Assembly (NCBI GenBank): GCA_944383515.1
Contig: CALWPV010000094.1
Span: 1 to 43,114 of the forward strand
DNA from: an uncultured Clostridia bacterium
GTDB lineage: Bacteria; Bacillota; Clostridia; Lachnospirales; Bianqueaceae
Reading direction: 5' to 3'
DNA: 43,114 bases
Shown here: piece by piece, positions 1-43,114 of the stretch
Position numbering within the stretch: the stretch's first letter is position 1
Layout: each line of letters starts with the position of its first letter
Program-made: the position numbers and the translations under genes
The notes under the pieces: model-generated
The model's input: the letters and a program-made list of their open reading frames with translations, nothing else
The model's database searches: none
Told to the model about the DNA's origin: nothing

Positions 1-169
1 GGCGTCCGTGCCGATAGTACTGCCAAAATACATACTGCCGCTTGGGTCCCTTCCACAGCAGGCAGCCCGGCGAATGCACCAGCTGCTCCTGCAGCGAAAG
101 CAAACCGTAGTACTGCGTTAAAAAGTCTTCTTTCAAGCGAGTAACCGATACCTCTCTTAAGTAATCCAT
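1..169 (-). CDS. Partial hypothetical protein (N-terminal part only)
   Basis: An open reading frame enters from the left edge and starts at the ATG complementary to 167-169, with AAAGGAAA about 7 bases upstream as a ribosome binding site. The visible 56 residues begin MDYLREVSVTRLKED and contain a GCLLWKGPKRQYVFW stretch followed by QYYRHGR. I do not recognise the family with certainty; this layout (a short helix, then a basic, aromatic strand pair) resembles uncharacterised clostridial proteins. It is divergent from the ABC exporter. The rest of the gene lies outside the window, so function cannot be assigned. Confidence 0.6.
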   Translation of the reverse strand, partial: MDYLREVSVTRLKEDFLTQYYGLLSLQEQLVHSPGCLLWKGPKRQYVFWQYYRHGR

Positions 170-360
170 GCACATTTTCCTTTCATTTTTCCATCGAGCC
201 CGCTTCCCAAAAATCCCCCTCTATATATAACTATCGTATTTTTTTCGCCCATGGATCACACTTTTTCTCAAAAAACCAAATTTTGTCCACTCCAACCAAA
301 CATAGCGCCTCCAGCCCCGCTACACTCCGTCATTCTTTACCATAATTTCATAACTACCCG

Positions 361-389
361 TTGATTTTCTTTTAAATTCTCTCTATAAT
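361..389 (+). promoter_or_regulatory. Promoter of the ABC exporter genes
   Basis: TTGATT at 361-366 and TATAAT at 384-389 are separated by 17 bases, a near-consensus sigma-A promoter. Transcription would begin near 396, giving a short leader before the AGGAGG ribosome binding site and the ATG at 422. The rest of 170-360 is AT-rich with no gene visible. Confidence 0.75.
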
Positions 390-421
390 GATCCAAGATC
401 ACCCAATCAGGAGGAACGCCC

Positions 422-1324
422 ATGCAGGCGATTGATATCGAACATCTGTCCAAAACATACGCCGGCGGCCAAAAGGCCGTGCGCGATCTCTCGTTCACCT
501 TCGGTGAAGGCGAGGTTTTCGGCTTTCTTGGCCCCAACGGGGCCGGCAAAACCACCACCGTCAAACTACTCACCGGTATGCTCACCCCCACATCCGGCCG
601 CTGCCGGATTCTGGGCATCGATCCCGCCGCGCAGCCCGAACAGGTCCATGCGCTCTGCGGCGTCGTCACCGAGCACGCTCAAATGTACGACACGTTAACA
701 GGGCTGGAGAATCTGCAATTCTTCGCCTCCCTCTACGGCACTGGCCCTGAGCAAAGCCTCGCTCGGGCCCGAGAGGTGTTGCAGCTGCTCCGCCTCGAAG
801 ACGCCGCAGACCAAAAACTCGCGACCTACTCCAGCGGCATGAGGCAGCGCCTATCCCTGGCCCGCTGCCTCATGCACCGTCCCCGCATTCTCTTTCTCGA
901 CGAGCCCACCGCGGCGCTCGACCCCGAAAGCGTTCAAAACGTCAACCAGCTCATACAAAACCTAGCCCAATCCGAAGGCATCACCATTTTTCTCTGCACC
1001 CACCAGCTGCGCTACGCCCAGGAAATCTGCACTCGCTACGGCCTTATGAGCCATGGCCGTCTGCTCGCCCTCGGCACGCTAAACGAGCTGCGCGCCCGCC
1101 TCTTTTCTCACAGCACACTGCGCATCCGGGCCAGCCACATACAAGAAGCGCCGCAGGCGCTAAAACCAGACGCAGACGGCTGCTTTACCATGCCGATTGC
1201 CTGCGAGGAAAAGGTGCCGGAAGTCGTGCGCCAGCTCGTGCAGAGCGGCGCGCATATCTATGAAGTAGAAATCATTCGGCCTACTCTGGAAGATATTTAT
1301 TTTTCCTTAACGAAGGAGCGTTAA
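422..1324 (+). CDS. ABC transporter ATP-binding protein (ABC-2 exporter type)
   Basis: This 300-residue protein is the cytoplasmic ATPase of an ABC exporter. Walker A is GPNGAGKTTT (residues 37-46), the signature is SSGMRQRLSLAR, Walker B is ILFLDEPTAAL and the switch histidine lies in CTHQ, so all catalytic motifs are intact. A C-terminal extension of about 80 residues beyond the nucleotide-binding domain is usual for CcmA/NatA-like subunits. AGGAGG lies 7 bases before the ATG. The permease gene follows after 3 bases, so the two are co-transcribed and form one transporter. The cargo (drug, peptide, Na+ or lipid) cannot be told from sequence. Confidence 0.93.
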   Translation: MQAIDIEHLSKTYAGGQKAVRDLSFTFGEGEVFGFLGPNGAGKTTTVKLLTGMLTPTSGRCRILGIDPAAQPEQVHALCGVVTEHAQMYDTLTGLENLQFFASLYGTGPEQSLARAREVLQLLRLEDAADQKLATYSSGMRQRLSLARCLMHRPRILFLDEPTAALDPESVQNVNQLIQNLAQSEGITIFLCTHQLRYAQEICTRYGLMSHGRLLALGTLNELRARLFSHSTLRIRASHIQEAPQALKPDADGCFTMPIACEEKVPEVVRQLVQSGAHIYEVEIIRPTLEDIYFSLTKER

Positions 1325-1327
1325 CCC

Positions 1328-2143
1328 ATGAACCCTGCCATAAAAGCCATTATTCGAAAAGATTTCCGTTCCATAACGGCTAACCGCAAATTATTCAGCA
1401 CCATGCTCATTGTTCCCCTCTGTTTAACCGTACTTCTTCCTTCTATTTTCATACTCGTCAGCCATTTTGCGCCCGATGATCCCGATATGCAAAAGCTGCT
1501 ATCGCTGCTGCCGGCCGGGGCCGGGGCGGAAAGTCTGCAACTGACGGTGGCCAGTCTCATTTTGAATTACATTTTGCCTGTCTTTTTTCTCATGATTCCC
1601 ATTATGACCTCGTCCATCACGGCCGCTAGTTCTTTTGTAGGCGAAAAAGAAAAACGAACGCTGGAAACGCTGCTCTACTGCCCGCTCTCTGTGCAGCAAA
1701 TTTTCCGGGCCAAAGTGCTCGCCAGTTTTTTGCTCAGTATGCTGGTTTCGTTTCTCTCTTTTGCCGCTATGCTTCTTTTCGTGGAGCTAGAAGCGTACTT
1801 TCTCATGCACGGACTGCTGCGTCCCAGCCTGCACTGGCTGCTCATATTATTGCTACTGGCCCCCTCCCTTTCTCTCATTGCCGTCACGCTCATTGTTCGC
1901 GGCAGCGCGAAAGCGAAAAGTGTGGAGGAATCTCAGCAAAGCGCCGTTTTTCTAATTCTTCCGCTTATTTTGCTCATGGTCGGCCAGTTTTCCGGCGCGC
2001 TCTTACTCAGTACTTTATTTCTTCTTGGTCTCAGCGTGCTCTGCCTATTTCTCGCCGTGCTGTTGCTACGAAAAGCACTCCGCCGCTTCACGTATGAAAT
2101 GCTATTACAAAATACTTCTCCAAGCACCCAATCCCGGCACTAA
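1328..2143 (+). CDS. ABC-2 type transporter permease
   Basis: A 271-residue integral membrane protein with about six hydrophobic segments, beginning MNPAIKAIIRKDFRSI. The amphipathic N-terminus, the long extracytoplasmic loop after the first helix and the central VGEKEKRTLETLLYCPLS motif are typical of ABC-2 permeases such as NatB/YhaP; the ExxxxTxE-like segment is the expected coupling region. It starts 3 bases after the ATPase gene and has no promoter of its own, so it should be the membrane partner. It is on the short side for NatB-like permeases but looks complete. Confidence 0.9.
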   Translation: MNPAIKAIIRKDFRSITANRKLFSTMLIVPLCLTVLLPSIFILVSHFAPDDPDMQKLLSLLPAGAGAESLQLTVASLILNYILPVFFLMIPIMTSSITAASSFVGEKEKRTLETLLYCPLSVQQIFRAKVLASFLLSMLVSFLSFAAMLLFVELEAYFLMHGLLRPSLHWLLILLLLAPSLSLIAVTLIVRGSAKAKSVEESQQSAVFLILPLILLMVGQFSGALLLSTLFLLGLSVLCLFLAVLLLRKALRRFTYEMLLQNTSPSTQSRH

Positions 2144-2160
2144 AGAAAGGAGCCCTTTCT

Positions 2161-2501
2161 ATGTCTACTACTCATGCCGCGCCGTATCGCATTCGCGCCA
2201 TGGTCTCCGTGTACTTCACTTCCGGAAACCGTATTAGCTGCGCTATCTCACCTGTCGTCTAAAAGATCACGAAATTCGCCAAAATTACTATTATTTTGCT
2301 CAGCTTCAAGACGAAACTCTGCCGCTTGCTAGTAATGAAGGCACGCTGCATTGGTTTACTTTTGAAGAACTGGCGCCCTTGCCCATGCCCGCCAGCGCCA
2401 AAGCGGCGCTGCTTCACTATATTCGGGAAGGTCGATACACCGATCGGCTCTATGCCGCTATTACTTCCGAAACCCCGGTTCGCTTCATTCCACTCCATTA
2501 G
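2161..2501 (+). pseudogene. NUDIX hydrolase remnant lacking the NUDIX box
   Basis: An AAAGGAG ribosome binding site precedes ATG 2161, and the first 25 codons (MSTTHAAPYRIRAMVSVYF, then TSGNRI) look like the start of a clostridial NUDIX protein. At about 2235-2245 the reading moves to another frame, which reads LRYLTCRLKDHEIRQN, then YYYFAQLQDE, and ends EGRYTDRLYAAI...PLH at the TAG 2499-2501. These are the beta-strand and C-terminal parts of the same family. The expected central part (roughly 50 codons holding the Gx5Ex7REUxEExGU catalytic motif) is missing, so an internal deletion has removed the active site and broken the frame. The gene is probably dead. It follows the ABC exporter at 17 bases and may once have been its operon partner. 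Confidence 0.78.
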
Positions 2502-2502
2502 T

Positions 2503-2557
2503 TTGACACGCTCCTAACCGTTTTGCCATACACTAAAGCAAAACACATGGTTAGGAG
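2503..2557 (+). promoter_or_regulatory. Promoter-like -35 and inverted repeat covering the ribosome binding site
   Basis: TTGACA (2503-2508) starts this segment, with only a weak -10 candidate around 2527-2534. CTCCTAACC (2511-2519) is an exact reverse complement of GGTTAGGAG (2549-2557), and TTTTG (2521-2525) pairs with CAAAA (2539-2543) inside it. The right arm contains the AGGAG ribosome binding site of the lipoprotein gene at 2565. If transcribed whole, the hairpin would mask translation initiation; if transcription starts inside it, the repeat is more likely a repressor operator. Confidence 0.5.
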
Positions 2558-2564
2558 ATTTTTT

Positions 2565-3620
2565 ATGCAACCCTCTCAACACTTTTCTAAAGCAGCGTCT
2601 GCCCTGCGCGTGGCCGCCTTGCTGCTATGCCTCGCCTTAACCCTGGGTCTGCTGGCTGGCTGCGGCAAGACTGCTCCCGGCGATCAGGAAGACGCGAAGG
2701 AGCTGGTCGATCTGACTCTCAGCGAAGTGGTGCACTCCATTTTCTATGCGCCGCAGTACGTAGCCATGCAGCTGGGCTATTTCGAGGAAGAAGGCATTAA
2801 CCTTACCGTTGATCTAGGCAACGGCGCGGATAAATGCATGACCGCGCTGCTTTCCGACAACGCCGACATCATTCTCTGCGGCACCGAGGCCGGCATCTAT
2901 ATCCATGCGGAAGGCCGCGAAGACGTGCCGCTGGTCTTTGCTCAGCTCACCCAAAGAGCCGGTAACTTTTTGGTTGGCCGCGAGGAGGATCCTGATTTCA
3001 CCTGGGACGACGTGCGCGGCAAAACCATTATCGGCGGACGCCCCGGCGGTATGCCGGAAATGGTTCTTGAATATATCCTGCACCAGAACGGCATTCAGGT
3101 TGGAACCGATGTCGAGGTTATTACCAACCTTGACCTTTCTGCCACCGGCAGCGCGTTCGTATCGGGTACGGGCGATTACACCGCCGAATTCGAGCCGGGC
3201 GCTACCACACTCGAATCGGCCGGCCAGGGCTACGTTGTCGCTTCGTTAGGCGTAGATTCCGGATACGTGCCCTACACGGTCTATATGACCACGTCGTCCA
3301 AAATAGAGGAAACCCCCGAGCTCGTGCAGGGATTTACCAACGCGATTAACAAAGGACTGGAATGGTGCGCCCAGCACACCAGTGAAGAAATTGCTAAGGT
3401 CATTCACCCTCAGTTTTCCGAAACCAGCCTCGAAGACCTGACAGCTATTGTCGAGCGCTATAAAGCGCAGGACACCTGGGTTACCTCTCCGGTCATGACG
3501 GAAGAATCCCTGACGCTGATCCAAGATATTTTGCAGTTTTCCGGAACGCTAACGACTCCCGTTGACTATGAAGACATTGTAGTCACCCAGTTCGCCGAGC
3601 AAGCGGCGGCCTCTAAATAA
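2565..3620 (+). CDS. ABC importer substrate-binding lipoprotein (NMT1/SsuA/ThiY family)
   Basis: A 351-residue secreted lipoprotein. The start was set at ATG 2565 because AGGAG sits 7 bases before it; an earlier in-frame start would add 14 residues without a good site. The signal peptide ends in the lipobox LLAGC. The mature protein has the NMT1-like periplasmic-binding fold: YAPQYVAMQLGYFEEEGI near the N-terminus and GGRPGGMPEMVLEYIL in the middle. Members bind nitrate, sulfonates, taurine, or pyrimidine precursors of thiamine. The ATPase and permease follow at once, so it delivers substrate to that pair. thiC elsewhere in the window makes a thiamine-precursor role thinkable, but no TPP riboswitch precedes this operon, so the substrate stays open. 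Confidence 0.9.
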   Translation: MQPSQHFSKAASALRVAALLLCLALTLGLLAGCGKTAPGDQEDAKELVDLTLSEVVHSIFYAPQYVAMQLGYFEEEGINLTVDLGNGADKCMTALLSDNADIILCGTEAGIYIHAEGREDVPLVFAQLTQRAGNFLVGREEDPDFTWDDVRGKTIIGGRPGGMPEMVLEYILHQNGIQVGTDVEVITNLDLSATGSAFVSGTGDYTAEFEPGATTLESAGQGYVVASLGVDSGYVPYTVYMTTSSKIEETPELVQGFTNAINKGLEWCAQHTSEEIAKVIHPQFSETSLEDLTAIVERYKAQDTWVTSPVMTEESLTLIQDILQFSGTLTTPVDYEDIVVTQFAEQAAASK

Positions 3621-3643
3621 GAGGCGCTAAAGGAGGCGACGCT

Positions 3644-4390
3644 ATGACTGCGCTCTTGGAAATTGAGCATCTTTCTCTTTCGTATCATGAGCCTGGCGGT
3701 GAAACCACGGCGCTAAGCGATATTAGTTTCGAGGTGCAAAAGGGTGAGTTTATTAGCATTTTAGGGCCGTCGGGCTGTGGCAAATCCACACTGCTCTCGG
3801 CCATTGCCGGGCTCGAAAAACCCTCTGGCGGAAGCATTACTTTTCACATGCCGCCAGGCCTTGTCGGCTATATGTTCCAGCATGATTTACTTCTGGAATG
3901 GCGCAGCGTTTTTCAAAACGCCTGTCTGGGCCTTCAGGTGCAGGGCCGCTTAAATGAAGAGACGAGTCGCTATGTCAAAGAGTTATTAGAGTCCTACGGA
4001 CTTGGCGGCTTTCTCTCTCACAAGCCTTCCCAGCTATCGGGAGGCATGCGGCAGCGCGTCGCTTTAGTCCGAACGCTTGCGTTAAAGCCAGAGCTTTTAT
4101 TACTCGACGAACCGTATTCCGCTTTAGACTACCAAACCAGGCTCACGGTATCTGACGAAATCTGGAAAATTCTCCGCTCCACCGGTAAAACCGCGATTCT
4201 GGTTACGCATGATATTTCCGAGGCCATTAGCCTGGGAGACCGGGTCATCATTCTTTCCAGGCGCCCCGGCCGCATTTTAAAAGATATTCCCATCGATCTG
4301 GGAGCAGATCGGACGCCGCTGGGCGTTCGATCCAACCCGGATTTCCAGCACTATTTCAAGACCATTTGGGAGGTGATGCAGCATGCCTAA
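3644..4390 (+). CDS. ABC importer ATP-binding protein (SsuB/TauB/ThiZ type)
   Basis: This 248-residue ATPase energises the importer encoded around it. Walker A is GPSGCGKST (residues 41-49), the Q-loop is in GYMFQHDLLLEWRSV, the signature is LSGGMRQRVALVRTL, Walker B is LLLLDEPYSALD and the H-loop is VTHDISEAI. The Q-loop wording and the C-terminal ILSRRPGRI segment are typical of the nitrate/sulfonate/taurine subfamily. GGAGG precedes ATG 3644. The gene lies 23 bases after the lipoprotein gene and overlaps the permease gene by 8 bases, indicating translational coupling. Confidence 0.92.
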   Translation: MTALLEIEHLSLSYHEPGGETTALSDISFEVQKGEFISILGPSGCGKSTLLSAIAGLEKPSGGSITFHMPPGLVGYMFQHDLLLEWRSVFQNACLGLQVQGRLNEETSRYVKELLESYGLGGFLSHKPSQLSGGMRQRVALVRTLALKPELLLLDEPYSALDYQTRLTVSDEIWKILRSTGKTAILVTHDISEAISLGDRVIILSRRPGRILKDIPIDLGADRTPLGVRSNPDFQHYFKTIWEVMQHA

Positions 4391-5192
4391 ATCAAGTCCT
4401 TCTGCGGCGCAGCAGGACTACCTGCTGCGCCTTGCGAGCCACCGAAAGCGCATTCGCCTTGCGCGGATTCTGATTTTGGTCGTGTTTTTACTCTGCTGGG
4501 AACTGTCTTCCCAGCTTGGCTGGATTGATTCGTTTATATTTTCTTCCCCTTCTTCGCTGATTCGCACCGGCATCGATATGCTCTTTCACCAGCAGCTGCT
4601 GCGGCATATTGGAATTACGCTGGGCGAAACGCTGATCAGCTTTATCATAAGCACGCTGCTGGGAATTTTTCTATCGGTTGTGCTTTGGTGGTGTCCCTCG
4701 CTGTACGAAGCCACCGAGCCCTACCTGGTAGCGCTTAACAGCCTGCCGAAGTCGGCGCTGGCGCCCATATTGATTGTTTGGTTTGGTAATACTGTGAGAA
4801 CTACCGTCATCACCTCCATTCTACTCACTATTATTGTAACCGTTCTCACCGTGTTATCGGGTTTCCAAGAAACGGAAGACGAAAAAGCCCGGCTTATTTA
4901 TTCGCTGGGCGGCAAAAAACGGCAGGTGCTGACCATGATTTTACTGCCCAGCAACATTCCAGTCATTATGAACGTGCTGCGCGTTAATATTGGTCTCAGC
5001 CTGATCGGCGTAATCATTGGCGAATTTCTCTCGGCCAAAGCCGGACTGGGGTACCTGATTATTTACGGCAGCCAGATTTTCAAAATGGACTGGGTACTGC
5101 TCTCCATTGTGCTGCTCTGTCTCATGGCGGTGCTGCTTTATCAGGGTCTTGGCTTACTCGGCAGCCGTCTTTCTCGCCGCTTTAGCTCGTAA
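4383..5192 (+). CDS. ABC importer permease (SsuC/TauC/ThiX type)
   Basis: A 269-residue permease with about six membrane helices in the BPD_transp_1 fold. The coupling motif is seen near LNSLPKSALAPILIVWFG and in the later GGKKRQVLTMILLPSNIP stretch, as in SsuC/TauC. The N-terminus is basic (HRKRIRLARILIL). It begins inside the end of the ATPase gene and completes the lipoprotein-ATPase-permease operon. Nothing in the sequence fixes the substrate. Confidence 0.92.
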   Translation: MPKSSPSAAQQDYLLRLASHRKRIRLARILILVVFLLCWELSSQLGWIDSFIFSSPSSLIRTGIDMLFHQQLLRHIGITLGETLISFIISTLLGIFLSVVLWWCPSLYEATEPYLVALNSLPKSALAPILIVWFGNTVRTTVITSILLTIIVTVLTVLSGFQETEDEKARLIYSLGGKKRQVLTMILLPSNIPVIMNVLRVNIGLSLIGVIIGEFLSAKAGLGYLIIYGSQIFKMDWVLLSIVLLCLMAVLLYQGLGLLGSRLSRRFSS

Positions 5193-5205
5193 GTCTTTCT
5201 CAAAG

Positions 5206-5224
5206 TTTACGCCATGGGCGTAAA
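5206..5224. repeat. Palindrome after the importer operon
   Basis: TTTACGCC (5206-5213) and GGCGTAAA (5217-5224) form a perfect 8-bp stem with a 3-base loop. It begins 14 bases after the permease stop. There is no T-run, so it is either a Rho-type 3' end stabiliser or part of a palindromic repeat shared with the next structure. Confidence 0.55.
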
Positions 5225-5251
5225 GTATGACCACTGCGCCCGCTTTAGGGC

Positions 5252-5318
5252 AAAAAGAGAGAGCCTCTTGCCACCATGCACTGCCTAGTGACAGTGCCGT
5301 ATGACAAAAGGCTCTCTC
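5252..5318 (-). terminator. Terminator of the cold-shock gene
   Basis: On the minus strand a 10-bp stem (5309-5318 with 5257-5266, GAGAGAGCCT-type arms) is followed by five T residues (5256-5252). A second stem, GCACTG/CAGTGC, sits inside the loop. It lies about 80 bases past the csp stop codon. The plus strand lacks a T-run after the stem. Confidence 0.65.
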
Positions 5319-5398
5319 CGCGCGCTTCATATCAAGCACACGATCGGTCCTCGCACTACAGATCAAAATCGGTCTCTTTATGAATCAATGTTGAAAAC

Positions 5399-5614
5399 TT
5401 AATCAACAGCCACTACGTTAGCCGCACGCATCTTGGAAGGATTCTTAGGATCTTCTTCAATATCGAAGGTTACTTTCTGTCCTTCGTTAAGAGTTTTGAA
5501 CCCTTCGGCCTGAATAGCGGAAAAATGTACAAATACATCGTCGCCGCCGTCATCGTTCGCGATGAAGCCGAATCCTTTCTCCGGATTAAACCACTTAACT
5601 GTACCCTGATTCAT
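5399..5614 (-). CDS. Cold-shock protein, CspA/CspB family
   Basis: A 71-residue single-domain OB-fold protein, the standard length. Both RNA-binding motifs are present: KGFGFIA (RNP1) and VFVHFSAI (RNP2), with the start [15 protein letters not shown]. It binds single-stranded RNA and DNA and melts mRNA structure, at low temperature or constitutively. AGGAGG lies 8 bases before the ATG. It is monocistronic, with its own promoter, a leader of about 130 bases that can fold, and its own terminator, as usual for csp genes whose expression is controlled in the leader. Confidence 0.96.
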
Positions 5615-5666
5615 GATAGGTACCTCCTGTCTTTAGAGTAGCCGACATAACGCCTGGCCGAGTAGG

Positions 5667-5728
5667 TGAAAAAAATCACATACTTTTGTAAATCATCTGC
5701 ATCAAATGACTTACAAAAACATGTGATT
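5667..5728 (-). promoter_or_regulatory. Leader hairpin with T-run upstream of the cold-shock gene
   Basis: AATCACAT (5674-5681) and TTTTGTAA (5684-5691) pair with TTACAAAA (5711-5718) and ATGTGATT (5721-5728), giving a 16-bp stem with one 2x2 internal loop and a 19-base apical loop. Read in the csp direction the stem is followed by a run of T (6-7), so it resembles an AT-rich terminator or attenuator about 55 bases before the start codon. A temperature-sensitive structure is also possible. Confidence 0.6.
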
Positions 5729-5753
5729 GCAAAAGAAGTAACATAGTGCATAT

Positions 5754-5782
5754 ACAATAGCATACAAAAGAAGGACTGTCAA
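5754..5782 (-). promoter_or_regulatory. Promoter of the cold-shock gene
   Basis: On the minus strand TTGACA (5782-5777) is followed after 17 bases by TATTGT (5759-5754) with a TGC extended -10. Transcription would begin near 5746, leaving a leader of about 130 bases. Confidence 0.7.
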
Positions 5783-5816
5783 GCATTTTTCCAAAATTTC
5801 CAAAAAATCATATGTC

Positions 5817-5845
5817 GCTCCCTGGTGGGTCAGATACCAGGGAGC
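5817..5845 (-). terminator. Possible terminator of the lipoprotein gene
   Basis: GCTCCCTGG (5817-5825) and CCAGGGAGC (5837-5845) form a 9-bp GC-rich stem just after the stop codon of the minus-strand lipoprotein gene. The T-run (six T) lies some 8 bases beyond, so termination efficiency is uncertain. Confidence 0.45.
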
Positions 5846-5853
5846 CCTGTTGT

Positions 5854-7419
5854 TTATGAAGTACCTTTCCATTCGGCAATTTGGCGGTTTGCTTCTTCTA
5901 TGACGCGTTCAATCCCTGCCTCTTCCAAATCTACCTGCAGCGCGGCCAGATCGTCTGCCCAGCTTTGGTTGCTATACCCGCTGCCGACAAAGCGCGAAGC
6001 CCGCTCACTGCGAGCGGCCACCTGCTCGAGCGCTTCTATTTCTGCCGCTACCGGCTCGCCATTAAATACAAACCCCGCTAACGAAGGAATTTGCGCTTTT
6101 TGAAAACTGTCCCATACGACAGCATTATAGGGTACCGCTTCGCCGCTATCCTGATACCAAGTGATTTCGTCAGAAGCCGCGAGCTCGTAACTGCGCGCCG
6201 GAATTAAATAAGCCATAAAAACCTGGCGATAAACTTGGCTGCGTAGCTCTGCGTCTTCGCCCAGCTTCTTTAGCAGTTGCAAAGCCTCTGCGCTATGCGC
6301 CGCGCCGCGCGGAATGGCAGTATAAGACAGCGGCATGTTATCTATGCTTGCCGGATACCAAAGAGCGCCGTCTTGCACAGAAAAGCTCCATCTGGCGCTA
6401 GTCCCCCGCGCGGTGGTATATTCCCTGCGCTCCGCCGCGGCTTTTCCCCCTCCCTCGGTAAACCCTGCAAAAACCGCGTCTTCATTTTCTCTGACCAGGC
6501 CTTCGTCTATCCACTTCTGGTATCGTGCTATACGCTGCGAAACTGCCTCCAGCTGAAACACATTAACGGCGCGGCCACTCTCGAAATCTAAGATTACGCC
6601 TGGTGCAATGCTCTGTCCCTGCGTTTCGGGCCCCAAAAGGCTCAGAAACCGAAGCTCCACCGATTCAACCGAGAGCGCCTTTTGAGCCGCAGATGGCTGA
6701 ACTGCTTGAAAAACGTTGTGCCACGCTTCCCAGTTTCCCCCTATCAACGACTTAACCTCTTCCTCTGAAAACCCCTGCCCCGTTTCCGCATCGGCAACGA
6801 CGGAAAAAGACAATGCGCCATGTAAAGAAAGATTGCCTACCAAAGCTAAAACTCCGTTCATTTGCGTTTGCATGTACTCCCAGTAGCGCTGCGGCAAAAA
6901 GTCAAAAATAGCAGACAGCGTACTGCGCGCCTCCCCTTCCGAAAGGTCTAGCCACTCATACAAACGCATCTGGTTCCATGTGGTTAAAGCATACACCAGA
7001 TCCATAGATTCCTGCATGCAGGCGGCAAGCGCCGGGCCGCTTTCTCCTTCCTCTATAGGAATCCAGATGTGCAGCTCCACTTGCCACCCCTGGTCGTGTA
7101 AATAAGTATTGAGTGTTTGCTGCAAGGCCGCGTATTCTTCTTTGCTTTCGCCACCCATTCTATCTTGCACAATGCCAAACCGTATAGTGGTTAGGTCAGC
7201 CTCAGCAGCTGGAACTAACCAGTGCACCACACCATTTTTCACTTCTTCCTGCACCAGAAGACTTTCTTCAGGAGAAGAACTCAAACTGTTTTCCGGCTCT
7301 GCCGGCAAACTGGTAGCGGGCTCAGAGGTAGGGGTGCAGGCAAATAAACCTAGGCTAAGCGCAATCACTAGCCCTAGAGCTCGTATTTTTATTTCGCGAG
7401 AACACCGTAGACCTTTCAT
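5854..7419 (-). CDS. Extracellular solute-binding lipoprotein
   Basis: A 521-residue exported lipoprotein: basic N-terminus, hydrophobic core ALGLVIALSLGLFAC with the lipobox at the cysteine, then a Ser/Pro/Glu-rich linker (TSEPATSLPAEPENSL). The body fits the large family 1-like ABC solute-binding fold, with alternating strands such as RFGIVQDRMGG, QQTLNTYLHDQGWQVELHI and a late PAGLVFNGEP-like hinge (SLAGFVFNGEPVAAEIEAL). AAAGGAG precedes ATG 7419. The upstream gene is another large solute-binding protein, only 30 bases away, but no permease or ATPase is nearby, so the partner transporter must be elsewhere. The substrate is unknown; sugars or peptides are typical for this size. Confidence 0.75.
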   Translation of the reverse strand: MKGLRCSREIKIRALGLVIALSLGLFACTPTSEPATSLPAEPENSLSSSPEESLLVQEEVKNGVVHWLVPAAEADLTTIRFGIVQDRMGGESKEEYAALQQTLNTYLHDQGWQVELHIWIPIEEGESGPALAACMQESMDLVYALTTWNQMRLYEWLDLSEGEARSTLSAIFDFLPQRYWEYMQTQMNGVLALVGNLSLHGALSFSVVADAETGQGFSEEEVKSLIGGNWEAWHNVFQAVQPSAAQKALSVESVELRFLSLLGPETQGQSIAPGVILDFESGRAVNVFQLEAVSQRIARYQKWIDEGLVRENEDAVFAGFTEGGGKAAAERREYTTARGTSARWSFSVQDGALWYPASIDNMPLSYTAIPRGAAHSAEALQLLKKLGEDAELRSQVYRQVFMAYLIPARSYELAASDEITWYQDSGEAVPYNAVVWDSFQKAQIPSLAGFVFNGEPVAAEIEALEQVAARSERASRFVGSGYSNQSWADDLAALQVDLEEAGIERVIEEANRQIAEWKGTS

Positions 7420-7449
7420 ATTTTCTCCTTTCCGCTTCTAGCCTTCTTG

Positions 7450-9044
7450 TCAGGGCGACTCCCAGTAGAAAGAAAACACCTGACCAATAGCCTCTGTTGC
7501 TTCTTCTAGGCTTACCTTGTTCATATAATACGCTTCTAGCTGTTCTTGCATAACCTCCATAGGCTGCGCATAGGGCAGTGAATCTCCTGCTATTTGGTCT
7601 AGTATATCACGTAGCTGCTGCGCCACTTTCTCTTCCATAGGTTCAAACCAATATGCGCTCTGCTCAAAGACTTCCTGCTGTATTTCGCTACTTTCGCGCG
7701 GATTGTAATTAGGCCAAATATAAAGTTTAGTAGACGTCTCCGTGAGCGCATGCAAGCACGCACTGACATTGTCGCGATTTACCGAAATGCCCAGTTCTGG
7801 AGGGTATTCATAATCTAACAAATACTGCGCCAAACGCCCCGCGCCTTCTATGTTTGCCGCTCCGCTGGGGCAAAACGCCAGCCCGCTTACACACGCCGCA
7901 TAATGCTTCGGATCTGTTTCTATGGGAATCCCTCCCAAAACCATATGCTGCTCTATATTATGAAAATACGTTTGTAACGCATAGGCTTGCATAATAAAGC
8001 TACTATTCACTAAATGACCGCCATAACCGCCGTCTAACAAAATGCCCAAACTCTCCGTCTTGTATGGTTCGTCCTCTAATATGGTTGGACCAAGATTAAA
8101 GCGGTCATATTTAGCATTATCGGCTGTTATATTTTCTTCATAGGTATTCTCTTCATAATTTGTAATCGTCATGAAATCCTGCTTTAAAAACTCAAGCATT
8201 AACGGCAGAATCTGCTCCACGGCTTCGGCCGAAACTGACTGCTGCTCTTCTAGGCCATTATAGCCCGCTGCCGCCGTTAAACATTCATAATATAATGCTG
8301 CCAAATCGTAGTTCCTTCATATAAAGCCAGCTTTGACGCATTACCTTGCATGGCTATGCACGCGTCTTCTAATAGCTTCAATATTTCTTCATATGTTGCT
8401 CCCTCTGGAAGCGGCGTCCGGCCGATCTCCTGCAAAAACTCCTCCGAAGTAATATATCCATTGACATTAAACAAAAAAGGGACTACATACTGCTTTTCCT
8501 GATAGACACCGCTTTGCAAAACCCGCGTATAATACCGCTCCTCGCTTACCTGAAGAAAAGGGGATAAGTCTTCCATAGCCTCTTCATTTAAAAGCTCTTT
8601 CCAATCACCGTCAAATTGCTTAAGAGCAATCACCAAGTCTGGAGCCTGCTCAGCTTGTTGCTTCTGCTGCATTTGATAAACCATATCGGCTGTATTATTA
8701 AAAAAAGTAACCTCTACTGATTGTCCCGTTTCGTCTTGAAAGTCCAAAATGGCTTGATATACTGCATTGCCATACGTATACCCCGGCAAATACCAGCTGC
8801 GCTCTAGGCCCAAATTAACCTGAGTAGAATATTCTTCTATTTCCACACCATCAGGGTAAGAAAACACATTTAATTGTCCAACCATGTAAATTTGGAGTGG
8901 TTGCTGAGTAATGATATCGGTTGCATATGAATTTTTTCCCGTTATGCTTGTTGAATTATCATTCACAATATAGTGACACCCTATAACGCTAATCCAGGAA
9001 AGAATTGAAATTAAAGCAAGCAAATACTTAAAAAAGCGAATCAT
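7450..9044 (-). pseudogene. Frameshifted extracellular solute-binding lipoprotein
   Basis: The first segment starts at ATG 9044 (GGAGG 8 bases upstream), has a signal peptide ending in SVIGC, and runs to a TAA at 8279-8277 after IWQHYIMNV. The second segment, in another frame, continues as LAALYYECLTAAAGYNG from about 8307 to 7450. Read together they make one protein of about 531 residues, matching the neighbouring lipoprotein in length and type. Restoring one missing base near 8308 would give TTDLAALYYEC, so a single-base loss is the simplest explanation; a sequencing error cannot be excluded. The segment is visibly more AT-rich than its neighbours. The first part carries PDLVIALKQFDGDWKELL and FLFNVNGYITSEEFL, typical of solute-binding proteins. 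Confidence 0.78.
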
Positions 9045-9082
9045 CAGGTACACCTCCCGACAAAAAGCAATTTCTTTAACTC

Positions 9083-9111
9083 ATTTTACCCCAATATACT
9101 TCGTCTGTCAA
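9083..9111 (-). promoter_or_regulatory. Promoter of the solute-binding lipoprotein genes
   Basis: On the minus strand TTGACA (9111-9106), a 17-base spacer and TAAAAT (9088-9083) form a strong promoter about 40 bases before the frameshifted lipoprotein gene. Transcription of both lipoprotein genes probably starts here. Confidence 0.8.
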
Positions 9112-9141
9112 TGTATTATATTGGATAAAACAAAAAAACAC

Positions 9142-9170
9142 TTGACAGCCTCCTTTCCTCGCGATACAAT
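9142..9170 (+). promoter_or_regulatory. Promoter of the DNA-repair pair
   Basis: TTGACA (9142-9147), a 17-base spacer and TACAAT (9165-9170) give a near-perfect sigma-A promoter, divergent from the lipoprotein promoter. Transcription would start near 9177, about 40 bases before the ATG. Confidence 0.85.
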
Positions 9171-9218
9171 AGCGATACCGAACATATATTCTCATATTTC
9201 CAAACAGAGGTTCTTATT

Positions 9219-10532
9219 ATGGACACGCTCGATAAACTCCGCATTCTTACCGATGCCGCCAAATACGATGTTGCCTGTACTTCCAGCGGTTCCGACCGCA
9301 GTGGTCGCGGCCGCGGGCTCGGAAACGCCGTCGCCTGCGGTATCTGCCATTCCTTCACGGCCGATGGCCGCTGCGTTTCTCTGCTCAAAGTGCTCATGAC
9401 CAATTACTGCGTATACGACTGTCAGTACTGCGTAAATCGCCGTTCTCACGATACCCGGCGCACCGCGTTTACGCCGCGCGAGCTGGCGCATTTAACCATT
9501 GCCTTTTATCGCCGCAATTATATTGAAGGCTTATTTTTAAGCTCTGGTGTGCTTCGTTCTCCTGACTACACCTGCGAACGCATGATCGAAACGCTCTCTC
9601 TTTTGCGCTGTGAGTATCACTTTAATGGGTATATTCATGCCAAGGCTATTCCCGGAGCCGACCCCGCTTTGATCACACAACTGGGGCTTCTTGCCGACAG
9701 GCTCAGCTGCAATATAGAGCTTCCCTCCCAGCAAAGTCTCTCCCGTTTAGCGCCAGATAAAACCAAAACTTCTATTTTAAAACCCATGTCGCAAATTCGC
9801 GACCAGATGCGTCAGTCTCAATATGAAGTAGCGCACTATCATGGCGCGGCAGCGTTTGCCCCAGCAGGCCAAAGCACGCAAATGATCGTGGGCGCCTCAC
9901 CGGAAACAGATTTCCAAATTTTAAAGCTTACCGAGGGACTCTACCAAAAATACCGCCTAAAGCGCGTATTCTTTTCCGCTTATACTCCTGTTATGGAGGG
10001 TCCGCTGCTTCCGGCGCTCACCACCAAACCGCCGCTTCTGCGCGAGCACCGCTTGTACCAAGCCGACTGGCTGCTTCGCTTTTACCGTTTTAAAGCGGAC
10101 GAACTGCTCAGCGAAGAAAACCCCAGCTTTCACCCGCTGCTGGACCCCAAATGTAACTGGGCTCTTCACCACCCCGAAGTGTTTCCCGTTGAAATCAACC
10201 GGGCTCCGTATGAGCTGCTGCTCCGCGTTCCCGGTCTCGGCCCCCGCAGCGCGAAGCGCATTGTCAAGGCGCGCCGCCTCGCTCCCTTAGATTATGACGC
10301 GCTGAAAAAAATCGGCGTTGTGCTCAAACGCGCCCGCTATTTCATTCTTTGTAACGGTCGCGCCGCGGACGGGCTAAACTTAACGCATGACGCGGTGCTT
10401 CGCAGCCTGCTTACTAGCCAGGGTCTCGCCTATCGGCACGCTTTAGAGAGCGCCGAGCCCGAACAGCTTTCTCTCTTTGATCCTTCTTCCCAAACACTTC
10501 GTTCTTTACTCAAGGAGGGCATTGCCCTATGA
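9219..10532 (+). CDS. Putative DNA modification/repair radical SAM protein (TIGR03916 family)
   Basis: A 437-residue radical SAM protein. The [4Fe-4S] cluster motif is CVYDCQYC (CxxxCxxC, near residues 67-74), preceded by the family-typical GRGLGNAVACGICHSFTADG stretch. The C-terminal part contains a helix-hairpin-helix DNA-binding motif, APYELLLRVPGLGPRSAKRI. This combination is that of the TIGR03916 family, thought to act in DNA modification or repair; the reaction has not, to my knowledge, been proven. It overlaps the next gene by 4 bases (ATGA), and that neighbour (TIGR03915) is its regular partner. Most of the ribosome binding site is weak (CAGAGG), 9 bases from the ATG. Confidence 0.9.
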   Translation: MDTLDKLRILTDAAKYDVACTSSGSDRSGRGRGLGNAVACGICHSFTADGRCVSLLKVLMTNYCVYDCQYCVNRRSHDTRRTAFTPRELAHLTIAFYRRNYIEGLFLSSGVLRSPDYTCERMIETLSLLRCEYHFNGYIHAKAIPGADPALITQLGLLADRLSCNIELPSQQSLSRLAPDKTKTSILKPMSQIRDQMRQSQYEVAHYHGAAAFAPAGQSTQMIVGASPETDFQILKLTEGLYQKYRLKRVFFSAYTPVMEGPLLPALTTKPPLLREHRLYQADWLLRFYRFKADELLSEENPSFHPLLDPKCNWALHHPEVFPVEINRAPYELLLRVPGLGPRSAKRIVKARRLAPLDYDALKKIGVVLKRARYFILCNGRAADGLNLTHDAVLRSLLTSQGLAYRHALESAEPEQLSLFDPSSQTLRSLLKEGIAL

Positions 10533-11359
10533 TTCCTACCAACGATACCCCCTGGCTCTACGACGGCAGCTACGAAGGTCTGCTCAGCTGCGTTTTCGAG
10601 AGCTTTCGTCTTCATGTACTCCCCTGCTTATTAGAAGCCGGTGAGCCGAGTCAGCTTTCCCTGACTCCCCCCAGAGTCATGCTAACGGATCCTCATAAGG
10701 CCGCTCGTGTCCAAACCGCTTTGCGCCATAAACTCGGCCAGGCCGTTACTGAATTTTTCCAGTCTTGCTTTTTAACTTGTTTAGAAGACAAAGAACTTTA
10801 CATGCTTCGTTTCATGCATCTGGCCTTTCACGTAGGCCCTTCTGTACTTCACTTTCTTTCCAACGAAACGGTAGCTACGCTGTGGAAAAGCGTGCGCCAT
10901 TTAGAAAATGAGGCCCACCTGCTGAAAGGATTTCTTCGCTTCTCCGACTATCCGCCCTACCTTATTGCCGTCATACACCCTAAAAACTTTGTACTTCCGC
11001 TTCTCACCGCTCATTTTTGCGACCGCTTTCCCGAAGAAAACTTCCTTATTTATGACGAAACCCATGGCTGCGGACTGCTGCAGCAAAAAGGAAAGATCCG
11101 CATTCTTCCCATTGATTCTCTTGCCCTGAGCCTCCCCAGTGAAACCGAACAAAAATATCGGGCCCTCTGGCAGACGTATTATAAAACCGCCGCCATACAG
11201 GCCCGATATAATCCGGCATGCCGTATGTCACACATGCCTAAACGCTATTGGAAATACATGACAGAACTGGGCGCCGCCGCGCTCACGCGCCACGAAAGTA
11301 CTGCTCCAGAATCGTTGCCGCCTGCGCCGCCGCGCCAGTCACCGTTCCCTGAATCATAG
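10529..11359 (+). CDS. TIGR03915-family putative DNA repair protein
   Basis: A 276-residue soluble protein starting MIPTNDTPWLYDGSYEGLL, with YDGSYEGLLSCVFE the hallmark of TIGR03915. The C-terminal RMSHMPKRYWKYMTEL motif is also typical and is normally close to the protein's end; here about 32 further residues, rich in Pro and Ser, follow. That extension overlaps the 3' end of the convergent alaX gene by 77 bases, so it may be a recent stop-codon loss. The start overlaps the radical SAM gene by 4 bases. The two are presumed to act together, perhaps with this protein as a DNA- or substrate-handling partner; the chemistry is unknown. Confidence 0.87.
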   Translation: MIPTNDTPWLYDGSYEGLLSCVFESFRLHVLPCLLEAGEPSQLSLTPPRVMLTDPHKAARVQTALRHKLGQAVTEFFQSCFLTCLEDKELYMLRFMHLAFHVGPSVLHFLSNETVATLWKSVRHLENEAHLLKGFLRFSDYPPYLIAVIHPKNFVLPLLTAHFCDRFPEENFLIYDETHGCGLLQQKGKIRILPIDSLALSLPSETEQKYRALWQTYYKTAAIQARYNPACRMSHMPKRYWKYMTELGAAALTRHESTAPESLPPAPPRQSPFPES

Positions 11360-12446
11360 CGGCGCTGCCGCCACCGCGACCGCCCAGCTGCTCTGACAAT
11401 GTTTTAGCCAACGGCCGCACATCCGTTTTGCCGCTGCCTATCACATACTGATACAACGCGCTCCCTTCTTTGGGAAGAAGCACGGCGGCCAGCGGGCAAC
11501 CTTTCTCCACCAAAGCATTGACTAATTTACGTGCGCTTACCGTATCCAAAGCCGGCTCCACCAAGCACAGCGGCGTATCTGCCGTCACCTGCGCCGCTCT
11601 GGCTTCAATCAGCGCGTCAGAAAGCGCCGCTATTCTGCTCTTTAGCTGCTGTAACTCCTGCTGTTCTTTCAGTACCGCCTGCTGCACCTGAAGCGGCGCT
11701 ACCGAAAACTGAGCGCCCAGCTCGCGCAGCATCTGGTGTTTGATCGCATAATCGCCGCGCGCTCTTGCTCCGCACAGAATCGTCAGACGCATACCGCCTT
11801 TATAATGCTGTGCGTCCACAATTTTAAGCGCCCCCACTTCGCCGGTTTCTTTCACGTGCGGCGCGCAGCAGGCGCATAAATCCGAGCTGCCCAGCGCGAC
11901 AATACGCACGCGACCAGACAGCTCCTTTTTACTCCGGTACGCAAGGCGCTGCAGCTCTTCCTCGCCGGGATACAAAATCCGAACCGGCTCATTTTCATAA
12001 ATCACCTGATTGGCCTTCTGCTCCAGATCCTCCAGCTCTTCCTGCGTCAGCGGGCCGTCAAAGTCAATGGTCGTCAGACTTTCATTCATATGAAACCCAA
12101 CATTATGGTATCCCTTCAGGGCATATACCAAACCCGAAAGAATATGCTCGCCCGAATGCTGCTGCATATTGTCAAAGCGGAAGGCCCAGTCAATTTCTCC
12201 CTCTACCTCACTACCCACAGGTAGTGGCCCAGGCAGCACATGATAGATATGGTCCCCTTGCTCCTGCACGCCCAGTACCGTTTGGCCTCCCAGCCGGCCC
12301 CGGTCCGAAGCCTGTCCGCCGCCTTCGGCAAAGAAAGCAGTCTGGTCCAGCTCCACCCGGTAGGCACTGCCTTCTGCCTGACAGGCTACCACACGCGCCT
12401 TGAACTGACGAATATGCGAATCCTCGTCATAGAGTTTTTTCGTCAT
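11283..12446 (-). CDS. alaX: Alanyl-tRNA editing protein (AlaX, long form with DHHA1 domain)
   Basis: A 387-residue free-standing editing enzyme that hydrolyses Ser or Gly mischarged on tRNA-Ala. The N-terminal beta-barrel has FFAEGGGQASDRG, the zinc site comprises HSGEHILSG (HxxxH) and CCAPHVKETGEVG (CxxxH), and the C-terminal DHHA1 domain ends GGRGGGSAAMIQG, as in AlaRS. No catalytic aminoacylation domain is present. The start overlaps the end of ispD by 20 bases, so the gene is the last of upp-ispD-alaX. Its 3' end overlaps the convergent TIGR03915 gene by 77 bases. Confidence 0.92.
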   Translation of the reverse strand: MTKKLYDEDSHIRQFKARVVACQAEGSAYRVELDQTAFFAEGGGQASDRGRLGGQTVLGVQEQGDHIYHVLPGPLPVGSEVEGEIDWAFRFDNMQQHSGEHILSGLVYALKGYHNVGFHMNESLTTIDFDGPLTQEELEDLEQKANQVIYENEPVRILYPGEEELQRLAYRSKKELSGRVRIVALGSSDLCACCAPHVKETGEVGALKIVDAQHYKGGMRLTILCGARARGDYAIKHQMLRELGAQFSVAPLQVQQAVLKEQQELQQLKSRIAALSDALIEARAAQVTADTPLCLVEPALDTVSARKLVNALVEKGCPLAAVLLPKEGSALYQYVIGSGKTDVRPLAKTLSEQLGGRGGGSAAMIQGTVTGAAAQAATILEQYFRGA

Positions 12447-13149
12447 AGCCTGCCGCCTCCCGTGCTTCTAAGATCTTTTCTCCAATACTAATATCTTCCG
12501 GCGTGGTAATCTTAATGTTTTCGTTAGAGCCCTCCACAATACGCACGGGTAAGTCCAGATATTTTTCAACCACCTGACTGTCGTCGGTACAGCCGTAATC
12601 TCCCATAACAACCGCATGCCGATGCCCTTCCAAAATATCAGGATACCGAAACGTTTGCGGTGTTTGCGCGCTCCACAAATTTTTACGGGCCGGCGTGCGC
12701 TGCACAAATCCCTTTTTATCAACCACTTTAATAGTGTCCTTTACCTGTACGGCCAGCAACGCGCCGCCATACAGGGCCGCGGCCTCAATGGTTTCTTGAA
12801 TCTGCCGCACCGTTACCAAGGGTCTGGCTCCGTCGTGAATTACCACCATATCGCAGTCCTTGGGTAATGCGCTTAATCCGTTTAAAACCGACTCCTGGCG
12901 GGTACCGCCGCCAACAATAATATCTTTTACTTTCTCAATCTGATAGTCGTGAATCAGGTGCTGACAAAGATCCAAATCGTCACGGCTAACAACCAGCAAA
13001 ATGCCTTCAATTTCTGGCACTGCCGCCACGGTTTCCAGCGTTCGGATCAAAATCTCTTTACCGGCCAGGCGAATAAACTGTTTTTTAACCGCCATACCCA
13101 TTCGTTTTCCCATACCCGCCGCCGGGATAACCGCCCATATCTTTTTCAT
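12427..13149 (-). CDS. ispD: 2-C-methyl-D-erythritol 4-phosphate cytidylyltransferase
   Basis: A 240-residue cytosolic enzyme of the non-mevalonate isoprenoid (MEP) pathway, which transfers CMP from CTP to methylerythritol 4-phosphate. The glycine-rich loop is PAAGMGKRMG (residues 9-18) followed by KKQFIRLAGKEIL; VVIHDGARPLV and the C-terminal GSNENIKITTPEDI are the conserved substrate-binding motifs. The length is typical. It lies 18 bases after upp and overlaps alaX by 20 bases, so it is the middle gene of the operon. Confidence 0.95.
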   Translation of the reverse strand: MKKIWAVIPAAGMGKRMGMAVKKQFIRLAGKEILIRTLETVAAVPEIEGILLVVSRDDLDLCQHLIHDYQIEKVKDIIVGGGTRQESVLNGLSALPKDCDMVVIHDGARPLVTVRQIQETIEAAALYGGALLAVQVKDTIKVVDKKGFVQRTPARKNLWSAQTPQTFRYPDILEGHRHAVVMGDYGCTDDSQVVEKYLDLPVRIVEGSNENIKITTPEDISIGEKILEAREAAGYDEKTL

Positions 13150-13166
13150 TATTACTTGTTCCTCTC

Positions 13167-13802
13167 TTATTTGGTTCCAAAAATCCGGTCGCCGGCATCG
13201 CCTAGCCCCGGAACAATATATTTATGCTCATTCAGCCCTTCGTCCAGCGCGCCAATAATGACATGCACGTCCGGATGCTCGCTAGTCAGCTTTTCTACTC
13301 CTTCCGGAGCCGCAATGATGCATAAAAAATGAATATGCTGAATTCCGCGCTCCTTCAGCATGGTAATGGCCGCCGTCGCCGAGCCGCCTGTTGCCAACAT
13401 GGGGTCCACCACAAAAACTTCCCGTTCGCTGCAGTCAGCCGGAAGCTTGCAATAATACTCAATCGGCAGCGCCGTCTCCGGATCCCGGTAAAGACCGATA
13501 TGCCCAACCTTTGCGCCCGGCACAATCGTTAAGAGCCCGTCCACCATGCCGAGTCCAGCGCGCAGAATCGGTACAATCGCCATCTTTTTCCCGCGAATTT
13601 CTTTCACCGTAGTTTTGCAAATGGGGGTCTCAATCTCCACCTCGGTCAGCGGCAAATGACGCGTAGCCTCATAACACATAAGCATGGCAATTTCACTCAC
13701 TAGCTGCCGAAAGTCCTTTGACGTTGTTTCTTTGCGGCGCAAAATACCTATTTTATGTTGAATCAAAGGGTGATGCATAATTTGTATGTTTTTGTTTTCC
13801 AT
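13167..13802 (-). CDS. upp: Uracil phosphoribosyltransferase
   Basis: Pyrimidine salvage: converts uracil and PRPP to UMP. The start was set at ATG 13802 because GGAGG lies 5 bases before it; the ATG four codons upstream overlaps that site. The 211 residues are the usual length. The PRPP-binding motif is [14 protein letters not shown], and the N-terminal [20 protein letters not shown] and the C-terminal [14 protein letters not shown] are diagnostic. It is the first gene of upp-ispD-alaX, with a promoter just upstream. Confidence 0.96.
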
Positions 13803-13835
13803 GGCTGCCTCCAAAATTCTGTTAACTTTGACTCC

Positions 13836-13864
13836 ATTATAGCAAGTTTGCCTTCAGAAGGCAA
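13836..13864 (-). promoter_or_regulatory. Promoter of the upp-ispD-alaX operon
   Basis: On the minus strand TTGCCT (13864-13859), a 17-base spacer and TATAAT (13841-13836) precede upp. The -35 lies in a TTTGCCTTC/GAAGGCAAA palindrome that could be an operator. Confidence 0.7.
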
Positions 13865-13917
13865 ATACTTTAACAGACTTTACGCAAAAAGAAAAAAGAC
13901 AAGATACAAAAAAGTGC

Positions 13918-13946
13918 TTGACAGCCTGTTTTTTATTTAGTATAAT
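13918..13946 (+). promoter_or_regulatory. Promoter of the two tRNA-Ser genes
   Basis: TTGACA (13918-13923), 17 bases, TATAAT (13941-13946): a full-consensus promoter 27 bases before the first tRNA, typical of strong stable-RNA genes. Confidence 0.9.
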
Positions 13947-13973
13947 GAGATTCGCGTTATGGATGGCGCTGTT

Positions 13974-14059
13974 GGAGAGGTGTCCGAGTGGTCGAAGGGG
14001 CTGGTCTCGAAATCCAGTGTCTCCGTAAGGGGCCGTGGGTTCGAATCCCACCCTCTCCG
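13974..14059 (+). tRNA. tRNA-Ser(CGA)
   Basis: The acceptor stem GGAGAGG/CCTCTCC is closed by a G discriminator, the TTCGAATCC T-loop is present and a long variable arm follows the anticodon stem, as expected for tRNA-Ser. The anticodon loop CTCGAAA gives CGA, reading UCG. No CCA is encoded. Confidence 0.95.
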
Positions 14060-14096
14060 CTTTTACAATTTAATTTGTTGATGTTATCATCCATAT

Positions 14097-14185
14097 GGAG
14101 AAGTACCCAAGTGGCTGAAGGGGCTCCCCTGGAAAGGGAGTAGGTCGTTAATAGCGGCGCAAGAGTTCAAATCTCTTCTTCTCCG
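14097..14185 (+). tRNA. tRNA-Ser(GGA)
   Basis: The acceptor stem GGAGAAG/CTTCTCC, a TTCAAATCT T-loop and a long variable arm identify tRNA-Ser. The anticodon loop CTGGAAA gives GGA, reading UCC and UCU. It follows the first tRNA-Ser by 37 bases and probably shares its transcript. Confidence 0.94.
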
Positions 14186-14242
14186 CTCAAGGTCGTTTCG
14201 TTTTCTTAGATTGCGGGGCGGCTTTTATTTTGCCAAAAATCA

Positions 14243-14289
14243 GGGCGTATAGCTTGCTTTTCTCGCTAAGCAAGCTATACGCCCTTTTC
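14243..14289. terminator. Bidirectional terminator between the tRNA-Ser genes and thiC
   Basis: A perfect 17-bp stem (14243-14259 with 14268-14284) and an 8-base loop, followed by TTTTCGTTTTT on the plus strand. It ends the tRNA transcript and can also end the convergent thiC transcript. Confidence 0.88.
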
Positions 14290-14312
14290 GTTTTTCGCCC
14301 CTTGTCCAAAGG

Positions 14313-15632
14313 TTAATCCATAATGTCTACGTCTTCGCCGCGTAAAATCTTATTCATGTTGCGCACCGCGCACATTTTGCCGCACATAGTGCAGGTGTCC
14401 TCGCGCTCCGGCGTCGACTCCGCGCGGTACCGCCGCGCCTTTTCGCCGCCGTCAATGGCCAGGCTAAACTGCTTCTCCCAGTCCAGCTCCCGTCTGGCGT
14501 CGCTCATGGCATAATCCCAGGTCCATGCCTCTGGATTGCCTTTGGCCAAATCCGCGGCGTGCGCCGCAATTTTCGACGCAATAATGCCTTCTTTTACGTC
14601 GTCCACATTCGGCAGGCGAAGGTGCTCTGCCGGCGTCACGTAACAAAGGAAGCTGGCTCCATAGGTAGCCGCAATCGCGCCGCCAATGGCTGCCGTAATA
14701 TGATCATAGCCCGGCGCTACATCGGTTACCAGCGGGCCCAGCACATAAAAAGGCGCCCCTTTGCAGATTGTCTTTTGAATTTCCATGTTGGCTTTAATCT
14801 GATTCAGCGGCATATGCCCCGGCCCCTCGATCATAACCTGCACGTCCTTCTCCCAGGCGCGCTGCGTGAGCTCGCCCAGCGTAACCAGCTCTTCAATCTG
14901 CGAAATATCTCCCGCGTCCTGAATGCTGCCCGGCCGGCATGCGTCTCCCAGACTCAGCGTTACGTCATATTCACGGCAAATGTCTAAAATCTCGTCGAAA
15001 TACTCAAAAAACGGGTTCTCATGTCCGGTCAGCATCATCCAGGCAAAAATAATACTCCCGCCGCGAGATACAATGTTAGTATGGCGCTTGCAGGCTTTGA
15101 ACCGCTCTGCGGTGTTTCGATTGATCCCGCAATGAATAGTCATAAAGTCCACGCCGTCTTCCGCATGCATGCGAAAAACGTCGATCCATTCATGGGGCTT
15201 AATCGCTTTGAGCGCCTTATTGTAATACACCACCGCGTCATAAATGGGAACCGTGCCCAGCACCGCCGGGCACTCGGCCGTCAGTTTGCGGCGAAACACC
15301 TGGGTATCGCCATACGAAGACAGGTCCATAATCGCTTCGGCGCCCATGGAAACCGCGCTCATGACTTTCTGCATTTCTATGTCCAAATCCAGGCAGTCTT
15401 TCGACGTACCCAGATTCACATTGATTTTTGTTCTTAGCCGGCTGCCAATGCCACAAGGCTTAACGCAGTGGTGGTTACGGTTCATGGGAATAACCACCTG
15501 TCCTTCTCCCACCAGCTTCATCAGTTCTTTCATATCCATATTTTCCTCGGCCGCTACCGCTTGCATGGCCGGGGTCACAATGCCGCGCCTAGCCGCGTCC
15601 ATCTGGGTTGTATACATGCGTGACTCACTCAT
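14313..15632 (-). CDS. thiC: Phosphomethylpyrimidine synthase ThiC
   Basis: A radical SAM-type enzyme that rearranges aminoimidazole ribotide to hydroxymethylpyrimidine phosphate for thiamine biosynthesis. At 439 residues it is the short form found in many anaerobes, without the N-terminal extension of E. coli ThiC. Visible hallmarks are [38 protein letters not shown] and [17 protein letters not shown]. The C-terminal cluster motif reads CTMCGKMC (CxxCxxxC), one residue shorter than the CxxCxxxxC of the long form. AGGAGG precedes the ATG. Expression is set by the TPP riboswitch and terminator directly upstream. No other thi gene lies beside it. Confidence 0.97.
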
Positions 15633-15653
15633 ACGTACTTCCTCCTATTCAAC

Positions 15654-15685
15654 TAAAAAAAGAGCATGCCCAACGCGGCATGCTC
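15654..15685 (-). terminator. Riboswitch-controlled terminator in the thiC leader
   Basis: On the minus strand GAGCATGCC (15685-15677) pairs with GGCATGCTC (15670-15662) and is followed by eight T residues. It lies between the TPP aptamer and the thiC ribosome binding site, where it would stop transcription when TPP is bound. Confidence 0.87.
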
Positions 15686-15712
15686 CTACTGCTCCCAGTA
15701 CATTCTATTATA

Positions 15713-15800
15713 TGCATCCCTACGTTGGCATTATCCAAATCAGGTTCTTGGGTCGAAGCGTAACAGCTTCCTCTCAGCCCACTTCCATGAGCTCCCCTTT
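15713..15800 (-). promoter_or_regulatory. TPP riboswitch (THI element)
   Basis: Read on the minus strand, the aptamer begins with GGGGAGCTC and contains the conserved GGGCTGAGAGGAAG, then CGACCCAAGAACCTGATTTG and GGATAATGCC, ending AACGTAGGGA. These are the pyrimidine- and pyrophosphate-binding arms of the TPP riboswitch. It precedes thiC and its attenuator, so thiamine pyrophosphate should repress thiC. Confidence 0.96.
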
Positions 15801-15811
15801 GTGCTGGTTCT

Positions 15812-15840
15812 ATTATAAAGCGCTCCGTATGAAAATGCAA
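15812..15840 (-). promoter_or_regulatory. Promoter of thiC
   Basis: On the minus strand TTGCAT (15840-15835), a 17-base spacer and TATAAT (15817-15812). Transcription would begin within a few bases of the TPP aptamer. Confidence 0.8.
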
Positions 15841-15867
15841 GTTTTTTCTCCCCGGCGACAGCCATTT

Positions 15868-16488
15868 TTAGTCTAGCAGCGTCTTCCACTGCGTACTGTG
15901 GTGCGCCTCAAAACACATGGCAATCTCTTCTTTAGTATTCTTTGCCTCCGCCAAAGGCGGCAAAGCGTCCAGCGCAAAATACCCACTCTCGCTGGTCTCC
16001 AGATTGGGTATAAACGCGCCGCCTTGCGCCGTGCAGTGCACAAAGACAATACATACTTTATAGGCATACCGCGGTTGATTATGTTTATCTCGGTCTAGCA
16101 CGGCCACCACAAAATCCGCCGATACGTCCAGCCCCGCTTCCTCTTTCGACTCTTTAATCACATTTTCCAGTGCCGACTCCGTTACGTCTACCCAGCCGCC
16201 AGGCATCGCCCACAATCCGTCGCGTTCACGCACTAATAAAATTTTGTCGCCGTCAAAGATAGCGGCGCGCGTCGCCAGCTTGGGCGTTTGGTATCCCATT
16301 TCGTTGCAAAACAGATCTCGAATTTTAGCCACCGGCTCCTGCGTCTTGTATGCCATAATTTCCGCCGCGATCTGCCGTATTTTTCCATACCGCTCTTTGT
16401 CGAAGTCATCATGCCCATAATATAGTCCTGCTTGTGCCAGCTGCTGTAGTTCAATGGCCCAGCGCAGCCACTTTTCTCGTGTTTCCAT
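15868..16488 (-). CDS. NUDIX hydrolase with N-terminal helical domain
   Basis: A 206-residue soluble protein. The N-terminal 60-70 residues (METREKWLRWAIELQQLAQA...) match the helical domain that precedes the catalytic fold in one NUDIX group (NUDIX_N2 type). The NUDIX box is complete: PGGWVDVTESALENVIKESK followed by EEAGL, with Lys in place of the first Arg. Substrates in this group include ADP-ribose and other nucleoside diphosphate derivatives; the exact substrate is not evident. GGAGGAG precedes the ATG by 10 bases. It is separated from thiC by its own intergenic space and probably transcribed alone. Confidence 0.9.
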   Translation of the reverse strand: METREKWLRWAIELQQLAQAGLYYGHDDFDKERYGKIRQIAAEIMAYKTQEPVAKIRDLFCNEMGYQTPKLATRAAIFDGDKILLVRERDGLWAMPGGWVDVTESALENVIKESKEEAGLDVSADFVVAVLDRDKHNQPRYAYKVCIVFVHCTAQGGAFIPNLETSESGYFALDALPPLAEAKNTKEEIAMCFEAHHSTQWKTLLD

Positions 16489-16600
16489 ATGTTCTCTTCT
16501 CCTCCCCTTGCTATTTTCCTAAACAAAGATTATAATGAAAAACGTTTGAAACTCATAATTTTTACTTTGCGCAGCCTGCTGCGCTTGGAGGACATATCGT

Positions 16601-17050
16601 ATGCCATTACCTAAAGGAAGATTTCCCTACCTGTTCGGGCTCGTATGCGCTGCCATTGTGGTACTCGCCGTTCTCTATGTGCCCGGTCACCTTGCCGACC
16701 GCCGCGCCGAGCGCTTTGCCGAGCCTTTCTATAACCACCTGCTCCCCGAGGGAGCCCGGCTTCTGCAAACGTCGGCCGCCGAAAATGACGAAAACGGCGT
16801 CACCACCACCAGCGCCACAATACTGCTGCAAAGCGAGTGGGACCAGGCCGCGTTATTTGACTTTTATAACGACACCACTTACCCGCCGGCGCGGGAAAAC
16901 GACCAGGTTACCCTCTCTGTTTTGCCGCTTGACGAAAACAGTTTACAAGCCGTGCAGCAGGCCGGTCTCTATGAGGAAGAGGGCGGCTCCTACTGGTTTA
17001 TCTACTTGTATAGCGCTCCGCCGAGGGCAGCACATACTTCTGCAGAATAG
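16601..17050 (+). CDS. Small membrane-anchored hypothetical protein
   Basis: A 149-residue protein with one N-terminal membrane segment (FGLVCAAIVVLAVLYVPG, residues 12-29) and an extracytoplasmic domain of about 115 residues. No family is recognised. GGAGG precedes the ATG by 9 bases, and a GCGCAGC/GCTGCGC palindrome lies immediately upstream of that site. The 3' end overlaps the end of the convergent DUF885 gene by 53 bases. Codon use and the good start support a real gene; the function is unknown. Confidence 0.68.
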   Translation: MPLPKGRFPYLFGLVCAAIVVLAVLYVPGHLADRRAERFAEPFYNHLLPEGARLLQTSAAENDENGVTTTSATILLQSEWDQAALFDFYNDTTYPPARENDQVTLSVLPLDENSLQAVQQAGLYEEEGGSYWFIYLYSAPPRAAHTSAE

Positions 17051-18767
17051 CAAACGGACAGGGGCCGGTTTGCAGCACGCTTTCATGAAAGGCCACTTCG
17101 TCAAAAGCCTCTCCCTGCGCCTCCTGGGCCTTGGCATATAGCTCTTCCAGTTCCAGCCAGCCCAGACAGTACATTTGGTAATTGACGGGCTCGGCAATCA
17201 CATAGTTCATAATATCCTGCGCGGCTGAAGCATCCAGGCCCAGCTGCGTTAAAAAGGCCTGCGTTTCTTCCAGGCTCCACCCTTCATAATTCACTCCAAT
17301 CTCAATGCGGGCGCTGACTAATAAATTCAGCTCCGCATTGATTTTTTCTAAATCGCCGTACAGCTCCCGTTCAAAGGGATAATACGCATACGACGTCATT
17401 TCCACATACGTAGCCCAGCCTTCGCTATAGCCCGAAAACGTAAGCACGCTGCGCAGCGGATGCGGATTGTGCGATAAAAAGTAAACGGTTTGATACATAT
17501 GCCCCGGAATCCCTTCATGCGCCAGGGTAGCCCATAAAGATCCCATGCTGCCCCCGGCCTCATTGATATAAATAGAGTTTTCCTGATACGCGTCAATAGG
17601 CGGAATCATATAAAACGCCGGACTCACGCTGTCTTGCAGCGACGCATGCACCGGAGTTACCGTAAACTCAATGGCAGAAATTGCGGGAAAACGGTCGGTC
17701 ACCACCTCCTCCAGATAACGAATATCTTCCTCCGGATCCGACGCGGCATACAGCGTCTCCTCCTGAAAATAAGCGGAATACTCTTCAAAATTCGCAGAGA
17801 CCAGCGTAACGAGTTCTTGCAGCGTATCTTGCAGCGCCTGCTCCAGCACCGCAATAACTTCTTCCGGGGTCTTATCGGTTCCTACCGTGCTTGCGAGAAG
17901 ATACTGATAGTACTCTTTTCCCCTCTCATACCCCGCGAGTCCAAGCTCATTTTGGCCGCTGCCCTTCAGCGCTTCAAATACCTCAATGATTGTTTCATAG
18001 GTTGGCGCTACCGATTCCAGTACGGCGCGGAGATTCCGGTCTTGCAGCTCTTCTTTTTCTTTTTCGGACAGTCCTTCCATGCTTTCTATGCGGCTTTCAA
18101 ACGTTTCAATCAGGACATTGTGCGCCGGATCGGCAATAAACTCTTCGCACTGGCGAATCACCTCTTCCGCATTACTTTCCGACATAAAATAGCCCTTTTC
18201 TGCTTTTTGCCGCTCAAAATCCAGAAAGGAGCCGACATACTCCGGCAGAAACGTCAATAGCTGTAAATAGTCTTCTACATCTTGCCTATCATAAAACGGA
18301 TACTCCGACAGCGTAATCGGAAGATTCATCTGCAGTCCGCTGGTATACGCAAACGGTTCGTATAAATCGATATACTGATTAAATGAAAGCTCTGTCTCTA
18401 AGGAATACTCCAAAATTTCATACAGAAGCCGGTCTTCCGAAGGCAAATCTACCGTTTCATAGCGCCTAAGCTCTGCCAGCGTCTCTTCCATTTCTTTCTG
18501 TTCTTGCTCCAGCGCTTCTTCTGAAAAGTCCACCTGTCCCCAAGTGACCTCGTCCATCGTTATGCCCATGCGCTCCGGCTCTTTTAATGTATAATGAAAC
18601 GTAATTGTATCACTGGTCACGCTCTGCTCAAATAGCTCCCAAACGAACGCGGAAAAATCTTCGGCGTCTGGCTGCTCCTGCCGCATACAACCGCTTACAA
18701 ACAGAGTAAGCACAAGCAGCACCGCGACGATACTTTGTCGCAGCGCTCCCCAAGGAAATCGTTTCAT
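16998..18767 (-). CDS. DUF885 family lipoprotein, putative zinc metallopeptidase
   Basis: A 589-residue exported lipoprotein: signal peptide VAVLLVLTLFVSGC with the lipobox cysteine, then a large alpha-helical domain. The motif HEGIPGHMYQ is the conserved HExxxxH-like zinc site of DUF885 (M3/M32-like gluzincin-type fold), and the downstream SEGWATYVEM supplies the conserved Glu. These proteins are predicted peptidases acting outside the membrane; the substrate is not established. Length is typical and the motifs are intact, so it should be active. AAGGAG precedes the ATG by about 8 bases. It is not in an operon with its neighbours. Confidence 0.9.
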   Translation of the reverse strand: MKRFPWGALRQSIVAVLLVLTLFVSGCMRQEQPDAEDFSAFVWELFEQSVTSDTITFHYTLKEPERMGITMDEVTWGQVDFSEEALEQEQKEMEETLAELRRYETVDLPSEDRLLYEILEYSLETELSFNQYIDLYEPFAYTSGLQMNLPITLSEYPFYDRQDVEDYLQLLTFLPEYVGSFLDFERQKAEKGYFMSESNAEEVIRQCEEFIADPAHNVLIETFESRIESMEGLSEKEKEELQDRNLRAVLESVAPTYETIIEVFEALKGSGQNELGLAGYERGKEYYQYLLASTVGTDKTPEEVIAVLEQALQDTLQELVTLVSANFEEYSAYFQEETLYAASDPEEDIRYLEEVVTDRFPAISAIEFTVTPVHASLQDSVSPAFYMIPPIDAYQENSIYINEAGGSMGSLWATLAHEGIPGHMYQTVYFLSHNPHPLRSVLTFSGYSEGWATYVEMTSYAYYPFERELYGDLEKINAELNLLVSARIEIGVNYEGWSLEETQAFLTQLGLDASAAQDIMNYVIAEPVNYQMYCLGWLELEELYAKAQEAQGEAFDEVAFHESVLQTGPCPFAILQKYVLPSAERYTSR

Positions 18768-18805
18768 GCCTTCTCTCCTTAAAAATACTTTTTTATTTTT
18801 GGGTA

Positions 18806-18834
18806 TTGACTTTTATATCACTCTGCGCTATAAT
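18806..18834 (+). promoter_or_regulatory. Promoter of tRNA-Gly
   Basis: TTGACT (18806-18811), 17 bases, TATAAT (18829-18834), 13 bases before the tRNA gene. Confidence 0.85.
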
Positions 18835-18847
18835 ACATTTCGTTGAT

Positions 18848-18919
18848 GCGCGAATGGCTCAGTGGTAGAGCATCGCCTTGCCAAGGCGAGGGTCGCGAGT
18901 TCGAATCTCGTTTCGCGCT
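18848..18919 (+). tRNA. tRNA-Gly(GCC)
   Basis: The acceptor stem GCGCGAA/TTCGCGC, a D-arm with GGCTCAGTGGTAGAGC, the anticodon stem-loop TCGCCTTGCCAAGGCGA (anticodon GCC) and the GTTCGAATC T-loop form a complete cloverleaf, with a U discriminator. CCA is not encoded. Confidence 0.96.
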
Positions 18920-18928
18920 CTTTCTTTT

Positions 18929-18958
18929 AAACATTCAGGCTTTAGCTTGGATGTTTTT
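18929..18958 (+). terminator. Terminator of tRNA-Gly, overlapping the sirtuin stop
   Basis: AAACAT (18929-18934) pairs with ATGTTT (18951-18956), with a further AGGC/GCTT stem inside, followed by T residues. It overlaps the last codons and stop of the convergent sirtuin gene. Confidence 0.6.
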
Positions 18959-19709
18959 TTATTTCCTCAAGGCGAATCTGCTTCAGGGTTTCTCCCACGG
19001 CGCCTTGAATCACCAGGTCCGCTTCCTGATCCAGCGGCGTTGGCGTCTGATTGATAATCACCAGATGCGCTCCCGAAAAATAATGCACAAACCCGCTGGC
19101 CGGATAGACCGAAAGCGAAGTGCCGGCCACGATCAGCATGTCGGCCTGTGTGATTGCCTCCAGCGCGCCATGCACCGCCTCTTCCGGCAGAGCCTCCTCA
19201 TATAAGACTACACTGGGTTTGACCACGCCTCCGCATGCGCACCGCGGAATACCGCGCGAATGCAAAACATACTCCATCGGGTACTGCCGGCCGCAGCGCT
19301 CGCAATGATTGCGATGCACACTGCCATGCAGTTCGTAGACCGCCTGGCTTCCCGCCGCCTGATGCAGGCCATCAATATTTTGCGTCACTACCGCCCGGCA
19401 TATGCCTGTTTGCTCCATTTCCGCCAGTTTTTTATGTGCCTCATTGGGCTTTGCCTGCGGATACAACATATGAGAGCGATAAAACGCAAAGAAGAGCTCC
19501 GGATTGTCTCGGTACATCGTATGGCTAAGCAGCTCCTCCGGCGCATACGTCTCTGTTTGAGAGGCCCCTGAATAAGGCCGGCGATACAGCCCGTTGGCGC
19601 TGCGAAAATCGGGAATGCCGCTTTCTGTCGACACGCCCGCCCCGCCAAAAAATACGATTTTACGGCTGCCGCTAATCATCTGTTGTAAACGATCCAGCTG
19701 ACTGTTCAC
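18942..19709 (-). CDS. NAD-dependent protein deacylase (sirtuin, Sir2/CobB family)
   Basis: Removes acyl groups from lysine using NAD+. The start was set at the GTG complementary to 19707-19709, since GGAGG lies 6 bases before it; the longer frame would run into a palindromic element. The 255-residue protein has the NAD-binding GAGVSTESGIPDFRS (residues 23-37), TQNIDGLH, the catalytic histidine in LHGSVH, zinc ligands CERC and CAC (second pair spaced by one residue), and GTSLSVYPA. It is convergent with tRNA-Gly and shares no operon. A 110-base palindromic structure stands directly upstream and may belong to its leader. Confidence 0.93.
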   Translation of the reverse strand: MNSQLDRLQQMISGSRKIVFFGGAGVSTESGIPDFRSANGLYRRPYSGASQTETYAPEELLSHTMYRDNPELFFAFYRSHMLYPQAKPNEAHKKLAEMEQTGICRAVVTQNIDGLHQAAGSQAVYELHGSVHRNHCERCGRQYPMEYVLHSRGIPRCACGGVVKPSVVLYEEALPEEAVHGALEAITQADMLIVAGTSLSVYPASGFVHYFSGAHLVIINQTPTPLDQEADLVIQGAVGETLKQIRLEEIKKHPS

Positions 19710-19740
19710 ATGTATCCTCCTTTCACCATACCGCCAAACG

Positions 19741-19831
19741 AATACTCTTGTTTTTACCATAAGTTTGGCGTTGCACGCCAAACTTAGTAAGAAATCCTTC
19801 GGAATTCTTACGGTCGTTCTGTGTGAGTATT
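19741..19831. repeat. Branched palindromic element upstream of the sirtuin gene
   Basis: An outer AATACTC (19741-19747)/GAGTATT (19825-19831) pair encloses two hairpins: AAGTTTGGCG (19761-19770) with CGCCAAACTT (19776-19785), perfect over 10 bp, and GTAAGAAATCC (19787-19797) with GGAATTCTTAC (19801-19811), one mismatch. TTTTACCATA occurs at both ends. It could be a structured leader of the sirtuin mRNA or a palindromic intergenic repeat. Confidence 0.6.
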
Positions 19832-19911
19832 TTACCATAGAATAACCCAATTGTACATTGTCTTATCCGCGCCGGCCGGGCCTTGCTCAAAAAATAATCT
19901 CAAGTTTACCT

Positions 19912-19939
19912 TTGCTTTTAGTCTGAAACATGATACAAT
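19912..19939 (+). promoter_or_regulatory. Possible promoter of the TetR gene
   Basis: TTGCTT (19912-19917), a 16-base spacer and TACAAT (19934-19939) with a TGA extended -10. If used, the transcript would carry a leader of about 210 bases containing the hairpin series at 19989-20152. Confidence 0.5.
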
Positions 19940-19988
19940 AGCTTTATAAACTTACTGCAAAAATGGATTGGGAGTTCTTACAACCCCC

Positions 19989-20152
19989 GGGAGCTACAAG
20001 CTCCAGAATGGAGGAATCGTGTGAAAATTCAGCTCGAATAGCTGATTTTTCACACAGTTATTTGTGCCGAAGCGCCACAAATAACCTCTTTCGCAGGCGC
20101 GAATCTTAAATTCGCGCCGCGACCTCCGCGCTAAAGCGCTTCAGAACGGAGG
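19989..20152 (+). repeat. Series of five hairpins in the leader of the TetR gene
   Basis: Five inverted repeats follow one another: GGAGCT/AGCTCC (19990-20004); a 16-bp stem with one mismatch (20019-20034 with 20040-20055); GTTATTTGTG/CACAAATAAC (20057-20066, 20076-20085); GGCGCGAAT/ATTCGCGCC (20096-20104, 20110-20118); and CCTCCG/CGGAGG (20123-20128, 20147-20152). The last arm is the ribosome binding site of the TetR gene. Together with the branched element this fills the 448 bases 19710-20157, in which no gene is supported. Confidence 0.72.
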
Positions 20153-20157
20153 ATACT

Positions 20158-20676
20158 ATGCAACAAAAAAACAAAGACAACAAACTGGCCCTCATTGAAG
20201 CCCTTCCCAAGCTGCTGCCCAAAATGAAATTTAATTCCGTAACCATTAAAGACATTACGGATAAAGCCGGCGTCTCCAGACTCACCTTCTATCACAACTT
20301 TGTAGGTAAAGAAGATATTATGAACCAGTATTATGATCATATGCTGGATCTATATTTTGAAACACAGGAAGACGCGTCCTTTCCGGATTTTTCCTCGGCC
20401 ATGATCAGCTGCCTAAGTTACTGGCAAGACCGCGCTAACGATCATACCATTGAGCTTTCCGAGCCATTTGACAACTTGCTGCTGGCTCCGCTGGGCCGCT
20501 ACATGAAATGGATTTTAAATCGAACGCAAATGACCGATCGTTTATCTTCCCAGCAAACCGAATTTTTAATTGGCGGCTTTTTCCAGGTTATGCTCCAGTG
20601 GCTGAAAAACCCCGGAGAGCGCAGCGCTGCCGATGTCGTTCAGGATTTACTGCGCATATTACAGCTGCCCGCCTAA
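20158..20676 (+). CDS. TetR/AcrR family transcriptional regulator
   Basis: A 172-residue regulator. The N-terminal helix-turn-helix is KFNSVTIKDITDKAGVSRLT followed by FYHNFVGKEDI, the standard TetR DNA-binding pattern, and the remainder is a helical ligand-binding domain of about 115 residues with no recognisable ligand signature. The ATG at 20158 has GGAGG 5 bases upstream, held in a hairpin arm. Adenosine deaminase follows after 85 bases that repeat part of this gene's leader, so the two could be regulated alike. Target genes are unknown; autoregulation through the upstream palindromes is possible. Confidence 0.88.
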   Translation: MQQKNKDNKLALIEALPKLLPKMKFNSVTIKDITDKAGVSRLTFYHNFVGKEDIMNQYYDHMLDLYFETQEDASFPDFSSAMISCLSYWQDRANDHTIELSEPFDNLLLAPLGRYMKWILNRTQMTDRLSSQQTEFLIGGFFQVMLQWLKNPGERSAADVVQDLLRILQLPA

Positions 20677-20700
20677 TCCGGTGTTACTTCGGAACGCAGG

Positions 20701-20754
20701 GGCAAACCTTTGGTTTGCGCCGCGATCTCCGCGCTAAAGCGTTTTGAAACGGAG
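20701..20754 (+). promoter_or_regulatory. Leader element of the adenosine deaminase gene, related to the TetR leader
   Basis: GCAAACC/GGTTTGC (20702-20708, 20712-20718) is followed by CTCCG (20727-20731) that pairs with CGGAG (20750-20754), part of the GGAGG ribosome binding site. The segment from CGCCGCGA through the start codon is closely similar to 20115-20160 before the TetR gene, including the shared CTCCGCGCTAAAGCG. Confidence 0.65.
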
Positions 20755-20761
20755 GATGATT

Positions 20762-21715
20762 ATGGATTCAAATACACGATCCCGCAGTGACAACCTGCGG
20801 GATTTGTCTAAGGCTGAGCTTCACTGCCATTTGGACGGCTCTTTGCCGCTGCCCACGCTGCGCGCGCTACTCGGCCGGGCCGATCTAACGCCCGATCAGG
20901 TGGAGGCGCCGCCCCGATGCAAAGACTTGGCGCAGTATCTGGAAAAATTCGATTGGCCGCTGCAGGCCTTACAAACCGAGGCGCATCTCAGCCGGGGCGC
21001 TCACGATTTGCTTTACGCCATGGCCGGCGACGGCGTGCAGTATGCCGAGGTTCGGTTTGCGCCGCTTCTTCATACAACGCAGGGACTGCGCTGCGAAGAA
21101 GTGGTTGAAAGCGTGCTCACAGGTATACGCAGCGCGCAAAGCGAGGGGTGCGCCACCAAGGCGCAGCTTATTTTATGCGCTATGCGTCACCATACGCCGC
21201 AGCAAAATGAAGTCGTTTTGCAAACGGCTCTTACCTTTCGCGGCAGCGGCGTATGCGCCATCGATCTGGCCGGCGATGAGGCGGCGTATCCCCTGTATGC
21301 GCATGCCGCTTTGTTTCGCGCCGCTCGTAAGGAAAACCTTCCTTTTACTATCCACGCCGGCGAATGTGGCAGCGTGGACAATGTACGCTGCGCCGTCGAA
21401 CTGGGCGCCGCGCGCCTAGGCCACGGAATTGCCCTGATGCAGGATGCGGCCCTGATGAAGGAGGTGGCGCGCCGGGGTATTGGCGTTGAAATGTGCCCCA
21501 CCAGCAATTTGCAAACCGCGGCCATTTCCGACTGGGCCAGCTATCCGCTGATGCAATTTTTACGCGCAGGCATTAAAGTATGCGTAAATACCGATAACCG
21601 TACGGTAAGCGCTACAACGCTAACGCAGGAGCTGGAGCTGGTGCAGCGCACCTGGCCCCAGGAGCACGTAATAGAAATACTCACGCAAAATGCCTTCGAC
21701 CTTGCTTTTGCATAA
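20762..21715 (+). CDS. add: Adenosine deaminase family protein
   Basis: A 317-residue metal-dependent amidohydrolase that deaminates adenosine (or a related aminated purine) to inosine. Zinc ligands are in KAELHCHLDGSLP (HxH), TIHAGEC, LGHGIAL and the late VNTDNR aspartate, and the catalytic Glu follows the HAGE histidine. The start was set at ATG 20762 because GGAGG lies 6 bases upstream. Length is near the family norm. The aspartate motif is NTDNR rather than the usual NTDDP, as seen in several clostridial members, so the exact substrate may differ. It lies between TetR and the M14 peptidase; xpt at 36.5 kb is another purine-salvage gene. Confidence 0.88.
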   Translation: MDSNTRSRSDNLRDLSKAELHCHLDGSLPLPTLRALLGRADLTPDQVEAPPRCKDLAQYLEKFDWPLQALQTEAHLSRGAHDLLYAMAGDGVQYAEVRFAPLLHTTQGLRCEEVVESVLTGIRSAQSEGCATKAQLILCAMRHHTPQQNEVVLQTALTFRGSGVCAIDLAGDEAAYPLYAHAALFRAARKENLPFTIHAGECGSVDNVRCAVELGAARLGHGIALMQDAALMKEVARRGIGVEMCPTSNLQTAAISDWASYPLMQFLRAGIKVCVNTDNRTVSATTLTQELELVQRTWPQEHVIEILTQNAFDLAFA

Positions 21716-21752
21716 CCGCAGGGCAAATGAAACGATAAGGGAGAAACATACT

Positions 21753-23147
21753 ATGCTTACACAAGAACTTCTGAAAAGAGTACTGGCCAAGGTGCCAGAT
21801 TACCAAACGTTTATGACCGTAGACGAGCTGGATGCTAGCAGCCGCCGCTTGGCGCAGGAATATCCCGGCGTTGTGTCTTTAACCGAAATTGGTAAGAGCC
21901 GCAGCGGCCATCCGCTGCTTTGTCTAACCATTGGCTGCGGCTCTGAAAACGCGATATTATATGGCTGCCCACACCCTAACGAGCCCATTGGCGCGATGAT
22001 GCTGGAGGCGTTTTCAAGAATTTTAGCGGAAGACGCCGAGCTGCGGCAGGCGCTGGACTACACCTTTTATATTATTAAAGTATGGGACGTTGACGGTGTG
22101 CGCCTGAACGAGCCCTGGTTTAAAGGCCCTTTTAGCATTACCAATTACGTGCGTCACTTCTTCCGTCCGGCGCCCACGCGCCAGGTGGACTGGACCTTTC
22201 CGATTGACTATAAAAACCTGCATTTTCATGATACCATTCCCGAAACGCGCGCGCTGCAAAATTTAATCGATCAGCTGCACCCCCGTTTTCTGTACTCTTT
22301 GCACAACTCCGCTTTTGGCGGCGTTTACTGGTATGTAACCCAGCCGCTGGAAGAATCGTTTTACGATCGGCTGCGCGGCGTGGCTGCCGGGCAGCACATG
22401 CCGATTGATCTTGGCGAGCCGGAAGCGCCGTATATTGAGCGCCTTAGCTCAGCCGTGTATCGAAGCATTAGCATGGCCGATACCTACGATTATTACGAAG
22501 CCTACGGGCAGGCGCATCCGGAAGACCTATGCGGCTCCGGTACCTGCAGCGCCGATTACGGCAAGCAAGCCTGCGGCGCCTTTACGCTCTTAACCGAGCT
22601 GCCCTACTTCTTTAACCCGGCCATCTGTGACCAGTCCGCTTCGGATATGCTGCGCCGCGATGCCAAACTGTACGCTCTAGATTACCGCAAACGCATGCGG
22701 CAGTTTGCGCAGGAAACGCTGGCCGATTCTTGGCACTATATCGATCCAGAAAATCCGTTCAAATTTGCCATGGAAGGCTTTAACAGCATCGACGACGATT
22801 CGGCTACTCGCCAGATGTTACAAACGCACCCGGAATACCAAAAGCCGGCCACGATATCCGAAAAATTCTCCAATGTAGATTTGCAGCCCTTCTTCAGCTG
22901 TTTGACGCTCTGCCTGTACACGCGGGCCTACGAAACCGAGCTGGAAGCTATGCGGCAGCGCGGCGAAGCGGACCAATCCAAGCAGGCGGCGCTGGAAAAA
23001 GCCTACCAGCGCTTTCGCGCCAAGTTAGACGAACAAGCCGCCTTAGCCGAGCAAAACCTGTCTTATGAAGTGGTTCCCATTCAAAGGCTGATTCGCATTC
23101 AGCTTGAATCCGGATTTCTCTGCGCCGATCACATCCGCCGGGCTTAA
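21753..23147 (+). CDS. M14 family zinc carboxypeptidase-like protein
   Basis: A 464-residue protein of the M14 fold. The zinc motif is CPHPNEPIGAMML (HxxE), the third ligand is in SLHNSAFGG, and GKSRSGHPLLCLTIG precedes the site as in other M14 proteins. No signal peptide is visible, so it is probably cytoplasmic, like many clostridial members. The start at ATG 21753 has AAGGGAG about 10 bases upstream; the longer frame would overlap the adenosine deaminase gene. The protein is probably co-transcribed with that gene. Substrate unknown; peptide or amidated amino-acid hydrolysis is expected. Confidence 0.85.
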   Translation: MLTQELLKRVLAKVPDYQTFMTVDELDASSRRLAQEYPGVVSLTEIGKSRSGHPLLCLTIGCGSENAILYGCPHPNEPIGAMMLEAFSRILAEDAELRQALDYTFYIIKVWDVDGVRLNEPWFKGPFSITNYVRHFFRPAPTRQVDWTFPIDYKNLHFHDTIPETRALQNLIDQLHPRFLYSLHNSAFGGVYWYVTQPLEESFYDRLRGVAAGQHMPIDLGEPEAPYIERLSSAVYRSISMADTYDYYEAYGQAHPEDLCGSGTCSADYGKQACGAFTLLTELPYFFNPAICDQSASDMLRRDAKLYALDYRKRMRQFAQETLADSWHYIDPENPFKFAMEGFNSIDDDSATRQMLQTHPEYQKPATISEKFSNVDLQPFFSCLTLCLYTRAYETELEAMRQRGEADQSKQAALEKAYQRFRAKLDEQAALAEQNLSYEVVPIQRLIRIQLESGFLCADHIRRA

Positions 23148-23189
23148 TCCGGCGCTCCTAGTTTCTTTCTTATATGCCGAGGTTTCCTC

Positions 23190-24029
23190 ATGCTAGATTC
23201 TATTCTTGACGCGCTGCTTGACAGCCTTAGGCTGGTTCCGTTTCTGTTTCTGACCTACCTGCTCATGGAGCTGCTGGAGCATAAGCTCAGTGGCCGTACG
23301 TTAACCGCGATCCATAAGGCCGGACAATACGGGCCCGCGATCGGCGGGCTGCTGGGCATAGTCCCTCAGTGCGGCTTTTCCGCCGCCGTAGCCAATTTAT
23401 ACGCCGGCGGCGTTGTCACGCGCGGAACGCTAATTGCGGTTTTTCTTTCTACCTCGGACGAAATGCTGCCGATATTTCTCTCTGAAAATGTGGGAGCCGC
23501 GTTCATTTTAAAAGTAGTCGCCGTCAAGGCGGCGGCCGCGATTCTCGTGGGGTTTGCCGTCGACTGGATTAGCCGCCAAAAGCCAAGGGCCAGCGCCATT
23601 CACGATATTTGCCTGCACGAGCATTGCGGGTGCAAGCAGGGTATCCTTCGCTCTGCCCTCATGCACACGCTCCAGATTTTCATATTCATTTTTCTTTTGT
23701 CGGCTGCCATGAATGTTGTTATCGGTTTTATTGGGCCAGAAAGCCTTTCAAACTTAATTCTAAACCAACCTATAGTAGGAGAATTGCTGGCGGCCGTGGT
23801 AGGGCTCATTCCCAACTGCGCCTCCTCTGTAGTCATCACCCAGCTCTATCTGCAAGGCGGTATGCGCGCCGGGGCCATGTTATCCGGCCTTCTCGTATCG
23901 TCCGGTGTGGGCCTACTCATTCTTTTTAGAATGCACCACAACCTGCGCGACAACCTGCTTACCTTAGCCATTTTGTTTATCTCGGGCGTCGCACTGGGTA
24001 GTTTACTGGGGCTGCTGCCCATTTTTTAA
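23190..24029 (+). CDS. Putative heavy-metal or arsenic efflux membrane protein (ArsP_2-like)
   Basis: A 279-residue protein with about 8-10 hydrophobic segments, starting MLDSILDALLDSLRLVPFLF. Its internal duplication shows in the paired motifs GLLGIVPQCGFSAA and GLIPNCASSVVIT, and a Cys/His-rich loop CLHEHCGCKQG could bind metal. This is the pattern of the putative metal-exporter family PF11449; the ion is uncertain (Mn or As have been suggested for relatives). The ribosome binding site GAGG is followed after three bases by CCTC, so it can form a small hairpin directly before the ATG. A terminator follows. Confidence 0.82.
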   Translation: MLDSILDALLDSLRLVPFLFLTYLLMELLEHKLSGRTLTAIHKAGQYGPAIGGLLGIVPQCGFSAAVANLYAGGVVTRGTLIAVFLSTSDEMLPIFLSENVGAAFILKVVAVKAAAAILVGFAVDWISRQKPRASAIHDICLHEHCGCKQGILRSALMHTLQIFIFIFLLSAAMNVVIGFIGPESLSNLILNQPIVGELLAAVVGLIPNCASSVVITQLYLQGGMRAGAMLSGLLVSSGVGLLILFRMHHNLRDNLLTLAILFISGVALGSLLGLLPIF

Positions 24030-24037
24030 CCAAGAAC

Positions 24038-24085
24038 AAGGGTGTCCTCCGATCCATACAATGGAAGGAAGGACACCCTTATTCT
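24038..24085. terminator. Terminator after the efflux-protein gene
   Basis: AAGGGTGTCCT (24038-24048) pairs with AGGACACCCTT (24070-24080), with an inner ATCCAT/ATGGA pairing. A T-rich stretch (ATTCTTTATT) follows on the plus strand, and the antiporter gene ends 16 bases further on, so it may serve both strands. Confidence 0.75.
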
Positions 24086-24095
24086 TTATTGCATT

Positions 24096-25358
24096 CTATT
24101 TGTGCTCAATTTCTTTTCGGTTAATGCTCTCCACGGCTTCGTAATTTCTGGCCAGTTTATTCTCCACCGTAGTAACCGGGCCCAGTTTGAAGACGGGCTT
24201 TAACAGCATGGGGGTAATAATCGTTGTTAACACAACGACAATAATAATCGGACCTAGGAAGTTAGAGCCAATCAGACCCAGCGCCTGTCCCTTGCTGGCA
24301 ACGATCAGGGCTACTTCGCCTCGCGAGATCATGCCCACGCCAATCCGGGCGCACTGATAATTTTTGTAGTGACAGAGCTTGGCGCCCAAACCGCAGCCTA
24401 CCACTTTAGTCAGCACCGCGATAACAACGAGTAATACGGAGAACAGAATCAAGGTGCCGTCCATAGCCGGCAGCACTACCTTCAAACCGATGCTGGCAAA
24501 AAAGATAGGCGACAGATATAAATACGAAAGCGTATCAAACTTGGCCGCCAGATAATCGGAACGACGGCATTTAGAAATAATGAGTCCGGCAAAGAACGCG
24601 CCGGTAATATCGGCTACACCGAAAAAGGTCTCGGCCGCATAAGACATCAGCAGACAGAAAACAAAGGCAATAATCGCATGGCGGTGCAGCGCCCGATTGC
24701 TGGATTCGCTCCATTTACGATATAGCTTGTAAAAAATAAATCCAACAACCGCGGTAAAGACAAAGAACAATACAATTTGGAGCAATACAATCCAGACGTT
24801 AACGCTTTCATCGGCCATACTGGTAATAATAGTGAGCGCAACAATCCCCAAAATATCGTCAATAATAGCGGCGCCCAAAATCGCGTTGCCCGAACGCGTC
24901 TTCAGCTTACCCAGCTCTTTTAACGTTTCTACGGTTATGCTCACCGAAGTAGCTGTGAGAATTACGCCCATAAAGACGTTTTGCAAGAATATGCTGCAAT
25001 CGGCATCGGATACAATGCGGTCGGGCCGGTTAAAGAACCATGCCAATACAAAGCCGCCCAATAAAGGAACAATGACACCGATTAACGCAATAACAAAGGA
25101 AGCTTTACCACTTTTTTTGAGCTCGTCGATATCCGTTTGCATCCCGGCGCAGAACATTAGGACAATCACGCCCAGCTCCGCCGTATATGTAATAAAGTCA
25201 TTTTCCGCCAGCACGCCCAAGCACGCCGGCCCCATAATTAAACCGGCCAGCAACGCTCCCACCACCTGCGGCATATGCACGCGCTGCGTTAAAATACTCA
25301 AAATTTTGGTGCTCAGCAGTATAATCGCAATTTCAAACAGAAAACGATAACTCTCCAT
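24096..25358 (-). CDS. Cation:proton antiporter, CPA2 family (probable Na+/H+)
   Basis: A 420-residue protein with about 12 membrane helices. The ion-binding Asp pair is seen in AIIDDILGI, typical of Na+/H+ antiporters of the NapA/KefB-like group, and GALLAGLIMGPACLG and ISRGEVALIVASKG are other family motifs. No RCK or TrkA regulatory domain is attached, so it is the short form. It exchanges Na+ (or K+) against protons. AAAGGAAG precedes the ATG. It diverges from the Na+-translocating decarboxylase beta subunit, and the two probably handle the same ion: one pumps Na+ out, the other trades Na+ for H+. Confidence 0.92.
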   Translation of the reverse strand: MESYRFLFEIAIILLSTKILSILTQRVHMPQVVGALLAGLIMGPACLGVLAENDFITYTAELGVIVLMFCAGMQTDIDELKKSGKASFVIALIGVIVPLLGGFVLAWFFNRPDRIVSDADCSIFLQNVFMGVILTATSVSITVETLKELGKLKTRSGNAILGAAIIDDILGIVALTIITSMADESVNVWIVLLQIVLFFVFTAVVGFIFYKLYRKWSESSNRALHRHAIIAFVFCLLMSYAAETFFGVADITGAFFAGLIISKCRRSDYLAAKFDTLSYLYLSPIFFASIGLKVVLPAMDGTLILFSVLLVVIAVLTKVVGCGLGAKLCHYKNYQCARIGVGMISRGEVALIVASKGQALGLIGSNFLGPIIIVVVLTTIITPMLLKPVFKLGPVTTVENKLARNYEAVESINRKEIEHK

Positions 25359-25490
25359 GATTGTACTTCCTTTCTCACTACCTTATTATTAGTTCATGTA
25401 AACCGGGCTTATTTTAACAAAGAGAAATAGGAAAGTCAATGTGCAGATTCTCTATATTTTCTTCTCATTAAACAAAATTTTCAAAACCTA

Positions 25491-25520
25491 TTGACGAATC
25501 TTCATTTTCTATGCTATGCT
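25491..25520 (+). promoter_or_regulatory. Promoter of the Na+-pump genes
   Basis: TTGACG (25491-25496), an 18-base spacer and TATGCT (25515-25520) with a TGC extension. Transcription would begin just before the riboswitch-like element at 25531. Confidence 0.65.
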
Positions 25521-25530
25521 ATGTTTGTTT

Positions 25531-25651
25531 ACTACGGGGGAGTAGTCACCGCGGCCATACGGAATTAAATCAACAGCATGTCTCCCAAAGAGACTGGTTT
25601 AATTATAAATGACAAGACCTGTATCCTATCGGTTTAGGATGCGGGTTTTTT
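25531..25651 (+). promoter_or_regulatory. Ion-sensing-type riboswitch (yybP-ykoY-like or Na+-I) with terminator
   Basis: The aptamer starts ACTACGGGGGAGTAGTC and ends GACAAGACC, matching the GGGGAGUAG and GCAAGACC ends of yybP-ykoY RNAs. Between them an AATTAAA/TTTAATT helix encloses TCAACAGC and GTCTC/GAGAC, the same arrangement as in that class. The aptamer's 3' end merges into a perfect 12-bp stem (25617-25628 with 25635-25646) followed by six T, a terminator. The rest of 25359-25733 holds the two promoters and nothing else recognisable. Since the regulated gene is a Na+ pump subunit, a Na+-responsive class (formerly DUF1646) is as likely as Mn2+. Confidence 0.75.
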
Positions 25652-25733
25652 CCTTCCCGACGCCTTTCTCGCGGAAGAACTGTCATCGCGCTTGCTCGGA
25701 CGCTTAGCCCCACGCACATTTAAGGAGGTATGT

Positions 25734-26870
25734 ATGGAGTTTTTGTACTCTGGCATCATGTCCATCACCTGGCAGCAGGTGGTGATGTACCTGATCGGCG
25801 CACTGCTCATTTACCTGGCTATTAAAAAGGACTTTGAGCCGTCGCTGCTCTTACCCATGGGGTTTGGTGCCATTCTTGTCAATTTGCCTGATTCAGGCGT
25901 TCTCAACCAAACGCTGGCAGGCGTTGGTGAAACCACCGGTATTATTCAGTGGTTATTTGAAATCGGTATCGAGGCATCCGAAGCCATGCCGCTGTTACTT
26001 TTCATCGGTATCGGCGCTATGATCGATTTTGGTCCGCTGCTTTCGAACCCAAAAATGTTGCTCTTCGGCGCTGCCGCTCAGTTTGGTATTTTCTTTGCCT
26101 TAACGCTGGCCAGCCTGCTGGGCTTCGACTTAAAAGACGCAGCTTCTATTGGTATTATTGGCGCTGCCGATGGTCCTACTTCGATTTTGGTTTCACAGAT
26201 CTTCCAGTCCAAATACATAGGCGCTATTGCGGTAGCGGCTTACTCGTATATGGCACTGGTTCCGATTATCCAGCCGTTTGCTATTAAGCTGGTTACCACC
26301 AAAAAAGAACGCCGTATCAAAATGCCGTACAACCCGGCATCGGTTTCTAAAAAGGCCCGCATTTTCTTCCCCATTATCGTAACGGCCGTAGCCGGTTTGG
26401 TAGCTCCGAATTCGGTAGCGCTGGTTGGCTTTTTAATGTTTGGTAACCTGATCCGTGAATGTGGCGTATTGAAAAGCCTTTCCGAGACGGCGCAGAAAGA
26501 GCTGGCTAACTTAATTACGCTCCTGCTTGGTATCACCATTTCCTTCAGCATGAAGGCCGAAGCGTTCGTTTCTGTTGAAACGCTCATGATTATGGGCATC
26601 GGCCTGCTGGCTTTCGTATTCGATACCATTGGCGGCGTTCTGTTTGCCAAGCTTCTCAATCTGTTCTTCAAGAAAAAGATCAATCCTATGGTTGGCGCAG
26701 CCGGTATCTCTGCGTTCCCCATGTCGGCCCGTGTTGTTCAGAAAATGGGTCTGAAAGAAGATCCTACCAATCACCTGCTCATGCACGCTGTAGGCGCCAA
26801 CGTAGCCGGTCAGATCGGCTCTGTTGTAGCAGGCGGTATGATCATTGGTCTTGTATCCAGCTTATTATAA
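25734..26870 (+). CDS. Sodium ion-translocating decarboxylase subunit beta
   Basis: A 378-residue membrane protein, the Na+ channel subunit of oxaloacetate, methylmalonyl-CoA or glutaconyl-CoA decarboxylases (OadB/MmdB/GcdB). The start was chosen at ATG 25734 with AAGGAGG before it. Family motifs are LLFIGIGAMIDFGPLLSNP, GIIGAADGPTSILVSQ (with the essential Asp), FGNLIRECGVL and HAVGANVAGQIGSV. It couples decarboxylation of a biotin-bound carboxyl group to Na+ export. The tiny membrane ORF follows after 12 bases. No alpha (carboxyltransferase) or biotin carrier subunit is in the window, so the acid decarboxylated is not known. Confidence 0.94.
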   Translation: MEFLYSGIMSITWQQVVMYLIGALLIYLAIKKDFEPSLLLPMGFGAILVNLPDSGVLNQTLAGVGETTGIIQWLFEIGIEASEAMPLLLFIGIGAMIDFGPLLSNPKMLLFGAAAQFGIFFALTLASLLGFDLKDAASIGIIGAADGPTSILVSQIFQSKYIGAIAVAAYSYMALVPIIQPFAIKLVTTKKERRIKMPYNPASVSKKARIFFPIIVTAVAGLVAPNSVALVGFLMFGNLIRECGVLKSLSETAQKELANLITLLLGITISFSMKAEAFVSVETLMIMGIGLLAFVFDTIGGVLFAKLLNLFFKKKINPMVGAAGISAFPMSARVVQKMGLKEDPTNHLLMHAVGANVAGQIGSVVAGGMIIGLVSSLL

Positions 26871-26882
26871 GGAGGATAAATC

Positions 26883-27011
26883 ATGCCAGCTGAAACATTA
26901 GCGAATGTATTAACATCTCTGTCCATTATGTGGAAAGGGATGCTGGGAATCTTTATTGTTATGGCCATTTTAATGGTTATCATTTTAATTCTGACCAAAA
27001 CTACAAAATAA
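26883..27011 (+). CDS. 42-residue membrane protein, putative gamma-like subunit of the Na+-pump decarboxylase
   Basis: A short gene with AAGGAGG 8 bases before its ATG, 12 bases after the beta-subunit stop. The protein starts MPAETLANVLTSLSIMWKGM and has one membrane helix, LGIFIVMAILMVIILILT, ending KTTK. OadG/gamma subunits have the same plan (one N-terminal helix) but are normally longer, with a hydrophilic tail that binds metal; that tail is absent here. A role as anchor or stabiliser of the beta subunit is inferred from position and topology only. Confidence 0.75.
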   Translation: MPAETLANVLTSLSIMWKGMLGIFIVMAILMVIILILTKTTK

Positions 27012-27037
27012 TCTTTGTCGATTCTGACAAATGGCAA

Positions 27038-27081
27038 AAAAGCGGCAGACCACCGATGCTTCGGCGGCCATGCCGCTTTTT
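27038..27081. terminator. Bidirectional terminator between the Na+-pump operon and cls
   Basis: AAAAGCGGCA (27038-27047) and TGCCGCTTTT (27071-27080) form the main stem, with CCG/CGG pairing inside. A-rich 5' and T-rich 3' flanks allow use on both strands. Confidence 0.85.
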
Positions 27082-27101
27082 AAGTAACAGCCGCTTGTTT
27101 T

Positions 27102-28607
27102 TCATAGCAGAGGCGATACCAAACGCATAACAGCCTCTTTAATGCGCATCCACAGGGAGCGCCGCTTATATTGCTCTTTCGTGATTTCGTCGCTGAGCTT
27201 AAGATCCTGATGGAAAACCTTGGCCAGCTCTTCGGCCATTTCAGGGTGGTACATAAACGCGTTAACCTCGAAGTCTAACTTAAAACTGCGAATGTCCATG
27301 TTGGCCGTACCTACCGAGCATAGCACGTCGTCAACTACAATGCATTTGCTGTGAATAAAACCATTGCGGTATTGATAGCAGCGCGCTCCGGCTTCCAGCA
27401 GATCGCCCACGTAGGACATATTGGCGCCGTCCAGCATGGGGTGATCCGGCTTATCGGGAATAATAATGCGCACGTCTATGCCGGACATGGCGGCAATTCT
27501 CAGATTATCGAGCAGCACCTCGTCTAAAACCAGATAGGGCGTTTCAATGTAAATATAGCGTTCGGCTTCAGTAATTAACTTTAAATAGCCGTTACGAATA
27601 TTTTGCCACTGCGAGTCAGGTCCGCTGGATACGATCTGCATCACCACATTGCTGAATTTAGGGTGCGCGCCCGGATAGCGGCGCACACAGGGAATGTACT
27701 CTTCCTCGCTGCGGTCGCGCCCGTAAAACTTGTCGCGGCGAATTTTACTAGAGCTCGCATAATTCCAGTCCAGCAGAAACCGCATTTCCATATCGTCTAC
27801 CGCGCCGCCCTGAATTCTGAGGTGAGTATCGCGCCAGTACCCCAAGGAATGTTTGCCCTTGCCCACGTATTCGTCTCCAACGTTAAAACCGCCCACATAT
27901 CCAACCTTACCGTCGATAATCACCAGCTTGCGGTGATTGCGAAAATTGATGCGGAAGTTAATATAAGGCACCAACGGCGGATAAAACACTGTCACCTTTC
28001 CGCCGGCCTCTCTCAAACGTTGAAAAAAAGCTTTTTTCTCGCCCAGACTTCCCATGCCGTCGGTAAGAAGACGCACATCCAGCCCTTCCTGCGCTTTGCG
28101 GCATAAAATCTCCATAACCGCGTTTCCCAGCTCGTCGCCGCGGAAAATATAGTACTGAATATAAATATACTCCTGAGCCTGGCGCAAATCAGCCAGCAGG
28201 CTGGCAAATTTATCTTCCCCGTCGGTAAATAAGTCTACATAATTATTGGTACTGATTACCGCCTGGCTGCTGCTGAGCAGCATTCTTGGCGTATCCGCGT
28301 AACGCGCAAAGCAGGGATCGGCCAGTTCGGCCCCCTCTTTATCAATATGTTGTTTTTGAATCTCGGCAATTTGCACCATATCGTCGGCCTGTTTGTTTTT
28401 AAACATTTTCGTTTTTCGCAGATCCTGTCCAAAATACAAATACAGTAAAAAGCCAAGAACCGGCACAAAAAACATAAGTAATAACCAGGCCCACAGCGTG
28501 CCGGGATTTTTTCGCTCCACAAACACCAGCACCAGCCCCAGCAGCATATTCACCCAAAGAACATATTCCGAAATAATATTAAATACCTGGACAATGCCGT
28601 CCCACAA
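27102..28607 (-). CDS. cls: Cardiolipin synthase (PLD superfamily)
   Basis: A 501-residue membrane-associated enzyme that condenses two phosphatidylglycerols to cardiolipin. Two N-terminal helices (VLWVNMLLGLVLVFV and LLLMFFVPVLGFLLYLYFG) are followed by two HKD motifs: HRKLVIIDGKVGYVGG and HSKCIVVDDVLCSVGT. Both catalytic sites are intact and the length is normal. The start is a TTG at 28607 with AAGG 6 bases upstream. The window also carries pgsA, which makes the phosphatidylglycerol precursor. Confidence 0.95.
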   Translation of the reverse strand: MWDGIVQVFNIISEYVLWVNMLLGLVLVFVERKNPGTLWAWLLLMFFVPVLGFLLYLYFGQDLRKTKMFKNKQADDMVQIAEIQKQHIDKEGAELADPCFARYADTPRMLLSSSQAVISTNNYVDLFTDGEDKFASLLADLRQAQEYIYIQYYIFRGDELGNAVMEILCRKAQEGLDVRLLTDGMGSLGEKKAFFQRLREAGGKVTVFYPPLVPYINFRINFRNHRKLVIIDGKVGYVGGFNVGDEYVGKGKHSLGYWRDTHLRIQGGAVDDMEMRFLLDWNYASSSKIRRDKFYGRDRSEEEYIPCVRRYPGAHPKFSNVVMQIVSSGPDSQWQNIRNGYLKLITEAERYIYIETPYLVLDEVLLDNLRIAAMSGIDVRIIIPDKPDHPMLDGANMSYVGDLLEAGARCYQYRNGFIHSKCIVVDDVLCSVGTANMDIRSFKLDFEVNAFMYHPEMAEELAKVFHQDLKLSDEITKEQYKRRSLWMRIKEAVMRLVSPLL

Positions 28608-28703
28608 TCTTCTTCACCTTCTCTCTTCTCGGCCGCGGGCCGAAAAATGCTCATAATAAACTTAGTATACGGCATATTTCCGCAGTTTTCAAGAAAAATC
28701 TTA

Positions 28704-28732
28704 TTGACTATTGCTTCCAAATAGACTAAACT
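28704..28732 (+). promoter_or_regulatory. Promoter of the membrane-anchored hypothetical gene
   Basis: TTGACT (28704-28709), a 17-base spacer and TAAACT (28727-28732), about 45 bases before the start codon. Confidence 0.7.
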
Positions 28733-28778
28733 AATACTTGATTGTCATTCATTAATTGTAAAGGAAGGAGGCTTTTTT

Positions 28779-29246
28779 TTGGACGTTCTAGGAATTATTT
28801 TTGCCATCGTAGTTGCTATAGTGATTATTTTTGTCATTCTATATTTCGTTGGCAAAAAAATGCAGAAAAAGCAGGCAGAATCTCAACATATGATCGATCA
28901 AAACCGGCAATTTGTATCGGCGCTGATCATTGATAAAAAACGTATTCGCCTCAAGGAAGCCAACATGCCCAAATCGGTAATGGAGCAGGTGCCCAAGCGC
29001 ATGTTTCTCATGAAAGTACCGCTAGTTAAGGTTAAAATCGGTCCGCAAATCATCACTCTGTTTACTGATAAAAACACGTTAGAAGCGCTGCCCGTAAAAA
29101 AAATTGTGAAGCTGGAAATTTCCGGCGGTTATATTTTAGGGTTCAGCACGCAGAAGAAGGGTGAAAGAAAAGTAGAATTTGAGCGCAAGCTCACCTGGCG
29201 TGAAAAACTTGCGAATAAAATTGACGAAATGCAAAGCAAACGATAA
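28779..29246 (+). CDS. Membrane-anchored hypothetical protein of a conserved clostridial family
   Basis: A 155-residue protein starting with TTG at 28779, supported by GGAGG 7 bases upstream. It has one N-terminal helix (LGIIFAIVVAIVIIFVILYF), a short basic segment, and a cytoplasmic domain with FVSALIIDKKRIRLKEANMP and PIVKVKIGPQIITL-like strands. Similar short proteins occur in other Clostridia without known function. A terminator follows directly, so it is a single-gene unit. Confidence 0.8.
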   Translation: MDVLGIIFAIVVAIVIIFVILYFVGKKMQKKQAESQHMIDQNRQFVSALIIDKKRIRLKEANMPKSVMEQVPKRMFLMKVPLVKVKIGPQIITLFTDKNTLEALPVKKIVKLEISGGYILGFSTQKKGERKVEFERKLTWREKLANKIDEMQSKR

Positions 29247-29280
29247 TAAAACAGGGGCTGTTATCACGGCCCCTGTTTTA
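29247..29280. terminator. Bidirectional terminator
   Basis: TAAAACAGGGGC (29247-29258) and GCCCCTGTTTTA (29269-29280) form a perfect 12-bp stem with a 10-base loop. The stem starts at the stop codon of the upstream gene and serves the convergent DUF1934 gene as well. Confidence 0.9.
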
Positions 29281-29289
29281 TTTTGGCGC

Positions 29290-29724
29290 TTAATCGGCGC
29301 ACCTCTCCAGCATCAGTTCCATTTCTCCCTGCCGCTCTCCCGCCAGCCAGAGCTCATAGCGCAGGCGCAGCCAGAGCGTTTCCGGCGCCAGACAGCCTTC
29401 CATATGCAGCGTTACGAGCTCAACCTCCAGCAAACCCGCCGGCGTTTCATATAAAGACCGGCAGGTCTCCGCAGGGGCAAATTGCAAATGAAAGCGGCTG
29501 CCCGGTCTTTTCAGCGAAGCCCGGCAAGGCGCATGCTCGCCGTCTATGTCAACGGTCAAAATCTCCGGCTGCTCCTTCTGACTATCCGGATCCAGCTTCT
29601 GTTTATACATGAGTTTAACTTGACTTCCCATGCGCTGATACCGCACGGCAACACCGCGGCGCAGGGTCTGCCCGTCCGCCCAATGACTTGTCATTTGGCA
29701 TTGTATTTCTTTTTCTTTTCGCAT
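29290..29724 (-). CDS. DUF1934 (YwiB-like) beta-barrel protein
   Basis: A 144-residue protein with calycin-like beta-strand spacing: KEIQCQMTSHW at the start, RYQRMGSQVKLMYKQ, then VELVTLHMEGCLAPETLWLR and a C-terminal YELWLAGERQGEMELML strand. This is the DUF1934/YwiB pattern. Function is unknown. It starts one base after murI ends and is the last gene of ddl-murI-DUF1934, which suggests a link to cell-wall synthesis or an unrelated passenger. Confidence 0.75.
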   Translation of the reverse strand: MRKEKEIQCQMTSHWADGQTLRRGVAVRYQRMGSQVKLMYKQKLDPDSQKEQPEILTVDIDGEHAPCRASLKRPGSRFHLQFAPAETCRSLYETPAGLLEVELVTLHMEGCLAPETLWLRLRYELWLAGERQGEMELMLERCAD

Positions 29725-29725
29725 T

Positions 29726-30526
29726 TTAAAAGGTCTCTATTTGAATTTTCTGTACTGTTAACGGCATTTCCAGCACCTGCTGGCCAAACGCCTGAAACTT
29801 TTCTGTATTATCGCTAGCAAAAAACGTATACTGCCCCTCGCGGTCTTCGGTTTGCATGGCATGGCATTCTAAAAAAGCCTTTACCTCTTGCACGGCAGAG
29901 CTAGAGGGATTCACCAGCGTTACTTCCTCGCCCATTTCCTCTTGCACAAGCTTTCGCAGCAGTGGATAATGCGTACACCCTAATACCAGCGTATCCACGG
30001 TTTGCTTTTTTAGCTCTTGCAAATAGCGGTGGATCACGCTCCGCGTTACCGGATCTTCAAACCAGCCTTCTTCTACCAGCGGAACAAAAAGAGGACAGGC
30101 CTGACTAAAAACTTGCAGCGCCGGATTGATCTGCTTTAGCAGGCGCTCATACGCTCCCGAGCGAATGGTTGCTTCCGTACCCGTAATACCAATGCGGCCG
30201 CTGCGCGTACTGCGCGCAGCCTCCCGCACGCCGGGCTCTACCACGCCAAAAATAGGCAAATCAAAGGTAGCGCGCAGCTCTTCCAGCGCATTAGCGCTAG
30301 CCGTACCACACGCAATAATCACTGCTTTTACATCGTGCCGCATTAAAAAGCGCATAATCTGCTTAGAAAAACGCACAATGGCCTCTTTAGACTTACTTCC
30401 ATACGGAAGGCGCGCCGTATCGCCAAAATACACCAAGCTTTCCTTTGGCAAAAGCCGTTTCATTTCGCGAACAACAGTGAGACCGCCCAGCCCGGAATCA
30501 AAAACACCGATTTTCCGAGAGTCCAT
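29726..30526 (-). CDS. murI: Glutamate racemase
   Basis: A 266-residue enzyme converting L- to D-glutamate for peptidoglycan. FDSGLGGLTVVREM marks the N-terminus; the two catalytic cysteines lie in IIACGTASANAL and VLGCTHYPLL. The first motif has Gly where Asn is usual in many family members (ACNTA), a variation that leaves the cysteine intact. The start lies 4 bases after the ddl stop, so both D-amino-acid genes for the cell wall are co-transcribed. Confidence 0.95.
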   Translation of the reverse strand: MDSRKIGVFDSGLGGLTVVREMKRLLPKESLVYFGDTARLPYGSKSKEAIVRFSKQIMRFLMRHDVKAVIIACGTASANALEELRATFDLPIFGVVEPGVREAARSTRSGRIGITGTEATIRSGAYERLLKQINPALQVFSQACPLFVPLVEEGWFEDPVTRSVIHRYLQELKKQTVDTLVLGCTHYPLLRKLVQEEMGEEVTLVNPSSSAVQEVKAFLECHAMQTEDREGQYTFFASDNTEKFQAFGQQVLEMPLTVQKIQIETF

Positions 30527-30530
30527 GCGC

Positions 30531-31583
30531 TCACCGCCTTAAGCCCCACTCGATCAGCTCGTCAACAAGATCGCTCACCGCATAGCCCTGGCGCTTCCAA
30601 AGCATGGGATACATACTGATCGAGGTAAAGCCCGGAAACGTGTTGATCTCATTAAAAACCACTTCACCGGTTTCCGCTTCCACAAAAAAGTCAACTCTGG
30701 CTAAACCATAGCCATTCACCGCTTGAAATACCGTGAGGGCCGCGCGGCGAATCTCTTCTACCGTCTCAGCCGGAAGATTCGGATCTATCACCGTTTTCGA
30801 CTCGGCATTATGGTATTTCGCGTCATACGTATAAAATGTGTCGGCCGCCAAAATCTCGCCGACGCCGGAAACCTTGGGAGTCTCGCCGCCAAGCACCGAG
30901 CACTCCACTTCTCGCCCTACAATGGTTTCTTCTACCAAAATACGGCTATCTTGCTCTGCTGCCAAATGCAGCGCCTGCTCCAGAGCGGCGCGGTCTTCCG
31001 CCTTCGATACCCCAACCGAAGAGCCGGCGTTGGCCGGCTTTACATACACCGGATAGGAAAGCGCTGCTTCTACCCTGTCTAATACGGCCTCCATAGACTC
31101 AAATTCCCGGGCAAAAACGGCAACATACCTGGCCTGGCGAATTCCCGTCGGCATGACAAGGCGTTTCGTTGTTAGCTTATCCATGGAAGCAGCCGAGGCC
31201 AGTACGCCGCAGCCCACATAAGGAACCCTAGCAATCTCCAGCAGGCCCTGAATGGTGCCGTCTTCTCCGTTTTTACCGTGTAAAACCGGAATCACAATGT
31301 CCATGGGAAGCGCTGTCCATGCATCCTGGCGAAGCACCATAAGCTGCGCCTTTTTTTGTCCCGGTAAAATGGCGGCCTCCGGCGCCTGCTCACTGACCGC
31401 CCGCGCATCTATGTGCTCGATATCTCCTTCGTAATATCGCCACAATCCTTCTTTGGTTATGAATACCTTCCGCACGGTATAACGTTCGGGGTCCAGTGCT
31501 TTCACAATGGTGGCTGCCGACATACAAGAAATTTCATGCTCCGAAGAACAGCCTCCAAAAATGACAACTACATTGATTTTCAA
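30531..31583 (-). CDS. ddl: D-alanine--D-alanine ligase
   Basis: An ATP-grasp enzyme joining two D-alanines for peptidoglycan. The start was set at TTG 31583 because GGGGAGG lies 6 bases upstream; an upstream in-frame ATG would add 27 residues unlike the family. The resulting 350 residues begin (M)KINVVVIFGGCSSEHEIS. HGKNGEDGTIQGLLE, YVKPANAGSSVGVSKAED and FNEINTFPGFTSISMYPML are the substrate and metal sites. FT-type serine/tyrosine loop residues suggest a D-Ala-D-Ala rather than a D-lactate ligase, but this needs biochemical proof. It is first of ddl-murI-DUF1934. Confidence 0.94.
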   Translation of the reverse strand: MKINVVVIFGGCSSEHEISCMSAATIVKALDPERYTVRKVFITKEGLWRYYEGDIEHIDARAVSEQAPEAAILPGQKKAQLMVLRQDAWTALPMDIVIPVLHGKNGEDGTIQGLLEIARVPYVGCGVLASAASMDKLTTKRLVMPTGIRQARYVAVFAREFESMEAVLDRVEAALSYPVYVKPANAGSSVGVSKAEDRAALEQALHLAAEQDSRILVEETIVGREVECSVLGGETPKVSGVGEILAADTFYTYDAKYHNAESKTVIDPNLPAETVEEIRRAALTVFQAVNGYGLARVDFFVEAETGEVVFNEINTFPGFTSISMYPMLWKRQGYAVSDLVDELIEWGLRR

Positions 31584-31696
31584 TCCAATCCTCCCCTGCC
31601 GGAGCGGATCTCCGGCGCTTTCTAAAGTCTTGTATATTCTACTCCTCTTGCCCTGAAAAAGCAACTCCGTTTCCTGCAGGCTCTCTTAATACACAA

Positions 31697-31730
31697 AAAA
31701 AGTGCCGGCACACGCTGCCCGGCACTTTTT
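31697..31730. terminator. Bidirectional terminator between ddl and the flavodoxin-like gene
   Basis: AAAAAGTGCCGG (31697-31708) and CCGGCACTTTTT (31719-31730) form a perfect 12-bp stem with A- and T-runs in the arms. It follows the stop of the minus-strand flavodoxin-like gene and precedes ddl. Confidence 0.9.
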
Positions 31731-31742
31731 AATTGGCGCTGC

Positions 31743-32177
31743 TTATTTGTTCCGCAGGAAATCGAACAGTGCTTTGCCCTGCTCGTCCGCAAATTTTTTC
31801 GCACCGTTAATCTGCTCGTCTGTCAACTGACCTTTCGAGAACAAACCTTTCTTAACGCTAATGCTATGCGTTCCGCAAACATTAACCTTGTTTGCCTTAA
31901 CCATAGAGCCCAGTTCATCCAGTCCTTCGTTTCCGGTATTGGAAATTTCGATAAATGCAATGTTCTGAGCCTTGTTGCTGTCCATCTCTTGCATGTAATT
32001 AACCAGTTTTTTATCCAGTTTACCGTATTTCTCGTAAACAATAAAGATCAGCTTTTCTTTATTACATTGATAAGCCGGCGGAATCTGGTCGCATTTGCAT
32101 CTGAACATGCCGCTGAGTTCGTCAGCAATTCTTTGTGCATAGCCATATTTGCTATACAGAAATACTTGCAATTTCAT
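31743..32177 (-). CDS. Flavodoxin-like protein
   Basis: A 144-residue protein. The start ATG 32177 is preferred over the GTG three codons upstream, which sits too close to the AAGGG site. The N-terminus MKLQVFLYSKYGYAQRIADE replaces the usual flavodoxin phosphate loop (SxTGxT) with SKYGYAQ, which still suits FMN phosphate binding. Later strands (KLIFIVYEKYGKLDKKL, NIAFIEISNTGNEGL, KVNVCGTHSISVKKGLF) fit the flavodoxin alternation. It probably carries electrons or regulates redox; the partner is unknown. It is monocistronic with promoter and terminator. Confidence 0.68.
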   Translation of the reverse strand: MKLQVFLYSKYGYAQRIADELSGMFRCKCDQIPPAYQCNKEKLIFIVYEKYGKLDKKLVNYMQEMDSNKAQNIAFIEISNTGNEGLDELGSMVKANKVNVCGTHSISVKKGLFSKGQLTDEQINGAKKFADEQGKALFDFLRNK

Positions 32178-32237
32178 TGGAGACACTACCCTTCATTCAT
32201 AATAATATTTTGGCACATTTCGCCAAACATTAGTATG

Positions 32238-32266
32238 ATGATATCATGTTTTTAGTCAAATGTCAA
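32238..32266 (-). promoter_or_regulatory. Promoter of the flavodoxin-like gene
   Basis: On the minus strand TTGACA (32266-32261), a 17-base spacer and TATCAT (32243-32238), about 60 bases before the ATG. It is divergent from the tRNA promoter only 12 bases away. Confidence 0.75.
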
Positions 32267-32277
32267 TTCGTTTTATC

Positions 32278-32306
32278 TTGACTTTTGTCTTTTTTTCCTT
32301 TATAAT
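32278..32306 (+). promoter_or_regulatory. Promoter of tRNA-Ser and tRNA-Glu
   Basis: TTGACT (32278-32283), 17 bases, TATAAT (32301-32306), 17 bases before the tRNA-Ser gene. Confidence 0.88.
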
Positions 32307-32323
32307 GAGGATACCTTTTTTCT

Positions 32324-32409
32324 GGAGGAGTGTCCGAGTGGTTTAAGGAGCTGGTCTTGAAAACCAGTGAGTCCTTCGGGGCCCGTGGGTTCGAATCCTA
32401 CCTCCTCCG
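32324..32409 (+). tRNA. tRNA-Ser(TGA)
   Basis: The acceptor stem GGAGGAG/CTCCTCC, the anticodon loop CTTGAAA (anticodon UGA, reading UCA and UCN), a long variable arm and a GTTCGAATC T-loop. The acceptor begins GGAGGAG like the other tRNA-Ser genes at 14 kb. Confidence 0.95.
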
Positions 32410-32414
32410 CTTAT

Positions 32415-32486
32415 GGCCCGTTGGTCAAAAGGTTAAGACATCGCCCTTTCACGGCGGTAACGGGAGTTCGATTCTCCCACGGGTCA
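32415..32486 (+). tRNA. tRNA-Glu(TTC)
   Basis: The acceptor stem GGCCCGT/ACGGGTC, anticodon arm CCGCCCTTTCACGGCGG-like with anticodon UUC, and a GTTCGATTC T-loop. It follows tRNA-Ser by 5 bases in the same transcript. Confidence 0.95.
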
Positions 32487-32491
32487 TTCTT

Positions 32492-32549
32492 TTCTGACAA
32501 TTCATATGTCAGAACCGTCCATGGCAGTTTGAATTGCCATGGATTTTTT
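32492..32549 (+). terminator. Double-hairpin terminator after the tRNA pair
   Basis: TTCTGACA/TGTCAGAA (32492-32499, 32507-32514) is followed by CCATGGCA/TGCCATGG (32519-32526, 32535-32542) and then six T residues (32544-32549). The second hairpin is the terminator; the first may protect the 3' end. Confidence 0.82.
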
Positions 32550-32578
32550 ATTTTCACATTTTTAAGCGGGAGGAACCT

Positions 32579-33460
32579 ATGGCAACTACAACCGATACAA
32601 ATAGCTGGGATCGCAGCCGCGATCACTCCAATCTCGAAATTTTTGACATTCAAACCGGCCGGCGGCAGCTATTGGCCCATTTTGATTACCTGATAGAAGC
32701 CCCCAACTGGACGCGCGATGGCCGCGCCCTGATCTACAACAGCGAGGGACGCATGTACCGCTTCGATCTGGATACGCACGCTTCGCAGGTAATCGATACC
32801 GGCTTTGCCACGCATTGCAACAACGACCACGTTCTCTCGGCCGACGGCCGTTTTCTCGCCATTAGCCACCAAGACCCCGGCTCGCGCATTTATACGCTTC
32901 TCCTCACCGGCGGAACGCCGCGTCTGATCACGCCGTTATCCCCTAGCTACCTGCACGGCTGGTCTCCCGACGGCGCCTCGTTTTGTTACTGCGCAGGCCG
33001 CGGCCAAGCCGCGCAAAATGGCGATTTTGATATCTTTATCAGCGACGGTCAGAGTGAGAAGCAGCTCACCTTCAGCGCCGGCTTGAACGACGGCCCCGAA
33101 TATAGCCCCGACGGCGCCCATATCTGGTTTAATTCTGTTCGCACCGGTCTTATGCAGATCTGGCGTATGCGCTCCGACGGCTCAGACCAAGAACAAATCA
33201 CCTTTGACGAAGAGTTCAACAGCTGGTTTCCCCATGTTTCTCCTAACGGTCGCTTCGTTGTTTTTCTGTCGTACCATACAGGAGACACCTTACCTCACGA
33301 ACACCTTCCCCACCGCCATGTCGTACTGCGCCTTTTAGATATAACCACAGGCCAGATTCAAACGCTGTGCAGCGTGTTTGGCGGGCAGGGCACGCTCAAT
33401 GTCAATTCCTGGGCGCCGGATTCGCGTTATTTTGCTTTTGTTAGCTATATCGTCCATTGA
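32579..33460 (+). CDS. TolB-like (PD40) beta-propeller protein
   Basis: A 293-residue soluble protein with repeated beta-propeller blades. Typical WD40-like motifs are APNWTRDGRALIYNS, LSADGRFLAISH, HGWSPDGASFCYC, GPEYSPDGAHIWFNS and FPHVSPNGRFVVFLS, spaced about 40-45 residues. The start ATG 32579 has GGGAGG upstream; an earlier in-frame ATG has none. No signal peptide is visible, so it probably stays in the cytoplasm. Such proteins are often annotated as biopolymer transporters, but here no Tol partners occur. The role is unknown; a glycoside hydrolase follows. Confidence 0.82.
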   Translation: MATTTDTNSWDRSRDHSNLEIFDIQTGRRQLLAHFDYLIEAPNWTRDGRALIYNSEGRMYRFDLDTHASQVIDTGFATHCNNDHVLSADGRFLAISHQDPGSRIYTLLLTGGTPRLITPLSPSYLHGWSPDGASFCYCAGRGQAAQNGDFDIFISDGQSEKQLTFSAGLNDGPEYSPDGAHIWFNSVRTGLMQIWRMRSDGSDQEQITFDEEFNSWFPHVSPNGRFVVFLSYHTGDTLPHEHLPHRHVVLRLLDITTGQIQTLCSVFGGQGTLNVNSWAPDSRYFAFVSYIVH

Positions 33461-33486
33461 CTTTTTCTGCATGGCTGTGCTATGCT
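33457..33486 (+). promoter_or_regulatory. Promoter of the GH27-xpt operon
   Basis: TTGACT (33457-33462) overlaps the stop region of the propeller gene, and after 18 bases TATGCT (33481-33486) follows with a TGC extension. It would drive the five-gene run starting at 33527. Confidence 0.6.
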
Positions 33487-33526
33487 TTCTGTAACTTTAT
33501 ACAATATTAAGCTGGAGGATACTTCT

Positions 33527-34672
33527 ATGGTAGTACACACGCCCCCTTTGGGCTGGAATTCTTGGAATACATTTGGCGAAGAGATTAACGAAACCGTTAT
33601 TAAAGAATCGGCTGATATGCTTATTTCTACCGGTTTAGCCGCGCTGGGCTATCGCTACGTTGTGCTAGACGACTGCTGGTCGCTCAAGGAACGCGACGCA
33701 AACGGTCGTTTGGTCGCCGACCCGGCTAAATTTCCCCACGGCATGAAGGCCGTAGCCGATTATATTCATGGCCGGGGCCTTAAATTCGGTATGTATTCCT
33801 GCGCGGGCATGCATACCTGCGCAGGCTATCCGGGCAGCTTTGACCACGAATGGATTGACGCGCAGACACTGGCCGAATGGGAAGTCGATTTTCTGAAATA
33901 TGATTACTGCTTTCACCCTCAAACCGTTCCGGGGGCGGTGCTCTATAAACGTATGGCGCTGGCGCTGGCTAATTGCGGCCGTGACATTCTGTTTTCTGCC
34001 TGTTCCTGGGGCGCCGACGCAACAAAAACCTGGATTAAAGAAACCGGCGCTTCTATGTGGCGCACCACCGGCGATATTAACGATTCCTGGCGCTCCATTA
34101 AAGAGCTTTCTCTGGTGGCCGGCGACGCCACTCGCTACGGCAGTATAAACTGCTTCCCCGATATGGACATGCTGGTTGTTGGAATGAACGGACGCGGCAA
34201 TGTCGGCTTTGCGGGGTGTTCTACAGAAGAATACCGCACCCATTTTTCTCTGTGGGCGCTGCTCGGCTCGCCGCTCATGATCGGCTGCGACATCCGGTCT
34301 ATGGATCATGAGACGCGTTCCATTTTAATGAATCGGGACGTGCTCGATATTAACCAGGATCCGGCGTACCACCAAGCCTTTGACGCCAGCCCGTCGGCGC
34401 TGAAAGAGCATAATGAAATGCCCATTTATGTGCGCCTGCTGAGTAGCGGCGATCTGGCTATTGGCTTTTTCAACTTGACGGATGAACCCAGCAGCCGCTG
34501 GAACATGTATCTACTGCTCGATGGCATTGGCCTTCCGGAAAGCACCGGCAAAACCCTGCACCTGCGTGAACTTTGGACCGGCGATGAAAAAATCGTGACC
34601 AATGGCATTGTGACCGAGCAGATTCCCCCCCATGGCTGCCGGCTGTACCGCGCACAGATCATTGACCGCTAA
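33527..34672 (+). CDS. Alpha-galactosidase, glycoside hydrolase family 27
   Basis: A 381-residue retaining glycosidase that releases terminal alpha-galactose (or alpha-N-acetylgalactosamine) units. The opening TPPLGWNSWNTF and VVLDDCW are GH27 hallmarks; the nucleophile is in FLKYDYC and the acid/base Asp in WRTTGDINDSW. No signal peptide is seen, so it acts on imported oligosaccharides. The start ATG 33527 has GGAGG 9 bases upstream. It overlaps the next gene by one base (TAATG). Substrates could be melibiose/raffinose or host glycans. Confidence 0.93.
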   Translation: MVVHTPPLGWNSWNTFGEEINETVIKESADMLISTGLAALGYRYVVLDDCWSLKERDANGRLVADPAKFPHGMKAVADYIHGRGLKFGMYSCAGMHTCAGYPGSFDHEWIDAQTLAEWEVDFLKYDYCFHPQTVPGAVLYKRMALALANCGRDILFSACSWGADATKTWIKETGASMWRTTGDINDSWRSIKELSLVAGDATRYGSINCFPDMDMLVVGMNGRGNVGFAGCSTEEYRTHFSLWALLGSPLMIGCDIRSMDHETRSILMNRDVLDINQDPAYHQAFDASPSALKEHNEMPIYVRLLSSGDLAIGFFNLTDEPSSRWNMYLLLDGIGLPESTGKTLHLRELWTGDEKIVTNGIVTEQIPPHGCRLYRAQIIDR

Positions 34673-34896
34673 TGTCTGTCTGTTTTCAGTGCGGCCATCC
34701 GCTGACTGCTGACGAAATTGCGGTTTATAAAAAACTGGTCAGCCGCAGCGCCGACCGCTTTCTTTGCAAGCCCTGCCTGGCCCGTTATTTTTCTGTTGAC
34801 GAGGCCAAAATCGATGGTAAAATCGCGCAGTTTAAGCGCCAGGGCTGTTTATTGTTTGTACAAGACCAAAAAGATTCGGAGCGAAATTTTTCATGA
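34672..34896 (+). CDS. Small double-CxxC zinc-ribbon protein
   Basis: A 74-residue protein with two cysteine pairs, CFQCGH near the N-terminus and CKPC after about 30 residues, which should bind one zinc. The remainder is helical (VDEAKIDGKIAQFKRQG). The start codon overlaps the GH27 stop by one base and its stop overlaps the HD gene start by four, so all are translationally coupled. No family name is certain and no function can be given; DNA, RNA or protein binding is possible. Confidence 0.8.
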   Translation: MSVCFQCGHPLTADEIAVYKKLVSRSADRFLCKPCLARYFSVDEAKIDGKIAQFKRQGCLLFVQDQKDSERNFS

Positions 34897-35459
34897 TTAC
34901 AATACAAGAAGCGAAACCTATTGTCGCCAAATATATTACACAGGAACATTTACTCAAGCACTGCCTAGCAGTGCAAGCGGCTATGGAAGAAGCCGCGCGC
35001 TATTTTGGAGAGAATCCCGAATATTGGGGGGCCATTGGCTATTTGCACGATATCGACTTCGAGCGTTTTCCCGAGGAGCACTGCCAGCACGTGGAAGAAC
35101 TGCTGCGGCCCGAGGGCGTTGCCGAAGAAGATATCCGTGCGGTAATAAGCCATGGTTACGGCCTAGTTAGCGATGTAGAGCCTCAATCTACCATGGAAAA
35201 AATGCTGTTTACCGTAGACGAACTTACGGGCATTATTATGGCAACGGCCTTAATGCGCCCTACCGGTATTACCGATCTTACGGTGAAGAGCGTCAATAAA
35301 AAATTTAAAGACAAGCGGTTTACCGCCAAATGCAATCGCGACGTTATTCGCCAAGGGTGCGAAATGCTGGCCATGGACCTTTCTGAAGTTATGAATATCT
35401 GCATTCACGGCATGCAGCAGTATGCGCAGCCTCTTGGGCTTATGGGGTCTGGGTCATGA
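34893..35459 (+). CDS. HD-domain phosphohydrolase
   Basis: A 188-residue HD-domain protein. The metal site is visible as KHCLAVQAA, then YLHDIDFERF (HD doublet), HCQHVEELL, ISHGYG and VDELTG (final Asp), the HDIG order. Members hydrolyse phosphate esters, often of nucleotides or cyclic nucleotides; the substrate here is unknown. Downstream it overlaps vanY by four bases, and xpt lies two genes further. This makes a nucleotide-metabolism role plausible but unproven. Confidence 0.87.
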   Translation: MITIQEAKPIVAKYITQEHLLKHCLAVQAAMEEAARYFGENPEYWGAIGYLHDIDFERFPEEHCQHVEELLRPEGVAEEDIRAVISHGYGLVSDVEPQSTMEKMLFTVDELTGIIMATALMRPTGITDLTVKSVNKKFKDKRFTAKCNRDVIRQGCEMLAMDLSEVMNICIHGMQQYAQPLGLMGSGS

Positions 35460-36505
35460 GAATAGATCGACGGGCCCGCCGGCGGCGTCGGCGTATTTTT
35501 TACCTCTGTACTGTTTTTTTTGTACTCCTAGTGGCCGCTCTTATCGTTTGGATTATTCGACTGCTCCCTACGAAAGCGGCGTCTGATTCCTCGTCTTCCG
35601 CGCCGTCAGTTTCCGAGTCGTCTGCTCCTGCCGATCCGGTAGAGAGCGAGCAATCGGTCGCTATTTCCGGCTCTGCCGGCGAATCCTCCACGGGCGAGTC
35701 TTCTACGCAGGAAAGTTCGGCCCTGCCGGCCGTGCCGGATGGCTATGAACTGCTTCCCGTATCGGAGGAGGCCCTGCATCAGGGCGCTTTAATTTTAGTG
35801 AATAAAACCTATGCTTATGAATTTCCGGCCAGCCAGGATCTGATTTCTATGTACGATTTGACCGACGGATTATATTCTGTATCTGGCACGGACGTGATGA
35901 TGGATGCGGTGGCCGCTCAGCCGCTGGACAATCTGCTTTCGGATTTTTACGCGGCCACGGGAATTGGCAGTATCAATATTTTATGTGGCTACCGAACGCT
36001 GGAAGAATCACAGGAGCTGTTTGACGCGAGCGCCGAGCAAAACGGACTAGAGCATGCGGAGCGGTACGTTATGCTTCCCGGCTATAGCGAGCACCACTCG
36101 GCGCTGTCTGCCGATCTCGGTATTTTGCTGGACGGCGGCGGCCTGGACTATTATTATCCGACCGACTCCTATGCCTGGATTACGGAGCACGCGGCCGACT
36201 ATGGATTTATTTTACGCTATCCGGAAGATAAAACACAGATCACGGATATCGATTATGAAGCCTGGCATTTTCGCTATGTGGGATTCCCCCATGCGCAGGC
36301 CATGAATGAGCTGGGCTTTTGTCTGGAAGAGTATATCGATTTTCTCAAACAATATACGGTAGAGGGCGAGCATTATACCGTAGGATCCTATGAAATTTAT
36401 TATGTGCCGGCTGCCGAAAGTATTCCGGTTCCCACCGGCCGTTCTTACGAAGTATCCGGCAATAATGTAGACGGCTTTATTGTCACGGTAGGAGGTGCAG
36501 CATGA
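35456..36505 (+). CDS. D-alanyl-D-alanine carboxypeptidase, VanY/M15 family
   Basis: A 349-residue membrane-anchored peptidase. A very basic N-terminus ([11 protein letters not shown]) precedes one helix ([18 protein letters not shown]), then a Ser/Glu-rich linker of about 50 residues, then the M15 domain. The zinc site is in [15 protein letters not shown] (H-x6-D) and the catalytic Glu and third ligand in [10 protein letters not shown] (ExxH). The usual GxAxD wording (SxHxxGxAxD) is here AxSxD. It trims the terminal D-alanine of peptidoglycan stem peptides. Adjacent genes overlap by four bases on each side, but no van resistance regulators are present, so it is probably for wall turnover. 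Confidence 0.88.
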
Positions 36506-37086
36506 AACTATTAGAAGATCGCATTCGGCGCGATGGCGTGGTTGCTCCCGGTCAGGTTTTAAAAGTGGATAGCTTTTTAAACCACCAAATGGACGTGGAG
36601 TTATTCTGGGCTATGGGCCAGGAGTTTAAACGCCTTTTCGCCGGCGCGCCGATCAATAAAATTGTTACCATTGAGGCCTCGGGCATTGGCATTGCCTGTA
36701 TCGCGGCCGCCGTATTCCATGTACCCGTGGTTTTTGCTAAAAAGTCACAGACCAAAAATATTGACGGCAACCCCTATCAGGTAACGGTTGAGAGCTTTAC
36801 GCACGGGCGACAATACCAGGTAATGATATCGCGTAAATATTTAACCAGCGCCGATCATGTTCTCTTGATCGACGACTTTATGGCCAATGGCAAGGCCATG
36901 GCAGGCCTTATTCAGCTTGTGCAAATGGCCGGAGCCACCGTGGAAGGCGCCGGCGTGGCTATTGAAAAGGGCTTCCAGCCCGGCGGCGACGCTATTCGCC
37001 GTATGGGTATTCATGTAGAGTCTTTAGCTATTATTGAGTCCATGAATGCCGAGACCGGCGAAATTATTTTTAAAGAGAACCGCTGA
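36502..37086 (+). CDS. xpt: Xanthine phosphoribosyltransferase
   Basis: Salvages xanthine to XMP. The 194 residues have the PRPP-binding motif [17 protein letters not shown] and the family starts [14 protein letters not shown] and [14 protein letters not shown], as in B. subtilis Xpt. The GGAGG site lies inside the end of vanY. No purine riboswitch precedes the operon, so purine control at the RNA level is not visible. It closes the GH27-to-xpt run and is followed by a strong terminator. Confidence 0.95.
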
Positions 37087-37103
37087 TCAGAGTAAGCTTC
37101 AAA

Positions 37104-37156
37104 AAAGAACCGGATCTGGCTGCAGGGCCAAACACCTGCGCGAGATCCGGTTCTTT
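37104..37156. terminator. Bidirectional terminator between xpt and the fucosidase gene
   Basis: AAAGAACCGGATCT (37104-37117) pairs perfectly with AGATCCGGTTCTTT (37143-37156), 14 bp. An inner CAGG/CCTG pairing lies in the loop. It ends both convergent transcripts. Confidence 0.9.
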
Positions 37157-37158
37157 CT

Positions 37159-38823
37159 TTATTCGGCAACAAATAACACCATTTCGCCTTTCATTTCATT
37201 TTTGTCGCTTTGCAACACAGCGCGGTACTGGTAGGTTACGCCTTTTTCCAGCCCGCTCAGCGGCAGGTCATAAAGGCCCGGCCGCGTCACTTCTATACTG
37301 TGACAAAGCCTGCGAAAATCGTCTTCATAGGAAGACAGCGCAAAACCAGGATACACCCTGTACTCAAACGAGAGCTGCGCCTTGGTAAAGCTGCCTAGGC
37401 TAAGCACATGCGCCTGCAGCGTGGCACGGCCGCCGGCCGTTTTCAGGCCTTGCTTCTCGGTTTGCACCAAAAGCGGCTCAAAGGCAGGCACCGCCTGCGT
37501 GATCTTAAGCACCAGCGGGTTGCGCCACTGAATACCGCAGTATACTCTTTGCGCATTCATCGCCGAAATATGCAGCCCGTCTTCCTGCTGCTCCCACTCC
37601 GTATGCGCGTCTAAATCCGGCCGGTATTCCGTTAGCTCGCCCGATTGGCCTAATACCGAAACCTCCGTCTTATCCGTCGCTTGCACAGACCGCAGCACCA
37701 CCTCCCGGCGCACGCCGCGGTCCCAGCCTTCCATGTCAAAACAAACGGCGTACACCGCGCTTTGATCTTTCGCGCGCAGCAGCACGGTAGTGCCCTCATT
37801 AGTTATAATCCAAGGCCGCGTCTCATGCACCGCTTCGTGATTGATAAAATGCCACAGCGCAAACTCCCGCAAAATATTCTCCTGCACCGCGGGCAGCGCC
37901 CCCCTCGCATCCGGGCCCACGTTAAGCAGCAGACTGCCGCCCCTGGCCCGCGTGTCCATGAGCAAGCGAATCACATGCGCTCCTGTTTTATAGGTTTCAT
38001 TGGTCGGCTGGTATTGCCATGCCGTTCCCAGCGTAATACAGCCTTCCCAGGCCATATCGGCCCCTACGCCCGGCAGCTGCTGCTCGGGCGTGGGAATGGC
38101 TCCGCGTGTAATCAGCGTACTCGGCTGCAAATCCCAGGCCAGCTCCATACAAACCTCTTGCAGAGACTTTCCGTCGCCTGCGCGCATTGTCTCTCCACCG
38201 TCAAAAAACAGCACGTCCACCGGCCCAAACTCCGTCAAAAGCTCCGTCATTTGCGCGCGAAGCAGCGCGCGATACCGCTCCATTACCTCCGGCGCAAACG
38301 GCTCCATAGCCGTGCGCGTAATTGTCAGACCCTCGCCGCGCAAAAACAGAAAATCCTCCGGCGAATAATAAAACCCCACACGAATTCCCTGGCGCCGAAA
38401 CGCGTCTGTATACTCTTTCACTAAATTCCGTTCTGTATGAAACGCAGTTGTCTTCGTAGGCCATAGGCAAAAACCGTTGTGGTGCTTGGTTGTTAGCACC
38501 GCATATTGAAAGCCCGCAAGGCGAGCTAGCCTGGCCAGGTGATCGAAATCCCAACCGGACTCGTCCAGAGTTTTGGGCAGCTCCGTATAATAACGCTCCA
38601 CATAGTCCTGCGAAGCGCCCACCAGCGAGTGACTAATCACGCACCCTAGCTGCGCATCCAGCGACCAATGAATAAACAGCCCCAGCCCTGCGTTTTGCAG
38701 CCACTCCAGCTTTTCCGGCTGATTCCGGCTCGTCTCACTGCCTAGCTGCCCGGGCTGCAGCGTTGTATCCATTACCACCGACTCATCTACCGCCGGCTGC
38801 AAATGCGAATGAACATGTAACAT
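37159..38823 (-). CDS. Alpha-L-fucosidase, glycoside hydrolase family 29
   Basis: A 554-residue retaining fucosidase. GH29 marks are WLQNAGLGLFIHWSLDAQLG, YAVLTTKHHNGFCLWPTKTT and the nucleophile Asp in VDVLFFDGGET; the second half is the usual beta-sandwich domain (from about residue 330). No signal peptide, so it works on oligosaccharides inside the cell. AAGGAG precedes the ATG by 9 bases, and the MATE gene ends 5 bases upstream, so both share a transcript. With the GH27 enzyme it suggests use of fucosylated, galactosylated glycans such as mucin fragments. Confidence 0.92.
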   Translation of the reverse strand: MLHVHSHLQPAVDESVVMDTTLQPGQLGSETSRNQPEKLEWLQNAGLGLFIHWSLDAQLGCVISHSLVGASQDYVERYYTELPKTLDESGWDFDHLARLARLAGFQYAVLTTKHHNGFCLWPTKTTAFHTERNLVKEYTDAFRRQGIRVGFYYSPEDFLFLRGEGLTITRTAMEPFAPEVMERYRALLRAQMTELLTEFGPVDVLFFDGGETMRAGDGKSLQEVCMELAWDLQPSTLITRGAIPTPEQQLPGVGADMAWEGCITLGTAWQYQPTNETYKTGAHVIRLLMDTRARGGSLLLNVGPDARGALPAVQENILREFALWHFINHEAVHETRPWIITNEGTTVLLRAKDQSAVYAVCFDMEGWDRGVRREVVLRSVQATDKTEVSVLGQSGELTEYRPDLDAHTEWEQQEDGLHISAMNAQRVYCGIQWRNPLVLKITQAVPAFEPLLVQTEKQGLKTAGGRATLQAHVLSLGSFTKAQLSFEYRVYPGFALSSYEDDFRRLCHSIEVTRPGLYDLPLSGLEKGVTYQYRAVLQSDKNEMKGEMVLFVAE

Positions 38824-38828
38824 ACCAC

Positions 38829-40181
38829 TTAGCTCCTTTTCATAATCGCTGCCCGCTCGCTTACCTTACGCGAAGCATAGCGATAGCAAAACAGTAAAAT
38901 AATAGTAGCAAAAATCCAAGCCGTTGGGCTGGCCAGACTCACGCCGATAAAGCCCCACAGCGCGGTCAGGCCAAAAGAAGCCACGGCGCGACCTGCCAGT
39001 TCGCTCACGCCGGCCAGCATAGCCAGCGTGCTAAATCCCATTCCCTGAACCGTATAGCGATAGACAATGAGCAGCACAATCACCGGGTAGAACGCGGCAT
39101 TGATCCGCAGGTACTGCTGTGCCATATCCAGCAGCTGCCCTTCCCCTGCATCGAGGAACAACGTGCAAAGCGCGCGGCCAAACGGCATAACAATAAGCAG
39201 CAGCGCTGCACAAATGCCAAACGCAAACAGCATGGCTGACTTCATGCCCTGGTGAACTCTTGCAATTTTACCGGCTCCCACATTCTGACTGCTATACGTA
39301 ACCAGCGATATACCAATCATTTCAATGGCGCCAATACAGATTCCGTTAATTTTTTCCGCGGCCGTTACCGCCGCTACAGACGCGGCTCCTAAACCGTTAA
39401 TAGCGTATTGCAGCAAAATACTGCCAATCGCGGTAATGGAAGACTGAAGCGCCATAGGAATGCCTACGCCTAGCAGCTCGCGAAACCGGGTCAGCTGCAG
39501 GCGCATTTCTTCCCGGGAAGGGCGCAGAATCTCATACTTGCGAAACATATATAAGAAACAAATACCGCCGGCCGCCGCCTGCGAAACGATTGTCGCTACC
39601 GCGGCGCCGCGCACGCCCATATGTACATACACAACCAGAACAATGTCCAGTACAATATTCACCAGCGACGCAATAATCAGCATAATCAGCGGTGTGCGGC
39701 TATCGCCAATCGAACGCAAAATAGCAGCCGATACATTGTACATCATGGTAAAGAAAATACCTGCCAGGATAACAATAAAATAATCATACGCCTCGCCAAT
39801 AATTTCTGTCGGCGTGTCCATCAGCTGCAGCATACCGCGGCAGCACAGCATGGTAATAGGCGTCAAAATAGCAGAAATAATGAGCGAAAGATAGAGCGAA
39901 TTCATGATATAGCGCCGCATGCCGTTATAATCCTTCGCGCCAAATCGCTGGCCATAGAGAATACTATACCCGCTGCAAATGCCATTGGCAAACCCAATGA
40001 TTAAAAAACTAAGAGAACCTGTGGCCCCTACGCCGGCCAGCGCATTCACGCCGACAAAGCGTCCCACGATAATGGAGTCGACCATACTGTAGAACTGCTG
40101 GAATATATTCCCAAACAGCATAGGGATATAAAAGGCCACAATCAGTTTAAGCGGGCGTCCTTCTGTCATGTCTTTAACCAT
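38829..40181 (-). CDS. MATE family efflux transporter
   Basis: A 450-residue protein with 12 membrane helices and the MATE signature: FGNIFQQFYSMVDSIIVGRF in the first half and AAVTAAEKINGICIGA in the second half. It exports cationic compounds in exchange for Na+ or H+. GGAGG precedes the ATG by 8 bases. The gene lies just ahead of the GH29 fucosidase; this pairing may be regulatory rather than functional. Real substrates cannot be predicted. Confidence 0.93.
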   Translation of the reverse strand: MVKDMTEGRPLKLIVAFYIPMLFGNIFQQFYSMVDSIIVGRFVGVNALAGVGATGSLSFLIIGFANGICSGYSILYGQRFGAKDYNGMRRYIMNSLYLSLIISAILTPITMLCCRGMLQLMDTPTEIIGEAYDYFIVILAGIFFTMMYNVSAAILRSIGDSRTPLIMLIIASLVNIVLDIVLVVYVHMGVRGAAVATIVSQAAAGGICFLYMFRKYEILRPSREEMRLQLTRFRELLGVGIPMALQSSITAIGSILLQYAINGLGAASVAAVTAAEKINGICIGAIEMIGISLVTYSSQNVGAGKIARVHQGMKSAMLFAFGICAALLLIVMPFGRALCTLFLDAGEGQLLDMAQQYLRINAAFYPVIVLLIVYRYTVQGMGFSTLAMLAGVSELAGRAVASFGLTALWGFIGVSLASPTAWIFATIILLFCYRYASRKVSERAAIMKRS

Positions 40182-40266
40182 GTCTATTTCCTCCAGAAAA
40201 TGAATAATGGAAACTCAAATCCTGCATATTATAGAAGACCGCCCGCCATCTGTCAATATTCTTTTT

Positions 40267-40560
40267 TTAAAATCGGATCAAACGAATGACTAACGCGATA
40301 AGCGCTGCCACCAAAATAACGCCCAGCATGGCGATAAGCACACGGCTGACAATCCAGACCAGACCGCCGGCCGCCAGGACAATGCCAATTCCTAACATAA
40401 TCTTACCGGCTTCCCTCGTTTTCTGCGAACGCTCCTGGGGACCCAGATCTACATAGCCGCCGCCCCCTACCGGAATGTCGCCATTTTTAGGCCGCATCAG
40501 CTTGAATCCGGCAAAAACAAGTCCGGCGCCTACCACCAGCATGGCTATTGCATAGAACAT
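40267..40560 (-). CDS. Small two- or three-helix membrane protein
   Basis: A 97-residue protein with an N-terminal helix (AIAMLVVGAGLVFAGFKLM), a short glycine-rich loop containing GDIPVGGGGYVDLG, and two C-terminal helices (GKIMLGIGIVLAAGGLVWI and VLIAMLGVILVAALIALV). No family is recognised. Its start overlaps the 3' end of the pseudouridine synthase fusion gene by 16 bases, so it is translationally coupled to that gene. Confidence 0.75.
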   Translation of the reverse strand: MFYAIAMLVVGAGLVFAGFKLMRPKNGDIPVGGGGYVDLGPQERSQKTREAGKIMLGIGIVLAAGGLVWIVSRVLIAMLGVILVAALIALVIRLIRF

Positions 40561-42290
40561 TCTCTATCTCCTCTCCATAAAATTACACCCAGACCCCAGC
40601 CGGTTTGACCGCCGCCGGCCAGAAAATCAGCAAAGCCGCGCTGCAAGGAGGTACGGCGCGGAAGATCCTTTACCGGCTTTTGTGCCTCTGCGCCAAAAAC
40701 CCGCCAAGCGTCATGAAATGTTTCGTCTTTTCCTGTTTTAATAATGTTAAAATCGCGCTGAAAATCTAGGATATTGGAAGACGCCTGCAAAAAGCTCTGA
40801 TAGTCCGGATCCAATAACCAGGAAGTACAGACCAGCGGCAACAGGTCGCCGGTTCGCTGCGCCGCGAAAAAGTGATACGCCTTTTGATACGCGTCTTCTC
40901 TGAGCTGTCTGGTTAGCGGTCCCGCCGAAGGAATGTGCATGTTCACCACGGCGTCGCCCTTTTTCAAGACAATGCCGCCGGCTTCGTACCGCTCTTCTGG
41001 AAAGGGGATAACCTCGAACTGTAAGCGTCCCAGCGCAAACCGTTCCATGGTAAAAAATTTATCATACCACCAGGCCGCAAAATTTCCCCAGACCCCTTTG
41101 ACCGTATGACATTCCATGAGCTTATATTTTAAATCCATCATGGTATGCCAAAACAGCTCTTCTTCCAGGCCTGCTTTTTGGTATCGCGCTTTGAGCTCCG
41201 GCAGAGCGGCCAATAAAAAGCATAAATACTGCTCCCACTCTTCTTCTCCCAGACTCGCCAGTGCTTCTTTCAGCGAAATCTCACCCTCCATATACCGGTG
41301 CGCCAGCACCTCTATTTCCGGTGTCCACCTCGCCTTTACGCTTTCCATTGCTTCCTGCGGAAAAGTAAGGTGCTGCATATATACGGTTAAATCTTTCATA
41401 CTTTCTCTCTCCCATCGCTTACAAAAATCTTGGGGCGGCATAGCCCACAGGTCGATTTTTTCTTCCCCAAAAGGCTGCTCAAACGTAATCCTCACGGAGT
41501 GAAGCGCCGCACGGTTGAATCCCTCTTCCGCGCCGGCGCCGTACAGCGCGTCTCCCAGGAGCGGATGACCAATCGCTGCCATATGCGCCCGGATCTGGTG
41601 TGTCCGGCCCGTTTGCAGCCGCAGCTCCACCAGCGCCGCATGGTCAAACGTATGCCAAACCTTGTACTCCGTCAGACTGGCTTTTCCCTGCTCGGCGGGC
41701 TCTACTTTGAGTAAATCGCCTCTTTTTTCTTGTAGCGGCATGTCAATATAACCACGACCGCTCAGCGCCCCCTTCACTAGCGCCAGATAGCGCCGTGTCA
41801 GTTTACCTTGACTGCGCTGCTGTTCTAGCCGGGTTTGTGTAATCGCGTTCTTCGCGCATAGAATCAGTCCCGACGTATCCTTATCCAGCCGGCCGATTAA
41901 ATGCACGGCTTCATGCTGCCGCGCCGCAATTCGATTGGCCAGCGTGTCTGTATAGTGACCATGGGCCGGGTGGCATACAAGCCCTGCCGGCTTCTGAATG
42001 GCCAGCAAATCCTCGTCTTCATAGAGAATCTGCAGCGGACCAGCAACGGGTATGACCGTTTCTGGTTGCTGCGGAAAGGAGACGGTAATGACGTCACCTT
42101 GCCGCACCGCGGCGCGGGTGGTAATGAGCCTCCCGTCGCGATAGCGCTGCCCATTAATGGTAAGGCCGCCCGGTACAAATTTGACAGTGCGGATTTGACG
42201 CGTGGTTAAGCCCAATCCGCTTTTGAGAACGCTGCCTAGCGGCTGGTTATGATCGGCCGGCCCGGCTATGTAGTTTACTATTTTACTCAT
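40545..42290 (-). CDS. RluA-type pseudouridine synthase fused to an acyltransferase-like (DUF5596/NAT_N-NAT_C) protein
   Basis: A 581-residue two-part protein. Residues 1-297 are a complete RluA/RluD-like pseudouridine synthase: an N-terminal S4-like part, catalytic Asp136 in LIGRLDKDTSGL and RTHQIRAHMAAIGHPLLGD, ending PPQDFCKRWERES at the normal family end. Residue 298 is a Met (codon 41399-41397) that starts MKDLTVYMQHLTFPQEAM; from there the C-terminal 284 residues resemble stand-alone acyltransferase-domain proteins (ELFWHTMMDLKYKL, WYDKFF, HIPSAGPLTRQL, SSNILDFQRDFNII). A GGGAGAGAG stretch lies before that Met, so the second part might also be translated alone. A stop codon between two ancestral genes seems to have been lost. 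The start overlaps pgsA by 4 bases. Confidence 0.88.
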   Translation of the reverse strand: MSKIVNYIAGPADHNQPLGSVLKSGLGLTTRQIRTVKFVPGGLTINGQRYRDGRLITTRAAVRQGDVITVSFPQQPETVIPVAGPLQILYEDEDLLAIQKPAGLVCHPAHGHYTDTLANRIAARQHEAVHLIGRLDKDTSGLILCAKNAITQTRLEQQRSQGKLTRRYLALVKGALSGRGYIDMPLQEKRGDLLKVEPAEQGKASLTEYKVWHTFDHAALVELRLQTGRTHQIRAHMAAIGHPLLGDALYGAGAEEGFNRAALHSVRITFEQPFGEEKIDLWAMPPQDFCKRWERESMKDLTVYMQHLTFPQEAMESVKARWTPEIEVLAHRYMEGEISLKEALASLGEEEWEQYLCFLLAALPELKARYQKAGLEEELFWHTMMDLKYKLMECHTVKGVWGNFAAWWYDKFFTMERFALGRLQFEVIPFPEERYEAGGIVLKKGDAVVNMHIPSAGPLTRQLREDAYQKAYHFFAAQRTGDLLPLVCTSWLLDPDYQSFLQASSNILDFQRDFNIIKTGKDETFHDAWRVFGAEAQKPVKDLPRRTSLQRGFADFLAGGGQTGWGLGVILWRGDRECSMQ

Positions 42291-42841
42291 GCGGCGGTTT
42301 TATGCCACATGCTGTGGTATTCGCTAATGTAACCCAGTAGGGTAATTACCATGCAAAGACCGCAAAAAATGATTAGACCGTTAGCCAAGCCCTGCGGCAT
42401 GGTGGGGAAGGCCAAGAGAAAGAGCAGTACAAAGTCGGTAATGGCGGTTCCTACCTTGCCGTACCACTTCGCACCGTCGAGTTTGCGGCCCAGTTTGCGA
42501 ATGGTAATGGCTCCGGCGATCATCATGAAGCTTTCTTTAATAAATTCAATAACAAACATGGGCCAGAGAAGGGAATAGCGAAAGGCGAGGCAAACGACAA
42601 CGGAGGCCTGCGTTAACTTATCGGCCACCGGATCGAGTAGTTTGCCGAGCTCGGTAATTTGGTGGCATTTTCTGGCAACAATACCGTCAAAAAAGTCGGT
42701 GAGAACGGAAACGGCCAGCGCGATCACGGCCGGCATAAAGTGATCTGTTAAATATAATATAATAAATACGGGAATAAGAATTAAACGGATATATCCCATA
42801 ATGTTGGGAATGGTTAGCAGTTCTTTCTTACTGATTTTCAT
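42287..42841 (-). CDS. pgsA: CDP-diacylglycerol--glycerol-3-phosphate 3-phosphatidyltransferase-like protein
   Basis: A membrane enzyme of the CDP-alcohol phosphatidyltransferase family, making phosphatidylglycerol phosphate. The start was set at ATG 42841, where AAAGGAG lies 7 bases upstream; the longer frame adds 21 basic residues with no site. The 184 residues carry the signature DGIVARKCHQITELGKLLD followed by PVADK (DGxxARx8Gx3Dx3D) and about five membrane helices. It overlaps the downstream fusion gene by 4 bases. The cardiolipin synthase at 27 kb uses its product. Confidence 0.91.
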   Translation of the reverse strand: MKISKKELLTIPNIMGYIRLILIPVFIILYLTDHFMPAVIALAVSVLTDFFDGIVARKCHQITELGKLLDPVADKLTQASVVVCLAFRYSLLWPMFVIEFIKESFMMIAGAITIRKLGRKLDGAKWYGKVGTAITDFVLLFLLAFPTMPQGLANGLIIFCGLCMVITLLGYISEYHSMWHKTAA

Positions 42842-42961
42842 GCGGATTCTCCTTTGTTTACGGCATTCTGCTACCAATATACAAGCCTTTTTCCGCTTTG
42901 TCAACTTAGTTTATTTTATCTTAAGAAAATCTTTCCTTTTTAGGTTGAGTGTAGTATACTA

Positions 42962-43096
42962 GACGCAGCTTCACTTCGCTATGGGTTCTAGCGACTGCGC
43001 TGCGTCTTGCGTTCGCCGAAGCGGCGAACGCCGCAAGGGGACTGAACGGACTACGCAGCTTCACTTCGCTATGGGTTCTAGCGACTGCGCTGCGTC
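42962..43096. repeat. Duplicated palindromic element (46-bp direct repeat with a central hairpin)
   Basis: An almost identical 46-base unit occurs at 42962-43006 and 43053-43096. Each has ends GACGCAGC/GCTGCGTC (or ACGCAGC/GCTGCGT) and an inner TCGCTA/TAGCGA hairpin. Between the copies a 9-bp hairpin GCGTTCGCC/GGCGAACGC (43009-43031), extended by TTGCG/CGCAA, occupies the spacer. No gene is supported here; the long minus-strand frame across it translates the repeat itself. It looks like a REP-type intergenic palindrome, possibly continuing beyond the window. Confidence 0.78.
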
Positions 43097-43114
43097 TTTC
43101 TTTGACGGACACTG

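Follow-up and report, generated by a model that had tools for sequence, protein, structure and literature searches.

The window analysed here, a 43,114-nucleotide stretch of DNA from an uncultured Clostridia bacterium, carries a gene for a TetR-type regulator, with a run of hairpins at 19989-20152 directly upstream. An earlier note on this DNA claimed five inverted repeats in front of the TetR gene, and all five can be located in the sequence (Table 1). The region 20006-20155 has a predicted fold of -66.4 kcal/mol (z = -6.95), and 0/200 dinucleotide shuffles are equally stable. The promoter proposed for this leader, TTGCTT-16-TACAAT, stands up in one half: TACAAT is a good -10 hexamer with TGA before it (a possible extended -10), but TTGCTT scores 3/6 and a consensus scan returned no sigma-70 site. 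The suggestion that the leader belongs to no known family agrees with a search of the Rfam 15 covariance models, in which neither the window nor its relatives gave a match at the gathering score or at a relaxed threshold.

The repeat proper begins at 20019; the first, 6-bp hairpin is part of a separate upstream unit with its own Shine-Dalgarno sequence (SD). The element in the window extends from 20019 to about 20153 and consists of four hairpins, HP1, HP2, HP3 and HP4, together with an SD, all lying between the native SD and the native start codon. The new SD (20148-20152) ends 5 nt before the TetR ATG at 20158. Judged by its sequence, the upstream unit (the 19990-20004 hairpin with CCAGAATGGAGGAA) looks like an older, shorter member of the element family, whose SD spacer was entered by the window copy. 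An unusual CAGAAYGGAGGA variant is common to the upstream unit and the 3' end of the window copy. The general order of the dispersed element, a unit of 135-140 nt with four ordered hairpins, is native SD, a few nt, HP1 to HP4 ending in GGAATGGAGG, about 5 nt, and then ATG.

Table 1. Features of the TetR-type gene leader and its surroundings (positions in the window)
Feature	Positions	Strand	Description
Inverted repeat 1	19990-20004		6 bp
Inverted repeat 2	20019-20055		16 bp, one mismatch
Inverted repeat 3	20057-20085		10 bp; 13 bp with one mismatch
Inverted repeat 4	20096-20118		9 bp; 12 bp with flanking CGC/GCG
Inverted repeat 5	20123-20152		CCTCC/GGAGG around GCGC-TAAA-GCGC
Upstream unit	19990-20018	+	hairpin GGAGCT-ACA-AGCTCC, then CAGAATGGAGGAATC; from sequence
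Native SD (GGAGG)	20010-20014	+	in upstream unit; now faces the element
Element-borne GTG and upstream ORF	20021-20041	+	6 codons (MKIQLE, stop TAG); 6 nt past native SD
HP1	20019-20055	+	16-bp hairpin; conserved A5/T5 tract; terminator-like upper half
HP2	20057-20085	+	apical loop CCGAAGCGC (20067-20075), one pseudoknot half
HP3	20092-20121	+	variable, optional hairpin
HP4	20123-20152	+	anti-SD CCTCC 20123-20127; inner stem GCGC/GCGC; new SD GGAGG 20148-20152
Pre-SD strand (GCGCTTC)	20136-20142	+	pairs with HP2 loop 20069-20075 (pseudoknot) or, via GCGC, with the HP4 5' arm
TetR-type regulator gene (PF00440)	20158-20676	+	ATG 20158; now served by the element SD
Partial copy (HP3 and HP4 with SD)	20695-20756	+	before adenosine deaminase gene, ATG 20762

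Distribution of the repeat

A search of the 2.3-Mb genome of origin found about 40 places that match the leader, mostly over the greater part of its length. In this search the places are 79-92% identical to the leader. The copies show 83-91% identity to the window copy and mostly 93-100% to the consensus, so that the expansion looks recent. At least nine lie at contig ends, several of them starting at contig base 1, in keeping with assembly breaks in repeats. The last hairpin and SD alone occur at about 50 sites of the same genome within 3 mismatches, compared with none for the reversed pattern. Most of the five-hairpin run in the window corresponds to a single copy of a dispersed repeat of ~140 bases that had not been catalogued and has probably spread among gut-type Clostridia. 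Two readings of the earlier note, stacked palindromic repeats and a structured element not seen before, were judged right: there is no Rfam match, and the stems, whose loss in relatives the note had said would speak against it, are conserved and covary there.

The genes behind the copies are unrelated and include, by names assigned by eye from the translations, hsp20, thrC, valS, ddl, thrS, mnmE, hfq, sigG, thiG, hisA and TetR. No function common to the genes downstream of the copies was found. Because the element is dispersed, with about 40 copies before unrelated genes, a leader dedicated to the TetR gene is excluded. The note had also proposed that the hairpins may serve the TetR regulator as operators, and palindromes directly upstream of the regulator gene would fit such a role; however, these palindromes recur before about 40 unrelated genes and their loops covary with distant strands, which leaves the operator reading unsupported and hardly credible. 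The sole shared target gene seen between genera is a valS-like gene, which stands behind the element in both G000 and G018 (L024:1105-1241 and L061:1478-1617).

Across the order, the element is present in 23/392 genomes (E <= 1e-6), all in the family of the source genome (f1) and in a second family, f6; with at most 8 candidates scored per genome, the copy numbers are minimum values. The carriers include the named Candidatus Eisenbergiella merdavium (Lachnospiraceae), which suggests that f6 corresponds to the Lachnospiraceae. In a class-wide sample of 391 genomes, the positives were the source genome and two others of the same order, with none found outside the order. No element was found on plasmids, and exact element patterns gave no match in IMG/VR. 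Three unannotated "Bacteriophage sp." records (L288, L289 and L290; MT837007.1, MT836788.1 and MT838414.1) contain the element beside genes of chromosomal type, an enolase-like gene among them, and appear to be bacterial scaffolds under a wrong label.

Position between SD and start codon

The position of the element relative to genes was counted in 82-83 extracted matches from about 24 genomes, one of the 83 being an antisense artefact. In 68/81 copies, the 12 nt that precede HP1 contain an SD core, compared with 3-11/81 in 12-nt bins further upstream. At the other end, a start codon follows the element's SD by 4-13 nt (mostly 5-6) in 80/83 matches, with an open frame in 77. Save for a few copies with no gene right behind, the copies lie in the sense orientation of the gene.

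Evidence for insertion at this position came from two species of genus g63. At one site, G323 is empty (GGCAGGGGAATA^ACATGG, within the longer context ...GGCAGGGGAATAACATGG...) and G250 is filled (GGCAGGAGAATA[142 bp]ACATGG), with flanks that are 98% identical. The difference is a clean 142-bp insertion between the native SD and the ATG. Both new junctions preserve the 6 nt that natively separate the G-rich SD core from the ATG. A further pair, in which G250 is empty (GAGGAGATGCCCATGG) and G323 is filled (GAGGAGATA[element]TTATGG; flanks 91%), agrees with the first. The target duplication is either absent or a 2-bp TA, and the TA could equally be an end of the element. In G000, the left and right SD contexts of one copy resemble each other no more than those of different copies do. 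Across genomes, about a quarter of the copies sit inside an older unit of the element family (among them the window copy, L021, L022, L028, L041 and L228), which explains the flank variants that such copies share.

The element also brings a start codon. NTG stands directly before the HP1 A-tract in 72/79 copies (GTG 46, TTG 20, ATG 6), a count weakened by the shared ancestry of the copies, and two copies have CTG. The distance from the native SD to this NTG has a mode of 6 nt. Through the start codon that its 5' end supplies and the SD at its 3' end, an inserted element gives the old SD a new start codon and the old start codon a new SD. The upstream ORF created in this way ranges in length from 3 to more than 100 codons. 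In the source genome it has 6 codons (MKIQLE in the window copy; consensus MKNQLE); G340 and some of the copies in G001 have about 20, and in several copies of G314, G300, G289, G359 and G364 it runs for 44-48 codons up to the start of the gene itself. Its peptide shows no conservation, suggesting a role for the act of initiation rather than for the product. The A5/T5 part of HP1 is nearly invariant, and the upper stem with T5 scores as terminator-like. The element-borne start codon may plausibly serve to let a ribosome on the old SD unfold HP1.

The element is probably a mobile-type structured unit that spreads by insertion between SD and start codon and rebuilds the SD/start pair at each junction; we infer its mobility from the repeats and the empty sites. 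Insertion at translation-initiation sites would be tolerated because the pair is rebuilt. Descriptions of small interspersed repeats usually assign them no fixed place relative to the gene start. This family holds one exact functional position, from SD to start, and rebuilds the signal on both sides, so that each insertion would rewire the translation initiation of a gene without destroying the gene.

Covariation and competing pairings around the SD

In an alignment fitted to the structure, 94.4% of the cells of HP1, HP2 and HP4 are paired and 29/34 modelled pairs have two-sided changes; 0/500 shuffles were as good, and slid controls were far lower. An unfitted MAFFT alignment (A1) gave the same picture of covariation. 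The pseudoknot that joins the HP2 loop to the pre-SD strand provides an independent test because it is absent from the structure model. Pairing of each loop with its own partner scores 21.97, compared with 16.5 (sd 0.5) for shuffled partners (0/5000); z is 10.9 over 63 unique elements from 24 genomes and about 7 with one element per genome. Two-sided changes are seen in 4/8 pairs, and the types include CCGAAGCG:CGCTTCGG, CCGGAGCG:CGCTCCGG, CCGCAGGCA:TGCCTGCGG, TCTGAGCG:CGCTCAGA and CCGAGC:GCTCGG. The window copy retains 7 bp of the pseudoknot (20069-20075 with 20136-20142).

The pre-SD strand has a second partner in the 5' arm of HP4, with a pairing score of 10.95 compared with 7.05 for shuffled strands (0/1000). 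Two conserved partners for one strand are what a switch would show, or could alternatively reflect ordered folding or a single-stranded DNA form. Sequestration of the SD is conserved in part (76% of cells), and the predicted pairing of the native and element SDs is intermediate, at about 0.6 each.

Strong covariation, a pseudoknot beside the SD, competing pre-SD pairings, and fixed position and orientation would also be expected of a true cis-regulatory RNA, a riboswitch- or thermometer-like translation switch that was recruited to a regulon and whose copies are kept for regulation. This explanation is quite improbable: the downstream genes have no common function, the full element was found at 0/9 orthologous sites in the sister species G001, and the copies within a genome are too similar for old regulatory sites. 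The regulon reading was rejected on the grounds that the downstream genes are unrelated and the sites are not shared with the sister species. Regulation is possible as a by-product of the mobile unit.

In the preferred model, that of an inserting unit, the element is probably a mobile, structured cassette that splits SD from start and modulates translation. Ribosomes on the old SD would translate the short upstream ORF (MKIQLE-stop in the window copy) into the terminator-like HP1, and the downstream gene would be translated from the new SD, with exposure of that SD set by HP4 versus the pseudoknot. If the pseudoknot and HP4 do form a switch, gut-type bacteria would have a single translation control over dozens of unrelated genes in each genome.

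Candidate mobilisers and related repeats

Inspection of the ends of the element, (TA)GTGTGAAAAAT at the 5' end and GGAGGAT(TA) at the 3' end, found no terminal inverted repeats. Hairpin ends, no clear duplication and no inverted repeats make a Y1 transposase (IS200-like or RAYT-like) the best candidate by anatomy. The source genome encodes a single-copy RAYT-like Y1 transposase of 263 aa beside an ftsY-like gene (L083:1441-2229, G000:C52). Relatives of this protein are present in 87/392 genomes of the order and in 1/19 element-positive f6 genomes, and no Y1 (IS200-like) transposase was matched in 12/19 positive f6 genomes, which are 98-100% complete. REP/RAYT-type mobilisation was rejected on these two counts in the positive f6 genomes.

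A broader version of the same idea is that the repeat is a MITE/REP-like DNA element that an IS transposase (e.g. Y1/HUH) mobilises in trans, and that its SD position reflects only selection against other insertions. The repeat is dispersed, non-coding and rich in hairpins, its insertion is clean with a possible junction TA, and the RAYT-like gene is at hand in the source genome. We nevertheless regard this explanation as unlikely, given the lack of terminal inverted repeats and the distribution of Y1 and RAYT proteins; moreover, insertions just 5' of an SD should be tolerated at least equally, yet none were seen. For the preferred inserting unit, no mobiliser emerged among the Y1 proteins: it may no longer be present, it may work from another place, or movement may proceed through RNA. 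A mobiliser outside the usual suspects makes the mechanism a testable question. A bolder and more tentative proposal is an altogether new type of mobile element with translation-initiation sites as its target: it might recognise the SD and start context, split the site, and carry a start codon and an SD that repair both halves, placing one shared pseudoknot switch over dozens of unrelated genes. Recognition would perhaps involve pairing of internal CCTCC/CCCC with target GGAGG/GGGG, possibly at the RNA level.

Among known systems, the element shares with MITEs (RUP, Correia elements) a short, non-autonomous repeat with clean insertion and secondary structure, but it has no terminal inverted repeats and a target duplication of none or <=2 bp, and it is always gene-oriented. 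It resembles REP/RAYT and IS200/IS605-type elements in its hairpin ends, its lack of inverted repeats or a clear target duplication, and a target beside the left end; in contrast to these, a Y1 transposase does not track with it. Like SD-sequestering leaders (ROSE-type thermometers, translational riboswitches), it has several hairpins, the last of which holds the SD, but it is dispersed before unrelated genes, has no Rfam match and has a different, lineage-wide pseudoknot. In its many similar, dispersed, non-coding copies, with presence that is polymorphic between relatives, it belongs with the small interspersed structured repeats (BOX-like in a broad sense).

The closest in kind, in that broad sense and set beside the element by description, are the BOX repeats of Streptococcus pneumoniae, which are small, interspersed, modular and non-coding, contain several stem-loops, occur in many copies and can alter expression of their neighbours (PMC3049150). 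The element is likewise small, interspersed, modular and non-coding, and forms hairpins with a predicted RNA structure in many copies. BOX repeats are also described between convergent genes, and the SD/start-splitting position, own start codon and SD, and covarying pseudoknot set the element apart from BOX as described there (PMC3049150). The MRSC-65-2 mobile/repeat motif is also a structured nucleic acid with dozens of copies per genome, but it consists of one long stem with UYCCGG repeats and occurs in diverse phyla (PMC11109978); identity with it was rejected because of that single long stem. A literature search found no earlier description of the element family, with subscription papers outside its reach, so that a prior description is possible. 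The family appears new within the small interspersed structured repeats, and there is a real chance that the insertion mode itself is new.

Some copies (L066, L112 and L230) contain an additional small hairpin inside the element (e.g. CAGGATACGAAGTATCCTTG), and these inner hairpins suggest modular growth. A second dispersed family lies in the leader of a sirtuin-like gene in the window (19752-19811, - strand); it consists of two adjacent hairpins (~60 nt) and has roughly two dozen copies in the source genome, some of them close together.
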